Program-made: the position numbers and the translations under genes
The notes under the pieces: model-generated
Seen by the model: only the letters and a program-made list of their open reading frames with translations
Databases searched by the model: none
Told to the model about the DNA's origin: nothing
Shown: positions 1 through 64,000 of the stretch, one piece after another
Layout of the letters: each line of letters opens with the position of its first letter
How positions within the stretch are numbered: position 1 is the first letter of the stretch
From: Prochlorococcus sp. AG-402-L18
GTDB lineage: Bacteria > Cyanobacteriota > Cyanobacteriia > PCC-6307 > Cyanobiaceae
Direction: 5' to 3'
Assembly: GCA_003216725.1 (NCBI GenBank)
Contig: QCIL01000006.1
Span: 1 to 64,000 of the forward strand
Length of the DNA: 64,000 nt

Positions 1-455
1 GGCATTAAAAGTCTTTTGGGATTTGGGTGGTCGGAATAATTGATTCCGTACATGTCATAAGTTTCTCTTTCTTGCCAATCGCTTCCTCTAAAAAGCTTAT
101 AGAGACTAGGTACTGATAAATCAGAGTCTCTTTTTAAGAAGACTTTTAACCTGACTTCTTTTAATTTAGATTTTGTTTGAAAATCATCCAAACATATCAA
201 ATGGTAAAAACTAACTAGACTTTTACCTGGCCCTTCATCATATCCTCCTTGACATTGGAGATAATTAAAACCATATTCTTTTAGATTTGATACTGCTTCA
301 TATAAATCACTTGGTTGAACAGAAATGATTTCTATGCCTAAATGATCTTCTCCTAATGATTCGTTATCAATGCCGTCCTTAGAAAGTTGTTCGCTTATCA
401 ATCCTCTTTTTTCTATTGATGAGTCAGAAAGCTTGTTGGTATTTTCTTTTTCCAT
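1..455 (-). CDS. ndhJ: NAD(P)H-quinone oxidoreductase subunit J, 3' part outside window
   Basis: Peripheral-arm subunit of the thylakoid NDH-1 complex (30-kDa/NuoC family), used in respiration and cyclic electron flow. Reading leftward from the ATG at 455 gives an open frame to the edge containing the family motif around WQERETYDMYGI and HPNPKRLL; only the extreme C-terminus is missing. The N-terminal ~50 residues are polar and unconserved-looking. The start codon shares one base with the ndhK stop (TAATG), so the two are translationally coupled at the end of a ndhC-ndhK-ndhJ operon. Identification is firm; the gene is partial only because of the window border. Confidence 0.95.
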   Translation of the reverse strand, partial: MEKENTNKLSDSSIEKRGLISEQLSKDGIDNESLGEDHLGIEIISVQPSDLYEAVSNLKEYGFNYLQCQGGYDEGPGKSLVSFYHLICLDDFQTKSKLKEVRLKVFLKRDSDLSVPSLYKLFRGSDWQERETYDMYGINYSDHPNPKRLLM

Positions 456-1204
456 TACGTCTCTGCTTTTTTAGTAGTGATTGTTTCATTAATAGATTCA
501 CTGATTTCCTTAATTTCTTCTTTATTAGATGTATTGATAATGTTATTTGAATTTTTGTTTAGATATTCACCAGTATTTTGAGAAAAAATAACTTTCATAT
601 CATGATCTATTGTTAGATATCTATGAGTTTGCTGAGATTTGCTTCTTTCTAAGATAGTTTCGTTGCCAACTTTCTTTCTTAATTTTATTACTGCATCAAA
701 GATTGCTTCTGGTCTTGGAGGACATCCTGGGAGATATAGATCAACAGGAATAAGTTTATCGACCCCTCTTACTGCAGTAGTTGAATCAGCACTAAACATA
801 CCTCCAGTTATAGTACATGCCCCCATTGCAATAACATATTTTGGCTCTGGCATCTGTTCGTAAAGTCTTACTAATGCAGGTGCCATTTTCATAGTTACTG
901 TCCCTGCAACTATAAGTAAATCTGCTTGCCTTGGAGAACTACGTGGTACTAAGCCAAATCTATCGAAATCAAATCTAGATCCTATAAGTGCTGCAAATTC
1001 TATAAAACAGCATGCTGTCCCATATAGTAAAGGCCATAGACTACTTAATCTTGCCCAATTATGTAAATCATCTAAACTTGTCAATATGATGTTTTCACTT
1101 AAATCAGTGGTAACTTGAGGAGCACCTAAAGGATTGCAAGTTCCTTCTCTAATTTCTCTAATAGCTTTTGGGGATAATGGATTGTTCAATTTTTTTAACT
1201 CCAT
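455..1204 (-). CDS. ndhK: NAD(P)H-quinone oxidoreductase subunit K
   Basis: PSST/NuoB-family subunit that holds the terminal [4Fe-4S] cluster (N2) next to the quinone site of NDH-1. Cluster ligands are visible in TACCFIEF, in CTITGG and in PGCPPRPE. The C-terminal ~50 residues are an Asn/Lys/Glu-rich tail beyond the conserved core. An upstream ATG at 1225 exists, but the one at 1204 (MELKKLNN) is preferred because it shortens the overlap with ndhC to 10 bases; a still shorter start is possible. Middle gene of ndhC-ndhK-ndhJ. Confidence 0.95.
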
Positions 1205-1557
1205 TCTAAAGCACCTTTTCTCCATGCGTAAGCCAAGGCAATAACTAAAATTGCTATAAAGATTAGAGCTTCAATAAAGGCAAGTAAACCTAGTCTATTG
1301 AAGGCTACAGCCCATGGGTAAAGGAATACGGTTTCTACATCAAATATAACGAAAACCAAAGCAAACATGTAGTATCTTATATTAAATTGAATCCAAGCTC
1401 CTCCGATAGGCTCCATCCCAGATTCATATGTGAGTTTGCGCTCTCCAGTTCTGCCTTTGGGCGCCACTATTAAATTAGTTACTAATGCTAATACTGGAAC
1501 TGCTGCTGCAATTATGAGAAAACCTAAAAAATATTCGTAGCCTGGAAGTGAAAACAT
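1195..1557 (-). CDS. ndhC: NAD(P)H-quinone oxidoreductase subunit 3
   Basis: Membrane-arm subunit (NuoA/ND3 family) of NDH-1. The 120 residues form three hydrophobic helices, with the conserved loop [10 protein letters not shown] after the first helix and [15 protein letters not shown] in the second, both diagnostic of ND3. First gene of the ndhC-ndhK-ndhJ operon; the 72-bp spacer to the divergent rubredoxin gene must hold both promoters. Confidence 0.97.
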
Positions 1558-1629
1558 TTAATTTAATTTTGTAAAAATTCGCTGAATTAAGCAAAATCTT
1601 TTAGAGTCTTTAAAGATAAGTGCTTAATC

Positions 1630-2055
1630 GTGAATGAAAACATTCAATCATCTTCTGATAATAATCAAATAATAGAAGATTTATCAAAAAATGATTTGAC
1701 TTCGAAACTTTCTCAAGAGAATAATGAACCTTCCTCTAATCTAGAACAAAATAGATTTGAGTGCAGAGGATGTGGATACATTTATGATCCTGTGGAAGGA
1801 AACAAAAAACTTAATATACCTCAAAATACACCTTTTATCGCAATTGATGGAAAAACTTTTGCTTGCCCAGTTTGCAGGGCTGGTAAAAATTTTTATAAAG
1901 ATATAGGACCTAGAGAAAAACCTAGTGGTTTTGAAGAAAATCTAACTTACGGATTCGGATTTAATAGTTTGCCTCCTGGTCAAAAAAACATTCTTATATT
2001 TGGTGGTTTAGCATTTGCTGCAGCATGCTTTCTTTCTTTGTACTCTTTGCATTAA
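1630..2055 (+). CDS. rub: Membrane-anchored rubredoxin
   Basis: Rubredoxin with a C-terminal membrane anchor, as in the RubA family needed for photosystem II assembly. The Fe(SCys)4 ligands are C45/C48 (CRGCGY) and C79/C82 (CPVC). A charged ~40-residue N-terminal extension precedes the domain, and residues ~121-139 form one hydrophobic helix. GTG start; no nearer in-frame ATG keeps the N-terminal extension. It lies 9 bp upstream of ycf48 and ahead of psbEFLJ, the rubredoxin-ycf48-psbEFLJ cluster conserved in cyanobacteria, so a role in PSII biogenesis is a strong inference. Confidence 0.93.
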   Translation: MNENIQSSSDNNQIIEDLSKNDLTSKLSQENNEPSSNLEQNRFECRGCGYIYDPVEGNKKLNIPQNTPFIAIDGKTFACPVCRAGKNFYKDIGPREKPSGFEENLTYGFGFNSLPPGQKNILIFGGLAFAAACFLSLYSLH

Positions 2056-2064
2056 TATATACAA

Positions 2065-3081
2065 ATGAAAAATTTTTTAACTAAATTACCATCTCTCTTC
2101 TTAACGGTTTTAATGAGTTTCATTTTGAGTGGATGTTCTTCAACTGGAGTTCAATTAAGTGAAAGCAGCCCATGGGAAGTTATTCAATTTGACGATCAGT
2201 CAAATGCTCTAGATATTGATTTTATAAATGAAGAAAATGGTTTTTTAGTTGGCTCTAACAGGCTTATCATGGAAACAAAAGATGGTGGTCAAACATGGGA
2301 TAGAAAATCTCTCGATATTTCGAGTGAAGAAAATTTTCGTTTATTAGATATAGACTTTAAAGGACAAGAAGGTTGGTTAATAGGACAACCTTCCTTAGTA
2401 ATGCATACAATTGATGCTGGTAAGAATTGGACAAGACTATCTTTAGGTAATAAATTGCCCGGCCAACCATTTCTTATTACAACAGTTGATCACAATATTG
2501 CAGAGTTGGCTACAACTGCTGGTGCCATTTATAAAACCGCAGATGGTGGCGAATCATGGGATGCAAAGGTTGTAGATGCTTCAGGATCTGGAGGAGTAAG
2601 AGATTTAAGAAGAACTGCAAATGGTAATTATGTCAGTGTTAGTAGTCTTGGAAATTTCTTCTCAACTCTTGATAGTGATAGTGATACTTGGATTGCTCAT
2701 CAGAGAGCTAGTAGTAAAAGAGTACAAAGCATAGGTTTCAATCCATCAGGAAATTTATGGATGTTATCTAGAGGAGCTGAAATTAGATTCAACGAAGATA
2801 ATAATAATCTAGAAAATTGGACAAAACCCATAATTCCAATCTTGAATGGATATAACTACCTCGATATGGGATGGGATCCTGAAGGTAACATCTGGGCTGG
2901 GGGTGGGAATGGAACTCTAATAGTGAGTAGAGATAAAGGTAAAACTTGGAATTCTGATCCAGTAGCATCAAAATTACCTACGAATTTTATTAAAATTATT
3001 TTTCCTAAAAATGATACTTTTGCTCTTAGTAAAGGATTTATTCTTGGAGAGAGGGGTTATATCCTTAAATGGAATGGTTAA
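2065..3081 (+). CDS. ycf48: Photosystem II assembly lipoprotein Ycf48/HCF136
   Basis: Assembly factor that binds newly made D1 on the lumenal side and helps form the PSII reaction centre. A lipoprotein signal peptide ends in LSGC with Cys24 as the predicted lipidated residue. The remainder is a seven-bladed propeller-type repeat protein with recurrent BNR-like motifs ([30 protein letters not shown]). 338 residues is normal for the family. It sits between rubredoxin and psbEFLJ. Confidence 0.96.
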
Positions 3082-3217
3082 TTACTAAATTTACTAATAA
3101 AAAATAAAATAATTCTTAATTTTGATTAAATTTAGCAACTGTCTGTAACCAAGCTGTAAATTTCTTCACAAACTATGGAATTTTCCTTGTAAGATCATAG
3201 GGTAAATAATTGTGATT

Positions 3218-3466
3218 ATGGCCGCAGGTTCAACGGGTGAACGCCCATTCTTTGAAATAATTACCAGTATTAGATACTGGATTATTCATGCAGTAACACT
3301 TCCAGCTATATTTATAGCAGGATTTTTATTTGTTTATACAGGCTTAGCCTATGATGCTTTTGGAACTCCCCGTCCAGATAGCTATTTCCAATCTTCGGAA
3401 TCAAAAGCACCTGTAGTAACTCAGAGATACGAAGCTAAATCTCAATTAGACTTAAGAACAAAATAA
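3218..3466 (+). CDS. psbE: Cytochrome b559 alpha subunit
   Basis: PSII core subunit; its single transmembrane helix supplies one axial histidine to the cytochrome b559 haem ([12 protein letters not shown]). The ATG at 3218 gives [12 protein letters not shown], the usual family N-terminus of 82 residues; a GTG two codons upstream is less likely. First gene of psbE-psbF-psbL-psbJ, with 2-12 bp spacers. Confidence 0.97.
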
Positions 3467-3468
3467 AA

Positions 3469-3615
3469 ATGACTAATTCTCAAGCTCCAATGCAGGCTGC
3501 TGAAGTCCGCGTTTATCCAATTTTTACTGTTCGTTGGTTGGCAGTCCACGCTCTAGCTATCCCTTCGGTATTTTTCTTAGGTGCAATAGCTGCTATGCAA
3601 TTCATTAGACGTTAA
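3469..3615 (+). CDS. psbF: Cytochrome b559 beta subunit
   Basis: 48 residues. The single helix carries the partner haem histidine ([12 protein letters not shown]). The protein ends FIRR, as in other PsbF. The start lies 2 bp after the psbE stop. Pairs with PsbE to bind haem in the PSII core. Confidence 0.97.
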
Positions 3616-3626
3616 CTTTATTTATC

Positions 3627-3746
3627 ATGCAAGTAAACGAAAACCCTAATAAGGTTCCTGTAGAATTAAATCGTACAAGTCTTTATTTAGGCTTACTATC
3701 AGTATTTGTTTTAGGAATTTTATTTTCCAGTTACTTTTTCAACTAA
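3627..3746 (+). CDS. psbL: Photosystem II protein L
   Basis: 39 residues with the invariant pattern [10 protein letters not shown] and a C-terminal FSSYFFN. Single-helix subunit at the PSII dimer interface, important for the QA site. Third gene of psbEFLJ. Confidence 0.96.
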
Positions 3747-3755
3747 ATTAAAACT

Positions 3756-3950
3756 ATGAGTAAATTAAAAGGACCTGATGGGAGAATTCCCGATAGATTA
3801 CCTGATGGCAGACCAGCTGTTGCATGGGAAAGAAGATGGACAGAAGGTACACTCCCACTATGGTTAGTTGCCACAGCCGGAGGAATTGCAGTTATTTTTG
3901 TATTGGGCATCTTCTTCTACGGATCATATAATGGAGTTGGTTCAGCATAA
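3756..3950 (+). CDS. psbJ: Photosystem II protein J
   Basis: 64-residue single-helix PSII subunit that affects electron transfer from QA to the plastoquinone pool. The helix [17 protein letters not shown] ends in [12 protein letters not shown], typical of PsbJ. The N-terminal ~25 residues ([16 protein letters not shown]) are longer than in freshwater cyanobacteria, as seen in marine picocyanobacteria. Last gene of psbEFLJ. Confidence 0.96.
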
Positions 3951-3984
3951 TTTTTTCATAAACTTTTTGCTGTATAGATAAAAT

Positions 3985-4884
3985 TTATTTCCAATATGAA
4001 TCTGTAAATATCTCAAGCTTTGCTTTAGTAGATCTTGGGATATTTTCTTTTAGTGTTATTAAACCGTCTTTTAAAGAATCATGTGATTTGCTTTGCGGCC
4101 TTTCTATATCAATAACTTTTGCTATTTCAAAAACGATTTTATTTGCTACTTTAGTATTTGCCTTGAGATTTTCCAAAACCATTTCGACAGATACTTCTTG
4201 GTGCGTTTGATGCCAACAATCATAGTCAGTAACCATAGATAGAGATGAATAGGCGATTTCAGCTTCCTTTGCTAGTCTGGCTTCTGTGTGATTAGTCATT
4301 CCTATTATCGAACATCCCCAACTTCTATATAAGTTTGATTCTGCTCGTGTTGAGAAGGCAGGCCCTTCCATAGCTAGATATGTACCACCTCTATGTAATT
4401 GCCTTCCACCCGGTATATTCTTTTCTCCAACGTTGCTTAGAATTCTAGATAAATTTCTACAAAAAGGATCACCCATTGTTACGTGGGCCACAGCTCCCTC
4501 ATTAAAAAATGTTGCTGGTCTGTTGTTTGTCCTATCGATAAATTGATCTGGGATGACTATATCTAGGGGCCTGATTTGTTCCTGAAGGGAGCCAACAGCA
4601 GAAGGAGCAATTATCCATCTCACTCCAATTGATCTCAGAGCCCAAATGTTAGCTTTGTAAGGGATTTCTGTCGGATTAAATTTATGCGTTCTGCTATGTC
4701 TAGCTAAAAAAGCTATTTCTAAATTACCAATTTTAAAGAGCCTAATTGAATCTGAAGGTCTACCATAAGGAGTATTAACATCAATTTCTTTAAAACATTC
4801 TATTTTATCAATTGAATAGAAACCACTACCGCCAATTATTCCTAATCTTGAATTTTCTATCGGTAATAAATGCTCTTTATTCAT
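3985..4884 (-). CDS. mtnP: 5'-methylthioadenosine phosphorylase (PNP family)
   Basis: Cleaves 5'-methylthioadenosine with phosphate to adenine and methylthioribose-1-phosphate, recycling a by-product of SAM-dependent polyamine and nucleotide chemistry. The N-terminus has the phosphate-binding pattern IIGGSGFYS; RHSRTHKFNPTEIPYKANIWAL and the GMTNHTEARLAKEAE segment are MTAP-type. 299 residues is normal. It starts 10 bp from the divergent selD fusion gene, so the two share one very small promoter region. Confidence 0.9.
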   Translation of the reverse strand: MNKEHLLPIENSRLGIIGGSGFYSIDKIECFKEIDVNTPYGRPSDSIRLFKIGNLEIAFLARHSRTHKFNPTEIPYKANIWALRSIGVRWIIAPSAVGSLQEQIRPLDIVIPDQFIDRTNNRPATFFNEGAVAHVTMGDPFCRNLSRILSNVGEKNIPGGRQLHRGGTYLAMEGPAFSTRAESNLYRSWGCSIIGMTNHTEARLAKEAEIAYSSLSMVTDYDCWHQTHQEVSVEMVLENLKANTKVANKIVFEIAKVIDIERPQSKSHDSLKDGLITLKENIPRSTKAKLEIFTDSYWK

Positions 4885-4894
4885 TATTAAGTAA

Positions 4895-7069
4895 ATGACG
4901 ATTAATCATCTAGTACTAATTGGAGGAGGTCATACAAATGTTCTTCTTTTAAGAAAATGGTTGATGTTCCCAAAATTAATGCCAGAAATTCCTATTTCAA
5001 TTATATCTCGAGATTATCATTTGGTTTATTCGGCTATGTTTCCTTCTGTCATTTCAAATTCAATTTCTTTAGAAGAGAGTTTGATCGATATTAGTTCAAT
5101 GGCTAGAGGAGCCAAGGTCACGTTTATAAAAGGAGAAGTAAAAGATATTGATTTCAACTTAAAAAAAATTCTTCTAAATAATAGAGCTTCAATTGATTAT
5201 TCGAATTTAATTCTTAATTATGGTAGTGAAACAAAAATTTCTCGAGAATTTGAGAATCTCGTTAAATCTAAAATTGCTTTTCCTATAAAACCCTTTTTGA
5301 GATCCTATGAATTTATAAAAGAGGAGGATTTTAATGATAAAGAGGAGGAGCTGCCTTTTGTAATTGTAGGTAGTGGACTTGCTGCAATTGAAGTTGCCTA
5401 TGCTTTAAGAAAGAGATGGAAAAATAGGCCTCTAAAACTTTTTTGTTATCCAAAAAAAATAAACAAGAAGATTTTAATAAGTTTACGAGACTCAAATATT
5501 GGATTAACTGAAGATCTTAATTATGATTATGGCAGGATTCTTTTATGCACTGGAAATACATCACCATCATGGATTCAAAAAAAATATTTAGAGTTAGATT
5601 CTACCGGCAGAATTATTACAAATCAGTATTTGAAGTTGAAAAATTTCTCAGGAATTTTTGCTACAGGAGATTGTGCGTCTATTCATTCCGCTAAAAGACC
5701 TGCTTCGGGGATTTTTGCAGTTAAAACTTTAAATACGTTAGCTAATAATTTAAAAAAAGATATTGAAGGTCGATTTTTAAAAAAATGGTACCCTCAAAGA
5801 TTTGGATTGCAAATAGTTAATACATTTCCAAAAACAAAGCCTTTGGCTTTTGGAATTTATCACGATTTTGTTATCGGCCCTTCTTTTCTTATTTGGGCTT
5901 TAAAAAATAAAATTGATCTAGATTTTATTAAAAAGTTTCGTCGAGCCGATCTAATAATGCACAATCGTAGAAAAGATAATTCAATAAAAGATTGCAGAGG
6001 GTGCGCCGCAAAGATTTCTCAGAAAGTTTTAAATAAGTCATTAATAAATGCAAATTTAAAAAGCTTTGCTACTTTTCCTGAAGATTCTGTAGAAATTTAT
6101 AACAATGGTAAAGATATTATCTTGCAAAGTGTTGATGGTTTTCCTGCATTATTAAGTGATCCTTGGCTAAATGCAAAAATTACGACGTTACACGCATGCT
6201 CAGATTTGTGGGCCTGCGGAGCAAAACTCTCAACTGCACAGGCATTAATTTCATTGCCAAAAGTAGATAAAAATTTTCAAAATTATCTTTTTTCACAATG
6301 CCTTAAAGGTATTAAATCAACAGTTGAAGACCTGGGCGGAAGATTAATTGGAGGGCATACATTTGAGTCAAGAAGTCTAGTTAAAAAACCTTATAGCTTA
6401 GGCATAGAAATTTCCTTGACTGTACAAGGTTTTATGAGAAAAGGAGCAAAGCCATGGCAAAAATCAGGGATGAAAGAAGGTGATATTTTATTGATGTCTA
6501 GACCTCTTGGCGTTGGCATCTTTTTTGCTAGTCAAATGCAAAATATAAATTTGAAAATTAGCTCTTTTGAAATAATGAAAAATTTGATAAAAAGCCAACA
6601 ATATTTAATAGATCAAATTTATTTATTTGAAGATCAGTTTGGAGAATCATTAGTTAATGCAGCTACTGATGTTACAGGGTTTGGGTTCTTGGGCCATCTA
6701 AAAGAGATGATTGAATCATCGAATTTGTCTAGAAAAAAAAATAATCTTGAACCTATTAAAGTTTTATTAGATTTATTAGCATTTAAAGCATATCCTGGCG
6801 TACCTGAATTAATAAAGAAAAAAATCCAAAGCTCTCTTTATGAATCTAATAAAGAAATTATTGATCCAGTTTTAAAGGAAAATGCCAATAAAAGGATTTT
6901 CTCTTTTGCAAAAGAAAATTCAATAGATAATAAAACTTTAAGAGAGATAATTTCTCTACTAATAGATCCTCAAACTTGTGGCCCTTTATTGATAAGCTGT
7001 AACCCAAAATATGAAACTGTTCTTGAAGATAATTGGTATAAAGTTGGTGAAGTTCTGAAAGGTAGTTAA
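4895..7069 (+). CDS. selD: NDH-2-like oxidoreductase fused to selenide, water dikinase
   Basis: Two domains in one 724-residue chain. Residues ~1-340 are a pyridine-nucleotide disulfide oxidoreductase related to NDH-2, with N-terminal FAD-binding LIGGGHTNVLLL, an NAD(P)-type VVGSGLAAIEVA-like site near 155-170 and the FATGDCAS motif. Residues ~365-724 are SelD, which makes selenophosphate from selenide and ATP. In DCRGCAAKIS, Cys370 and Lys373 match catalytic Cys17 and Lys20 of E. coli SelD. This fusion is known in cyanobacteria; the oxidoreductase may handle electrons for selenium reduction, but that is inference. The last 4 bases overlap the convergent cca gene. Confidence 0.92.
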   Translation: MTINHLVLIGGGHTNVLLLRKWLMFPKLMPEIPISIISRDYHLVYSAMFPSVISNSISLEESLIDISSMARGAKVTFIKGEVKDIDFNLKKILLNNRASIDYSNLILNYGSETKISREFENLVKSKIAFPIKPFLRSYEFIKEEDFNDKEEELPFVIVGSGLAAIEVAYALRKRWKNRPLKLFCYPKKINKKILISLRDSNIGLTEDLNYDYGRILLCTGNTSPSWIQKKYLELDSTGRIITNQYLKLKNFSGIFATGDCASIHSAKRPASGIFAVKTLNTLANNLKKDIEGRFLKKWYPQRFGLQIVNTFPKTKPLAFGIYHDFVIGPSFLIWALKNKIDLDFIKKFRRADLIMHNRRKDNSIKDCRGCAAKISQKVLNKSLINANLKSFATFPEDSVEIYNNGKDIILQSVDGFPALLSDPWLNAKITTLHACSDLWACGAKLSTAQALISLPKVDKNFQNYLFSQCLKGIKSTVEDLGGRLIGGHTFESRSLVKKPYSLGIEISLTVQGFMRKGAKPWQKSGMKEGDILLMSRPLGVGIFFASQMQNINLKISSFEIMKNLIKSQQYLIDQIYLFEDQFGESLVNAATDVTGFGFLGHLKEMIESSNLSRKKNNLEPIKVLLDLLAFKAYPGVPELIKKKIQSSLYESNKEIIDPVLKENANKRIFSFAKENSIDNKTLREIISLLIDPQTCGPLLISCNPKYETVLEDNWYKVGEVLKGS

Positions 7070-8313
7070 TTTTTCCTTGATTTATCTATTTCTAGATATC
7101 TCAATCTCTCAATTTCCTTGCCCATCTCTTTACCAGGTTCCCATCCCTGTTTTTTTAATATTTCACCATCCTTATTAGATTTTATGAATCTATAAATAAA
7201 TAACCATCTGAAAAATGGTCTCCAAAATATACCTCCATCACAAATCAATAATTTGACTGTGTCCTCATTGAGATTTCTATTTTCAATAAATTCTGTCCAA
7301 TTCGATGGAGAAAAATTGAGATACACATCTTTTTTAGTTTCTAGGATCTTACTAATATCTAAGTAATCTTCTATTATTTTTTGCTCTTTGTGATTGATAA
7401 AAAATCTTTGGAATGTATTCTCAAAATCTTCTGCATTCTTTAATAAAAAAAGCATATAATTGCCTTCTAACTTCTTGATCCAATTTAATCCCCTTAAGAA
7501 TTTGTCGTTGACTTGAATATTTTTATTTAAGATTGAAATAATTTTCCATTCATCTAATATAGAAATTATATTGCTTAGATTGTCGAACCTATATATTTCA
7601 GATAATTCCATCCTGAGCCTTATACTTATTGCTGGTGGAAAAACTTTCCTCCCTTTACTTTGATAACTTTTCCAAGGCCATTTGCAGACTGTTTGCTGAG
7701 ATTGTGTAAGAGAACTTTTTGCAATATTAAAATTTAATCTTGATGCATACTTTGCACATCTTATTAATCTACTTGGATCATCTCGAATACTATTTTTATG
7801 AAGTAAGTAAAGTTTTTTCTTTTTAATATGAGTAATGCCATCATAAAGATCATAAATTTTTTTTGTAGAAACCTCGTATGCAATTGCATTTATTGTGAAA
7901 TCTCTTCTTTTTAGATCTTCCTCAATTGTAGCTTTAGTTACTACTGGATTTAATCCTGGGAAATTATAGATTTCTTTTCTAGCAGCAGCGATATCGATTT
8001 TTAAGTCATTAATATTAAGCTCGACGGTATTGTATAAATCAAACTCCTTTATAAGACAAATTTCAACATTTGAGATATTTGTTTTTATGAATTTTGCTAA
8101 TGAGAGAGAAGAACCTTCTATGACTAAATCTATATCAATTGGTTTAGGAAACGTATTTTTATGAAATTTAGCAATTAATAAGTCTCTTATAAAACCGCCA
8201 ACAAAAGCTACTTTAGTATCAATATTAATCTCAATATAATCAGAAATTAGATTAAACAGATTAAATGGAATTCCTGTTAATTGTTCGTGTATATATTCAG
8301 GTAGATCATTCAT
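7066..8313 (-). CDS. cca: CCA-adding tRNA nucleotidyltransferase / poly(A) polymerase family
   Basis: Adds or repairs the 3' CCA of tRNAs. Class II nucleotidyltransferase: GGFIRDLL near residue 39, catalytic carboxylates in DIDLVI, and the second conserved block DLKRRDFTINAIAYE. The four tRNA genes in this window do not encode CCA, so the enzyme is needed. The start overlaps the stop of the helicase gene by 4 bases (ATGA), so the two are coupled. CCA-adding, A-adding and poly(A) polymerase variants cannot be told apart by eye. Confidence 0.88.
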   Translation of the reverse strand: MNDLPEYIHEQLTGIPFNLFNLISDYIEINIDTKVAFVGGFIRDLLIAKFHKNTFPKPIDIDLVIEGSSLSLAKFIKTNISNVEICLIKEFDLYNTVELNINDLKIDIAAARKEIYNFPGLNPVVTKATIEEDLKRRDFTINAIAYEVSTKKIYDLYDGITHIKKKKLYLLHKNSIRDDPSRLIRCAKYASRLNFNIAKSSLTQSQQTVCKWPWKSYQSKGRKVFPPAISIRLRMELSEIYRFDNLSNIISILDEWKIISILNKNIQVNDKFLRGLNWIKKLEGNYMLFLLKNAEDFENTFQRFFINHKEQKIIEDYLDISKILETKKDVYLNFSPSNWTEFIENRNLNEDTVKLLICDGGIFWRPFFRWLFIYRFIKSNKDGEILKKQGWEPGKEMGKEIERLRYLEIDKSRKN

Positions 8314-10727
8314 GAATTTTTGTTTATAGCGCGAATTGGAGCTAATCTGGGGTCCAGGATTTTGCTACCTTTATCACCAAATTTTACAGCTAATGATATT
8401 TTTTCCCCACTTCCAAAAATATGTATAATTTCGCCTTTCCCAAATTTGGTATGGATTAGCTTATCTCCTATAAGCCAATTTTTGCCTTTACTTGGACCTG
8501 AATATAGCTTCCTTACGGCATTTACGGGTTTATTAGTAGATTCGTTGGAATTATTTCGATCAACTCTTGTTAAACGATCAAGATGCCAATCTCTCCTTAA
8601 TGAGGCTCCACTAGTTTGTGGTAGTTCTCCATCTATTAAATCGTCAGGTATCTCTGATATAAATATTGAGGGAATTGTTGCTTCTCTCATTCCTCCCCAT
8701 AGTCTTCTTTCTCTTGCATGAGTTAAGAAAACTCTTTCTTTAGCTCTAGTAATCCCTACATAGCATAATCGTCTTTCCTCTTCTAGAAGTGATGGAGTGT
8801 CTATAGATCTATAACTGGGGAAAAGGCCTTGTTCCAGTCCAGTTATAAAGACATTTTGAAATTCTAAACCCTTGCTATTATGAAGAGTCATTAAGGTGAC
8901 AGAGTTGGGATTATTATTCTCTTTGTCGTTATCTGTTGTTAAAGCGGCAGTAGAGAGAAATCCCTCTATATTTCCATTTTCTGTTTCTTCTTCAAATTGA
9001 GTCGCGGCATTTATCAATTCTTGCAAATTATTTCTTCTATCTTCAGATTCTTCTGTTCCACTAGCTAATAAATCACTTAAGTAACCACTTTTCTCTAAGA
9101 TAAGTTGTAAAAGTTGCGCTGGGCCAGTGTTTTCTACGTAGCAAAGTAGATCATTCATAAGCTCAGTAAATTTATTTATCCCTTTTGATGATCTTCCTAT
9201 TGTTTCTTCAATACTTTGCTTATCATTAAGAACCTCCCACAATGGAATATTTAACTTATTAGAGAGGTCGTTAAGTTTTTGGATTGTAGTTTTTCCTATC
9301 CCTCTTCTTGGTACGTTTATGATGCGTAAAAGACTCACATTATCATCAGAATTTATTAAAACTTTTAAATATGCTATTGCATCTTTAACTTCTCTCCTAT
9401 CGTAAAATCTTAATCCTCCAAAAATTGTATAAGGGATTCTCCATCTCACAAGAGATTCCTCTAATACTCTTGATTGAGCCCTTGTTCGATATAAGATTGC
9501 GAAATTTTTCCATTTTGGTTGTTGATTAGAATTATTAAGCGACTTTAATTTATTCGTTATTGCTTCTGCCTCAGAAATTTCATCATCACAGCTAAGTAAC
9601 TTTAAAAGCTCACCTTCCTCTTTCGTCGATCTTAAGACTTTATCAATTCTTTCGGCATTATTCTCTATCAATGAGTTTGCTGCATTTAAGATATTAGATG
9701 AAGATCTATAGTTTTCTTCAAGTTTAATTAATGATGATTTTTCATTATTATTTAACGGATTTTGGAAATCTTCTTGAAAACCAATTAATATACGGAAGTC
9801 AGCTGCTCTGAAGCTATAAATACTTTGATCAGCATCTCCAACTACAAAAATTGATCTGCCTTCCCAATTAATAAATTTCTTAGGATCACTATTACCAGTA
9901 GTAATTAACTTTATAAGTTCATATTGTGTTCTATTAGTATCTTGATATTCATCAATTAGTATGTGTTTAAATCTTTTATGCCAATAATCCCTAACTAAAT
10001 CATTTTGTCTTAACAAGAAAACAGGCAATAATAGAAGATCATCAAAATCCAAAGCATTATTTTTTGAGAGTGAAATTCTATATTTTTTGTAGGCATCTGC
10101 AATTACTCTGTCAAAATGATTATCAGCTTTTTTTTCAAGTTCATTAGAAGTAAGACATTGATTTTTAGCATTACTTATAGCTCTCTTAATTTTTTTTGGA
10201 TCAAATCTTTTTAAATCAAGATTCATGTCTTGAGTAACGATTTCTTTTACGAGTGTCTGTGAATCTGTCTCATCATAAATTGAAAATTGCCTTGTCCATT
10301 TTAATCCTTCTGGATCAATATATTTTTCAATATCGTATCTTAAAAGCCTTGAAAAAAGAGCATGAAAAGTTCCTATCCAAAGGTCATGAAGCCTATCCTG
10401 GGAAACATTAGTTCTGAGTTGATTTTGATCTATTTCCTTTAGTGTTGACCAAGGTTGGCCAAATTGATTAAAAGCTAATTCTTGCGCTAGAAGTACCTCT
10501 AGTCTAGCTTTCATCTCTTTGGCTGCTTTGTTAGTAAAGGTAACTGCTAAAATATTGTATGGATCTATTGAGTTATTTTGAATAAGATTTGCAATCCTGT
10601 GAGTAAGAGCTTTTGTTTTGCCACTGCCTGCACCTGCGACCACTAAAAGTGGTCCATAAACATGTTTAACTGCTTGAAGTTGTTCATTATTTAGGGATTT
10701 AAAAAGAAAACTGTTAGTTTGATGCAC
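8310..10727 (-). CDS. uvrD: UvrD/PcrA/Rep-type DNA helicase
   Basis: Superfamily 1A 3'-5' helicase of DNA repair and replication. Visible motifs: Walker A GAGSGKT (motif I), TFTNKAAKEMK (Ia), DEYQDTN (II, Walker B), VGDADQSIYSFR (III), YRTRAQSR (IV), TLHNSKGLEF (V), RLCYVGITRAK (VI). 805 residues with a C-terminal Tudor-like segment (KLIHTKFGKGEI) as in PcrA. Upstream member of the pair with cca. Confidence 0.95.
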   Translation of the reverse strand: MHQTNSFLFKSLNNEQLQAVKHVYGPLLVVAGAGSGKTKALTHRIANLIQNNSIDPYNILAVTFTNKAAKEMKARLEVLLAQELAFNQFGQPWSTLKEIDQNQLRTNVSQDRLHDLWIGTFHALFSRLLRYDIEKYIDPEGLKWTRQFSIYDETDSQTLVKEIVTQDMNLDLKRFDPKKIKRAISNAKNQCLTSNELEKKADNHFDRVIADAYKKYRISLSKNNALDFDDLLLLPVFLLRQNDLVRDYWHKRFKHILIDEYQDTNRTQYELIKLITTGNSDPKKFINWEGRSIFVVGDADQSIYSFRAADFRILIGFQEDFQNPLNNNEKSSLIKLEENYRSSSNILNAANSLIENNAERIDKVLRSTKEEGELLKLLSCDDEISEAEAITNKLKSLNNSNQQPKWKNFAILYRTRAQSRVLEESLVRWRIPYTIFGGLRFYDRREVKDAIAYLKVLINSDDNVSLLRIINVPRRGIGKTTIQKLNDLSNKLNIPLWEVLNDKQSIEETIGRSSKGINKFTELMNDLLCYVENTGPAQLLQLILEKSGYLSDLLASGTEESEDRRNNLQELINAATQFEEETENGNIEGFLSTAALTTDNDKENNNPNSVTLMTLHNSKGLEFQNVFITGLEQGLFPSYRSIDTPSLLEEERRLCYVGITRAKERVFLTHARERRLWGGMREATIPSIFISEIPDDLIDGELPQTSGASLRRDWHLDRLTRVDRNNSNESTNKPVNAVRKLYSGPSKGKNWLIGDKLIHTKFGKGEIIHIFGSGEKISLAVKFGDKGSKILDPRLAPIRAINKNS

Positions 10728-10755
10728 TTTAAAAAAGTTTTGTTATCAATAAAAA

Positions 10756-10962
10756 TTAGACCCTGCTTTGAGATTCAGATTCGTTATCTAACTGATTTAA
10801 GACTTTTTTTAAACTAATAAGTTCCTTATTATTATTTATTATTTCTTCTAACTTATTTTGAGGCATTTTTAATTTAATGCTTCTTTCAAAGATCTCTTTT
10901 TCTAATCTTTTTTTGTAAGACAAAATTAATTCTTTTGATAATTTTAAATCTTGTTTATCCAA
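10756..10962 (-). CDS. Small charged protein, unknown function
   Basis: 68 residues, strongly charged and predicted helical throughout, probably a coiled coil (LKLSKELILSYKKRLEKEIF...). It is 28 bp upstream of the helicase gene on the same strand and may be co-transcribed. No recognisable family. An upstream AT-rich 180 bp separates it from cpeB and should carry divergent promoters. Confidence 0.6.
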   Translation of the reverse strand: MDKQDLKLSKELILSYKKRLEKEIFERSIKLKMPQNKLEEIINNNKELISLKKVLNQLDNESESQSRV

Positions 10963-11146
10963 AACTGAAAACTCTATTTATTTTATTTTAGCGAAAAAAA
11001 TTTTTTTATTATAAATATTTCAAATATCACTAAGAAATCACGTTTTTGATTAAGAAGCATTTCGTTAATTCATTAATTTATAAGTTTTTGCTTTGTTTAT
11101 ACTATTGTATTAACTTAATGTTTTAAGTTTTTTAATTAAATTTAGA

Positions 11147-11674
11147 ATGAAAGCCACAAAGAATAATCAATTATTATTTACTCCCAGAGAATTTAAAGAT
11201 ATAGGAAATAGAAATATTGAATATATTAAAGAATTTATAAATACTGCAAATTCAAAATTAGATGCGATAAATTCCATAACAAAAAATTCACACGCAATTG
11301 CAGCTGATGCTGTAACTGCAATGATTTGTGAAAATCAAGATTCAGTTAATTCCGCAATATCTTTGGATACCACCAATAAAATGTCTGTTTGTTTAAGAGA
11401 TGGAGAAATAATTTTAAGGATTGTTTGTTATCTTCTGATTACTAATGACGAATCGGTTTTAGCTAAAAATTGTTTAAAGGATCTTAAAAATACTTATTTA
11501 GCTATTGGGGTCCCTTTAAAAAATGCTATTCGAGTTGTTGAACTAATGAGAGATTCCACTATCTCTGATTTGCAATGCACTGTAGATTCTATGATGGGAG
11601 ATAAATGCTTTCTTCCAGATCTAATTTCAAATACAGAGTTTCAATTTGAGAGAATAATTAATCTTTTAAAATAG
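11147..11674 (+). CDS. cpeB: Phycoerythrin beta subunit (degenerate phycoerythrin III type)
   Basis: Phycobiliprotein beta chain. The block [13 protein letters not shown] places a cysteine at residue 82, exactly the universal beta-82 bilin site; further cysteines lie at 61, 109, 144 and 154. The C-terminal half ([25 protein letters not shown]) is also family-like. High-light Prochlorococcus keep only this beta gene and no phycobilisome; no alpha subunit gene is adjacent here. The product probably has a sensory or vestigial role, which is inference from the literature. The 3' end overlaps the convergent cpeS by 17 bp. Confidence 0.9.
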
Positions 11675-12218
11675 ACAAGTTTCTTATTTCTGATGTATGT
11701 GAAGTTTGTATTACGCCCTTGTTATTTTGATCTCTAATTACAGAAAATCTTGATCTGATATGTGATGATAAGAAAGAAATCCTCTCTTCAGCAATAGTCG
11801 AATTATAAATAGTCTTAAGATTTAAGTTGTTATTTTCATCGATTAAATATTCTGATGATGAAATTAAGGATTCTGTATAACCTTTACTTCTTAAAACAAT
11901 ACCTGTATTTATATTTTTTGGTGAAAATACTAAAATAGTTTTATCTTCCTTTTGTTTTTGATTTTCATCCCAATCACTAGTTGCTTGCCAACTTATTGAT
12001 ATGGCTTTTATTAAAGCGGATGTGTTTAAGTTATATCTTTTGAGTAGTTTAATTACTTTCGAATTTTCTGTTTCAATATTATTTATTATTATTTTGCTAG
12101 TTGAATTTTCAAATTCTTGAAATGCCAGAGAGTGAGTGCTTCTTATAGATTTCCACTCTCCTAAACTTTTATTGATAAATTGTTTAATTGTTATTAGTTT
12201 CTTCGTCAAGTTTATCAT
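11658..12218 (-). CDS. cpeS: CpeS-family phycobilin lyase
   Basis: Lipocalin-fold lyase that attaches a bilin to a cysteine of a phycobiliprotein, most likely beta-Cys82 of the adjacent CpeB. Family-like segments are the N-terminal [16 protein letters not shown] and the central [13 protein letters not shown], plus the final [17 protein letters not shown]. 186 residues is normal. It is convergent with cpeB and its 5' end overlaps the small ORF at 12184-12363. Confidence 0.85.
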
Positions 12219-12363
12219 CTACTGAATGATTGGTAGCTTTTTGAATCATCCTTACCATTGAATCTACCATTAGTCTCTTTGCAGAAGTAACTTTTAATCC
12301 AGAAGGTGTAGTAGATATTTGTTCTCCAGGGCGATCATATGATGTTGGTCTAAATGGAGTCAT
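12184..12363 (-). CDS. 59-residue protein overlapping the start of cpeS
   Basis: An ATG at 12363 opens a 59-residue frame ([15 protein letters not shown]... ending DEETNNN) whose last 35 bases overlap cpeS in another frame. The Arg/Pro N-terminus followed by a helical [15 protein letters not shown] stretch does not look like random AT-rich sequence. Same strand as cpeS and likely coupled to it. I do not recognise the family; a role with the phycoerythrin/lyase pair is only suggested by position. Confidence 0.6.
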
Positions 12364-12481
12364 CTAACAATTTTAATTATTAACAGGATATTATTATTAC
12401 ATGAATACTTGTTTTTAATCTTCTATTTTGCAAAAATGTCATATCTTATTTAAATTCATTTCGAGCGTATAAGTTTTTTAA

Positions 12482-13117
12482 TTATCTAGGAACTTTTCTT
12501 TTTGCTAATCCTGAAATGGTGGCAAGAGCAAACATTCCTAAAAGGGCTATTCCAAGAAGTAATCCAGCTCCTTGACTTACGCCAGCGCCAACTGCAACAA
12601 GTATAGAATCACTTATCATAAGACTTATTAAGAGGGCAGGAGTGAATATTTTCCAACGAGTTCCACCAATGCCAATAGCGTAACTAAGAAAATCAAAAAG
12701 ACCAGTCATAAGCAAGCCTGTCATTAAAAAAAAATTTTCTTCAAGTTGGTTTTGATTAAAACTCTCAATTCTATGCATCGCTTTTGAACCTACTAACCTG
12801 CGTACAGGATTACGTCCATAGTATCTTGCTATAAAAAACGCAGCTTGGCAAAAAATTATATCAGAAATAATAATTGTGATGTAACCTTTTTGGAACCCTA
12901 ATAAAGAACCTGCAAGGAGAGAATAGGCAGAGCTTGGAAGAGCAGGCAATATTATGCTTATACCTCTAAGTATTAATATTCCAAAAGGAGCCCATATACC
13001 CATACCCTCTACTTTGTTTCTAAGAGGTTCAATACCATAATTTTGAATCAGATAAATTAGGATAACAAGAATTGATGTAAAGAAAATAATTGAGAGTAAT
13101 TTTTGAATTTTATTCAT
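12482..13117 (-). CDS. DedA/TVP38 (SNARE-associated Golgi) family membrane protein
   Basis: 211 residues with several hydrophobic helices. The central region has the VTT/DedA signature: LLAGSLLGFQKG, followed by a re-entrant-like segment with ARYYGRNPVRR and the FNQNQLEENFFLM...GLFDFLSYAIGI block. Members are polytopic inner-membrane proteins implicated in lipid scrambling or transport. Stand-alone gene between the phycoerythrin locus and the fucosyltransferase region. Confidence 0.85.
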   Translation of the reverse strand: MNKIQKLLSIIFFTSILVILIYLIQNYGIEPLRNKVEGMGIWAPFGILILRGISIILPALPSSAYSLLAGSLLGFQKGYITIIISDIIFCQAAFFIARYYGRNPVRRLVGSKAMHRIESFNQNQLEENFFLMTGLLMTGLFDFLSYAIGIGGTRWKIFTPALLISLMISDSILVAVGAGVSQGAGLLLGIALLGMFALATISGLAKRKVPR

Positions 13118-13331
13118 GAAAATATCTAGAAAATTTATTCAAGAAGAATAAGTATATTTAATAGCTGATTATTTAATTATAAATCTGTTTATTAATAATC
13201 CTAAGGGAAATAAAAATAATTATTTATTTCTTGTTTTGTAAATTGTTATGTTAAGTTGTGAAAAAACATCTAAATAACAAAAGTTTGTAGTTTTCTTTTT
13301 AGGAATACAATATTTAAAGAGATTAAAAATT

Positions 13332-13751
13332 ATGATACAAACCAATAATAATATTTCATTTGCATTTCTGAAAAATATTTTTATATTTTATTTGCTTCTA
13401 ATATTTCTTATCGTGATACCTTCAAAAAAAATATATGCTTTATCTAATGATTGGGTTGAAGTACCTCAAAGCAAATATGGGAGACAATTTTGGGATAAGA
13501 AAAGTATTAAAAGAAATCAAGATGGATCTGTAAGAGTTAGGAGTAAATTTATTCCTAAAACTAAAAATGAGATTACCCAGGATATCTTTTATACGATGGA
13601 TATTAATTGTTTTGAGAAATCCTTTAGAGATATAGATTTAGAGACTGATAGAACAAAAAAATTTGTTAGTGAAAATACTAATTGGGAAGAACCAAGTGGC
13701 GATATTTTGATTTTGGGTGTTATTGGACAAGTTTGTAATTCTATAAACTAA
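13332..13751 (+). CDS. Secreted protein of unknown function
   Basis: 139 residues. A long hydrophobic segment at ~14-33 followed by a KKIYALS cleavage-like site indicates export. The mature part has WVEVPQSKYGRQFWDKKSIKR and two cysteines (INCFEK and QVCNS) that could pair. The pattern resembles small periplasmic proteins that record residue-level surface features, but I recognise no family with certainty. 17 bp upstream of the fucosyltransferase gene, so likely one transcript. Confidence 0.65.
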   Translation: MIQTNNNISFAFLKNIFIFYLLLIFLIVIPSKKIYALSNDWVEVPQSKYGRQFWDKKSIKRNQDGSVRVRSKFIPKTKNEITQDIFYTMDINCFEKSFRDIDLETDRTKKFVSENTNWEEPSGDILILGVIGQVCNSIN

Positions 13752-13768
13752 AAAATTTAAGAAATTTC

Positions 13769-14548
13769 ATGAGTATAGGGTTCAATCATTTAGGGAAACT
13801 TGGCAGATTAGGGAACCAAATGTTTCAATATGCGGCATTAAGTGGCATTGCTGCTCATCGTGGATTTGATTTTCAAATACCAGTAAGTGATTTTCGAAAT
13901 GAATGGAAGGATCACCAATTATTCGAAGCTTTTAAATTAAAAAATATAACTAAAATTGGTTCTTGCAATGGCCCTTATTTAAAAGAGGCACACTTTCATT
14001 TTGACAAAAACCTTTTTGAAAATATGCCTGATGGACATAATCTATATGGCTTTTTACAAAGTGCAAAATATTTTGACCATATTGAAGAAAAAATTAGAGA
14101 AGACTTTCAGTTTAAAGATTGTATTTATGAACCTTGCGAAAGGACTATACTTTCTCTTGACAAACCTATTGCATTGCACGTAAGAAGGGGAGATTATATT
14201 AAAAACATTGAAAATCATCCACTATGTCCTAAAGAATATTATGATGCGGCACTCTCAAAGTTTGATAAAAAACGTAAGGTAATAATTTTTTCTGATGATA
14301 TAAATTGGTGTATTACTGAGTTTACTGGAGAAAGGTTTGTGTTCTCAGAGGGAGGGAATAATCTTACAGACTTATGTAAGATGTCTTTGTGTGATGATTT
14401 CATTATTGCTAATTCTTCTTTCTCTTGGTGGGGCTCCTGGTTATCAAAAAATCCAAAAAAAAGAATAATTGCTCCAAATAAATGGTTCGGCAAAGGTTAT
14501 TTTCATGATACTTCAGATTTGTATTGCAGTAATTGGGAGGTAATTTAA
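13769..14548 (+). CDS. Glycosyltransferase family 11 (alpha-1,2-fucosyltransferase-like)
   Basis: Transfers a sugar, usually fucose from GDP-fucose, to a surface glycan. GT11 signatures: N-terminal GRLGNQMFQYAALSGIA, the donor-binding HVRRGDY at residues 137-143, and the late block DLCKMSLCDDFIIANSSFSWWG followed by KRIIAPNKWF. 259 residues is on the short side for GT11. Acceptor unknown; cell-surface decoration is the likely role. It lies immediately before the truncated tRNA-Phe copy, a position often occupied by variable surface genes. Confidence 0.88.
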   Translation: MSIGFNHLGKLGRLGNQMFQYAALSGIAAHRGFDFQIPVSDFRNEWKDHQLFEAFKLKNITKIGSCNGPYLKEAHFHFDKNLFENMPDGHNLYGFLQSAKYFDHIEEKIREDFQFKDCIYEPCERTILSLDKPIALHVRRGDYIKNIENHPLCPKEYYDAALSKFDKKRKVIIFSDDINWCITEFTGERFVFSEGGNNLTDLCKMSLCDDFIIANSSFSWWGSWLSKNPKKRIIAPNKWFGKGYFHDTSDLYCSNWEVI

Positions 14549-14718
14549 ATTTAAATTCAGAATTCTCAAAAAAATTCACAAATTTCCCAAATAAGTCCAT
14601 TATTTTAAATAATAAAATTTATATAACTTGTTTTTAAAGGAGAGGACCAATTAATATTGACTTAATAATTTATAGAATGATTAGCGCTTTATAGGTATAA
14701 GACCATTTAAAAATATAA

Positions 14719-14741
14719 AAACCCTGTCTAAGACAGGGTTT
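14719..14741 (-). terminator. Strong hairpin, probable original tRNA-Phe terminator
   Basis: An 11-bp perfect inverted repeat (AAACCCTGTCT / AGACAGGGTTT) with a one-base centre. On the minus strand it is followed by TTTTATATTTTT, a U-rich tail. It abuts the truncated tRNA-Phe 3' end, so before insertion it would have directly followed the tRNA. It could also terminate the fucosyltransferase transcript on the plus strand, but the U-tract favours the minus strand. Confidence 0.75.
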
Positions 14742-14775
14742 AAAGGTGCCAGGACCCAGATTTGAACTGGAGACA
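14741..14775. repeat. Truncated copy of tRNA-Phe 3' end (distal attachment site)
   Basis: 30 bases identical to the 3' end of the intact tRNA-Phe at 15658-15687, then one mismatch and four more matches (34 of 35), in the same orientation. It includes GGTGCCAGGACCCAG and the T-arm. The remainder of a tRNA is absent. This is the direct-repeat structure left by site-specific integration into a tRNA 3' end. Confidence 0.9.
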
Positions 14776-14844
14776 ATATTAAAAATAGTTAATTTTCTGT
14801 ATCATATTTATACCATAAAGACCCTTTTTTGGGGTTAATTTTTT

Positions 14845-14868
14845 AACTAACATTCCACTAACATTCCA
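14845..14868. repeat. Element-internal direct repeat, copy 1
   Basis: 24-base motif beginning AACTAACATTCCAC and itself made of two ACATTCCA units 11 bp apart. It lies 70 bp inside the left att copy. Copy 2 at 15506-15529 matches 23 of 24 in the same orientation. Inverted single units (TGGAATGT) occur at about 14916 and 15460. Possible recombinase arm-type sites. Confidence 0.7.
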
Positions 14869-15049
14869 TATCCATTTAATAAGAATGGTTGTGCAGGATA
14901 ATTTCTATTACAAAATGGAATGTTATTAACTCCATTAAATATTAGTTGGCTTAATAAAGTATTAAGTATTATTTCTAAAAGGCTTTAAAAAAAATATATG
15001 TTTTATTTTTAGTCAACCAAAATTTTAGAGAATATAAAGGGATTTTAAT

Positions 15050-15349
15050 ATGAAAGATTTCCTACTAACAATTTTTAACTTTCTAAAAGATCTTTACAAT
15101 AGACTTATTAAATTTTTAAAAAGTATTTCACCTGAAGAGAAGCCAGTTGAGGATGTAAAGCCTGCTGAAGAAGAGAAGCAAGCTGAGGATGTAAAGCCTG
15201 CTGAAGAAGAGAAGCCAGTTGAGGATGTAAAGCCTGCTGAAGAAGAGAAGCCAGTTGAGGATGTAAAGCCTGCTGAAGAAGAGAAGCCAGTTGAGGATGT
15301 AAAGCCTGCTGAAGAAGAGAAGCCTGCTGAAGATGAAAAACCAGTTTAA
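15050..15349 (+). CDS. Repeat protein with tandem 12-residue acidic/Lys-Pro units
   Basis: 99 residues. The N-terminal ~30 form a hydrophobic/basic amphipathic segment (FLLTIFNFLKDLYNRLIKFLK), followed by about five near-identical units of VKPAEEEKPVED encoded by a 36-bp tandem repeat. The composition suggests an extended, disordered tail behind a membrane-associated helix. Function unknown. Just past the stop, the +1 frame continues as a 27-codon stretch with a CTEC motif to 15428, so the original product may have been longer. Confidence 0.6.
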   Translation: MKDFLLTIFNFLKDLYNRLIKFLKSISPEEKPVEDVKPAEEEKQAEDVKPAEEEKPVEDVKPAEEEKPVEDVKPAEEEKPVEDVKPAEEEKPAEDEKPV

Positions 15350-15505
15350 AAAAAGATGGTGTACTGAATGTAATGCTTATGCAACTACAGCAAGCATTTT
15401 AAAAGGACTCAAGAAATGGATGATATGAGTGAAAACATAAGAGCAAACTTCTATGGAGATGGAATGTAAGTTCTGGGGATTAAAAAATTAGTAATTTTAT
15501 TGCTC

Positions 15506-15529
15506 AACTAACATTCCACTTACATTCCA
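15506..15529. repeat. Element-internal direct repeat, copy 2
   Basis: Second copy of the motif at 14845-14868, differing by one base. It lies 129 bp from the right attachment repeat, so the two copies sit near opposite ends of the element in the same orientation. Confidence 0.7.
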
Positions 15530-15617
15530 AATATATGACCCTCAGAGAGTTCTTTTTTGCTCTCTAAGTGTTTCTTTAGATATCCTGAAAAGAACTGTCA
15601 GAACTAATTTTAGGCAT

Positions 15618-15641
15618 TAAAAAAGCACCTTTTCAGATGCT
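15618..15641 (-). terminator. Replacement terminator for tRNA-Phe carried by the element
   Basis: On the minus strand AGCATCT-GAAA-AGGTGCT forms a 7-bp stem (one G-U pair) with a GAAA tetraloop, followed by six T. It lies 23 bp downstream of the tRNA-Phe 3' end, inside the inserted element. Confidence 0.75.
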
Positions 15642-15657
15642 CATTTAACCCTTTTAT

Positions 15658-15692
15658 TAAAGGTGCCAGGACCCAGATTTGAACTGGGGACA
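15658..15692. repeat. Proximal attachment repeat within tRNA-Phe
   Basis: Covers the 3' end of the intact tRNA-Phe plus a few bases of downstream sequence; direct repeat of 14741-14775. Recombination between the two would excise 917 bp and restore a single tRNA-Phe followed by its old terminator. Confidence 0.88.
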
Positions 15693-15736
15693 CGGCGATT
15701 TTCAGTCGCCTGCTCTACCAACTGAGCTATCCCGGC
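15664..15736 (-). tRNA. tRNA-Phe (GAA)
   Basis: 73 nt, minus strand. Acceptor stem GCCGGGA paired with TCCTGGC, D-arm TAGCTCAGTTGGTAGAGCA, anticodon loop CTGAAAA (GAA), and TTCAAATC in the T-loop. CCA is not encoded. Its last 30+ bases are duplicated at 14741-14775, marking it as the integration target. Confidence 0.97.
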
Positions 15737-15839
15737 TCTAACCTGTCTACTTTAAATTAATATGTGTAGTTTGTGAAACCCTTTTTAATTAAATTTTGAT
15801 ATCTTAATTCATATTTAAATTATTTTTTAATTAAAAAAT

Positions 15840-17069
15840 TTATTTTGAATTGCTAGCTAGTAAAGCAGTTCCATAGGAGGTTGTTTTATTGCATGTAACT
15901 ATGGGGATATTTATAGTTTTTGCTCTTATTGATCTCCATTGAGGATTTTTAGAACCACCACCGATCGTAACAATTTTTTCGGGAAGAGATCCTGTGATTT
16001 CTTGAAGTTTTTTCCACCCTTTTAATTCAATTTGAGCAAGACCTTCGAGCAATGCATGTAAATAAAGTGAGTCACTCACTGGTCTAGGATTCAGAATTGG
16101 CTCTAATGATGGATTATTTTCTGGAAATCTTTCTCCTTTACTATTAAGTGGTAAAAGATTCAAAGATGTGTGTTTTTTAGGATTTATCTGTCGGCTTAAT
16201 TCTCTGATTTCTGAATCAGAAAAAAATTTAGACAAAATACCGCATCCAGCATTTGAGGCTCCCCCACAAACTAATTCATCTCCAATTCTGTGAATCGTAA
16301 TACCTTTTTCTTTAATATGCTTGTTTATGTTTTTTTTTAGTACGATTGTTGTGCCTAAAATAGTTAAACCTTCTCTTTTTTTTAATCCGGCTGCTAAAAA
16401 GGCAGCATTGGAATCTGTAGTTCCAGAGATTATTTGAAGTTTGTTGTTCAAATTAAATTTTTTGGCTAAGGTCTCATTAATTAATCCAATTGGTAAACCA
16501 CTTTTAATAATTTTAGGTAAGCATTTTATTAAATTTGTGCCAACGTAGCTTTTAGGCCAAGACTCTTTTTCAAGATTCCAACCAAGTTTTATATTATTTC
16601 CCTCTTCCCCGTGAGTCCAATCTTTAATTAACCAACCAGTTATCCAATCAGATTGATGCCTTAATAAGATATTTTCCCCGTATTTATCAATAAGTTTTAA
16701 AGCTTTAGAAAGGCTACTAAAGGGGGTTTTTAAATGATCTTCTCCCTCAGCTAATGAATCTATAAGATCTTTATGACCATCGCAAATCTGATAATAAGGG
16801 ATAGCTTCACCGAAAGTTTTCCCTTTTAAGTCGCAAGCTGTTAATGTTCCAGAGGTACCTGAAATAGCTAATCCCTTAATATCTTTTTTTAATTCGTCAG
16901 GTAAGTTATTTAATAATTCTTGACAAGATGAGCTCCATGATAAAGGACTTGAAAACTGGTATTTATAAATTACTGAACTTGTGTAAACTAAATCTCTATT
17001 TGAATCAATTATGGATATTCGTGCTCCACTAGTGCCGAAATCTAAACCTCCGAAAAACTTCTCTAGCAT
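15840..17069 (-). CDS. FGGY-family sugar kinase
   Basis: ATP-dependent kinase of a pentose/pentulose-type sugar. N-terminal phosphate loop GLDFGTSGARIS, central ISGTTDSNAAFLA, and C-terminal adenosine motif TIGGGSKNPQWR followed by TSYGTALLA. At 409 residues it is shorter than classical xylulokinases and matches the cyanobacterial/plant-plastid subgroup, one member of which was reported to act on D-ribulose; substrate assignment here is inference. Starts 5 bp after metK on the same strand. Confidence 0.85.
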   Translation of the reverse strand: MLEKFFGGLDFGTSGARISIIDSNRDLVYTSSVIYKYQFSSPLSWSSSCQELLNNLPDELKKDIKGLAISGTSGTLTACDLKGKTFGEAIPYYQICDGHKDLIDSLAEGEDHLKTPFSSLSKALKLIDKYGENILLRHQSDWITGWLIKDWTHGEEGNNIKLGWNLEKESWPKSYVGTNLIKCLPKIIKSGLPIGLINETLAKKFNLNNKLQIISGTTDSNAAFLAAGLKKREGLTILGTTIVLKKNINKHIKEKGITIHRIGDELVCGGASNAGCGILSKFFSDSEIRELSRQINPKKHTSLNLLPLNSKGERFPENNPSLEPILNPRPVSDSLYLHALLEGLAQIELKGWKKLQEITGSLPEKIVTIGGGSKNPQWRSIRAKTINIPIVTCNKTTSYGTALLASNSK

Positions 17070-17074
17070 AAATG

Positions 17075-18316
17075 TTATAGAAATATTTTAGAGGCTTGTA
17101 TTAACTGATCTGCTTTCTTTTGTACATTCTCCCAAGGTAGTTGCAAATCATTCCTGCCAAAATGACCATAAGATGCAGTTTTTATAAAGAAATCCCCCCC
17201 CATTTTTTTAGGAAGTTTTTTTAAGTCAAATTCTTCAATTATTGCTGCTGGTCTCAAGTCGAAATTATTTTTTATGATTTCTGTTAAATCAGCTTCTGAT
17301 ATTATCCCAGTCCCGAATGTCTCTATAAGAATTGATATAGGTTTAGCTACTCCAATGGCATAACTTAGTTGCACCTCAGCTTTTTTAGCTAATTTAGCTG
17401 TGACAATACTTTTTGCTACGTATCTTGCTGCATAAGCTGCCGATCTATCCACCTTAGTGGGATCTTTACCAGAAAATGCCCCCCCACCATGTCTCGCATA
17501 ACCACCATAGGTGTCTACGATAATTTTCCTGCCTGTAAGTCCCGCGTCTCCTTGAGGTCCACCTACAACAAATTTTCCAGTCGGATTTACTAAAAATCGA
17601 GTTTCTTCTCTTGATGGTTTTATTGATAAATCTTCAGTAGCAGGTAAAACAACGTTGATCCATAAATCTTCTTTTATTTTTTTGCGAATTTCTGCCTCAT
17701 CTTTAATTCCTTGAATCTCTGAAGTGTGTTGAGTAGAGATTAAAATTGTGTTTATTGAAACAGGAACCCCATCTTTATAATTGATGCTTACTTGTGTTTT
17801 CCCATCAGGTAGTAAATAATCAAGTAAATTTTCATGCCTTACTTTTGCAAGTTGTCTTGCTAATCTATGAGCTAAACTTATGGGTAAAGGCATCATTTCA
17901 GGAGTTTCGTCGCATGCATATCCAAACATTATCCCTTGATCCCCAGCTCCTATATTTTTATCAAAATCGTCATTAGCGTCTTCTGCCTTATTCACGCCCT
18001 GGGAGATATCTGGAGATTGTTCATCTAGAGCAACTAATACAGCGCAACTATTTGAGTCAAACCCTCCAGCTCTAGAACCTTCATATCCAATTTTTTTGAT
18101 TATATTTCTGACTAGTTTAATGTAATCAATCTTTGCGTTCGAGGTAATTTCTCCTGTAAGTAAACACAGACCAGTATTGACTACCGTTTCACAAGCGACT
18201 CTACTTTCAGGATCTTCGGTTAATAGAGCATCTAATACTCCATCACTTATTTGATCACATATTTTGTCAGGGTGGCCTTCAGTAACGGATTCAGATGTGA
18301 AAATAAAATCACTCAT
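17075..18316 (-). CDS. metK: S-adenosylmethionine synthetase
   Basis: Makes SAM from methionine and ATP. Conserved blocks: [19 protein letters not shown] near the N-terminus, [12 protein letters not shown], and the phosphate-binding [19 protein letters not shown]. 413 residues, full length. It lies between rpsA and the FGGY kinase on the same strand. SAM feeds methyltransferases including PrmC in this window, and MtnP recycles a SAM by-product. Confidence 0.98.
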
Positions 18317-18430
18317 AAAAAATTAATTTTTATAGCATTCAAATTGATCCTAGATTAAATCGTAAAAACTAATCAATGTTTATTAATTCCAAATTACAAT
18401 AATTAACTAAAAAATGTATTAATAACTAAT

Positions 18431-19519
18431 TCAATTTTCATCAGAAACGGTAATAAGATCTTCATTTTCATCAGTTTGTTCAAACAACATTTGTTTGTAT
18501 TTGGCAGCCATTTCTTCAGCTTTACTAAAGACTTTTTGTGGATCAGTTAACATATCTCCTGGTTCTGGTTCTAAAGCTTTGGTTGATAAAGATATTCTTC
18601 CCCTCTCAGAATCTAAATCTATAATCATTACTTTCATTTGATCATTTACATTTAAAATATTATGAGGTGTCTCTATGTGTTCGTGACTTATTTCAGAAAT
18701 ATGTAAAAGACCGCTAACTCCTCCAATATCAATAAAAGCTCCATAAGGTTTTATACCCTTTACATTACCAACTACAACTTCTCCAACTTCTAGTCGGTTC
18801 ATTTTCTTCTCGACTAGAGCTCTTCTATGACTTAAGACAAGTCGATTTCTTTCTTCATCAACCTCAAGAAATTTTAAAGGTAAATATTCACCTTCTAAAT
18901 CGTCTTTAATTTTACGTGCACTAATATGAGATCCTGGGATAAAACCTCTCAATCCCTCTACTCTTACAAGAGCACCACCTCTATTTGTTGCAAAGACCTC
19001 TGAATAAATCGTGGCATCTTCTTTTTGTAATTGTCTCACTCTTTCCCAAGCTCTTTGATATTCTATTCTTCTTATAGATAATGCTAGTTGACCGTCTTCA
19101 TTCTCTTCCGTCATTATGAAGAATTCTCTAGTTTCAGAGGGTTGTAAAACATCACTGAGACCTTCTACTCGATTTATCGAAACTTCTTGCATAGGCATGA
19201 AAGCTGCTGTTTTAGCACCTATATCTATCATTGCTCCTTTAGGTTCTAGAGCAAAGACTGTCCCTTTTACTAAATCACCAGGCTTAAAATTATAGTCATA
19301 TTTCCCTAGTAGAGAAGCAAATTCTTCTTGAGTGAAACCTGCAGAATCAAAATCACTATTTTTTCTACTTGAGGATGAATCTGCAGTAGGAATATCCTTA
19401 TTTTCAAATGATAAATCTTCCTCTTTTGGAGTTTCTAAAGATTTCTTTCCTAAAGTTGATTTTTTAATTTCTTTATCATCAGAAATTTCCTTTACTGTTT
19501 GGGAAGAATTTTCGTTCAT
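18431..19519 (-). CDS. rpsA: 30S ribosomal protein S1
   Basis: Short cyanobacterial-type S1 (362 residues) with three S1/OB repeats: GDLVKGTVFALEPKGAMIDIG (~80-150), a degenerate second repeat (~170-235) and GEVVVGNVKGIKPYGAFIDIG (~248-315). The Ser/Lys/Glu-rich N-terminal ~70 residues look disordered. It helps mRNA binding to the 30S subunit, relevant in a genome where many starts lack a Shine-Dalgarno sequence. Its leader has two hairpins (19534-19586). Confidence 0.97.
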   Translation of the reverse strand: MNENSSQTVKEISDDKEIKKSTLGKKSLETPKEEDLSFENKDIPTADSSSSRKNSDFDSAGFTQEEFASLLGKYDYNFKPGDLVKGTVFALEPKGAMIDIGAKTAAFMPMQEVSINRVEGLSDVLQPSETREFFIMTEENEDGQLALSIRRIEYQRAWERVRQLQKEDATIYSEVFATNRGGALVRVEGLRGFIPGSHISARKIKDDLEGEYLPLKFLEVDEERNRLVLSHRRALVEKKMNRLEVGEVVVGNVKGIKPYGAFIDIGGVSGLLHISEISHEHIETPHNILNVNDQMKVMIIDLDSERGRISLSTKALEPEPGDMLTDPQKVFSKAEEMAAKYKQMLFEQTDENEDLITVSDEN

Positions 19520-19533
19520 TTTTGAAGACGCAG

Positions 19534-19586
19534 ACTACCTAAGGTAGTTAGAAAGGTATGCTTTTAGCCTGCAAACCAAAAAGCAT
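19534..19586 (-). promoter_or_regulatory. Two stem-loops in the rpsA leader
   Basis: On the minus strand, ATGCTTTT...AAAAGCAT (8 bp, 13-nt loop) is followed by ACTACC-TTA-GGTAGT (6 bp), 14 bases before the rpsA ATG. No U-tract follows either, so they are not terminators. S1 is autoregulated at translation in E. coli; a similar role is inference. Confidence 0.45.
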
Positions 19587-19625
19587 ATTAATGTATTAGA
19601 TATTCTACACTTTAATATGCAGAAT

Positions 19626-20105
19626 TTATAAAATAGAAGCTAATTGATTTTTTGAACTTCCCTTTAATGATTCAAGAGTAGAAACAAAATCTTTTACACC
19701 ATTAAACTTTCTATAAACTGAAGCATATCTTATGTATGCAACTTCATTTTCTTCTCTAAGCCTTGTGAGAACCAATTCTCCAATTTGAGAAGATTTAATA
19801 TCTTTGTTTGAGTCTTGTACTACTTGGGATTCAATAGCATCAACAAAATTTATGATCGCATCTCTTGAAAATTTTGTTTTCTCGCATGCCCTGGATATGC
19901 CATTAATCAATTTGTCTTTATTAAACAATTCTCTGCTCCCGTCATTCTTAATCACTGATATTGGCATTGTTTCTACTCTTTCATATGTTGTAAATCTAAA
20001 TCCACAATTTAAACATTCTCTCCTCCTCCTCACACTCTTTCCAGTGTCAGCAGATCTTGATTCCAAAACTCTACTGTCTGTATTTTTACAGGTAGGACAC
20101 TGCAT
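19626..20105 (-). CDS. nrdR: Transcriptional repressor NrdR
   Basis: Nucleotide-sensing repressor of ribonucleotide reductase genes. N-terminal zinc ribbon with CPTC at 3-6 and CLNCGF, followed by the [17 protein letters not shown] signature and an ATP-cone domain (~50-140). 159 residues, full length. No convincing pair of NrdR boxes was noticed in this window, so the targets lie elsewhere. Confidence 0.96.
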
Positions 20106-20160
20106 ATAGCGAAATAAGACATACTGTACCTCTAATAGTAGAGTAATTTCAGGATTATGA

Positions 20161-20209
20161 AAAGTATTTAAAAAACCCCCTTTAAAAAAAGGAGGTTTTT
20201 AAATACTTT
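20161..20209. terminator. Long symmetric hairpin between psbT and nrdR
   Basis: A nearly perfect inverted repeat: AAAGTATTT AAAAACC on the left and GGTTTTT AAATACTTT on the right, with one mismatch in the GC core (CCCCC against GGAGG). A/T runs on both sides allow termination on either strand; on the minus strand it would end the psbB-psbT transcript. Confidence 0.75.
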
Positions 20210-20306
20210 ATTTTCTGTCAAATTTAGGGGGATCTCTAAAAGCGACCGCAAAAAATAGAGTAACAACTGCGAGAGTTAAAATAAGTACGTAAGCAAAGGC
20301 TTCCAT
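20208..20306 (-). CDS. psbT: Photosystem II protein T
   Basis: 32 residues: [19 protein letters not shown] then a short stromal tail [11 protein letters not shown]. Single-helix subunit at the PSII dimer interface. It is 23 bp downstream of psbB on the same strand, the classical psbB-psbT arrangement, and its stop codon touches the terminator hairpin. Confidence 0.95.
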
Positions 20307-20329
20307 GAGAAAAAATAATAAAGTTGACT

Positions 20330-21853
20330 TTAAACCCTTCCTGGGATTCTTCTAGTGGATTCATCACCAAGCTTCTTAAAGAGTCCGAACTCAACTTGAT
20401 CGCCTATTTCAGCGTCAATTCCAGCAAAGGAATCTCTATAAAGGGTTCTTGATGCATGCCACCAGTGACCAAATAAGAACAATAATCCAAAACACAAATG
20501 TGCATAAGTAAACCAAGCTCTTGGGGAGCTCCTGAATACCCCATCAGACTTGTAAGTTTCTCTATCGAACTTGAAGGCTTCTCCTAGCTGTGCTTTTCTG
20601 GCCAACCTTTTAACTACAGCAGGGTCTGTAAATGTTTGACCATTAAGATCTCCACCATAAATTGTAGCTGTTATGCCAGTTTGTTCGAATGAATACTTTG
20701 CCTCAGCTCTTCTGAAAGGGATATCAGCTCTTACATTACCTTCTTTATCCTCAAGAATAACAGGGAAATTTTCAAAGAAGTTGGGAATTCTTCTAACTTC
20801 TAAATCATTACCATCTTTATCTTGGAATGCGATGTGACCCTGCCAACCGGTAGGTAATCCATCACCATTAACAAGAGCTCCAACTCTAAACAGTCCTCCT
20901 TTAGCAGGACTATTTCCTACATAATCATAAAATGCTAATTTCTCAGGAATCGATGCATATGCTTCTTCCCTAGTAGCACCATTATCAATAGCGGTTTGAA
21001 CTCTTCTATTAATTTCCGTTTTGAAATAACCAGAATCCCATTGGTACCTTGTTGGCCCAAATAGTTCAACAGGAGTAGTTGCTGAGCCATACCACATAGT
21101 CCCTGCTACAACAAATGAAACAAAAAGAACAGCAGCTAAAGCGCTAGCTAAGACTCCTTCTAAACTTCCTAGTTTAAGAGCTCTGTATAGCCTCTCTCCA
21201 GGCCTATTAGTAATGTGGAATATTCCACCAATAATCCCCATAAGTCCTGCAGCAATGTGGTTTGCTACTATTCCTCCAGGGTTAAAGGGATTAAATCCAT
21301 CAACCCCCCAAGAAGGTGCTACAGGCTCTACATGTCCTGTTAATCCATATGGGTCTGAGACCCATATTCCAACATTTGCGCAATGAAAGGCACCAAAACC
21401 AAAACAAGTAAGACCTGCAAGAAGAAGGTGTATCCCAAATATTCTTGGAAGATCAAGAGCAGGTTCGCCTGTCCTTGAGTCTTCCCATAAATCTAAATCC
21501 CAATATGTCCAATGCCAAATTGAAGCGAGCATTAAGAGACCACTGAATACTATGTGAGCAGCAGCAACACCCTCAAAGCTCCAGAATCCTGGATCAACCC
21601 CAGTGGCTCCCGTGATATCCCATCCGTTCCAACTACTTGTGATACCTAATCTTGCCATAAAAGGCATGACATACATCCCCTGTCTCCACATTGGATTGAG
21701 AACAGCGTCAGAAGGGTCAAAAATGGCTAATTCGTATAAAGCCATTGAGCCGGCCCAGCCGGCTAATAATGCAGTATGCATGAGATGCACAGCAAGCAGT
21801 CGACCTGGGTCGTTAATAACTACTGTGTGAACTCGATACCAAGGCAATCCCAT
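20330..21853 (-). CDS. psbB: Photosystem II CP47 chlorophyll-binding protein
   Basis: Inner antenna of PSII. 507 residues starting [20 protein letters not shown], with six membrane helices carrying paired histidines (for example [44 protein letters not shown]) and the large lumenal loop between helices V and VI. The C-terminal helix is followed by [12 protein letters not shown]. The 220-bp gap to the divergent ferredoxin gene holds the promoters. Confidence 0.98.
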
Positions 21854-22076
21854 CGGTTAAAATTCTTGTAACGATGCTGAATAAACAGCTAAACAACATG
21901 ATAGTAAGGGTTTTTTACGCTTTGAGGGATTTTTGTAAATAAATTAATTTTTTTAGTAAAATTGCTCTAATCGTTTTGTGTAACTTAAGTTTCGGGGAAT
22001 TTTAGACAAAAAATTGTTAATATTTTGGTCACAATTCTCAAAGTAAAACGCCAAAATATAAAAAAATAACAAAAAA

Positions 22077-22439
22077 ATGGCAACAATCAGATTCATCCGC
22101 GAAGGAATTGATATTCAATGTAATCCCGGAGAAAATTTACGAGATCTCGTGATTAAAGAAAAATTACAACTATATGGCTTAAAAGGGATTTTGGGCAATT
22201 GCGGCGGCGCCGGTCAATGTAGCACATGTTTTGTCTCAGTTGAAGGGGGTACCAAAAATTCTTTAACTCCACTCACTTCTGTGGAAGAAGAAAAACTAAA
22301 GAATAGGCCTGATAATTGGAGGCTTGCTTGCCAAACTCTAATCAAATCATCAGCATTAATTCTTACAAAACCTCAATCTCCTCCATCGAACTTAGAAGAA
22401 TTGAGAAATTCAGCTGAGAATAAGAAACTACCTCGTTAA
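22077..22439 (+). CDS. 2Fe-2S ferredoxin-like protein
   Basis: 120-residue plant-type ferredoxin fold protein. Cluster ligands appear in NCGGAGQCSTCFVS and LACQT (four cysteines spaced C-x6-C-x2-C plus a distal C). The N-terminus IRFIREGIDIQCNPGENLRDL and the GTK/PLT region are atypical for the main photosynthetic ferredoxin, so it is probably a specialised electron carrier. Next gene is psbM. No Shine-Dalgarno; the start follows an A-rich run. Confidence 0.88.
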   Translation: MATIRFIREGIDIQCNPGENLRDLVIKEKLQLYGLKGILGNCGGAGQCSTCFVSVEGGTKNSLTPLTSVEEEKLKNRPDNWRLACQTLIKSSALILTKPQSPPSNLEELRNSAENKKLPR

Positions 22440-22546
22440 ATTGTTTAAGACTGTTAATGAGTTTGCGAAATTTTAGATTTTTACACTTTATTTCAAATTA
22501 AAGGTTTATATTCATAATACAAATGACTTTGACTTTTTTGAATTAA

Positions 22547-22699
22547 ATGGAAACAACAAATTTCGGATTCGTAGCTAGCCTTCTTTTTGTAGGTGTTCCA
22601 ACCATCTTTTTGATAGGTTTATTTATTTCTACGCAAGATGGTGAAAAATCAAGCTTTTATTCAGACTCTAGTAAAGGTAAATTAGGTCCAAAGCGCTAA
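22547..22699 (+). CDS. psbM: Photosystem II protein M
   Basis: 50 residues: METTNFGFVASLLFVGVPTIFLIGLFISTQ, then a 20-residue Ser/Lys tail longer than in freshwater cyanobacteria. Single-helix subunit at the PSII dimer interface. It sits between the ferredoxin gene and prmC, 13 bp ahead of the latter. Confidence 0.93.
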   Translation: METTNFGFVASLLFVGVPTIFLIGLFISTQDGEKSSFYSDSSKGKLGPKR

Positions 22700-22712
22700 G
22701 AATTAAATTTTA

Positions 22713-23582
22713 ATGTTTAATGTTTCCACGCAAAAACTACTATCGTGGAAAAAAAAACAACTTTTAATAGGGGGAGATGTTCAATCATTGAATTTTTTAT
22801 TAGATTCTGTTGGCGGATTATCTAATAAAAAATTAAACTTAATAAAATTTAAATCAGAACAAAATATAAAACTAAAAGTAAATTTAGAATATCTAGAAAT
22901 TTTATGGGATAAGCATATAAGTAGTTCTATCCCAATCCAACATTTATGTGGACTTGCTTTTTGGAGAGATCTTAGATTAGAGGTTTCCAATAAAGTTCTT
23001 ATTCCAAGACCAGAAACAGAGCTCATTATCGATATTGCTTTAGAAACTTTTAAAGATAGATATGAAAGAATCACATTTGTCGATCTTGGAACAGGATCTG
23101 GTGCAATAAGTATTGCATTGGCATTAAAAAATCCACAATGGTTTGGAATTGCAACTGATATTGATAAAAACGCAATAGAAATCGCTTCGAGAAATTATGC
23201 AAATTGCCCTAATAACTCAAATTTAAAATTTATATGCGGACATTGGTGGGAACCTCTCAAAAATTTCGAAGGGGAAATAGATCTTGCCATCTCAAACCCA
23301 CCCTATATTCCTAGAGAAACTTATGAAAAATTACCAACTGAAGTGAAGAAATACGAACCAAAAACCGCTCTTTTAGGAGGAGAATCTGGCTTAGATCATA
23401 TTCAGGAAATAGTTAAAAAAGCACCTATATTTTTACGTGAAAAAGGTTTTTTAATTCTTGAAAATCACTTTAATCAAGGTGATAAAGTTAAAAATATTTT
23501 TTTAGAAAATGGTTTTACATTGGTCAAGGTATTGCAAGATTTCTCTGGTATTGGAAGATTTACAATTGGGAGATATAAATAG
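22713..23582 (+). CDS. prmC: Release factor glutamine methyltransferase
   Basis: Methylates the GGQ glutamine of release factors using SAM. Motif I DLGTGSGAISIALA, the catalytic NPPY motif (ISNPPYIPRE), and the linker PLQHLCG-like element (PIQHLCGLAFWRDL). 289 residues, full length. 21 bp before tsaC, probably one operon of translation-fidelity enzymes. Confidence 0.95.
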   Translation: MFNVSTQKLLSWKKKQLLIGGDVQSLNFLLDSVGGLSNKKLNLIKFKSEQNIKLKVNLEYLEILWDKHISSSIPIQHLCGLAFWRDLRLEVSNKVLIPRPETELIIDIALETFKDRYERITFVDLGTGSGAISIALALKNPQWFGIATDIDKNAIEIASRNYANCPNNSNLKFICGHWWEPLKNFEGEIDLAISNPPYIPRETYEKLPTEVKKYEPKTALLGGESGLDHIQEIVKKAPIFLREKGFLILENHFNQGDKVKNIFLENGFTLVKVLQDFSGIGRFTIGRYK

Positions 23583-23603
23583 TTTATTATTGAACAACTA
23601 AAA

Positions 23604-24185
23604 ATGAACATTATAAAACAAAATTTAGCTATAGAAAAAATAAATCATGGTTATCCAATCATTTTTCAGACTGATACTTTACCAGCTATTGGTTGCTTGC
23701 CAAGTTACTCAGAAATTATTTATAAGACAAAAAAAAGAGATAAAAAAAAGCCACTAATTCTCATGGGAGCAGAAACTTGTCAAGTTGAAGAGTATGTACA
23801 TAAATCTGCATTACAAGATTACAAAAGTATATCTTCTCAATATTGGCCAGGAGCTTTAACAATGATTATCCCTATCTCAAACAAAAAAAAATCAATAGTT
23901 ACGAGTAGTAATTTGACTATTGGAATAAGAGTACCTAATTCACTAATGGCAAAGTCACTCATTAAAGAAACTGGTCCATTACTAACTTCTAGTGCAAATT
24001 TATCAGGTGTTAATCCAAAAAAAACCGCAGAAGAGGTGTCGCTCAATATGCCAGGCATTGATATTTTAGGGCCTGTACCTTGGGATGAATGTAGTGGTGA
24101 AGCTAGTACGATTATATTTTGGGTTAAAAAAGGAAAATGGAAATTAATTAGAAAGGGGAAAGTTCATATTCCAGAGGTTGCCTGA
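23604..24185 (+). CDS. tsaC: Threonylcarbamoyl-AMP synthase (YrdC/Sua5 family)
   Basis: First enzyme of the t6A37 tRNA modification pathway. Conserved blocks: PIIFQTDTLPAIGC, KKRDKKKPLILM, WPGALTMIIP, GIRVPNS and LLTSSANLSG. 193 residues, YrdC domain only. A t6A-requiring tRNA (tRNA-Thr UGU) is encoded 176 bp downstream. Its TGA overlaps the next ATG by one base (TGATG). Confidence 0.93.
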   Translation: MNIIKQNLAIEKINHGYPIIFQTDTLPAIGCLPSYSEIIYKTKKRDKKKPLILMGAETCQVEEYVHKSALQDYKSISSQYWPGALTMIIPISNKKKSIVTSSNLTIGIRVPNSLMAKSLIKETGPLLTSSANLSGVNPKKTAEEVSLNMPGIDILGPVPWDECSGEASTIIFWVKKGKWKLIRKGKVHIPEVA

Positions 24186-24346
24186 TGCTTTTTTTGTTTT
24201 TTTTTATATTCTTGATCCAATTTTTTGCTTATTGGTTATTTGAACCCATTTCTCAAATCTTTACTCATATAGTTGAAATTAGGTATTTACCATTTTTTCT
24301 TTTATTAGTTTTTATTTTTCTGTTTTCTTTTAATCAAGAAGAATAA
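24185..24346 (+). CDS. 53-residue membrane protein, unknown
   Basis: Begins at TGATG overlapping the tsaC stop. Two hydrophobic helices (MLFLFFFIFLIQFFAYWLF and YLPFFLLLVFIFLFSF) flank a short polar loop; ends NQEE. The coupling to tsaC and the sustained coding frame support a real gene. No known family. Confidence 0.6.
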   Translation: MLFLFFFIFLIQFFAYWLFEPISQIFTHIVEIRYLPFFLLLVFIFLFSFNQEE

Positions 24347-24360
24347 TAATAAGTTTTATA

Positions 24361-24432
24361 TGCCGGCTAACAGATTTGAACTGATGACCTTCGCTTTACA
24401 AAAGCGCTGCTCTACCGCTGAGCTAAGCCGGC
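24361..24432 (-). tRNA. tRNA-Thr (TGT)
   Basis: 72 nt on the minus strand. Acceptor GCCGGCT/AGCCGGC, D-arm TAGCTCAGCGGTAGAGCA, anticodon loop TTTGTAA giving UGU, T-loop TTCAAATC. CCA is not encoded. Confidence 0.96.
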
Positions 24433-24497
24433 GAAATTCTATTTTACATATAAGAGGGTAAATTAGGAATTTATTAAATTAGCTTTTTGAAATTTTA

Positions 24498-24815
24498 TTA
24501 TTTCTTTGGATTTTTATCATTTTTCTTAAATTGAATTTCTCCAGAAAGGGTTCTTTTGATTGGTAAATTGGCAACTAATGCAGTCATCCTGTCTTCTGTT
24601 TCTAAACTTACAGCTACTTCATCAAAATCAATCTCAACATATTTAGCCACAACATCAAGAATCTCTTTTCTCATTTTGTCAAGAAGATCCGTGGTCAGTG
24701 AACTCATGTCAACTCTGTCATGAGCAAGAACTAACTGTAATCTTTCCCTAGCAGTGTTAGCACTTGCTGGCTCTCTGCCTAATAATTTGTTGATAAGGTC
24801 TCTAAGCGTCATCAT
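24498..24815 (-). CDS. minE: Cell division topological specificity factor MinE
   Basis: Stimulates MinD ATPase and drives Min oscillation to place the division site. 105 residues: membrane-targeting N-terminus ([11 protein letters not shown]), the [13 protein letters not shown] contact helix, and the C-terminal dimerisation domain ([15 protein letters not shown]). 3 bp after minD. A second ATG one codon in is an equally good start. Confidence 0.96.
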
Positions 24816-24818
24816 TTT

Positions 24819-25658
24819 TTAGAAAATCTTAGTTTGCATTAATCTCATAAACTTATCTTTTAAGCTTTTACCTTCGTTCTTTGGATCGATAATTGGAATA
24901 TCTTTTCCTGTAAGCCTTTGCGAAACATTTAAATAGCATTTTTTTGCCGGAGATTTATTATCTGAAAGAGTTAGAGGTTCTCCTCTATTAGTACTTATTA
25001 TTACTTGTTCATCTTCGAGAACAATACCTAGCAAAGGTAATGAAAGAATACTTTGAACATCCTCTATTGAAAGCATTTCTTGATTTGCCATCATATTAGG
25101 TCTAACTCTATTAATAACAAGTTGTATTGGTTGTATATCTGATGTATTAAGTATTCCTATTACCCTATCTGCATCACGAACTGCAGATAACTCAGGATTA
25201 GTAACAACTATGGCTTCTTTACATGCGGAAAGAGCATTTTTAAAACCATCTTCAACTCCAGCAGGACAATCAACAAGAACATAATCAAATTTTTCACAAA
25301 GTAAATTGCTTATTTTTTTCATATCCTCAGGTCTCATCCAATCCAACATTCTAGGATCACCTGCTGGTAGAAGCGCTAAATTAGGTTCTTTTTTGTGTCT
25401 CACTAATGCTTGATCTAAACGACAGGTTTTATCAAGAACATCTTGGGCGGTATATATAATTCGGTTTTCTAAACCTAAAAGAAGATCTAAGTTTCTTAAT
25501 CCAAAATCAGCGTCAAGAACAGCTGTTGATGCCCCACTGTGTGCAAGAGCAATGCCTAAGTTTGCAGTTAAAGTGGTTTTCCCAACTCCACCTTTTCCTG
25601 AACAAACCAAAATGGTGCGCGTATGATCCGCCACAAATAGATTAAAATTATTTTCCAA
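24819..25658 (-). CDS. minD: Septum site-determining ATPase MinD
   Basis: ParA/MinD-family ATPase. Deviant Walker A CSGKGGVGKTT near residue 20, switch I DADFGLRNLDLLLG, switch II VDCPAGVEDGF, and a C-terminal amphipathic membrane helix (SLKDKFMRLM). 279 residues. The N-terminal ~13 residues (MENNFNLFVADHT) are longer than in E. coli MinD. Middle gene of minC-minD-minE. Confidence 0.97.
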   Translation of the reverse strand: MENNFNLFVADHTRTILVCSGKGGVGKTTLTANLGIALAHSGASTAVLDADFGLRNLDLLLGLENRIIYTAQDVLDKTCRLDQALVRHKKEPNLALLPAGDPRMLDWMRPEDMKKISNLLCEKFDYVLVDCPAGVEDGFKNALSACKEAIVVTNPELSAVRDADRVIGILNTSDIQPIQLVINRVRPNMMANQEMLSIEDVQSILSLPLLGIVLEDEQVIISTNRGEPLTLSDNKSPAKKCYLNVSQRLTGKDIPIIDPKNEGKSLKDKFMRLMQTKIF

Positions 25659-25755
25659 ATAATAAGATAGATTCTATAAAGTTAATTTTAAGAAAGATTA
25701 AGTAATCCTTAAATTTGCAATCTGCAAAAAAAAATATTTCAAATTATTGATTTTT

Positions 25756-26412
25756 TTAAAATGAAATTATGTAAGGTTTAATGATTATTGAGTTTCCCTC
25801 TAAAAGCGCAACTTCTGGATATTGATACTTTGGTTTTTCCTTTGGACCTAAAGCAATTTTATCGCAAATTCTTAACTGGAGAGGGTTTAAATAAAGTGAT
25901 GTGATTGATGCAGTCTTATCTCCATCTTCTCCAGCAAATGCTATACCTAATAGTTTTCCCCAGATATAAACATTATTTTTTGCAGAAACTATACCTCCTG
26001 GATTGACATCGCCAATTACAAATAGATCACCATTTGAAGATATTCTTGTGCCTGATCTGACTGTTCCTTTGTGAAAAACGTCCTTATGTTTTTTTACTGG
26101 TGGTCTAAAAAATTTATTTTTAATGTCTTTTTCATTAAGTAATATTGAATTAATTTTTAAAGACTTCCCACTGAGTAATATCTCTATACTATCAGTATAT
26201 AAATTATTAATTTTGATATTTAGAGATTGGAGTAAAATTTTTAATTTTAATAATTCTTGCGCCTTAATACTTTCATTAATGGTTATTAGTATTGCTTGAG
26301 CTGGTTTTGATATTTGGTTTAGTTGATCAATAAGATTACCAAAAGTATCGAAATCCTTAAAAGAAATTCTTTTAATACTTTCATTAACTAAATTCTTTAA
26401 AATTATTTCCAT
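25756..26412 (-). CDS. minC: Septum site-determining protein MinC
   Basis: FtsZ-ring inhibitor. The C-terminal beta-helix domain is clear: GTVRSGTRISSNGDLFVIGDV then NPGGIVSAKNNVYIWGKLLG-type turns and a PEVALLEG end. The N-terminal domain is weakly conserved, as usual. 218 residues. 97 bp upstream of minD and 13 bp downstream of the HD phosphohydrolase gene. Confidence 0.93.
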   Translation of the reverse strand: MEIILKNLVNESIKRISFKDFDTFGNLIDQLNQISKPAQAILITINESIKAQELLKLKILLQSLNIKINNLYTDSIEILLSGKSLKINSILLNEKDIKNKFFRPPVKKHKDVFHKGTVRSGTRISSNGDLFVIGDVNPGGIVSAKNNVYIWGKLLGIAFAGEDGDKTASITSLYLNPLQLRICDKIALGPKEKPKYQYPEVALLEGNSIIIKPYIISF

Positions 26413-26425
26413 GTAAAGTATTTAG

Positions 26426-27670
26426 TCATTTTAATAATTTAATTTGCTCTTCAATCTCTGTTCTAAATTCACTAGGGTAAATAATTAATGAACATTCTAT
26501 AGATTTGGATAATGTTTTTATTAATTCTGAGTTATTTTCTAATGAGTATTGATATATTCCATCCCATATTTTAAAGGAGTTATCGGATTTAAAACCTTGA
26601 AAGATCCTTTCTTTTATTCCGCAAAATATCTCTGAATCATAATTCTTTATCTTACATTTGTTTCTTGCAAAAGCTAAGATCTCTAATCTTTTTAATTTAG
26701 TCAAAAAACTTATATCTGATGCTTTTAGCAAATTTCTATTGATAAACATTTTACACAGCGTCTTTAGAGGTTCAAAAGAATCCTCTTGCCATTTCATGAG
26801 ATGGTAGTGAAAAACAATATCATCATTTTTGAGAAAACTTTTAAAGTCAAGATTTTCTGATTTAAAAATTAATTGATGCAGGCATTCATCCATCCATATT
26901 TTTTTTGCATCGTTGTTTTTAATTAAGTATATAATTTTTTCTAAAATCCATGTAGTAATTTCGTTAATTCTATGGTTATAAATAGTTCTATACATTATGT
27001 TTCTTAGAAATAGAAAATGTTCAATTGCTATGACACCCTTAGGTTTAATAGCAATATTTCCATCAGGGGAAAAAGTTAGAGCTGAAATTATTCTCTCTAA
27101 ATCTACTAATCCATATTTAGTACCAGTGTTGTAACTATCACGTAAAAGATAATCAAGACGATCACAATCTATTTCGCTGCTAATTAATGTTTTTAATGGC
27201 TCAGAGAATAAATTTTGAGATCCAAATAATTCACTAATTTGTGCAGGCAATTCTGTCCCAAAATTTTTAAGAATCATTGAAATTGGTGGATAGTTTTTAA
27301 CAAGATTTTGTGACCAGTATTCATGATTATGCGAAAAAATAGCCTCACTGGTATGGCTTAAAGGACCATGACCTAAATCATGGAGAAGTGCTGCTCCATA
27401 GAGAACAAATTTATGTTTACTAAACTCAGGTCTCTTATCAACGAGTCTTTTGTAAATCTTTCTTGCAACGTAAAATACACCAAGTGAGTGAGTAAATCTA
27501 CTAGATTCTGCACCATGAAAAAGGAGTGATGCTGACCCAAGTTGTTTGATTCTCCTCAATCTCTGAAATGCTGCAGTATCAATTAATTGCATAATCATTA
27601 ATTCTTCTTCTTTTTCAGAGTCAATAATTATTTCTTTGTGTATTGGATCATGAAAAATTCTTTTACTCAT
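26426..27670 (-). CDS. HD-superfamily phosphohydrolase (COG1078 type)
   Basis: Metal-dependent phosphohydrolase of the dGTPase-related group. HD-domain ligands are visible in FTHSLGV, LLHDLGHGPLSH and the later SEIDCDRLDYLLRDS. N-terminus IFHDPIHKEIII is typical of this subfamily. 414 residues. It lies in a same-strand series ctpA, this gene, minC, minD, minE, with spacers of 13-97 bp. Substrate (dNTP or other nucleotide) is unknown. Confidence 0.88.
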   Translation of the reverse strand: MSKRIFHDPIHKEIIIDSEKEEELMIMQLIDTAAFQRLRRIKQLGSASLLFHGAESSRFTHSLGVFYVARKIYKRLVDKRPEFSKHKFVLYGAALLHDLGHGPLSHTSEAIFSHNHEYWSQNLVKNYPPISMILKNFGTELPAQISELFGSQNLFSEPLKTLISSEIDCDRLDYLLRDSYNTGTKYGLVDLERIISALTFSPDGNIAIKPKGVIAIEHFLFLRNIMYRTIYNHRINEITTWILEKIIYLIKNNDAKKIWMDECLHQLIFKSENLDFKSFLKNDDIVFHYHLMKWQEDSFEPLKTLCKMFINRNLLKASDISFLTKLKRLEILAFARNKCKIKNYDSEIFCGIKERIFQGFKSDNSFKIWDGIYQYSLENNSELIKTLSKSIECSLIIYPSEFRTEIEEQIKLLK

Positions 27671-27705
27671 AACAAAATTAGAATCAAATTAATAAAAAAA
27701 TTTTT

Positions 27706-28995
27706 TTAATTTTTAACATCCTGGATTACTAATTCATTACTTGATTCTTCTGTCTTATTTTCATCAAACAAAGAGTTTAAGAATATCTCTGCATTTTTTA
27801 CCCACTTATCTTCTGCATTGCCATATTCCCTTGCTTCTGGGAGATCTAGTATTTTATCTGGTGTTATACCTCTTCCCTGTATATTGTTTCCTTTGGGTGT
27901 TAAATAACTTGCAACAGTAATCGCTATTCCGCTATCTTCTCCTAAACTTTTTAGAGACTGGATAAGACCTTTACCATAAGTTTGTTCTCCCATAAGAGTT
28001 GATCTTTGATTATCTTGCAATGATCCCGCGAGAATTTCACTTGCACTAGCTGTGCCTTTATTAACCAGAGTTACCATTGGGCCGTCAAAAAAAGTATTTT
28101 TTTGAGAAATTATTGCATCTTTAATGCCGTTTCTATCTTTTGTTTCCACTATTGGCTTTTCACTTAAAAATGAATCTGCTACTGCAATTCCAGAACTAAC
28201 CAAGCCCCCAGAGTTATTTCTTAAATCAAGTATTAATCCTTCAACTTCTTTATCTTTAAGTTCTTGTAAAGCTTCTTCAATTTTTTTCGGGACGCTTTCA
28301 CTAAATTGAGTTATCCGAAGATATCCAATTGTGTGTGAGTCATCTCTTAATCGCTTCGTTCTTACTGGCCTCAATTCTACTGATCTTCTCTCCAAATCAA
28401 TTTCTCTAATTTCACCAGTTGATGAAGAGATTTGAACGAGAACTTTAGTTCCCGATGCACCCCTAAGCTTTGAGGCCGTATTAGCAAGACCTAAATCTTC
28501 AGAGGAAATCCCATCAACTGTATTTATGAAATCACCACTAATTATTCCTGCCTCTTCAGCAGGGGATCCTGCTAATGTTGAAATAACTTTAATTTGTTTT
28601 GTAGCTTCATCTTCTCCTAACTGGAGTCCTACCCCATTAATCTCGCTTCCAAAATTACTTGATTTAAGAAGTTGGTAATCTTTTGGTCTAAGAACTCTAG
28701 TAAAAGGGTCCTCTAGTGGCTTTAACATGTCTTCGATTGCAGAATAAGCCTCATTTGATGTTTCAATTTGTTTCTGTAATGTTTTTTGCCTTAATCTCTT
28801 CCATTGGATTTCATCTAGTCTCTCAGGATCATAATATCCCTCATTGACCAGGGTCCAAGCATCCAGTACAAATTGCCTGCTATCACTGAGAGCATTGACA
28901 TTTTGGATAAACAAGAAATTAGTTGAAAAAATAAAGATAACTATGATAATTATCCATTTTCTGAATATTAAAAATTTGTTAAAAGATGAATTCAT
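27706..28995 (-). CDS. ctpA: Carboxyl-terminal processing protease
   Basis: Lumenal Ser/Lys endoprotease; one paralogue matures the D1 protein of PSII by removing its C-terminal extension. Signal/anchor at the N-terminus (WIIIIVIFIFSTNFLF), PDZ domain at ~125-205, and the catalytic region with KGTASASEILAG (Ser) and GEQTYGKGLIQS (Lys). An upstream GTG at 29016 is in frame; the ATG at 28995 is preferred because it sits just before the signal peptide. Divergent from petB. Confidence 0.94.
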   Translation of the reverse strand: MNSSFNKFLIFRKWIIIIVIFIFSTNFLFIQNVNALSDSRQFVLDAWTLVNEGYYDPERLDEIQWKRLRQKTLQKQIETSNEAYSAIEDMLKPLEDPFTRVLRPKDYQLLKSSNFGSEINGVGLQLGEDEATKQIKVISTLAGSPAEEAGIISGDFINTVDGISSEDLGLANTASKLRGASGTKVLVQISSSTGEIREIDLERRSVELRPVRTKRLRDDSHTIGYLRITQFSESVPKKIEEALQELKDKEVEGLILDLRNNSGGLVSSGIAVADSFLSEKPIVETKDRNGIKDAIISQKNTFFDGPMVTLVNKGTASASEILAGSLQDNQRSTLMGEQTYGKGLIQSLKSLGEDSGIAITVASYLTPKGNNIQGRGITPDKILDLPEAREYGNAEDKWVKNAEIFLNSLFDENKTEESSNELVIQDVKN

Positions 28996-29064
28996 TGGGT
29001 TAAGTGTTAACACCAAGTAAGTGAATTTTAAGTAAGCTCTTTATATCAAAGCTTTTTTTTGTGG

Positions 29065-29721
29065 ATGGCGAATTCCTCATCTGTTTATGATTGGTTTCAA
29101 GAAAGACTCGAAATCCAAGACATAACTGACGACGTAACTTCCAAGTACGTACCCCCTCACGTAAATATCTTTTACTGTTTAGGAGGCATAACCCTAGTAT
29201 GCTTCCTAATTCAATTTGCAACAGGTTTTGCAATGACTTTTTATTATAAACCTACTGTTACGCAAGCTTATAATTCAGTTAATTACTTGATGACAGATGT
29301 AAGTTTTGGGTGGTTAATTAGGTCTGTTCATAGATGGAGTGCTTCTATGATGGTCCTTATGTTGATTTTGCATGTTTTTAGAGTATATCTAACAGGGGGA
29401 TTCAAAAGGCCAAGAGAATTAACTTGGGTGACAGGAGTTGTAATGGCAGTAATAACTGTTGCTTTTGGTGTTACAGGTTATTCACTGCCTTGGGATCAAG
29501 TTGGATATTGGGCTGTAAAAATTGTTTCTGGAGTTCCTGCAGCTATACCAGTTATAGGAGATTTTATGGTTGAACTTCTTCGTGGCGGAGAAAGCGTAGG
29601 TCAATCAACACTAACGAGATTTTATAGTTTGCATACTTTTGTACTCCCTTGGTCTCTTGCAGTGTTTATGCTTATGCATTTTCTTATGATTCGTAAACAA
29701 GGTATTTCTGGTCCTTTATAA
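29065..29721 (+). CDS. petB: Cytochrome b6
   Basis: Haem-bearing core of the cytochrome b6f complex. 218 residues from ATG 29065 ([16 protein letters not shown]); a TTG two codons upstream is rejected. Two haem-binding histidine pairs sit in helices B and D ([44 protein letters not shown]), and Cys39 in VNIFYCLGG is the covalent haem ci site. Operon with petD. Confidence 0.98.
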
Positions 29722-29762
29722 ACATCTATAATACTTACAAATAAACTTTTTGATAATTTTAT

Positions 29763-30245
29763 ATGTCAACTTTAAAAAAACCCGATCTAAATGATCCTAA
29801 ATTAAGAGCAAAGTTAGCCAAAGGAATGGGCCATAATTATTATGGTGAACCAGCTTGGCCTAATGACCTTTTATACATTTTCCCAGTTGTAATATTAGGA
29901 ACCATAGCTTGTGTTGTGGGTCTTGCTGTTCTAGATCCGGCTATGTTGGGAGATAAAGCTAATCCTTTTGCCACCCCTTTAGAAATTCTTCCTGAATGGT
30001 ATCTTTACCCAGTATTTCAAATACTTAGAGTTGTACCTAACAAATTGTTAGGTATAGCATTACAAACATTAATTCCTCTCGGATTAATGATTTTGCCTTT
30101 CATAGAAAATGTTAATAAGTTTTCAAATCCATTTAGAAGACCTGTAGCAATGTCAGTCTTTCTTTTTGGAACTTTTTTAACCGTCTATTTAGGAATAGGA
30201 GCCTGTTTACCAATAGATAAGTCTTTAACACTTGGGTTGTTTTAA
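29763..30245 (+). CDS. petD: Cytochrome b6f complex subunit IV
   Basis: 160 residues starting [29 protein letters not shown]... with three membrane helices and the PEWY quinol-site motif ([11 protein letters not shown]). 41 bp after petB. The last 4 bases overlap the convergent invertase gene. Confidence 0.98.
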
Positions 30246-31681
30246 ATATTAAACATATCTAAATCATTATTATCTTCTCGTAAAAAATGATTCATTAATA
30301 GAAAACCAACAATTGTCCATGTTTGATAGGTTCTAGACTGCTGACCAACCCATGTGCCTGTTGGCCCATCAAAATATTCTGCCCATTCCTGTTTTGGTAG
30401 TTGATTCAACTGGCACCAATATGATTCTTCGATTAAAGATCTCATCTCTTCCATTAAAATTACATCTGCAGTTGGAAATCTTTTTTGATGTAGAAGGACT
30501 GAGGTCCCAAAAAACCAAAGTAAACTAGGCCAATGGCCACCATTGTGATAGCTCCATGGCCAATTTTTTGGATCGGATCCGGTTTTATTTTGCCACTCTT
30601 CTACATCCATATGAGGATGACAAATCCTCATAGGCATTTGTCCCATAAGATGTTGTCTATTATGTAAAACTAATCTGAATAGTGCTCTTTGTTCAGCAGG
30701 TGGTAGAACTCCAAACATACATGCTAAAGAATTACCTAAACTGTAAAATCTAAAATCTGGCCTCCCGGTCCTTATATTTCCAATAAGATAACCACCTTTA
30801 TTCTCTAACCAATCTTGAAGCCAAGATGGTACTACTTGGGGTTGAACATTAAATTCGTTAAAGTGTTGGTCGTCTCCATATTGCTCTGTTGGTCTCCTTC
30901 TTAAAATTTGCATTGTTTTACTAGTAACCCAGTAGTGTTTTAATAGAAAACTTTTTAAATCTTCTACCCACTTACTTGTAAGTATCAGTCTTTGATCCAA
31001 TAATCTACTCACGTGATCTTCACGACTTAATTCCATCAGCTTAATACAGCTTTTTAAGCATCCATGAAGTAAAACTTCGACTTCTAAAGGTGCCCCCCAT
31101 ACATCCATTGGCCTATCGATCATAAATGCGCAATCTGGGACAAATAAAACAGGGGTACCCTCAAACGTTGGATGTAATACTAAATCAAGTAAAAGTTGTA
31201 TCCCTCTTTGCACACTTTGGCTTTTCCCAAAAGAATAATCACCACTCTTATTAACATAAAACCAACATAATATTGGCCACCAGAGACTTGCATCGGCTGA
31301 AGTTATTCTTCCTATAGATCTCTGACCATAGTCACCTATTAAGTTACCTTTCTCTTCTATAAAACTTGTTGGAAATACTCCACGAGTTTGATAATTAGTG
31401 CTTTGTAGATCAAGACAAACACTTAAAAACTTCTTAACAATTTCATATCTTTTTTGAGTAATAAGGTAAATCATTACTGGAACATTGTCTCTAAGAAAGA
31501 TTTCTCCGTAATTGAGTTTGAGGTTTTTTGCAGGGTGTTCTAGAGCTGCAACGCTTCCAACTAACTCTCCTGATATTTCTACAAGGGTCTTTTCAAAGTG
31601 TTCTTTTGCATTTGTTACAATTTTGTCTTCATCTGAACTGGGTCGAACTCTTAAATTTTTTTGACTAAATCTTTCTGCCAT
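30242..31681 (-). CDS. Alkaline/neutral invertase (GH100)
   Basis: Cytosolic sucrose hydrolase of the plant/cyanobacterial GH100 family. Characteristic blocks: [11 protein letters not shown] near the N-terminus, [43 protein letters not shown], and the C-terminal [16 protein letters not shown]. 479 residues, full length. Sucrose is a minor compatible solute and carbon store in Prochlorococcus; a role in its turnover is inference. Confidence 0.92.
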
Positions 31682-32292
31682 TTCATTTAAATTCCCTTTA
31701 TTTACAGCCTAGTTAGTTGTGTAGTAATTGAACCACAAAAATATTAATTGAAAAAATTATGTATTAATGGTTGCATAATCATAGTTAAATGGTTTAGTAT
31801 TTTCTTCTGGGCAAAAAATTTTTTTTTTGCATTACTCATACCATTTCTAAATTAAATTATTAGATATTTGTATTGAGTATTTTGAAAATTTAACTTAAAT
31901 CTAAACTTTCAACCAGCAGAAGGGTTTTCCCTTCAAAATGATTGGACTATTTTAGTCTAATCTTGCACCTAGAAAATTTAAAACTTAGGAACTGATGCTT
32001 TTATTGCGTCAAAATAAGCTAAATTTTTTTTAGTTTATTGAGATGTATATGCAATAAAGGTGTGAGGTCCCGTCAAGAATATATAAAAATTGTCATCAAT
32101 CGCTAACTTTTAGCTTTTATGACTAACGGATCTGAGATCTTGGAAAGTCACTTTGAAATATTTTTAATGTGCACTCAATGTAATCCTTAATTATTTAAGG
32201 AGGCTTGAACCAAATAATTAAAGTTTCTTACTGTTATGTTTGGTCAAAGCAATTCAATTTGAGTAGATTTATCTACAAAAGGATTTGAACAC
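31682..32292 (-). other. Long spacer between invertase and rRNA operon (rRNA promoter/leader on plus strand)
   Basis: 611 bp with no supported ORF. It must contain the rRNA promoter and the pre-16S leader. An inverted repeat ATTATTT...AAATAAT around GGAGGCTTGAACC lies near 32189-32217, and several pyrimidine-rich runs follow. I could not place the promoter convincingly. Confidence 0.6.
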
Positions 32293-33775
<1,483 letters not shown>

Positions 33776-33899
33776 CAGGGAGACAACAAAATGTAAATAT
33801 TAATTTTGTCACCTTAGGTCGATCGGTATCTCAGGTTCTTAATAATAATAAGGATTTCAGTTTCTAAGTTTTTTCTAGGTCACACCCATTACTTTTCCT

Positions 33900-33973
<74 letters not shown>

Positions 33974-33984
33974 TACTCTATGTT

Positions 33985-34057
33985 GGGGGTATAGCTCAGT
34001 TGGTAGAGCGCCTGCTTTGCAAGCAGGATGTCAGCGGTTCGAGTCCGCTTACCTCCA
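33985..34057 (+). tRNA. tRNA-Ala (TGC)
   Basis: 73 nt, 11 bp after tRNA-Ile in the spacer. Acceptor GGGGGTA paired with TACCTCC, anticodon loop TTTGCAA giving UGC, T-loop TTCGAGTC. Confidence 0.98.
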
Positions 34058-34323
34058 CTGAATACCACCTCTTTCATATTTAAGGGAAATTGTTTTGTGA
34101 TGTGCCTTTAATCATTCTGGACGAATCTAGCTTCCTAATCGATTTTATTTATTTATTAAGATGCTGGACTCATTGAATTTTATTCATTGTTTTCAGAGAA
34201 CCTTGACAACTGCATAGATTATTTTAAAGACAATAAGCATCTTTTATGATGCAGATTTATTATTTTTGCTATTGCATTAATAACAATTCTATTGAGCTGA
34301 TGCTTCAATTTTTTGAAGTTATT

Positions 34324-37199
<2,876 letters not shown>

Positions 37200-37261
37200 A
37201 TAAACTCAAATTATTGTTTTGAAATTAAATATTTTCTATGCAGTTCTCAAGGTTCATTCTA

Positions 37262-37379
37262 TCCTGGTGTTCATGGCGATGTGGAACCACTCCGATCCAT
37301 CTCGAACTCGGTTGTGAAACGCATCAGCGGCGAAAATATTTAGGGGGTAGCCCCTTGAGAAAATAGCTCAATGCCAGGT
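37262..37379 (+). rRNA. 5S ribosomal RNA
   Basis: About 118 nt from TCCTGGTGTTCATGGCG to AATGCCAGG, the two ends pairing as helix I. Contains the conserved CCATCTCGAACTCGG. 62 bp after 23S. Confidence 0.96.
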
Positions 37380-37388
37380 AAAATATTT

Positions 37389-37422
37389 AAAAGGGTTTAC
37401 TTTTAAAGTAAACCCTTTTTTA
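37389..37422. terminator. rRNA operon terminator, bidirectional
   Basis: Perfect 14-bp inverted repeat AAAGGGTTTACTTT / AAAGTAAACCCTTT with a one-base centre, then TTTTTT on the plus strand. It also directly follows the mutM stop codon, and the A-run on the other side lets it end that transcript. Confidence 0.9.
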
Positions 37423-38301
37423 TTTCTGGCATTTACGACACCAATGAGTGCTTCTTCCTGCTATTTTTTTTCTTTCTATTAAATTTTTACATTTGCGGCA
37501 TTCTTTACCTGTTCTTCTATAAACATTAGTTTCTAAACCAAAATTACCATTTTCGCCTTCTAAATCTCTAAAGTCACTAAATGTTGTCCCTCCTGAACCA
37601 ATACTCTTTTCTAAAACATCAACAATTGATTCTTTGAGTCTTTGTAGTTCTTTTTTTTTGATTGATCTCGCCTCTCTGAATGGCGAAATGCCAGCTAAGT
37701 ATAAACTTTCATCAGCATATATATTGCCTATCCCCGCAACAATTGTTTGATCTAGAAGAATGGATTTTATTGATTTCGTTCTATTAGAAATAATTTTTTT
37801 TAAATAATTAATATTAAATTTATCAGAAAATGGCTCAGGTCCTAGAGAACCTAAACCTTTGATTAAATTGGAAGGTGATAATCCCTCTTTAATCCACCAC
37901 ATTTGACCAAAACTTCTGACATCAATGTATCTAAGTTCTTTATTTTTATTATTAAATAATCTTATTCTGGTATGTTTACAAGGTTTAGAAGAATTATTTA
38001 CTATTTTAAAAAATCCAGTCATCCTTAAATGTACAACAAGAAATCCATTATTATTTAGGGATTCAATAGTCGTAAATTCGGATTTTTTGTTTTTAATTTT
38101 TTTTAGTCTACCTATTAGATATTTTCCTCTTCTATCCCATCCATATAAAATCGATCCTTGTAGACCTTCAATAAAATCTTGTTTGTTAATTGGATAAGCA
38201 ATGGTTGAGTCTCTGCAAACTTCAACTCTTTTAACGATAAAATTTTTTAGTTTTTTCTCTAATCCTCTTCGAACAGTCTCGACTTCTGGTAACTCAGGCA
38301 A
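37420..38301 (-). CDS. mutM: Formamidopyrimidine-DNA glycosylase
   Basis: Removes 8-oxoguanine and formamidopyrimidines, important under photooxidative stress. Catalytic N-terminal [13 protein letters not shown] (Pro and Glu after Met removal), the H2TH region ([19 protein letters not shown]) and a C-terminal zinc finger (CRKC...CRKC). 293 residues. 4 bp after psaE on the same strand. Convergent with the rRNA operon, sharing its terminator. Confidence 0.97.
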
Positions 38302-38305
38302 TTCT

Positions 38306-38515
38306 TTAAGCTTTCTCTAATTCACTTTCGGCAAAGTTGTTGGTATTAGCACCACCATCGGTACCACTTATGCCAGCATAATTTACTTTATCAAATCGAA
38401 CAACACAGTTATATTTAATGCCAGATGTATCTACCGAAGCCACTTTGCCAATTTCATTGTACCAATATGACTCTGGTCTTTTTACTCGTACTAGATCACC
38501 TCTTGAAATTGCCAT
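38306..38515 (-). CDS. psaE: Photosystem I reaction centre subunit IV
   Basis: 69-residue SH3-like stromal subunit of PSI that aids ferredoxin docking and cyclic flow. Family pattern [19 protein letters not shown] and VVRFDKVNY. Followed by mutM after 4 bp. Confidence 0.97.
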
Positions 38516-38590
38516 TTATTTAAAAATTTAACTTATAAAACAATAACCTAAAATTGATTTACTCAGAGAAATTATTCACACATATTAATC

Positions 38591-39370
38591 TTAATTTTTA
38601 CAAAAATCATTTAGTAGATTCTTTTCGAATTCCTCTTTAGCAGATTCCCATCCCCTCCATTTTCTTCCAGGAATTCTCACATCTAATTGTTTTCTTTCAC
38701 AACTTATTGAGAGAATTAGTTTATCCTTATCTTGATTAAAAGCACTTATAATTTTTCTCCCATTCTTTTTCTTAAAATATTTACTTTGTATAATTAATGG
38801 CCCATATTGCTTTTTGTTTATATCTAAAATAACACTACTCTCTTTATCCTCATTTTGTATTGCAGGCTTAAGTTTAACAATATCAGCTTTGCTTAATAGG
38901 ATTTTCTCTCCAATTTTTATTGAATCTGGATTCTCAATGTTGTTTATTTTTTTTAAATATTCTAGATTCACTTTATGTTGTGTAGAAATTTCTGTAAGAT
39001 TTTCACCAACTTTAACAATATGATACATCTTACTTTCTTTAGTGTTTAAATTATTTTGTCCTGAAAATTTTTCATTGGGATCATGAATAATTAGATTCTG
39101 GCCAATAAAGATATAATTTTCATCTTTGATATCATTCAGTTTTATGATTATTTTTTTTTCAATGGAATAGGATTTTGAGATACTTGAAAGTGTATCTCCT
39201 AATTTTACAATATGGATTTTTCTAATTTTAGATTGTTTTTTATTTAAAGGACCTTCCTCAGAGAAATTCTCTGTTTCGGTTCTTTCTGATGTAACTATTT
39301 CTTCAGATTTTACAAATGAAAGGCAGAAAAAGTTAATTAATAAAGAAATTAATATGAGTGTAAATTTCAT
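38591..39370 (-). CDS. Secreted LysM-repeat protein
   Basis: 259 residues. Signal peptide at 1-22 (LILISLLINFFCLSFVKS). Two LysM domains, at ~50-92 (HIVKLGDTLSSISKSYSI) and ~117-160 (YHIVKVGENLTEISTQHKV), followed by a ~90-residue C-terminal region ending FCKN with two cysteines. LysM binds peptidoglycan, so a cell-wall location is likely; no catalytic domain was recognised. Confidence 0.85.
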   Translation of the reverse strand: MKFTLILISLLINFFCLSFVKSEEIVTSERTETENFSEEGPLNKKQSKIRKIHIVKLGDTLSSISKSYSIEKKIIIKLNDIKDENYIFIGQNLIIHDPNEKFSGQNNLNTKESKMYHIVKVGENLTEISTQHKVNLEYLKKINNIENPDSIKIGEKILLSKADIVKLKPAIQNEDKESSVILDINKKQYGPLIIQSKYFKKKNGRKIISAFNQDKDKLILSISCERKQLDVRIPGRKWRGWESAKEEFEKNLLNDFCKN

Positions 39371-39443
39371 TAAACTGTTCTTTTATCTTTAAGATAATCT
39401 TTTAATATGAAATCGCTATAGTTTTGAAAATAAATTATGTAAA

Positions 39444-40835
39444 TTAAACTCTAAAAATAAATCTTATAAATTTCATGATTTTTTTATAAGGTGGATACCT
39501 CAGATTTGAATCAAGTAAAAAACTTTTGTATGTTATGGTTTTTTGATTTGAGAAATTTCGAAATCCCTCTTCTCCATGAAATTTTCCCATTCCACTTTTA
39601 CCGATTCCACCAAATGGCAAATTTGGAATGAGAACAGGTAGCATCACATCATTAATACAAATAGTTCCTGAGCTAGTTATTTTTGATATCTCTTTATGAA
39701 TTTTTTTATTGCCTCCAAATAAGTATATTGCTAATGGTTTTGATGTTTGACTAATCTGTTTTAAAGCTGATTCCTTATCATCAATCCCAATTACTGGAAG
39801 GAGTGAACTGAATAGTTCTTTTTGCAAAATATTTGTTTCAGATAATTTAGCTCTCAAGATTGTAGGAGATATTTTCAACTTTTTTTTACTAAAAGTCCCC
39901 CCAAATAAAATTCTTTTTTCTTTTTTATATTGTTTTAGAATTTCTATAGTTGATGTAAATTGCTTTTTCTCTAATTTTGATAAGTTTTCGGAAATAATTG
40001 GATCCTCTCCATAAAAATTTACTATACATTCCTTTAACTTTTCTATGAAATTATTTTCAATTTCTTTATCTACAAAGATATGATTTGGAGCCATGCAGGA
40101 TTGACCAGAATTAAAAAATTTGCCCCAAACAATTCTTTTAGCAGCCACTTCTAAATCTGCATTCTTGAAAAGAATTACAGGATTTGTTCCGCTTAATTCA
40201 AGAGTTAACGGAGTAAGGTTTTTTGAAGCCAATTTCATAATGGATTTACCTGTTTCCGTACTTCCTGTAAAAAATATGTGGTCAAAATTTTGTTTAATTA
40301 ATTTTATGGATTGTTTATAATCACCCTCTACTGTTAATAGGACATCTTTATGAAAATATTTGGAAGTAAGCATTTTTATAAGTTTTGAGGTCGCAGGACA
40401 TTTCTCAGATGGCTTTATAACTGCAGTATTGCCTGCTGAGAAAATATTTACCAATGGCTTTAAAATGTAAAGTAATGGATAATTATATGGACCAAGAATT
40501 AAGACACACCCAAGAGGTTCATAAATAACTTTGGAGGATGACGGAAATAGATAAAAAGGTGTATTAATTTTTTTTGGACGCATCCAAGAATTGAGTTTCT
40601 TTTTTATAAGTGAAATTTCTTCTTTCACTAAAAGGATTTCTGAAAGCCCTTCAATTTCAGATTTTCCTAGATCAATAAAAAGTGATTTAATTATCTCTTT
40701 TTTATTTTCATCCAAAAGTTTAGAAATTATATTAATATTTTTGATCCGCCATTTTACATCTTCCGTTTTACCTGTGAGAACTGTATTTTTTAATTTATAG
40801 ATGTCTTCTAAATGAAATTTATCAGAAATTTTCAT
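39444..40835 (-). CDS. Aldehyde dehydrogenase (class 3-like)
   Basis: NAD(P)-dependent oxidation of aldehydes, probably fatty or long-chain aldehydes given the class 3 type. Conserved blocks: PLGCVLILGPYNYPLLY, FTGSTETGKSIM (cofactor), the general-base Glu in LELSGTNPVIL and the catalytic Cys in NSGQSCMAPNH. 463 residues; the hydrophobic-basic C-terminus (KIMKFIRFIFRV) may contact membrane. Confidence 0.9.
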   Translation of the reverse strand: MKISDKFHLEDIYKLKNTVLTGKTEDVKWRIKNINIISKLLDENKKEIIKSLFIDLGKSEIEGLSEILLVKEEISLIKKKLNSWMRPKKINTPFYLFPSSSKVIYEPLGCVLILGPYNYPLLYILKPLVNIFSAGNTAVIKPSEKCPATSKLIKMLTSKYFHKDVLLTVEGDYKQSIKLIKQNFDHIFFTGSTETGKSIMKLASKNLTPLTLELSGTNPVILFKNADLEVAAKRIVWGKFFNSGQSCMAPNHIFVDKEIENNFIEKLKECIVNFYGEDPIISENLSKLEKKQFTSTIEILKQYKKEKRILFGGTFSKKKLKISPTILRAKLSETNILQKELFSSLLPVIGIDDKESALKQISQTSKPLAIYLFGGNKKIHKEISKITSSGTICINDVMLPVLIPNLPFGGIGKSGMGKFHGEEGFRNFSNQKTITYKSFLLDSNLRYPPYKKIMKFIRFIFRV

Positions 40836-40991
40836 TTTTTTTTCTATGAATATTATTAAATATATCAGAGGATAAATTTTAAATAACTAAAGTTTTTAGC
40901 TACTAAATTAAAGTGATTGATTTATAAGAAATAATCAAATAAATTAATATTGCCTTTAAAAATTTAAATTTTTCTTGGTTAATATATTTCT

Positions 40992-41882
40992 ATGAGTGAA
41001 AAATTTTCAATTAGGTTGATATCTGTAAATGAAATACCAGAAGTCACAAACTGGGCAAAGTTAGAAGGATTTTCTCCGGGAATCGATGACGTATCAATTT
41101 ATAAAAATACAGATAAACAAGGGGTATGGGTAGCTTGTCTCGATAATAATCCTATAGGTTCTATTGCGTGCATTAAATATAATTCGTCATATGGTTTTAT
41201 AGGTTTATTTATCGTTAAAAAAGAATACCGAAATAATGGATATGGAGTGAGATTATGGAAACATGCACTCGATTATTTAAAAAATCTCGATTGTATTGGT
41301 CTTGAGGCTGCCCCAGATAGATTGAATGATTACGAAAAGTGGGGGTTTAGAAAATCTTCCATTACAAATCGATGGAAATTAAATGGTTTCCAAGATTTGC
41401 CATTGAAAAATTTCTATAAAGATCAATTTCATTCTTTTAAAGTTGTCCCGGGTAATAAAATTTCCTCTGAAGCAGTCTTAATTTATGATGATCAACGAGA
41501 ACCAAGTCCAAGACCTCATTTTCTAAATGATTGGTTGAAAAACTCACATGGTAATGTCAGTGCAATTGTCGATAATAATGGAATGTGTCATGGGTTTGGC
41601 AGAATAAGACCTTGTGTATTGGAGGATAATGAGCAAGGTTGGAGAATCGGCCCTCTTTTAGCGGATACTCCACCACTTGCTGAACTATTAATAAGGGAGT
41701 TAGTTGGTGATTTAGATTCGCAAATCTTATTAGATTGCTCTAATCTTAATCCTTATGCAAGTTATCTTTTATTAAGTTTGGGATTTGAGGAAGTATCAAA
41801 AACTTACAGAATGTATAAAGGCATTCAACCTCTCTGCCCAATGAATCAAGTATACGGACTTGCCTGTTTGGAACTGGGTTGA
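40992..41882 (+). CDS. GNAT-family acetyltransferase
   Basis: 296 residues. The N-terminal GNAT domain has the acetyl-CoA loop in VKKEYRNNGYGVRLWK (~78-92). The C-terminal ~150 residues form a second, GNAT-like region of the Acetyltransf_18 type (QPLCPMNQVYGLACLELG end). Substrate unknown. Stand-alone gene. Confidence 0.85.
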   Translation: MSEKFSIRLISVNEIPEVTNWAKLEGFSPGIDDVSIYKNTDKQGVWVACLDNNPIGSIACIKYNSSYGFIGLFIVKKEYRNNGYGVRLWKHALDYLKNLDCIGLEAAPDRLNDYEKWGFRKSSITNRWKLNGFQDLPLKNFYKDQFHSFKVVPGNKISSEAVLIYDDQREPSPRPHFLNDWLKNSHGNVSAIVDNNGMCHGFGRIRPCVLEDNEQGWRIGPLLADTPPLAELLIRELVGDLDSQILLDCSNLNPYASYLLLSLGFEEVSKTYRMYKGIQPLCPMNQVYGLACLELG

Positions 41883-41954
41883 TTTACTCTAAAGAGTGAG
41901 TTTTACTTTTGGTTTCTGTAATACTTAAAGAAGTTTGTTTGATTATCCATAAGC

Positions 41955-42203
41955 TTAACTTTCAGAAGTTTTCAAAATTTTTTCTACAATATCGGCGTTG
42001 ATTATAGTGATTTCTCCATTATCAATATTGGTAACTTGAAACAAGGTCCATGAATTTGGATTTCTAGCTCCTCCGATACAGTCGATAACTTGACCAACCC
42101 AATAATTTTTATTCTTTTCCTTAGTATCTTCGCAATGTTCTTTTTTAATTGCGACATAATCACCAGGCCTAACGAAAAGAAACTCAGGAGCTGCCGAGCT
42201 CAT
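41955..42203 (-). CDS. Small DUF3104-like protein
   Basis: 82 residues. The pattern FLFVRPGDYVAIKKEHC ... YWVGQVIDCIGGARNPNS ... TLFQVTNIDNGEI and an IVNADIV-type end resembles DUF3104, a small SH3-like family I associate with marine picocyanobacteria. Function unknown. A LexA-box-like site lies 15 bp before the start. Confidence 0.7.
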   Translation of the reverse strand: MSSAAPEFLFVRPGDYVAIKKEHCEDTKEKNKNYWVGQVIDCIGGARNPNSWTLFQVTNIDNGEITIINADIVEKILKTSES

Positions 42204-42217
42204 AACAAACAGTTAAT

Positions 42218-42231
42218 AGTATATTTGTACT
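42218..42231. promoter_or_regulatory. LexA-box-like site
   Basis: AGTATATTTGTACT matches 13 of 14 positions of the cyanobacterial LexA consensus as I recall it (RGTACNNNDGTWCB). It lies 15 bp upstream of the 82-residue gene, where a repressor would block transcription. A second such site is near 45168. Confidence 0.4.
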
Positions 42232-42339
42232 GTAGTATGCTATCAGTTCGATTGCCGAACTTTGAATTATTTCGCAAACTAGAGATAATTCAAAAATAAA
42301 ATCGAATCAATTGAAAGTGCAATATTTTCAATTGATGTT

Positions 42340-42471
42340 TTAAATTAAATAAGATTTAAGCTGGTCTAATATATCTGCACGGTTAGAAACTAATTTTGTA
42401 AAAACTAAGTATATCAAACCTCCCATTGCGAGTCTTCCGTTAATTTTCTCTAACTGCTTTAGTTTTCTCAA
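42340..42471 (-). CDS. High-light-inducible-protein-like ORF without ATG
   Basis: The frame reads QLEKINGRLAMGGLIYLVFTKL, matching the chlorophyll-binding Hli/CAB helix pattern ExxNGRLAM. From a possible TTG at 42471 it is 43 residues; the frame is open further 5' to a stop near 42550 but has no ATG or GTG. It may use a rare start or be a decayed hli gene. Such proteins bind chlorophyll in the thylakoid under stress. Confidence 0.5.
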   Translation of the reverse strand: MRKLKQLEKINGRLAMGGLIYLVFTKLVSNRADILDQLKSYLI

Positions 42472-42571
42472 AAATTGTTTTGCGGTTAAATTAAATTTAA
42501 AGGGTATAAAAAATAAAAAAGTATTGATTACTTCAAAATTAAAAAAAAATTATTTTAAACACGAAATAAAA

Positions 42572-42709
42572 TTAAAGCCAAGCTTCTTTCATCTCAAGAT
42601 AAAGCCTTTCGCTCTCAGCAGAATTAATTTTGCTGTCTGAATATGATTGCTGTTGTTGCTGTTGTTGCTGCTGAGTTGAGTTAGTATTAGGATTTTGGGC
42701 TTCGCTCAT
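42572..42709 (-). CDS. 45-residue protein with a run of nine glutamines
   Basis: MSEAQNPNTNSTQ then a Q9 tract encoded by mixed CAG/CAA, then SYSDSKINSAESERLYLEMKEAWL. The mixed codons argue for selection on the peptide rather than simple slippage. Unknown function; no membrane helix. Confidence 0.55.
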   Translation of the reverse strand: MSEAQNPNTNSTQQQQQQQQQSYSDSKINSAESERLYLEMKEAWL

Positions 42710-42826
42710 TAGAGGGCTTAAATATTTGTGTTTATTCTCTCATATTTAGAGCTTTTTTTGTCAACTTAAATTCTTAAATTTTATTTAAATTTTCTACGTT
42801 TTTAATTTTCCTGTTTTGAGTTAAGG

Positions 42827-42928
42827 TTATTTTACTACTGTGGTTTTAGCGTATAGAAATTTAACTTCCCAATATACAATTCCAAGGAAGATAGCACTTG
42901 CAATAATAATTTCAGAAATGGCTAACAT
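42827..42928 (-). CDS. 33-residue single-helix membrane protein
   Basis: MLAISEIIIASAIFLGIVYWEV... followed by a short basic tail (KFLYAKTTVVK). Size and topology resemble small thylakoid subunits, but it matches no PSI, PSII or b6f subunit I can name. Confidence 0.5.
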   Translation of the reverse strand: MLAISEIIIASAIFLGIVYWEVKFLYAKTTVVK

Positions 42929-43075
42929 TTTTTTGATTCAAAACTAATTTAATTTTGGTATCAATTTACACAGAATGCAATAGGTACTAATTACATCTAA
43001 GATTTTAAAAAATCTTACTTAATGAAATAACGCGTCAAAATATTATAAAATTTTAAGTTAGATACACATTATGTC

Positions 43076-43510
43076 GTGGGGAATTTCATAAATTCAACAT
43101 TTCTTATACCTCTCATTCCTGTAGTAACGGCTATATTTATTTTTATTTTGTTGGTAAGTTTTAACAGAACACTTAACAGATTAACCAAACCAGTTACTGT
43201 ACTTGTTGCATTATCTTTATTAAGTTCTGCTTTTATAAGCTCATTTGATTATTTTAAGAAAATAGAAGAAGAATTAGTTTTATCCGAATTTCTTAAAATT
43301 TTTGAAGAAACAAATTTAGTTATACATCTCAATTTAGTAAATGAAACAATTATAATTTATTTCTCATTAATAATGATATTCATAATTGGATTATCTTTCT
43401 ATAAATTACCTAGAAAAAAAGGTTATGTCTCATTGATGATTAGCTTAGGATTATTATCTTCTGCTGTGATGATCTCAACATTGTTAATAGATTTTTCAGC
43501 ACTAATCTAA
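43076..43510 (+). CDS. Membrane protein, possibly NdhF/NuoL-like N-terminal fragment
   Basis: 144 residues with four hydrophobic helices: FLIPLIPVVTAIFIFILLV, VTVLVALSLLSSAFI, ETIIIYFSLIMIFIIGL and LMISLGLLSSAVMISTLL. The start FLIPLIPV and later segments recall the first helices of NdhF-type antiporter-like subunits, without the core proton channel, so this is tentative. GTG start. The 3' end overlaps PTOX by 4 bp, convergent. Confidence 0.55.
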   Translation: MGNFINSTFLIPLIPVVTAIFIFILLVSFNRTLNRLTKPVTVLVALSLLSSAFISSFDYFKKIEEELVLSEFLKIFEETNLVIHLNLVNETIIIYFSLIMIFIIGLSFYKLPRKKGYVSLMISLGLLSSAVMISTLLIDFSALI

Positions 43511-44016
43511 ACTGTAGTAAGCATTGACAAAGCTTCGTTAAGTTCTTGGACATGATTTAATTCATCTTGAGCGATTTCTTTTATTTTTTGATCATTTGGA
43601 TTATCTTTTAAATATTTGGAATAAGTTTCAAATGCATGTTCTTCAATTTTTATGTTCACATCATAAGCATTAGCTGGAGAGAAGAAATAATAAAAAACCA
43701 TGATCCAGTAATAAATAAGCACAAGGTGTCTTGCAAAAAATCTATCGATCCAGAACCTATCTCCTCCTCTCTTCTCCATTTCTTTAAGATGCTCAGTTTC
43801 GTTTATAGCTTGATAAAAATGTTCTTTCATTAAAATCATTGTTTTTTCATTTTTAATTCCTAGGGATTCTTTAAAATGAAGTACTGAAAGAAATGCAAAA
43901 TAAGGTGATCTAGCTATAACTTCTAAAACCCAAAATCTTTGTAAATGTCTACCAGAGTATATGAAGTCTAAAAATTTGACTGTATTATTCAAAATTAAAG
44001 AATTTAATTTCTTCAT
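43507..44016 (-). CDS. ptox: Plastoquinol terminal oxidase (PTOX/alternative oxidase family)
   Basis: Non-haem diiron oxidase that passes electrons from plastoquinol to O2, relieving over-reduction in high light. All six diiron ligands can be placed: E32 (VLEVIARSPYF), E73 and H76 (NETEHL), E126 (EEHAFETY), E152 and H155 (DELNHV). At 169 residues it is shorter than plant PTOX, consistent with the compact form in marine picocyanobacteria. Convergent with the NdhF-like ORF. Confidence 0.9.
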   Translation of the reverse strand: MKKLNSLILNNTVKFLDFIYSGRHLQRFWVLEVIARSPYFAFLSVLHFKESLGIKNEKTMILMKEHFYQAINETEHLKEMEKRGGDRFWIDRFFARHLVLIYYWIMVFYYFFSPANAYDVNIKIEEHAFETYSKYLKDNPNDQKIKEIAQDELNHVQELNEALSMLTTV

Positions 44017-44169
44017 AAACTACCTTTTTCTTTAAGTATAATTACTCAGCAGCCAGTGGTCTACTTTTTTTAAAGATATTAACCAAAAATTAATATTTAT
44101 ATTCTATACCAGTTTCTCCCATTGAAATATTTTTTTTTCATGCATTAATTGGATAGATAAAAATTTTAT

Positions 44170-44310
44170 ATGACAAATACTGAAAAAATTGCAAATGCGA
44201 AAAAGAGGATTGATGAATTGGAAAGACTTATAAAATATTGGAATGATTCAGAAAATGATGAATCAAAAATATTAAATTTTTCTTTAAAAATTAATAACAA
44301 AGTTGCTTAA
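44170..44310 (+). CDS. 46-residue coiled-coil microprotein
   Basis: MTNTEKIANAKKRIDELERL followed by IKYWNDSENDESK..., predicted helical and charged. The leucine spacing suggests a short coiled coil. Unknown. Confidence 0.5.
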   Translation: MTNTEKIANAKKRIDELERLIKYWNDSENDESKILNFSLKINNKVA

Positions 44311-44457
44311 AAATTTATTAAAGGTTGATTAATTTTTTTATCTACTTTTAGTGATTTAATATCTTTTAGTATTCAAATATTGTTATGTCTATAAATAGAG
44401 CAATTAAACCTATTCTCAAAAAAGGTAAGGAAGAAATAATCTAAAAGAAAAGTCTAT

Positions 44458-44571
44458 ATGAAAACCTTTTCTAAAAAATATTTAGTTCCGATTAAATTTT
44501 TACCATGGTTATTTTGGATATTTGTATCTTTTGTGAGTTTATATTTATGTAAGACAGCATGGGTAAATTGA
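44458..44571 (+). CDS. 37-residue single-helix membrane microprotein
   Basis: Basic N-terminus MKTFSKKYLVPIKF then the helix LPWLFWIFVSFVSLYLC. Ends TAWVN. 12 bp from the convergent stop at 44584. Unknown. Confidence 0.45.
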   Translation: MKTFSKKYLVPIKFLPWLFWIFVSFVSLYLCKTAWVN

Positions 44572-44583
44572 ATAATGAATTAT

Positions 44584-44901
44584 CTAACTTCTTCTTAGCC
44601 AATCAGGAGCACCGCCAAACCAATCGGATATATCATCTTCATTTGGGTTGAAATGATTTTCTTTATTTAGTCCATCTATCCCAAATGATTGTAGGAGGTT
44701 ATCAATTCCACTATTATTCTTTATACCACTCCTCCTAAAGCTGTTAGCCTTCTTTAGCCAAAGAGAAATCGTTGAATTGTGGTCTGCAAATTTCTCAACA
44801 TATATTCTCTCTTCCAATGTAATTGATTTATCTTGTGCAATTCTTTTAATAATTCCCTGGATTTTTAGTCTTTTTTGATTACTAAGTAGCATCTTAATCA
44901 A
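44584..44901 (-). CDS. Conserved-looking soluble protein, unknown function
   Basis: 105 residues: a basic N-terminal helix (LSNQKRLKIQGIIKRIAQ), the segment SITLEERIYVEKFADHNSTIS, and an acidic C-terminus ending DWFGGAPDWLRRS. The aromatic C-terminal motif suggests a defined interaction site. ATG at 44892 is an alternative start. Not recognised. Confidence 0.6.
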   Translation of the reverse strand: MIKMLLSNQKRLKIQGIIKRIAQDKSITLEERIYVEKFADHNSTISLWLKKANSFRRSGIKNNSGIDNLLQSFGIDGLNKENHFNPNEDDISDWFGGAPDWLRRS

Positions 44902-45152
44902 TTCATTATTCTTTTTATAGGAAGGATCACCAAAAATATCATGTCAATGTTAATTTCAACAAAATATCTATTTTAAAAGCTTTTTAGTCAGAAAAGTCTT
45001 AAAACACTAAAAAAAGTGATTAATAAGTAATGTATTATACTTAAATTCATTAATAAAACTTATGAATTAAAAAAAAAAGATTAAAAAAATCAATCAACTC
45101 TTAAAGACGTCTAAAAATAAGATATGAGAAAGTAGTTGTTGCATTATAGTAA

Positions 45153-45181
45153 ATCTGTACTATTATTAGTACAGATGTATT
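45153..45181. promoter_or_regulatory. Perfect palindrome with LexA-box-like sequence
   Basis: ATCTGTACTA-TTAT-TAGTACAGAT is a perfect 10-bp inverted repeat (45153-45176) ending 13 bp before the start at 45190. Within and beyond it AGTACAGATGTATT (45168-45181) matches 13 of 14 positions of the LexA consensus as I recall it. No U-tract, so an operator is more likely than a terminator. Confidence 0.5.
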
Positions 45182-45189
45182 ATTAAGAA

Positions 45190-45396
45190 ATGAAAATGAT
45201 CTCATCTTCTCCTTATGCCACTTTTAATCCAAAAGAGTGGAATTCACTAGTAAGCAAAAATGCAAAGTTTGAAAATACTCCAATAAAAATTCAAAAAAAA
45301 AATTATAGAACTTTTTCTCTAAAAAAGATTAAAAAAGATGAACTATTTCAAGAGAAGGAAAAATTGTATCAACAAATGCAAATTGTATTCGCATAG
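45190..45396 (+). CDS. 68-residue basic protein behind a palindromic operator
   Basis: MKMISSSPYATFNPKEWNSL then a lysine-rich region and a helical ELFQEKEKLYQQMQIVFA end. Soluble, pI high. Unknown; the upstream palindrome suggests regulated, possibly damage-induced, expression. Confidence 0.6.
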   Translation: MKMISSSPYATFNPKEWNSLVSKNAKFENTPIKIQKKNYRTFSLKKIKKDELFQEKEKLYQQMQIVFA

Positions 45397-45486
45397 AAAA
45401 ATTTCAACTAACAATCTTTTTATTGATTATTATTTTACGCGATCCAATTTTTTGTTAGATTAGTAGAAATATAAGTAGGTTTCAAT

Positions 45487-45777
45487 TTGGCTGTAGATCG
45501 AGAACTTTTAAAAGAAGTTACCCAAGAACTTTGGAATACTGTAAAAAAATTAAGACCAGAAATTGACCGGCAAACTCGACTTCAATTAGTTTTAAAGGCC
45601 TTATTGACTATTGGAGATTTGCCTGATCAAATGCAGGCTGCAATGGTAGTTGGTGTTTGTGCAGAAATGGATAAGAGCGAAATTGATAATGTTGAAACTA
45701 ATTCACAAACAAAAGAATCAAGCGGAATTGACTCTTCTACAGGAAGAAAAGTAGTTAGAAGAAGTTCAGCTAAATAA
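45487..45777 (+). CDS. Conserved small protein, TTG start
   Basis: 96 residues: MAVDRELLKEVTQELWNTVKK, then an amphipathic LRPEIDRQTRLQLVLKALLTIG and PDQMQAAMVVGVCAEM, then a low-complexity Ser/Thr/Lys tail. The first 60 residues look well conserved in style. No ATG in frame upstream; TTG at 45487 is the best start. Unknown function. Confidence 0.65.
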   Translation: MAVDRELLKEVTQELWNTVKKLRPEIDRQTRLQLVLKALLTIGDLPDQMQAAMVVGVCAEMDKSEIDNVETNSQTKESSGIDSSTGRKVVRRSSAK

Positions 45778-45789
45778 AGTTTAAAACGA

Positions 45790-46023
45790 TTATCCTTTAA
45801 TTTTTTTTGATTCGTTTTTATTCAGTCGATTTAATAGATAATATGAAATTACAAGTAAAAGAGGAACAAATATTGAATGTAAAGTCATCATTAATTCCGT
45901 TTCGCCCATTCCTATGAGATTCGACTCACTCGGAAGTTGCTCTGACCAGGTTCCAACTAAATGCCATGCTTGAGGAATTGATAAGAAAAACATATAAATG
46001 CTATAAGGAAAGTTTATGTTCAA
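45790..46023 (-). CDS. 77-residue membrane protein, unknown
   Basis: Polar loop with SEQLPSESNLIGMGETELMMTLHS between a weak first helix (YSIYMFFLSIPQAWH) and a clear second helix (IFVPLLLVISYYLLNRL). Lysine-rich end. Convergent with the previous gene. Not recognised. Confidence 0.55.
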   Translation of the reverse strand: MNINFPYSIYMFFLSIPQAWHLVGTWSEQLPSESNLIGMGETELMMTLHSIFVPLLLVISYYLLNRLNKNESKKIKG

Positions 46024-46109
46024 ATAAAGATTATCATTATTTAAGGTTTTTGCTTTCTTTATTCTTATTTCTTAATTAAGTATTTGTAGAGATTTTTAAA
46101 AAATTTGAT

Positions 46110-47639
46110 TCATAAATTTATTTTTTTTAGAAGAGTTTTAAATTCTTTTTTACCAATAATTTTTTCAGCTGCGTAAGCACCGCTTGCTGAAACAGCGGGA
46201 ATTCCAATACCTGGAAATGTACTTGCACCGCAAGTAAATAAATTTTTTACTGGAGTTTTGCAACCTGGGAAAAGACCTTTTGCTGCAGATAATGCAGGGC
46301 CGTAACTACCGCAATAGGTATTAGTGAATTTTTTATGAGTAATTGGGGTCCCTAACATTTTTAAATTTATCCTTTCATCGATGTCAGGTATGAATTTTCG
46401 AGCTGCATTAAGGAATATTGCACACCTCTCTTCTTTCAAATTTCTATATGCTAATTCGCCTGGATTTAGGTTTTCCCAAATTTCCCAAGGTTCATTTGCG
46501 GGAGTGTATCCATGAAGAACATGTTTCCCTTTAGGGGCCATATTTTTATCTAAAACTGATGGGATTGAAAATACAGCTATATTTCTTTCTGCGGTTATAC
46601 CTTTTCCCCAATCATCAACATGAATAGCATGTATTGGCAAATCTTCAAGACCATCAGCATCAAAACCTAAATGTATATGAAGGAAAGAATCACATTTATT
46701 GGGGTTCAATAATTTTGTCTTCCATTTTTTTGAAATTTCATTTGGAATTAACTTTTTTAAATTCCAAACATCAGTATTCGTGACAACAGAGTCACAGCTA
46801 TAACTTGAACCATTATTAAGTGTTATGCCTGCCGCTAAATTTTTATTGAAGTTAATTTTTTTTACTCTTGAAGAGAGAATTAATTCTCCCCCATTTTTTT
46901 TGAATCCATTAATTAAGGCTTTTACAATAGATTCACTACCTCCTTTAGGGTATTCAAGGTATGAATTTGGTTCAAACCATTCGTTAAATAAAGTAGCCAT
47001 TGCAGCTGTATTTGTATCATGCATTGACATACCACTTATCAAAAAGCTCAATAAATCAACCCAATTTCTGAGAAAAGGATCCTTTAGATGATTATTTACT
47101 AAATTCCCAAAACCCTTATTAATTTTTGGTATTTGCTTTATGTTAGGTAAAATTTTTGAGGTTAAATTTATTAGATCTAAGAAATTAATTGATTCAGGAG
47201 AAAATGAGAGCAAAGGTAATTCATTTATTATCTGGCTAAGAGGTTTTATTTCAGCTATAAATGATTCCCATTCCTTGACAGATTTCTCACATCTTAAATT
47301 TTTTATTGTTTGTTTAAAAGGTTCTTCTCCCACATCAAGATTAAAATTGCCTTCTGGGACAATAACTTGCCAACCTTTGTACTGAAACAATTCAACTTCC
47401 TCATCAAGTAATTTAAGAATTTGTCCCAAGGGATTGGTGGTTGGCCACCTACCTAATCCACTCCATAATGAAGGCCCAGATTCGAAAGTGTAGCCATTTC
47501 TTTTGAAACTGTGAGCAACACCTCCAGGTTGAGAATGCGCTTCACATATAAGAACTTTTTTGCCTGATAAAGCTAATATTGATCCACAACATAATCCACC
47601 TATTCCACTACCTATAATTACAACATCAAACCTTTGCAT
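46110..47639 (-). CDS. Carotenoid isomerase / phytoene desaturase-family flavoprotein
   Basis: FAD-dependent oxidoreductase of the CrtISO/CrtI/retinol saturase group. N-terminal dinucleotide motif VIIGSGIGGLCCG, the PGGVAHSFKRNGYTFESGPSLWSG block, and a C-terminal TCGASTFPGIGIPAVSASG. 509 residues, near CrtISO (CrtH) length. Prolycopene isomerase or a retinal/carotenoid saturase are both possible; substrate is not decidable from sequence alone. Confidence 0.85.
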   Translation of the reverse strand: MQRFDVVIIGSGIGGLCCGSILALSGKKVLICEAHSQPGGVAHSFKRNGYTFESGPSLWSGLGRWPTTNPLGQILKLLDEEVELFQYKGWQVIVPEGNFNLDVGEEPFKQTIKNLRCEKSVKEWESFIAEIKPLSQIINELPLLSFSPESINFLDLINLTSKILPNIKQIPKINKGFGNLVNNHLKDPFLRNWVDLLSFLISGMSMHDTNTAAMATLFNEWFEPNSYLEYPKGGSESIVKALINGFKKNGGELILSSRVKKINFNKNLAAGITLNNGSSYSCDSVVTNTDVWNLKKLIPNEISKKWKTKLLNPNKCDSFLHIHLGFDADGLEDLPIHAIHVDDWGKGITAERNIAVFSIPSVLDKNMAPKGKHVLHGYTPANEPWEIWENLNPGELAYRNLKEERCAIFLNAARKFIPDIDERINLKMLGTPITHKKFTNTYCGSYGPALSAAKGLFPGCKTPVKNLFTCGASTFPGIGIPAVSASGAYAAEKIIGKKEFKTLLKKINL

Positions 47640-47674
47640 TAAATATTGACTTTAAAAACTAAAAAAGCAAATTT

Positions 47675-47785
47675 TTATACAAATGTGTTTGTTGATGTTG
47701 AAATGCTTAATACAACAGCGAGAAAAAATATGTAAGGAACTGCTTTTAGGGGAATGTATCCTTGGCTTTTAGAAATGAAATCCAT
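47675..47785 (-). CDS. 36-residue single-helix microprotein (MDFI-type)
   Basis: MDFISKSQGYIPLKAVPYIFFLAVVLSISTS..., one membrane helix. The first four residues and position of the helix resemble the 31-residue ORF at 54642-54737. Unknown. Confidence 0.45.
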   Translation of the reverse strand: MDFISKSQGYIPLKAVPYIFFLAVVLSISTSTNTFV

Positions 47786-47958
47786 TAGATTAGTTACTTT
47801 ATGTAAATATAATAACGAGATCTTGTTACTTATGTGTGCCAAAAAAAATATTTTTTAGAAATATATTGAAACAAAGAAATATTTTTAGGAGATCTTTTCA
47901 ACTATGTACATTTTTTATGAAGTTATCTTAATATTTAATTCTTAGATTAAAAACTATT

Positions 47959-48444
47959 ATGAAATACTTCCCTGATATCAAAGAGATAAAACTACTAGAA
48001 AAAAATTCTCAAAAAAATGGTAGCGGAATAGAATATGAGGAATTGTTAGGAATATGGAATTTTAAGTATGTATGGGGAAAGGAGTCAGATGAAATAAAAA
48101 ATATATCCAGTTCGATTCTCCAAGTATTGTCGGCAAGACTCGAATTAAAAAGTAAAAAAAAAGTGGATAAACTAAATTTTGAAATAAAAAATTCAATTAA
48201 TTTCGGATTTTTGAAAGTTATTTTTATAGGCAACGCAGAATTAAAAGGGCTAAGACCTCTATTAACTTTTTATTTTGAGGAATTGAAGATTAGTATTAGT
48301 AATTTTCAAATATTTAATAAAGAATTAAAAAAACCTGAAAATAAAAAAATGCCTTTTTTCTCACTTGTAGGAATAAGTACTAAAGATAAATGGTTGTGTG
48401 CACGAGGTAGGGGCGGAGGTCTTGCAATATGGGTTAAGTCTTAA
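47959..48444 (+). CDS. Conserved hypothetical, plastid-lipid-associated-like
   Basis: 161 residues. The start EYEELLGIWNFKYVWGK and the end LCARGRGGGLAIWVKS resemble the two ends of the PAP/fibrillin or lipocalin-like fold, where an N-terminal GxW and a C-terminal Arg-Gly segment close a barrel. That is fold-level inference; function unknown. Convergent with the Nif11-like gene, 1 bp between stops. Confidence 0.6.
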   Translation: MKYFPDIKEIKLLEKNSQKNGSGIEYEELLGIWNFKYVWGKESDEIKNISSSILQVLSARLELKSKKKVDKLNFEIKNSINFGFLKVIFIGNAELKGLRPLLTFYFEELKISISNFQIFNKELKKPENKKMPFFSLVGISTKDKWLCARGRGGGLAIWVKS

Positions 48445-48445
48445 A

Positions 48446-48661
48446 TTAGTGGTATTCACCTGGATGATCTACCTTCCTTACGGTAACTTTATCAACTTTT
48501 TGTCCATTAAATCTTAAGAGATCATCTCCTGAAAAGTCATATCCTAAGCGTTGGCCTATTAGTGCTACATCGTCCGCTGTAGAGGATGATGTAACCTTAT
48601 TTTTTAAGTCTTCATCAGTTTGCATCTTAATTAAAAATTTTCTTATTTCAGAAAAACTCAT
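48446..48661 (-). CDS. Nif11-like (leader-peptide-type) protein
   Basis: 71 residues. MSFSEIRKFLIKMQTDEDLK and the later ADDVALIGQRLGYDFSGDDLL match the Nif11 domain, found in nitrogen-fixation-associated small proteins and in leader peptides of ribosomal peptides such as prochlorosins. There is no Cys-rich core and no double-Gly cleavage site here; the tail is KVTVRKVDHPGEYH. So it is a leader-like protein without a visible product. Confidence 0.75.
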   Translation of the reverse strand: MSFSEIRKFLIKMQTDEDLKNKVTSSSTADDVALIGQRLGYDFSGDDLLRFNGQKVDKVTVRKVDHPGEYH

Positions 48662-48752
48662 TACTGGAATTTAATAAATTGATGTTAAATGATTTATAAA
48701 AATCTTTTTCTTATTAAGAACAAGATAAATAGATAATTATTATACTATTTCT

Positions 48753-49070
48753 ATGACTTATTTATTCCTCTATGTAGTAGCCATTATTTTAATTTGGTGG
48801 ACATATCGTGTTGGTTGGCTTGAAGCGCTCAAAACTGTAGTTAAAGTTATAGTTCCGTCTGTACTTATTATTTTATTTAATATTAAAGCTGGAAGATTAC
48901 TTTTTAAAAGTCCTGTAGTTGGTTTGATAAGTGCTTTGCCTACTTCTATTTTTATTTTTAGAGGGTCATTGCCTTTAGTTAGTTTTGTAAATAATTGGAT
49001 TGAAAATAAAATAAATAATATTGATGATTCGGAAGTTATAGATACTGATTCTGTGCCTGTAGATGATTAA
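48753..49070 (+). CDS. Membrane protein, unknown
   Basis: 105 residues. Hydrophobic from 1 to ~85 with three or four helices (FLYVVAIILIWWTYRVGW; VIVPSVLIILF; VGLISALPTSIFIF) and an acidic C-terminus (DDSEVIDTDSVPVDD). Not recognised. Confidence 0.55.
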   Translation: MTYLFLYVVAIILIWWTYRVGWLEALKTVVKVIVPSVLIILFNIKAGRLLFKSPVVGLISALPTSIFIFRGSLPLVSFVNNWIENKINNIDDSEVIDTDSVPVDD

Positions 49071-49081
49071 TTTAATTTAAT

Positions 49082-49474
49082 TCAATCAAAGCCAAGAAAT
49101 AATTCTTTGTGTACAACAAGAACATCAAATAAAGTTGTTCCATGAATAGGACTTAATGGAATTTTTTCTATATTCAATGCTTCTGCGCAAATTAAATGAG
49201 CATCCCATTTTGTATCATGATCACTGATTTCAATTGACCACTCAATTACTTTTTTGAAATGATCTGGCATCTCTGAACCAATTTTTCTGCAAATTTGACA
49301 TAGAACTGATAAAAGAGGAGGCTTTGATGGCCTTTTTAAATCTTTAATAAGACTAGGCTGTGTAAAAACGCTTGTGTAGCGTATGTAGTCTATTAATTCA
49401 TATTCTTCTTTAGAAAGAGCTGCTTTATCTAATGCTCTCTCAAATTCGTCTATGGGAGTTATGGGCCTATCCAA
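49082..49474 (-). CDS. Conserved hypothetical soluble protein
   Basis: 130 residues, mixed alpha, with LSVLCQICRKIGSEMPDHF and DTKWDAHLICAEALNIEKIPLSPIHGTTLFDVLV. The motif-rich middle looks conserved, but I cannot name a family. It lies 4 bp after tatA on the same strand, so the two are likely co-transcribed. Confidence 0.65.
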   Translation of the reverse strand: MDRPITPIDEFERALDKAALSKEEYELIDYIRYTSVFTQPSLIKDLKRPSKPPLLSVLCQICRKIGSEMPDHFKKVIEWSIEISDHDTKWDAHLICAEALNIEKIPLSPIHGTTLFDVLVVHKELFLGFD

Positions 49475-49478
49475 GATA

Positions 49479-49769
49479 TTAATTGTTGCTGTTTTCTTTA
49501 TTTGAAAGATTTTTGTTTTTTGAATCTAGTTTTTCTTGAGTAATTTCATCTTTTTGATTGCTTTCTATAGATATAGGAGATTCATCTTTATCCTCTTCGT
49601 TCATAACTTGATCGATTTCATTTTGAAATTCATTCGACGCTTTTTTAAGACTTTTCAAAGTTTTGCCAAGCTGTTTTCCTAATTCTGGAAGCTTTTTGGG
49701 ACCAAAAATTAAAAGAGCTAAGATCAGTATTACTGTAACTTCAGGCAAACCTACACCAAAAATATTCAT
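49479..49769 (-). CDS. tatA: Sec-independent protein translocase TatA/TatB family
   Basis: Twin-arginine translocon subunit in the thylakoid/plasma membrane. N-terminal helix VTVILILALLIF, then the hinge FGPKKLPELGKQLGKTLKSLKKA and an acidic C-terminal tail. 96 residues; TatA rather than TatB by length and the FGPKKLPELG motif. Confidence 0.92.
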   Translation of the reverse strand: MNIFGVGLPEVTVILILALLIFGPKKLPELGKQLGKTLKSLKKASNEFQNEIDQVMNEEDKDESPISIESNQKDEITQEKLDSKNKNLSNKENSNN

Positions 49770-50177
49770 AGCTGATAACTATTTAACTAATAAGGAAATC
49801 TATTATTAAATATAGTCAAATCATTTAAAAATTTCATTTTTGGAATAGCTTTATTAATATTAAAAAATTTTGAAAAATATCATTGTTATTAATACCCCTT
49901 TAAAGAAAACTAGCCAAAGTAATTGATAATCACTTAACTTTAACTTTTTTTTATACCAACTTATAAAAGTTTTGTGTTTTTCAATTAATTTTCTTATTTT
50001 CAAAGAGATAATTTTTTACTTTCACTTATTTTATCTTAATTTCTTTTATTATTATTTTTAGATAAATTCTAGATTCAAGTCAAATTAAATTTTCTAGTAT
50101 TTTTTAATCTTTTTAAAAACTAATTTTGTTCCTTAATTTTTCAAACTAATCACTTAATATCTAATTTCTTTAAAAAC
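49770..50177. other. 408-bp AT-rich spacer with no supported feature
   Basis: Between tatA and the secreted 77-residue gene. Many stops in all frames and no strong hairpin. It should hold the promoters of both divergent genes; none could be assigned. Confidence 0.6.
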
Positions 50178-50411
50178 ATGAAGTTCCTATTTGTTGTTTT
50201 TCACCTAAGTTTTTTAATTTATCCAGCTGAAGCCGTTACCACAAAAATGTTTAAGGTATTGGATACATGTGCAAGATATAGACTTGGTGAGATTGATGCT
50301 TATGAGGCCAAAGAAAAACTAAAATTAAAGATTTCTCCTACCAATCAGCCAAAGGACTTAGTAAGAAAATATTGCTCAGTATTTACTCCAAATGAAAAAA
50401 TTGAATTTTAA
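50178..50411 (+). CDS. Small exported protein, unknown
   Basis: 77 residues. Signal peptide 1-19 (FLFVVFHLSFLIYPAEA), mature part with two cysteines (DTCARYRLGEI and RKYCSVF) that could form one disulfide. Resembles short secreted proteins common in picocyanobacteria. Function unknown. Confidence 0.6.
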   Translation: MKFLFVVFHLSFLIYPAEAVTTKMFKVLDTCARYRLGEIDAYEAKEKLKLKISPTNQPKDLVRKYCSVFTPNEKIEF

Positions 50412-50708
50412 TTTTATTAATAGATATTTAATCTTTTTTTTTGAATAATCTTTAGCTTTGTTTGGTATTTATTTATCTTTTTTGAAATTAGTGATTTTTG
50501 AATTAAAAATAAAACCTAAAAAATAATAAGAAATTAAAATATAAATTAATCATTCCATGATATTGAATCAATAAACTAAACCTTGTTTATTTGAATGATT
50601 TTTTAGTATCTTTTAAAACAAAAAAACTGACTTTAATATAAGTTATTTACTTTTAAGGCCACAATAAAAACATCTTAACCTTTAATATGGAACTTTATAA
50701 TAATTATT

Positions 50709-51158
50709 GTGCAGATCGGAGATAAAATTCCAGAATTTTCTTTACTGGATCAAAATGGAATTAAAAGATCAAATAAAGGATTAAAAAATCCCCTTGTTTT
50801 GTTTTTCTATCCAAAAGATGATACTCCAGGTTGCACTATAGAAGTTTGCGGATTTAGAGATAAATATGACTTATTTAAAGTATTAGGTGCGCAAGTTTGG
50901 GGAGTAAGTAATGGAAGTACCTCAAGTCATTTAGCATTTGCGAATAAAAATAAATTACAATATCCACTACTTTGCGATACGAATGACACTCTTAGGAAAA
51001 CTTTTAAAGTTCCTAAAGTATTAGGTTTTATGGATGGTAGAGTAACTTATGTTATCGATCGCAAAGGGACAGTTAGGCATATTTTTAGAGATTTATTGAA
51101 TGGTCCTGAACATATTAAAGAAGCTATAAGAGTACTTAAGGAAATTCAAAATCAATAA
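50709..51158 (+). CDS. bcp: Peroxiredoxin, Bcp/PrxQ type
   Basis: Thiol peroxidase reducing H2O2 and organic peroxides. The peroxidatic Cys lies in DDTPGCTIEVCGFRD, with a second Cys five residues later as the resolving residue of PrxQ. 149 residues; GTG start at 50709. Part of the oxidative-stress defence expected in a cell without catalase, which is knowledge about the genus. Confidence 0.94.
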   Translation: MQIGDKIPEFSLLDQNGIKRSNKGLKNPLVLFFYPKDDTPGCTIEVCGFRDKYDLFKVLGAQVWGVSNGSTSSHLAFANKNKLQYPLLCDTNDTLRKTFKVPKVLGFMDGRVTYVIDRKGTVRHIFRDLLNGPEHIKEAIRVLKEIQNQ

Positions 51159-51220
51159 ATTATTATTCAAAGAATTTCATATTGATTTGTTTAATTATAG
51201 TTTCAGCTTTTGTTTAATGT

Positions 51221-51463
51221 ATGAAGAAAATGGAAACCCATTCTGTTGATCTTGCTATTCAAAATGGAGTAGATCTCGACGAAACTCCAATAACACCAGA
51301 AGTCCTAGACTTATAAAAAGGATTATAGATGAGGAGAATAAAAACAAAGGATTGGTTTTAAAAATCAATCAGAAATATATGCTTCAAAACTGCTTTAAGC
51401 ATTTTGATTAAAGACACATTGAATCAATTATTAATTGACTTGGTATGGCAAGGTCTTAAATAA
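51221..51463 (+). pseudogene. Frameshifted remnant of a small conserved gene
   Basis: The intact start reads MKKMETHSVDLAIQNGVDLD...TPEVLDL and stops at 51316. Shifting frame there gives IKRIIDEENKNKGLV...LQNCFKHFD to 51411, and a second shift at the end gives DTLNQLLIDLVWQGLK ending at 51463. The three pieces fit end to end as one ~80-residue protein of a type (VLDL-IKRIIDEE-KHFD-TLNQLLID) that I recall from picocyanobacteria. Two indels have broken it; only the 31-residue first piece can be made. Confidence 0.6.
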
Positions 51464-51568
51464 AAGACTTTTTAAAATTTAGCCTAAAAAGTATTTATGG
51501 TAATCGTTTGACTTAATTAAGAAACTGAAAATTAATTAAATGTTTTCTTTATATCTAATTTTTTAGAA

Positions 51569-51913
51569 TTATTTAAACCATCCTTTCTTATCAGAGGACA
51601 TTATTTTTTCTTTTTCAGCTTTTATTTTATTACTTGCTTTTTTGAAAGCTAAGTTGGCTTCTATAACCGTAACTAATGATATGAAAAAAAGACCAGAAAC
51701 CCCAATTATTTGTTCACGTTGAGAGGGTTCAGAATCCCCTTTTAAAAAAAAACCTAAAGTAAACCATGCAGTGCTAGCAGCTATGGTTAAGAAATAGGAT
51801 TTCCATCTTCTTTGATATAAGTAACCAGATCCTAAGCCAGGAAGAAAATTTAAAAAAGATGCCACCCAACCTTCTGAGGATGCAAGTATTTCATCTCTTG
51901 AAGTATAAGACAT
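51569..51913 (-). CDS. Membrane protein, unknown
   Basis: 114 residues: LNFLPGLGSGYLYQRRWKSYF (like small TM2-type proteins with GxGYLYQRRW), then FLTIAASTAWFTLGFFL and IIGVSGLFFISLVTVI helices, and a lysine-rich tail. Conserved in style; no function known to me. Downstream of a 34-residue ORF on the same strand. Confidence 0.65.
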   Translation of the reverse strand: MSYTSRDEILASSEGWVASFLNFLPGLGSGYLYQRRWKSYFLTIAASTAWFTLGFFLKGDSEPSQREQIIGVSGLFFISLVTVIEANLAFKKASNKIKAEKEKIMSSDKKGWFK

Positions 51914-51918
51914 TTATG

Positions 51919-52023
51919 TTAAGTATTTATTAAATGTGAGTTTATATAAGCAAAAGATATTACTGCACAAATTACCCAACTAAATGGTAAGAACATTCTT
52001 ATTTTTTCTTTTTTATCTTTCAT
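51919..52023 (-). CDS. 34-residue single-helix microprotein
   Basis: MKDKKEKIRMFLPFSWVICAV... with one membrane helix and a basic N-terminus. Its stop is 5 bp before the next gene's start, so it is probably the first gene of a two-gene unit. Confidence 0.5.
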   Translation of the reverse strand: MKDKKEKIRMFLPFSWVICAVISFAYINSHLINT

Positions 52024-52094
52024 ATATATATTATGGAAAATATTTCTAAAATCTGTGGATTAATAGACATCTTAAAAATATAAAAATTAAAAAA

Positions 52095-52117
52095 AAAGAC
52101 GGTTAAAAACCGTCTTT
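52095..52117 (-). terminator. Intrinsic terminator downstream of the 78-residue gene
   Basis: AAAGACGGTT-AAA-AACCGTCTTT, a 10-bp perfect stem, with a T-rich tail on the minus strand (TTTTTTTAATTTTTA). It lies 27 bp past the stop of the gene at 52144-52380. Confidence 0.85.
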
Positions 52118-52143
52118 GAAAAAAGTAATCCTCTAAAAATAAA

Positions 52144-52380
52144 TTATTTATTTTTTGAGGCAGAAAGTATTTTAAGTTCTTTCTTTATTTCTTTTTCTCT
52201 CTCTTCAAGATGTTTTAATTGAGCTTTAAATGCATCTTCAAGTCTTACTTTTTGTGTTGTAATTTCATCAAGCTCTTCTTGATGTTGGTTTTTCTTTAAC
52301 TCCTTCATTTCACTATCAGAAATAACATATACTGGGCGATATGAAGGTGTTTCAAAAAGAAGATCAAACATTGAATACAT
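52144..52380 (-). CDS. 78-residue coiled-coil protein, unknown
   Basis: N-terminal MYSMFDLLFETPSYRPVYVI followed by a long charged helix (ELKKNQHQEELDEITTQ to KEIKKELKILSASKNK), probably a coiled coil. Transcribed on its own, with a terminator behind and a cluster of inverted repeats 60-130 bp ahead. Confidence 0.65.
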   Translation of the reverse strand: MYSMFDLLFETPSYRPVYVISDSEMKELKKNQHQEELDEITTQKVRLEDAFKAQLKHLEEREKEIKKELKILSASKNK

Positions 52381-52440
52381 AAGTGACCTTTGAATTAGTA
52401 CAAATCTAATATCTGATAATTATCTAAAATATGAAAGGAT

Positions 52441-52513
52441 AAATACCGAAGATATTGATACGGTAAATACACCGAATTTCGGTTTACCTAACATAACCGC
52501 CCAGTATTTACCG
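52441..52513. promoter_or_regulatory. Cluster of inverted repeats containing ACCG/CGGT
   Basis: Within 73 bp: a perfect 13-base palindrome ACCGAATTTCGGT (52471-52483), flanked by CGGTAAATAC (52461-52470) and its inverse GTATTTACCG (52504-52513), plus further AAATACCGA and GGTTTACC units. The region is divergent, between the coiled-coil gene and arfB. Multiple half-sites suggest a cooperative DNA-binding protein. Confidence 0.5.
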
Positions 52514-52584
52514 ATCTAATTTTAAGAGATGTTTTAAACTAGAAGAAAGATTATTCTTAAATTATAAATACTTAATGACTAAAA

Positions 52585-53016
52585 ATGGATTTAAAAATTA
52601 CTAAAAAATTGGTAATCCCATCCAAGGAAATTAAGTGGCGATTTTCTAGATCTTCCGGTCCTGGAGGGCAAAATGTAAATAAAATTGAAAGTAGGGTAGA
52701 GATTATTTTTGATTTAGAAGAATCAAAAGTCTTAAATGAATATCAGAAAGCAATTCTTAAGATGAATTTGAAAAATAAATTAGTTAATAATTGTATTTGT
52801 TTAGCGGTTCAAGAACAGAGAAATCAATTATTAAATAGACAAATAGCCTTAATGAAATTAAGTTCAATCATAAAAAATGCGTTAAATAAGCAATTTAAAT
52901 TAAGAAAATCTACAAAACCTACTAAAGCATCACAAAAGAAAAGAGTTGAGTTTAAGAAAAAACGTGGCGAATTGAAAAAAAGTAGACAAAAAGAAAAAAA
53001 TATATCAGATATGTGA
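52585..53016 (+). CDS. arfB: Peptidyl-tRNA hydrolase ArfB (stalled-ribosome rescue)
   Basis: Codon-independent release factor homologue. The catalytic GGQ lies in SRSSGPGGQNVNKIES, and the very basic C-terminal tail (KKKRGELKKSRQKEKN) fits the mRNA channel, as in ArfB/YaeJ and ICT1. 143 residues, family-typical. It lacks the codon-recognition domain of RF1/RF2. Confidence 0.93.
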   Translation: MDLKITKKLVIPSKEIKWRFSRSSGPGGQNVNKIESRVEIIFDLEESKVLNEYQKAILKMNLKNKLVNNCICLAVQEQRNQLLNRQIALMKLSSIIKNALNKQFKLRKSTKPTKASQKKRVEFKKKRGELKKSRQKEKNISDM

Positions 53017-53133
53017 CAAATAGAAAAAATTGTTATTGCAGAATCATGATTATTATGGCGAAATTATAAATAAAGGTAAAAAAAACAAATAAAAAATGGT
53101 AATAAAAATTCCACTATAAAAATTTTTTGAATT

Positions 53134-53298
53134 TTAGAAAATAAATGAATCTTTAGGATATAGCTTGGAAATTTTTTTATTTTGTAAAAACTCCCTTTTT
53201 TTGATTTCGTTTTCATATCTTCTCAACATTATTAGATAGTTTGTAACTCCAAAAAGTAATAAAAAGAAAATAAATCTTATTCCTACCTCAAAGTTCAT
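53134..53298 (-). CDS. 54-residue membrane microprotein
   Basis: MNFEVGIRFIFFLLLFGVTNY helix followed by a charged amphipathic segment LRRYENEIKKREFLQNKK. A single-pass protein with a cytosolic tail. Unknown. Confidence 0.5.
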   Translation of the reverse strand: MNFEVGIRFIFFLLLFGVTNYLIMLRRYENEIKKREFLQNKKISKLYPKDSFIF

Positions 53299-53360
53299 AT
53301 GAGTATTAAGTTTTTTTTTAATCTGACAATTATTAATTAAAAATCAATCGGTATTTATAT

Positions 53361-54248
53361 CTAATTAAAAGTTCTAGAAAAAATCTTTTTTGATTTTATA
53401 GCATAAAAAATACATAACAAAAATAATATTAAAATTGCACTAAAGCCTCCTATTGGATTTGGAATATTTTGTGTAAAAGGCCCTGCTAAAAAAGAAGGAG
53501 TACTATCTTTAAATTCTATTAATCCGTTGTTTATAAAAAACCAAATACCCACAAGTCCTCCATGAATCCCTATGCAACTCCACAAGGAACCTTTATCTCT
53601 AATTCTTACTAATGATAAAAATACCCCAAGTAAAATAAATCCTAAACGCAATCCAATTATGTTCCATAAGATTTCATTTGATAAATTATGAACGAAGCTA
53701 AAAACAAAAGCCTGTAAAGCTATTGATATTTTTATACTATATTCAAATTTTAATTCTTCTATCAACCATCCTCTAAAAATTATTTCCTCTGCGAATCCAA
53801 CACCTAATCCAAGTACAATAGAATTTAACAATATGCTAGGAGAGAATTCACCTATCCAGGAAATACAATTTTTTTGCAATAGTGGTAACAGAATTAGAAT
53901 TATTAAAAATAAAGCAAATAAAATACCTTTAGCAAAATTGATAAAGTTTTTTAAGAATTTGTTTTTAGTTATTCCAATTAGTACCCATGAACTTGATATG
54001 TTATGTCTGATATAAAACCAATATGGGAGTAAAAAGAGAAAAAGTAAGAAAGTAAAAATAGTACTAATTAAAGATAAATTTTCTTTTTCAATATTCAAGA
54101 ATAAAAATGGCTGAGATAAAGCAAAGCCAATGCCATAAAGAATTGGAATAAAAAATATAGTGGATAAAAATCTTGGTCTTAAAAGAAAAAAACTTTTAGT
54201 AAATTTAATTACATTTTTTATTTTAGTTTGAATATTAATTATTCCCAC
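53361..54248 (-). CDS. CPBP-family intramembrane metalloprotease
   Basis: 295 residues, about eight helices. CPBP/Abi motifs: FAEEIIFRGWLIEEL (EExxxR), FVFSFVHNL (FxxxH) and a third region around GIHGGLVGIWFFIN (HxxxN-like). These proteases include CAAX prenyl endopeptidases and bacteriocin self-immunity proteins; the substrate here is unknown. The start overlaps the preceding small ORF by 10 bp. Confidence 0.85.
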   Translation of the reverse strand: MGIINIQTKIKNVIKFTKSFFLLRPRFLSTIFFIPILYGIGFALSQPFLFLNIEKENLSLISTIFTFLLFLFLLPYWFYIRHNISSSWVLIGITKNKFLKNFINFAKGILFALFLIILILLPLLQKNCISWIGEFSPSILLNSIVLGLGVGFAEEIIFRGWLIEELKFEYSIKISIALQAFVFSFVHNLSNEILWNIIGLRLGFILLGVFLSLVRIRDKGSLWSCIGIHGGLVGIWFFINNGLIEFKDSTPSFLAGPFTQNIPNPIGGFSAILILFLLCIFYAIKSKKIFSRTFN

Positions 54249-54436
54249 CCTAAGCTTATTACTATTCTAACTACTTGTTTAAAAAAATTTGACTTTTTCT
54301 TTTTACTATAATTCATATTTTTTGAGAGATGAGATAAATCTTCATAAAATTGCCGAGTTATTTTGTCTTCTTTATCACTAGGCCAAAGTAAGCCTGATCT
54401 CTCTTCATATTCTTTTTTATATCTTTCTTTATTCAA
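54239..54436 (-). CDS. 65-residue soluble protein overlapping the CPBP protease gene
   Basis: MNKERYKKEYEERSGLLWPSDKEDKITRQ with a basic C-terminus KKKKSNFFKQVVRIVISLGWE. Tight overlap with the protease suggests co-translation. Unknown. Confidence 0.55.
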   Translation of the reverse strand: MNKERYKKEYEERSGLLWPSDKEDKITRQFYEDLSHLSKNMNYSKKKKSNFFKQVVRIVISLGWE

Positions 54437-54526
54437 ATCTTTTTTAATATCCTAATAATTTAAATTTTACTTATTGCAAATGCTCAGAAGTACTGTTTAT
54501 TAAATTTGTGTATTTATTTAAAATTT

Positions 54527-54616
54527 ATGCTTATTAATCTTTCAACTTTAATTTTTACATTATTATCTCCATTGCTTATTTTTGCAGTAATAGTTTATGT
54601 TTACTTATTACATTAG
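54527..54616 (+). CDS. 29-residue hydrophobic microprotein
   Basis: MLINLSTLIFTLLSPLLIFAV then IVYVYLLH. One membrane helix, size of the small b6f or PSII subunits, but no match to any I know. Low-complexity AT-rich sequence makes it the least certain of the microproteins. Confidence 0.35.
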   Translation: MLINLSTLIFTLLSPLLIFAVIVYVYLLH

Positions 54617-54641
54617 TAGTTATCAAATAATTTAAACTAAT

Positions 54642-54737
54642 TTAAGGGTGTATTAAGCCTGCTTTTTCTAATGCAAATGATAAGACTGCAATTAACGTCA
54701 TAAAAGTTAAAATCTTGTTCTTTTTGATGAAATCCAT
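54642..54737 (-). CDS. 31-residue single-helix microprotein (MDFI-type)
   Basis: MDFIKKNKILTFMTLIAVLSF then ALEKAGLIHP. Basic N-terminus and one helix; starts with the same MDFI as the ORF at 47675-47785. Unknown. Confidence 0.45.
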   Translation of the reverse strand: MDFIKKNKILTFMTLIAVLSFALEKAGLIHP

Positions 54738-54811
54738 AATGCATATTAATAATATATTTATTAAATTCCTATGTAAAATAATAAATAATTAAAAATATTA
54801 TAACAATTACA

Positions 54812-54952
54812 ATGGAACCTATATATGTAGGAGATTTAGTGCCCTCCATAGCATCCTATAAAAAGTTTATTGAAAAATATGATAAAGGTATAAAAAAATG
54901 CGAATTTTATGAAGAACCTCTTGGAGAAGATTATAATTACCCTGATTGGTAA
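54812..54952 (+). CDS. 46-residue acidic microprotein
   Basis: MEPIYVGDLVPSIASYKKF, then a helical charged part and an aromatic end EPLGEDYNYPDW. Soluble. Clear codon structure for its size. Unknown. Confidence 0.5.
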   Translation: MEPIYVGDLVPSIASYKKFIEKYDKGIKKCEFYEEPLGEDYNYPDW

Positions 54953-55254
54953 ATATGATTACTACAAAAATAACTTTAGTCTTAGCAGAATGGATTAGAG
55001 AATGAAGAAAGTGCCTGAATAATTATTCATCTATAAATTATTTATAAAGTACCTTTAGTAGAAATTGAAAGATTATAAACTTTCTGATGGTGAAAAATAA
55101 TAATAGAATATTTTGATTTATTAATCTTGATAAGGGAAATTATATTATTTAATTTAATATTTATCTATAAAAAACAAAAGATCAATAAAATTCTCTTACA
55201 GATTAAGAAAAAAGTAAATCAGCATATTTACGGATTTACTGAAAATATAAAAAG

Positions 55255-55567
55255 GAGTAATTTATAAATGTTGAGTTCGGAGGCAATCTAAATGATTGAT
55301 AGTCCGCCTGAAATTTAGCAAATTCCAAAATATAGGAAGCGTATTCCTGAGAATGGGATTATTCGAAAATTAAAGTTCAATCAATTAGTCTGATAAGACT
55401 TCGCTTTATAATTACTAGCGACAAAAGGAACTGAAATTATCGAGAGAAATCCCCTATTTCACGTATTCTAGGTTTATGTTTAAATAACCTAAGAAATATG
55501 TAATTTTATGTCCTGTAAGAGGGAAATGAGATATTAAAAAAGGACTGCTAAAACAGTCCTTTTTTTA
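55255..55567 (+). ncRNA. Candidate structured non-coding RNA with terminator
   Basis: In the 690-bp gap 54953-55641 no ORF above ~16 codons is convincing. From about 55255 the base composition is less AT-rich and several hairpins form: CGGA...TCCG enclosing AATC...GATT (near 55280-55310), GTCT-GATA-AGAC with TCGCT...AGCGA (55400-55430), and TAGGTT...AACCTA (55470-55495). It ends at a strong terminator (55536-55566). The 5' end is a guess. No match to 6S, SRP, tmRNA or RNase P was recognised. Confidence 0.4.
55536..55566 (+). terminator. Intrinsic terminator of the candidate RNA
   Basis: AAAAAAGGACTG-CTAAAA-CAGTCCTTTTTT: a stem of at least 12 bp with a six-base loop and U-tract. No protein-coding gene on the plus strand precedes it for 580 bp, so it must end some other transcript. 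Confidence 0.85.
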
Positions 55568-55641
55568 TACTTAAAAAATTATTTCTAAAATAAACTTCTT
55601 TTTGGATACTATATCTATTAATTGATTAAAAATATTTCAAA

Positions 55642-56583
55642 ATGAAAGAACAAATCTTGTTTCCTAAAATTGAAGTGCGGGAAAAGGGTTTTTTACAAGT
55701 TAGTGAAATTCATACTATTTATTGGGAAAGATCTGGAAATCCAAATGGCAAAAAAATACTTGTTATTCATGGAGGTCCAGGAGGAGGAAGTCAACCAAGA
55801 TATAGAAGATACTTTGATCCAGATAAATTTGATATTATTCAATTTGACCAAAGAGGTTGCGGTTCTTCAACTCCTTTCTCCGAATTAAAAGAAAATACTA
55901 CTAATCATTTAGTTGACGATATTGAGAAATTAAGAATTCTCTTAAACATAGATAGTTGGCATTTATTTGGGGGATCTTGGGGCTCAACACTTTCTCTGAT
56001 ATATGCAATTAAAAATCCCTCAAGAGTCAAGAGCTTAATTTTGCGAGGAATATTTTTATGTAGAAAGTTTGAACTATTATGGTTCTATCAATATGGTGCA
56101 AGCGAGATATTCCCAGATGAATTTGAAGAATATATTTCTGTAATACCAAAAGAAGAAAGAAATGATTTGATAAGTTCTTTTTATAAATATCTAACATCAT
56201 CAGATTCGAATCTTAGATCTCAAGCAGCATTAGCTTGGACAAAATGGGAACTCTCAACTAGTCATTTAATATACAAAAAATTCGATTTTGATAATTCCCA
56301 AGTTAATTCTTTTTCAGATGCTTTTGCAAGGATTGAATGTCATTATTTTATTAATAATATTTTTTTAGAAGATGATTTTATTTTGAAAAATATAAAAACC
56401 ATAGAAATGATACCAACAAAAATAATTCAAGGAAGATACGACGTAGTATGTCCTGTTAGGAGTGCTTGGGATCTTAATAAGAAATTAAAGAATTCCAAAT
56501 TAGTAATTGTTAATGATTCTGGTCATTCCATGAGTGAGAAGGGTATAACTATCGAATTAATAAAAGCTGTAAAAGAACTTTAA
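55642..56583 (+). CDS. pip: Proline iminopeptidase
   Basis: Serine peptidase of family S33 that removes N-terminal proline. Alpha/beta hydrolase with the oxyanion HGGPGGGSQPRYRRYFDPD, FDQRGCGSSTP, nucleophile GGSWGSTLSL near residue 112, and the late acidic (GRYDVVCP) and His (SGHSMSE) parts of the triad. 313 residues, full length. Confidence 0.95.
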   Translation: MKEQILFPKIEVREKGFLQVSEIHTIYWERSGNPNGKKILVIHGGPGGGSQPRYRRYFDPDKFDIIQFDQRGCGSSTPFSELKENTTNHLVDDIEKLRILLNIDSWHLFGGSWGSTLSLIYAIKNPSRVKSLILRGIFLCRKFELLWFYQYGASEIFPDEFEEYISVIPKEERNDLISSFYKYLTSSDSNLRSQAALAWTKWELSTSHLIYKKFDFDNSQVNSFSDAFARIECHYFINNIFLEDDFILKNIKTIEMIPTKIIQGRYDVVCPVRSAWDLNKKLKNSKLVIVNDSGHSMSEKGITIELIKAVKEL

Positions 56584-56684
56584 AAAAGATGATCAAAAAC
56601 AAGTATATAAACCTCTAAGAATAAAGATTATTAATTAAAATTATATATTTATTTCAATTAAGATACTAATCAAAAATATAAGAG

Positions 56685-56858
56685 CTAAAGACCATTATCT
56701 TCAATATTTTGTGCAATGCTTCGCAGCAATTCCACTATATCTGAATCTTCGCATTCAGTATCTTCTTTGAGCAAAATACACTCATCTCTAATACTTACAT
56801 TGGTACTCCACCAAATTCCTGAACTATTAGTATCATCCCATTCAAATCTATTTGACAT
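56685..56858 (-). CDS. 57-residue acidic protein, unknown
   Basis: MSNRFEWDDTNSSGIWWSTN then an acidic helical part (ECEDSDIVELLRSIAQNIE). Two bases after the next upstream gene, so probably in one operon with it. Unknown. Confidence 0.55.
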   Translation of the reverse strand: MSNRFEWDDTNSSGIWWSTNVSIRDECILLKEDTECEDSDIVELLRSIAQNIEDNGL

Positions 56859-56860
56859 GG

Positions 56861-57115
56861 CTAATTATTACTGATTTTGGCTTCTTCATTTACTTTGCTT
56901 TTATCTTTTAGTTCCTCTTTAGGTTCTTCTGGCCAGGCAACATCAAATCTTGCAATTTCTTCTGTAGTAAAACCCTCAGGATGACGAGTACAAATTTTCT
57001 TTCTTCTTACAAAAATATGATCAACTTTTTTTTCTTCATCAGGAGTAACTATCCTTTCTAATTCTATTACTTCTGTGAAAGGCGTTGACTTAAGCTCTTT
57101 AGTAGGTTTTGACAT
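56861..57115 (-). CDS. 84-residue charged protein, unknown
   Basis: Core IELERIVTPDEEKKVDHIFVRRKKICTRH with PEGFTTEEIARFDVAW, then a Lys/Glu-rich tail. No helices predicted to be membrane-spanning. First of a two-gene unit with the 57-residue protein; not recognised. Confidence 0.6.
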   Translation of the reverse strand: MSKPTKELKSTPFTEVIELERIVTPDEEKKVDHIFVRRKKICTRHPEGFTTEEIARFDVAWPEEPKEELKDKSKVNEEAKISNN

Positions 57116-57198
57116 ATTTTTATAAATTTAAATATACCTTAAAGCTTAGATAACTTGATTGTGGATTTTTTAAATGGATTTATAAAATCAATTAAAGT

Positions 57199-58692
57199 TT
57201 ATATTCCTAAATTTAATTCATATTGGATTTGTTTATTATTATTATTTTTTTTAGGTCTTTTATTGATGACTTTTTTTTTCCTTGAGCCATGTTTTAAATA
57301 AATATTTTTTGATATATCCCAGTATCCTTTTTTTTGTGTGATTTCTTGAATTTTTTCCCTTGCTTCCCTAGATGTTTTTGAAATATCAACTATTGGTTTA
57401 ATATATTTTAATTTTGCATATTCTTCACTATTAAATTTGCTAAGTAACCAAGGCTCATGTATGAAATTTTCGGCTACGTTTTTTAATTCTGGTACCCATT
57501 TTTTTATAAATTCACCCTTAGGATCATGATCTTTACCCTGTTTAATTGGATTATAAATTCTATTGGTATTTATAGAGGTTGTTCCAGATTGCATTTGGCA
57601 TTGATTCCAATGTATTCCAGGTTCATAATCTACAAATTTATTTGCTAATTCTGAACCTGAATCTTGCCAAGGTAACCATAAATTATAGCTTGCAAATGAC
57701 ATCAGCATTGCACGCATTCTGAAGTTAATCCATCCATTAAAGTTTAATGATCGCATACAAGCATCTATAAAAGGAAAACCAGTATTGCCTTGACTCCATA
57801 AAAAAAGTAATTCAGTTTTACATTTTCTTATGTTTTTAAAATAAGGGTGGGAATCCTGGAATTCTAATTCTGGTTCACTTTCAAGTTTCTGAATAAAATG
57901 ACAATGCCAAGTTAATCTACTCTTCAACATTTTGGAATTATTATTTTTATATAAATTTGCTTGATAAAAAATCTCTTTCAATGAAAGACATCCCCAAGTA
58001 ATATAGGGAGATAGTCTTGAGCAAGTATCAAAAGATTTTTCTGGGCTCGAAATATTTTTTGAATATGAATTTATTTTTTCTTTAAAAAAGGATTGCATTC
58101 TTTCAAGGCCTTTCTTTCTACCCCCTTTTAATCTCCCTTTACATTCATCTTTTTTAAAAGAAAATAATTTTTCGTCAGGTATTTTCCCAATATCAAAATC
58201 AATTGGATTAATTCTTAATGGTCTTTTAATTAATTCTCTCTTGCAATTTATTTTCCACTTTTTTGACCAATCATCTCTATTTATATTTCCTCGAAAAACA
58301 GAAAACTGTAAATATTCTTTCCAAATTATTTTTTTATTTGAGGCCCAAATTTTAACTTTTTGATCTCTTTTATAAGTAAGCCAATCTCCAGTTTCTTGAT
58401 GACTATAAATACCTTTTATATTAAATTTGGAACTAATTTCTTCAAATATTTTAATTACATTTCCTGTCCTTATTATGAGTGGTTGGCCTATTTCTTTTAG
58501 TGAATTTCTTAAATCTAATAAACTTTCCTTACAAAATTGCCATTGCCTATTTGAATGTGTTTTTTGATTCCATATCTCAATTTCAAATATATAAATTGGT
58601 AAAATGTCATAATACTTTAAAGATTCATAAAGAGCCTCATTTTCATCTATTCTTAGATCCTTTTTGAACCATAAAATATTTATGTCCTTCAT
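57199..58692 (-). CDS. phrB: DNA photolyase / cryptochrome family
   Basis: Light-driven repair of cyclobutane pyrimidine dimers, or a related blue-light flavoprotein. N-terminal photolyase domain (NILWFKKDLRIDENEAL, residues 5-130), then the FAD-binding region with LTWHCHFIQKLE, FPFIDACMRSL and WNQCQMQSGTTSINTNRIYNP. 497 residues. A basic C-terminal tail (KKKVINKRPKKNNNNK) follows the core. Repair enzyme versus photoreceptor cannot be settled here. Confidence 0.85.
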   Translation of the reverse strand: MKDINILWFKKDLRIDENEALYESLKYYDILPIYIFEIEIWNQKTHSNRQWQFCKESLLDLRNSLKEIGQPLIIRTGNVIKIFEEISSKFNIKGIYSHQETGDWLTYKRDQKVKIWASNKKIIWKEYLQFSVFRGNINRDDWSKKWKINCKRELIKRPLRINPIDFDIGKIPDEKLFSFKKDECKGRLKGGRKKGLERMQSFFKEKINSYSKNISSPEKSFDTCSRLSPYITWGCLSLKEIFYQANLYKNNNSKMLKSRLTWHCHFIQKLESEPELEFQDSHPYFKNIRKCKTELLFLWSQGNTGFPFIDACMRSLNFNGWINFRMRAMLMSFASYNLWLPWQDSGSELANKFVDYEPGIHWNQCQMQSGTTSINTNRIYNPIKQGKDHDPKGEFIKKWVPELKNVAENFIHEPWLLSKFNSEEYAKLKYIKPIVDISKTSREAREKIQEITQKKGYWDISKNIYLKHGSRKKKVINKRPKKNNNNKQIQYELNLGI

Positions 58693-58933
58693 TAATTTTT
58701 CTATTTATGATAAAAAATAATATTCAAATTTGTATAAAAATTGATTTAATAATTAATTATTTTAAAATAGTTTCAGAAAATCTTAATATTTCTATAATTT
58801 TAAAGAACTCTCATAGCAAAATGAGATGGTAATTTTTGTAAAAAAGCTATTGATTTGATAAATTTTAAAATAAATAATTTCTTATCTATTAAGATTAAAA
58901 AATAAAAAATTTTTAACTTTTTAAAAAATACTC

Positions 58934-59557
58934 ATGTCAATTACAAAAAAACTTTGGGAGGATAATTATGAGATAGCACTACTTTGTTTAAATACTAAAT
59001 TTGTCCAAGGTTTAAAAAATGGAACTCTTCCTAAAAATATATTTCAAGAATATTTAGCTCAAGATTATTTCTTTTTAGAAACTTTTGCTAGGGCATATGG
59101 TCTAGCCGTTTCTAAATCAAAAGAAAAATATTCAATAAGGAAGTTAAGTGAACTTTTAATGGGTGTTTCAGAAGAGCTTATACTTCATGAAACCTATGCA
59201 AAAGAATGGGATATTGATTTATCTAATAACTATATAAAAAAAGCTACCAAAGACTATACAGATTTTCTTGATGATACTGCCAAGAGACATGGAACCATTG
59301 AAATAATGTTTGCAATGACTCCATGTATGAGACTTTATTACTGGATAGGAACAAGTTTATATGAAGAGGATTTTGATAATAAATATAAAGATTGGATAAT
59401 TACTTACTCTGATGATAGCTTTAAAAATTTAACAAATTCAATAGAAAATCTTATTAGGACCAATAAAGAACCATATGATATTGATCAAGCAAAATATTTA
59501 TACAAAAGAGCAATGGAATTAGAGTTGGAATTTTTTAATACATATTCAGATTTCTAA
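58934..59557 (+). CDS. tenA: TenA/THI-4-family thiaminase II-like protein
   Basis: Salvage enzyme that hydrolyses aminopyrimidine breakdown products of thiamine. All-alpha fold with family blocks LWEDNYEIALLCLNTKFVQGLKNGTL, FQEYLAQDYFFLETFARAYG and the ETYAKEWDIDL region; C-terminal FEALMxxAxxYE-type helix appears as YLYKRAMELELEFFN. The canonical catalytic Cys near position 135 is replaced by T-P-C (AMTPCMRLY), consistent with the TenA_C class. 39 bp before thiD. Confidence 0.88.
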   Translation: MSITKKLWEDNYEIALLCLNTKFVQGLKNGTLPKNIFQEYLAQDYFFLETFARAYGLAVSKSKEKYSIRKLSELLMGVSEELILHETYAKEWDIDLSNNYIKKATKDYTDFLDDTAKRHGTIEIMFAMTPCMRLYYWIGTSLYEEDFDNKYKDWIITYSDDSFKNLTNSIENLIRTNKEPYDIDQAKYLYKRAMELELEFFNTYSDF

Positions 59558-59595
59558 TTAATATATATAATTTTTTTAACAAAAAGATTTTAATT

Positions 59596-60378
59596 ATGTA
59601 TTCAAAAATAGCACTTTCAATAGGAGGTAGTGACTCTGGAGGAGGTGCTGGAATTCAGGCAGATTTAAGAACTTTCATGTCACTAAAAGTTCATGGATGT
59701 TCTGTTATTACATGCATAACAGCTCAAAATAGTATTGAGGTTAATTCCGTAGAGGCAGTTAAGAAGAAAATATTATTAAGTCAGTTTGATACTTTATTTG
59801 CAGATTTTGCAATAAACTCTTTAAAGACTGGAATGTTACTTAATGAAAGAATTATTAAAGATACAGCATCTAAATTAGAGAATTATAAAATACCCAAAGT
59901 TATCGACCCAGTAATGGTTACCAGATCTGGATCTAAGTTACTCGAGGATTCCGCAATTAATGCCTATAAAAAATTACTTTTACCAGTCGCCGATTTGTTA
60001 ACTCCAAATATTTTCGAAGCAAATTTACTAACTGATTTAAATATTAAAAGCATAGAAGATATTGAAAGTGCGGCAAAAATTATTCTTCAGCAAGGCGCGA
60101 AAGCAGTCTTAATAAAAGGTGGCGGCCTTTTTGAAACGAAAGGAAAAGATTTCTTTATTGATGTAAATGGTAAAAAAGAATGGTTTATTAATGATGTAGT
60201 AAAAACAAAAAATACACATGGAAGTGGATGTACTTTAAGTGCGGCTATTTGTGCATACTTAGCTTTAGGTTTGGAACTATCTGAATCAATACAAAAATCA
60301 AAATTATTTATTGAAAAGTCTTTGAGAAAATCTTATCAAATAGGCTCTGGTCCAGGCCCACTTGGACACTATCAATAA
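59596..60378 (+). CDS. thiD: Hydroxymethylpyrimidine kinase / HMP-P kinase
   Basis: Two-step phosphorylation of the thiamine pyrimidine moiety. N-terminal IGGSDSGGGAGIQADLRTF, the KTGMLL and DPVMVTRSGSKLL blocks, and C-terminal NTHGSGCTLSAAICAY with the catalytic GSGC. 260 residues. With the upstream TenA gene it forms a pyrimidine salvage pair. Confidence 0.96.
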   Translation: MYSKIALSIGGSDSGGGAGIQADLRTFMSLKVHGCSVITCITAQNSIEVNSVEAVKKKILLSQFDTLFADFAINSLKTGMLLNERIIKDTASKLENYKIPKVIDPVMVTRSGSKLLEDSAINAYKKLLLPVADLLTPNIFEANLLTDLNIKSIEDIESAAKIILQQGAKAVLIKGGGLFETKGKDFFIDVNGKKEWFINDVVKTKNTHGSGCTLSAAICAYLALGLELSESIQKSKLFIEKSLRKSYQIGSGPGPLGHYQ

Positions 60379-60414
60379 TTTAAAAATTTTTTTTAGTTTT
60401 ATTTTTAGATATTA

Positions 60415-60600
60415 TTAAAACCACCATTTTCTATAAGGCCGTTTTAAAAAAAGAATTTCCTCTTTCTCCCAACCGCCTTCAAGCCATTCAAGATGCTCAA
60501 GTAATAAAGATTCACTTTCTCCTTTTTTCAAATGACCAAGCCTACTAGTAATCCCATCAAATCTTACTTTCATTAATTCCTTCATCTTAAGATTATTCAT
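60415..60600 (-). CDS. Small conserved-type protein, unknown
   Basis: 61 residues: KVRFDGITSRLGHLKKGES followed by LLLEHLEWLEGGWEKEEILFLKRPYRKWWF. The aromatic, basic end is distinctive. Convergent with thiD. Not recognised; its regular amphipathic pattern and conserved-looking tail support a real gene. Confidence 0.55.
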   Translation of the reverse strand: MNNLKMKELMKVRFDGITSRLGHLKKGESESLLLEHLEWLEGGWEKEEILFLKRPYRKWWF

Positions 60601-60782
60601 AAATAAAATAGTAAATTCTATCTACTCAAACTCGAATAAATTTTTTTGTCAATAGTTTAAATTTATTTATGTATTGTTATTTATTTGAAGTGTATTAATA
60701 ATAACTTTTTTATAAAGATAGTAATTAAGACTTATTAACATTCTTTATTTTAAATTCTAATATTTTTAAAAATACTCTAACT

Positions 60783-60926
60783 ATGAATAAAAAAGAACAA
60801 AACAAATCAAAAACATTTGTAAAAGTAGGTTATTGCGAAAACACTTCTGAATGGTTAAGTAGAGTAATTCTAGAACTAGCTGATGAGACTAAGAATTTCG
60901 TGGATCTATCAGTGATTTGTTCTTGA
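60783..60926 (+). CDS. 47-residue microprotein, unknown
   Basis: Basic MNKKEQNKSKTFVKVGYCE then a helical NTSEWLSRVILELADETKNFVDLSVICS. Two cysteines. No function known. The flanking 190 bp on each side hold no other ORF. Confidence 0.45.
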   Translation: MNKKEQNKSKTFVKVGYCENTSEWLSRVILELADETKNFVDLSVICS

Positions 60927-61119
60927 AATAAAATTTAATTGATACTTTTTTATATGGATTTAATAAATCTATATATTTAAAATTTTATTCATTAATAAAT
61001 TACTGAATTACTAAAAATTATATAATTTTTTTTAGTATTCAAAATCTTCAAGAAAATTGTTGAAGAAATTTAAAAAAGAAAGTTCAACTTTCAAAAATGA
61101 AAATAATTTTTCTCCAAAA

Positions 61120-61758
61120 CTAATATAAAATCTTTATCCCAGTGCAATACTTTGAGAATTTAGTGAGTGTAAGATTAAAGTGATTAATTATTTTTTCTAG
61201 TGATGAACTTTGAGCTTGTGATGATATATTAAATTTTAATTCTAGTATTTGCTCTGGATAATGAGTATTGAAATCTAAGTAAATTTTTTTATTAATTTTA
61301 AGGGCATTACCGAATATAAGATCTCGATCAATAGTAATTCTTATATCCCCACATTCTGATAGTAAATAATTCCTAAAATAACATACTCCTATATTAGGCA
61401 TTAAATCTTCATTAATTTTTTCAGGAATTTTAAATTTCTCAAATTTGTTTGAAGAGATTTCTATTAGGTTTTTAAATTTTAATATTGACTGTCTTGTTTT
61501 TGTCCCAGACTCATCAATTTTGTGCTTATACTCGATGAAAGCATCTTGAACATTATGATTATAAAGTCTTATTCTCACTTTATTTCTACTTGATAATCCA
61601 TATTCAGATAAGTTGAAAAGGGAGAATGATTCCGTATCGTAGTAAATACTGTATACATATCTTGAGGGATATAAAACTTTAAAGCCGTATTGAATTAGAT
61701 TTAGATAAAGAATTTCTATGTCACCTTTATTAATTAAAAATTTTAATTCTTTTCTCAT
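61120..61758 (-). CDS. VTC-domain protein (polyphosphate polymerase-like)
   Basis: 212 residues of the VTC family, whose eukaryotic members make polyphosphate inside a basic tunnel. Signature charged strands are visible: KELKFLIN, YYDTESFSLF, VRIRLYN, FIEYKHKIDESGTKTRQ and LELKFN. In bacteria such genes typically sit beside a CotH kinase gene, as here, with which it shares one base (TAATG). The bacterial enzyme's activity is unproven in this context. Confidence 0.85.
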   Translation of the reverse strand: MRKELKFLINKGDIEILYLNLIQYGFKVLYPSRYVYSIYYDTESFSLFNLSEYGLSSRNKVRIRLYNHNVQDAFIEYKHKIDESGTKTRQSILKFKNLIEISSNKFEKFKIPEKINEDLMPNIGVCYFRNYLLSECGDIRITIDRDLIFGNALKINKKIYLDFNTHYPEQILELKFNISSQAQSSSLEKIINHFNLTLTKFSKYCTGIKILY

Positions 61759-64000
61759 TATCGAGATGTTTTAACTCCAAATTCATTGCCATAAAGACTA
61801 TTTTTTATTTCTTTTGATGTTTTATTAGATTTAAATTGTTTATCATTTATAAATAGATATGATTCAGGAGAAATTAAATAATTATTTTTATTTTTTGGAG
61901 CTATTTCTTTTATTTTTATAATTGATGATTTGAATTGAGATTTTTTTATAAAACTTACAATTGGCAAATTTACATTTTTATAAATAAATTTAGTTATATA
62001 TAATATGGAATCATCTTTTGAAACGGCCCCAATTTCGCTAGAGTCAATATCCACTAATTTAATATTAAGATTTGATTCCTCGCCAAGACTAATAACTTTA
62101 TCTTTTATATTGTTTGCTTGAATATAATCTATCTTTCCAATTGAAGCAGAAAAATCAATACAGTCGTTACCAATATTTTCACATTTTATATTTTTTGTTT
62201 TTATGGTTGAATTATCAAGATCTATGGCGTCAGATTTAATATTTATCATTTCAATATTCCCGCCATTCACATCAGAATCAATAAAATTTATTGCATCTTC
62301 AGATTTTGAATTATTGATAAATATATTTTTAAATAAAAAGTTACTATTAATAATATTGATACCTCCATATAATTCTTTTAAATCATTTTTAGGAGAAAAA
62401 AGATTATTAGCATAAATATCTTTTGCTAAAATGTTCGAATTCTTAATTATTAATGATCCTCCATATTTATCGCAAGATTCTATTGATACCCCGCCTAATT
62501 GATTAGATTGATTGAAAATTATATTATCTGATTCAAGGACAAGAGTTGAATTTTTAAATAGACAAATCTTAGATCCTGCAGAAAAAATAATATTTTTTGC
62601 AGAAATTAGTTCATCTTTTTTGACTTTTAAGATTTCTTTTTGATTTAATGAAAATGTACTTGAATATGATATTTGCGAATCTTGATTTGAATTTCTTGTA
62701 ACCACAAAATTTTTGTCTTCATAACCATTATTTATTAAATATTTTTTATTTTTATTAAACAAAGAAATATAGGAATTTTTAGAGTCACATCTTCCTAATA
62801 AACTTAAGTCAAATCTTTTCTTTTTGTCTTTCAGAAGAATTATTGGTTCTGATGTTTTATCTTCGCAAGTTAAATAGGCTATTTGTGGAAGTGGAGATTT
62901 GTTATTTAAGATATTAATCGTTTTCTTAGTATCGTTAAATTCAATATATGGAATATTATTTTTCGATACATCAACTTCATTTTTTATAGTCTCTAATCTC
63001 GATTTTAGTGAGGACCAAGAGGCAATATATGGACTTAAGCCAAAATTGAAATATTCATCTTTTCGCCAGAGTTCCTTATAAAGATTACCTCTATAGAAAG
63101 AAAGTTTATCCCATTCTTTTTTTAGTACATTATTTATAAATTTTGAGGAACTAACCTCTTCTAAGGTATTAATAAATTCAGAATAAAATTCTGTATTTTC
63201 AAAATTTATTCCAAAGAGAAATTTGTACCAATCTAATTGATTACATAAATAGACTCCTGTATTGGAACCTAATAAATTATTCTTACAATCTTCTTCAGAT
63301 GAGTATTTATAAGCTAGATCAGTTAATCTTGTTTTTTTATGCCATTTATCTCTATGACCGTCAAAAAAAATAGGTTCGAATTTCCCATCAATAGGGTTGA
63401 GAAAGAATTTTACACTTTTGGGTAAACTGCCATGAATTGTCTCAAATGCCTGCATATAAGCAATGTATTTAGCCCATTTTTTATTATTGAAGTATTCTTT
63501 AAATATTAAAGAATTATTTCTTGACCTTTCAAGAATATTTAAAGAGTTTTCTAATATTGGATTATCTTTATCAGACCATTTTCTTTTTTCCATTAGATTA
63601 AAGCTTCCAAGTTGATAAATATCACCATTGTTCTGATCAAGATCGAATATTGGCCCGTATCTGTAGTTTGCCGCTTCAATAAGTTCTTTTCTTACAGCTT
63701 CTTCAACATGCCTAATACCAATATATTCTCCATTGATATAAAATTTAAAATAAAAATTCTTAGGTGCTAAAAGATTAGCTCTTTTTAACAAATTTGCTAC
63801 TAGAAATTCTCTTTCATAGCCTCTTATGACTGGCATTTGGATAGAAAATTTATCCATTCCTAAAAACTTGGTATTATTCTTTACATTTACTCTGAAACTC
63901 ATATTTTTAAAATTAAAATTATGAATTTTTCTCATTCCTTTAGGAGATAATCGAACATTATATTTTTTTTGCTTAAATATGATTTCACCTTTTGCGATAT
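61758..64000 (-). CDS. CotH kinase-family protein with C-terminal beta-helix, 5' end outside window
   Basis: The frame stays open to the right edge, ending at the N-side with IAKGEIIFKQKKYNVRL, so the ATG at 63935 is not the true start. The CotH-like domain spans roughly 62950-64000 (SFRVNVKN, YIGIRHVEEAVRKELIE, PIFDLDQNN, EPIFFDGHRDKWH). The C-terminal half (about 61950-62750) is a right-handed parallel beta-helix of short turns such as GGSLIIKNSNILAKDI and DAIDLDNSTIKTKNI. CotH proteins phosphorylate surface/coat proteins; substrate here unknown. Confidence 0.8.
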   Translation of the reverse strand, partial: IAKGEIIFKQKKYNVRLSPKGMRKIHNFNFKNMSFRVNVKNNTKFLGMDKFSIQMPVIRGYEREFLVANLLKRANLLAPKNFYFKFYINGEYIGIRHVEEAVRKELIEAANYRYGPIFDLDQNNGDIYQLGSFNLMEKRKWSDKDNPILENSLNILERSRNNSLIFKEYFNNKKWAKYIAYMQAFETIHGSLPKSVKFFLNPIDGKFEPIFFDGHRDKWHKKTRLTDLAYKYSSEEDCKNNLLGSNTGVYLCNQLDWYKFLFGINFENTEFYSEFINTLEEVSSSKFINNVLKKEWDKLSFYRGNLYKELWRKDEYFNFGLSPYIASWSSLKSRLETIKNEVDVSKNNIPYIEFNDTKKTINILNNKSPLPQIAYLTCEDKTSEPIILLKDKKKRFDLSLLGRCDSKNSYISLFNKNKKYLINNGYEDKNFVVTRNSNQDSQISYSSTFSLNQKEILKVKKDELISAKNIIFSAGSKICLFKNSTLVLESDNIIFNQSNQLGGVSIESCDKYGGSLIIKNSNILAKDIYANNLFSPKNDLKELYGGINIINSNFLFKNIFINNSKSEDAINFIDSDVNGGNIEMINIKSDAIDLDNSTIKTKNIKCENIGNDCIDFSASIGKIDYIQANNIKDKVISLGEESNLNIKLVDIDSSEIGAVSKDDSILYITKFIYKNVNLPIVSFIKKSQFKSSIIKIKEIAPKNKNNYLISPESYLFINDKQFKSNKTSKEIKNSLYGNEFGVKTSR

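Follow-up and report, generated by a model that had tools for sequence, protein, structure and literature searches.

The tRNA-Phe locus of the window (the whole 64,000-nucleotide stretch of Prochlorococcus sp. AG-402-L18 DNA that we analyzed) carries a 917-bp insertion that belongs to a widespread family of very small Prochlorococcus mobile elements with a single gene. We conclude with good confidence that the window element is probably a non-autonomous, integrase-less integrative element with a single gene that is moved by an integrase acting in trans. What we observed is the product of integration, sites that lack the insert, a family whose members have common ends but carry different cargo, relatives of the same architecture that encode an integrase, and recent transfer of integrase-less copies.

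We found an intact tRNA-Phe (GAA), the integration target, on the minus strand at positions 15662 to 15736 with ARAGORN. From the tRNA call and the repeat match, attR (15657 to 15692) is the copy of the tRNA 3' end that makes the gene whole and functional, while attL (14740 to 14775) is the displaced copy. The two form a 36-bp direct repeat with one mismatch (35/36 identity), in the same orientation and 917 bp apart, which confirms the repeat that the earlier note had described (34 of 35 matches). Because the tRNA occupies 15662 to 15736, the att repeat consists of the tRNA 3' end plus 5 bp. Alignment to same-genus genomes revealed many empty sites, in which the left flank up to 14775 runs directly into 15657. 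In these empty sites the segment from 14719 to 14741 abuts tRNA-Phe. This segment, which lies outside attL in the window, forms a terminator-like hairpin on the minus strand (a 10-pair stem with a T tail) and is the displaced terminator of the host tRNA-Phe. A second terminator-like hairpin (15623 to 15642, minus strand; 8-pair stem and T tail) is borne by the element and lies downstream of the reconstituted tRNA-Phe. The earlier note had reasoned that a repeat shared by all relatives, with no empty or larger allele, would be a fixed duplication; we found empty sites, larger integrase-bearing relatives, and members with other cargo. The 917-bp interior contains no recombinase gene, and its longest open reading frame (ORF), of 99 amino acids, leaves no room for one. 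The insert is thus too short for a tyrosine recombinase, as had been proposed. Upstream of attL, positions 14634 to 14662 bear a faint likeness to the att core, but 26 of 1,000 shuffles scored equally high, and a third, decayed att there is unproven. Just outside attL we also noticed a 259-amino-acid ORF (13769 to 14548) that looks fucosyltransferase-like by eye; it is missing from the aligned empty-site relatives and is possibly a separate insertion.

Each end of the element carries three copies of an 11-mer (CTWACATTCCA), two of them direct and one inverted. At the left end the two tandem 11-mers (CTAACATTCCA) occupy 14847 to 14868 on the plus strand, and the single inverted 11-mer (ATAACATTCCA) lies at 14916 to 14926 on the minus strand, at the inner edge of the left end module. 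At the right end the tandem 11-mers are at 15508 to 15529 (plus strand), with the inverted copy at the inner edge of the right module (15460 to 15470, minus strand). The internal 24-base repeat that the earlier note had reported is therefore real and corresponds to the two tandem 11-mers near each end, but the inverted single copies had been overlooked. The window contains the doublet pattern twice, versus 0.04 expected, and these two sites, both in the element, are the only ones in the whole 1.40-Mb assembly, where a reversed control gave none. Since the repeats at the left end of an element match those at its right end, we propose that both sets of tandem 11-mers are arm-type sites of an integrase. 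The repeats could also serve as operators, and in integrase-bearing elements they do lie close to the integrase start.

These repeats sit within end modules that are common to relatives with different cargo, about 185 bp on the left and about 230 bp on the right. The left module (14741 to 14926) comprises the att, the two direct repeats, and the inverted repeat. The right module (15460 to 15692) has 93 to 95% identity with three members that carry other small genes as cargo (those of genomes G428, G545, and G553). Homology to these members stops on the left at 14923 (G428 and G553) or 14868 and resumes on the right at 15460 (G428 and G553) or 15495 (G545). The alignments thus place the switch of cargo between members at or near the inverted repeats.

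The cargo gene of the window element (15050 to 15349, plus strand) was identified as an ORF and encodes 99 amino acids, an N-terminal segment followed by E/K/P-rich 6-amino-acid repeats; the protein matched no Pfam family. Homologues of the gene, with part of the segment upstream of it, are found elsewhere in other genomes. That segment (14937 to 15049, plus strand) is partly conserved with the chromosomal homologues, in alignments running from query position 238 on, and together with the cargo gene it has about 72 to 74% identity in several same-genus genomes. Eight copies of the element carry the E/K/P-repeat gene with differing repeat numbers, the G294 copy being partial because its contig starts inside. 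Within the coding sequence, the repeats of 18 bp span 15134 to 15346, and their number differs between copies (proteins of 57 to 111 amino acids); this array is possibly a length-variable locus. Codon differences between copies were too few for judging selection on the cargo. Two mini-elements at tRNA-Cys (loci L136 and L138) likewise have a tandem-repeat protein (NKFSINEILLSSKEAYQKELNNKG) as cargo.

Of 266 same-genus genomes, 9 contain the doublet pattern and none contain its reversed control; all of the loci examined were at tRNA-Phe. By hand count, extra tRNA-Phe 3' ends are present in 33 of the 217 genomes that have a tRNA-Phe end, spaced 0.14 to 8 kb from the other end where both are on one contig. 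The family extends to a second target: extra tRNA-Cys ends occur in 31 of 205 same-genus genomes (hand count), and among ten tRNA-Cys inserts and three integrase-bearing ones that we read, most have matching repeats at both ends. The tandem repeats differ between sub-families, for example GTTCCATAC, TGTACTGCA, and GTGTACTCCA. In 27 elements, the longest word common to both ends had a mean length of 12.7 bp within elements versus 4.0 bp across sub-families; the G417 element had no word common to its two ends. When one representative of each of 8 sub-families, assigned by eye before this end-pairing test, was used, the true left/right pairing was the best of 40,320 permutations. The smallest mini-elements with one gene are about 0.8 kb long. 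The near-complete genome of MIT 9107 (G276) also carries the element. There (loci L034 and L035), several inserts with different arm repeats are apparently in tandem at tRNA-Phe, and the assembly breaks inside the element.

Our scans turned up several chance or unrelated matches. A viral contig (L057) carries the tandem 11-mer of the window element, at 1586 and at 1977 to 1998, just upstream of small ORFs. This contig has phage-like genes, and we treated it as unrelated to the family; its repeats are perhaps an unrelated operator. Two contigs titled neither Prochlorococcus nor Synechococcaceae (L059 and L063) have a single doublet and no tRNA and are likely chance matches. In viral contigs, neither pattern scans nor protein scans with the right end, cargo, or integrase yielded anything relevant.

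The larger relatives encode a candidate for the missing integrase. The G516 element is 5.3 kb long and has a 513-amino-acid protein beside attL as well as a serine resolvase. Seven relatives of this protein align, and their invariant R305, K337, R413-H414, and Y451 (G516 numbering) resemble the tyrosine-recombinase set. No integrase match was found for it in Pfam or PHROGs, and a comparison of its profile with recognized integrases was without significance. The proteins are apparently tyrosine integrases, an assignment that rests on the conservation of R, K, R-H, and Y and on a 2023 preprint (PMC10187409). In its accessible text, the preprint reports a family of tyrosine integrases, located at tRNA-Phe and tRNA-Cys of Prochlorococcus and Synechococcus, that is often near a small serine recombinase, is distinct from tycheposon integrases, and defines a picocyanobacterial element. 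We think that the integrase of the relatives belongs to this family; the match is by description (the tRNAs, the adjoining serine resolvase, and the lack of a PHROGs match) and not by sequence.

This divergent integrase is present in 8 of 265 genomes. Four copies are at tRNA-Phe, in G516, in G380 (split over two contigs), in G406, and in G484 (broken by a stop codon), and four are at tRNA-Cys, in G452, G500, G572, and, by att sequence, G422. Integrase-bearing elements have the order att, tandem repeats, integrase gene, which is the layout of the mini-elements, and the left end of the integrase-bearing tRNA-Cys element of G452 has 84 to 87% identity with integrase-less elements of G179 and G368. 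Another genome (G549; locus L101, 1586 to 9653) has an insert of 8 kb at tRNA-Phe that includes a fragment of the integrase and in which we recognized by eye DNA methyltransferase-like, helicase-like, and ATPase-like genes, perhaps a defense system. An autonomous element with the CTWACATTCCA repeats was not found among the genomes and viral contigs searched. A co-resident integrase may still exist in the window's cell, since the window's assembly is 85% complete. The near-complete, element-carrying MIT 9107 contains no integrase of this divergent (A1) type, and its sole Pfam integrase (PF00589) is a 389-amino-acid protein that recurs in other genomes. That match leaves room for the idea that a host recombinase such as this protein, instead of the tRNA-Phe integrase family, moves the element. 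We regard this as very improbable, as the paired-repeat layout is the same as in the tRNA-Phe and tRNA-Cys integrase elements, which points to their enzyme.

We compared integrase-less copies and their flanks between hosts. The elements of G595 and G596 have the same cargo, no integrase, and 98.4% identity over 961 bp. At the att sites, identity drops to the level of the host DNA, about 70% in the right flank and about 50% in the left. The left end of the window element has 94.5 to 97% identity with G410, G473, and G463 and its right end 94 to 96% with G410, G463, and G294, versus 75 to 77% for the host flanks in both cases. A less clear pair, at tRNA-Cys (G288 and G390), has 81.8% identity in the element and 62 to 75% in the flanks. 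These identity profiles indicate that integrase-less copies have moved between diverged hosts. Homologous recombination between bacterial strains is common, and recombination of the whole tRNA-Phe region might spread the element on that general background. In both the G595/G596 pair and the window/G410 pair, however, there is an abrupt loss of identity at each of the two att sites, and the shared flank consists of the att repeat and the tRNA only; we find this explanation highly implausible.

The earlier note had left open whether the element is trans-mobilized or a remnant. If it were a dead remnant, a larger tRNA-Phe island would have lost its integrase and most of its genes in place, leaving an immobile CIME-like relic. 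Decayed relatives do exist: the integrase of G484 has a stop codon, that of G549 is a fragment, G430 has a cargo-free copy of 252 bp, and the left att of G117 is weakened. But hosts that carry the same integrase-less element differ far more in their flanking DNA than in the element itself, many copies with different cargo retain two intact ends, and the G276 element sits among other inserts. A remnant is therefore quite unlikely, and we prefer a trans-mobilized mini-element, given that the copies transferred between diverged hosts are themselves without an integrase.

We also considered mobilization in cis by accretion, in which a mini-element leaves only together with an adjoining autonomous element, as in the CIME-ICE tandems described in PMC5704250. 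In G406, a 1.16-kb mini-element at tRNA-Phe immediately adjoins the left side of an integrase-bearing element, and the tandem inserts of G276 would also fit. Yet the repeats of the two G406 neighbors differ, and the G595, G596, and window copies are without an autonomous partner, so that transfer as a pair would need loss of the partner each time. We judge accretion unlikely. Mobilization in trans, which we favor, would have the mini-elements borrow the integrase of their rarer, larger relatives, and very probably this is how they move.

The mechanism that we propose is as follows. The element would keep the DNA that a tyrosine integrase needs, namely, the att core of tRNA-Phe and, at both ends, arm-type sites made of two direct and one inverted 11-bp repeat. 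The picocyanobacterial tRNA-Phe/tRNA-Cys integrase element, as the rare autonomous relative, would supply the integrase in trans, and recombination of attL with attR would yield a small circle. The circle would reach another cell, and its insertion at the 3' end of tRNA-Phe would restore the gene and bring a new terminator. We infer the binding of the repeats by the integrase, its action in trans, and the circular intermediate. More tentatively, with somewhat less than an even chance in our estimate, there may be a gene-cassette economy at the two Prochlorococcus tRNA genes, in which a large pool of integrase-less one-gene elements is divided into arm-repeat sub-families, a rare cognate integrase acts in trans on each sub-family, and cargo is exchanged at the inverted repeats while the end modules stay conserved.

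The window element resembles several known systems in part. It shares hosts and target tRNAs with the element of PMC10187409, and its integrase-bearing relatives fit the integrase description in that preprint's accessible text. The window copy sits at tRNA-Phe, but it has neither the divergent integrase nor the serine recombinase and is not an autonomous member. As far as its accessible text goes, PMC10187409 describes integrase-bearing islands and mentions neither the att boundaries nor paired repeats nor members that have one gene and no integrase. Like the tycheposons with which the earlier note had compared it, the window element is a cargo-carrying element integrated at a tRNA in Prochlorococcus, but that comparison needs correcting: the nearest integrase-bearing relatives look like the PMC10187409 element, whose integrase that text sets apart from those of tycheposons. 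Tycheposons are given as 4 to 200 kb in the available part of a secondary source (PMC10872708), and we do not class the window element as one because it is 0.92 kb long and has no recombinase. Nor does it qualify as a phage satellite, as the element had no match in 50,697 phage records and the cargo none in viral contigs; plasmid records also held no match to the element.

CIMEs are decayed ICEs or IMEs mobilized by accretion (PMC5704250). Like them, the window element keeps attL and attR and lacks integration and transfer genes, and the G406 tandem with an autonomous element is a further likeness. The elements here differ in going down to about 0.8 kb and one gene, in the number of integrase-less copies, and in the differing cargo between conserved ends. 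No conjugation proteins were recognized among the small set of relative proteins scanned. By analogy, the element would work like a CIME or MITE-style derivative of the PMC10187409 element. Additive flexible genomic islands at tRNAs of streamlined marine and freshwater bacteria, from 330 bp upward, are likewise small cassettes marked by direct repeats of the tRNA end (PMC10872708), and small tRNA-bounded islands are reported in Ca. Actinomarinales as well (PMC7771536). In the portions of these two papers available to us, paired end repeats, conserved end modules, and integrase-bearing relatives are not described for such islands. Integron cassettes offer an analogy only: there too each unit has one gene and is moved by an integrase encoded elsewhere, but here no IntI platform is apparent, integration targets a tRNA gene whose 3' end bounds the element, no integrase gene lies inside, and the units carry paired 11-mers. 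If true, the cassette economy would be somewhat integron-like, with the tRNA gene as the platform and the arm repeats as a specificity code.

Small tRNA-bounded cassettes were thus already known. As far as open-access papers show, what is new here is that the repeats are paired, that cargo varies while the ends are conserved, and that integrase-less copies outnumber integrase carriers. The paired end repeats provide a way to find elements that integrase-based island finders would miss. For a family of elements whose mechanism is stated to be unknown in the accessible text of PMC10187409, our results supply boundaries and a probable recognition code and indicate that most members are non-autonomous. 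They also offer a testable route by which single genes may spread among streamlined ocean cyanobacteria, with no need for each gene to carry its own recombinase.
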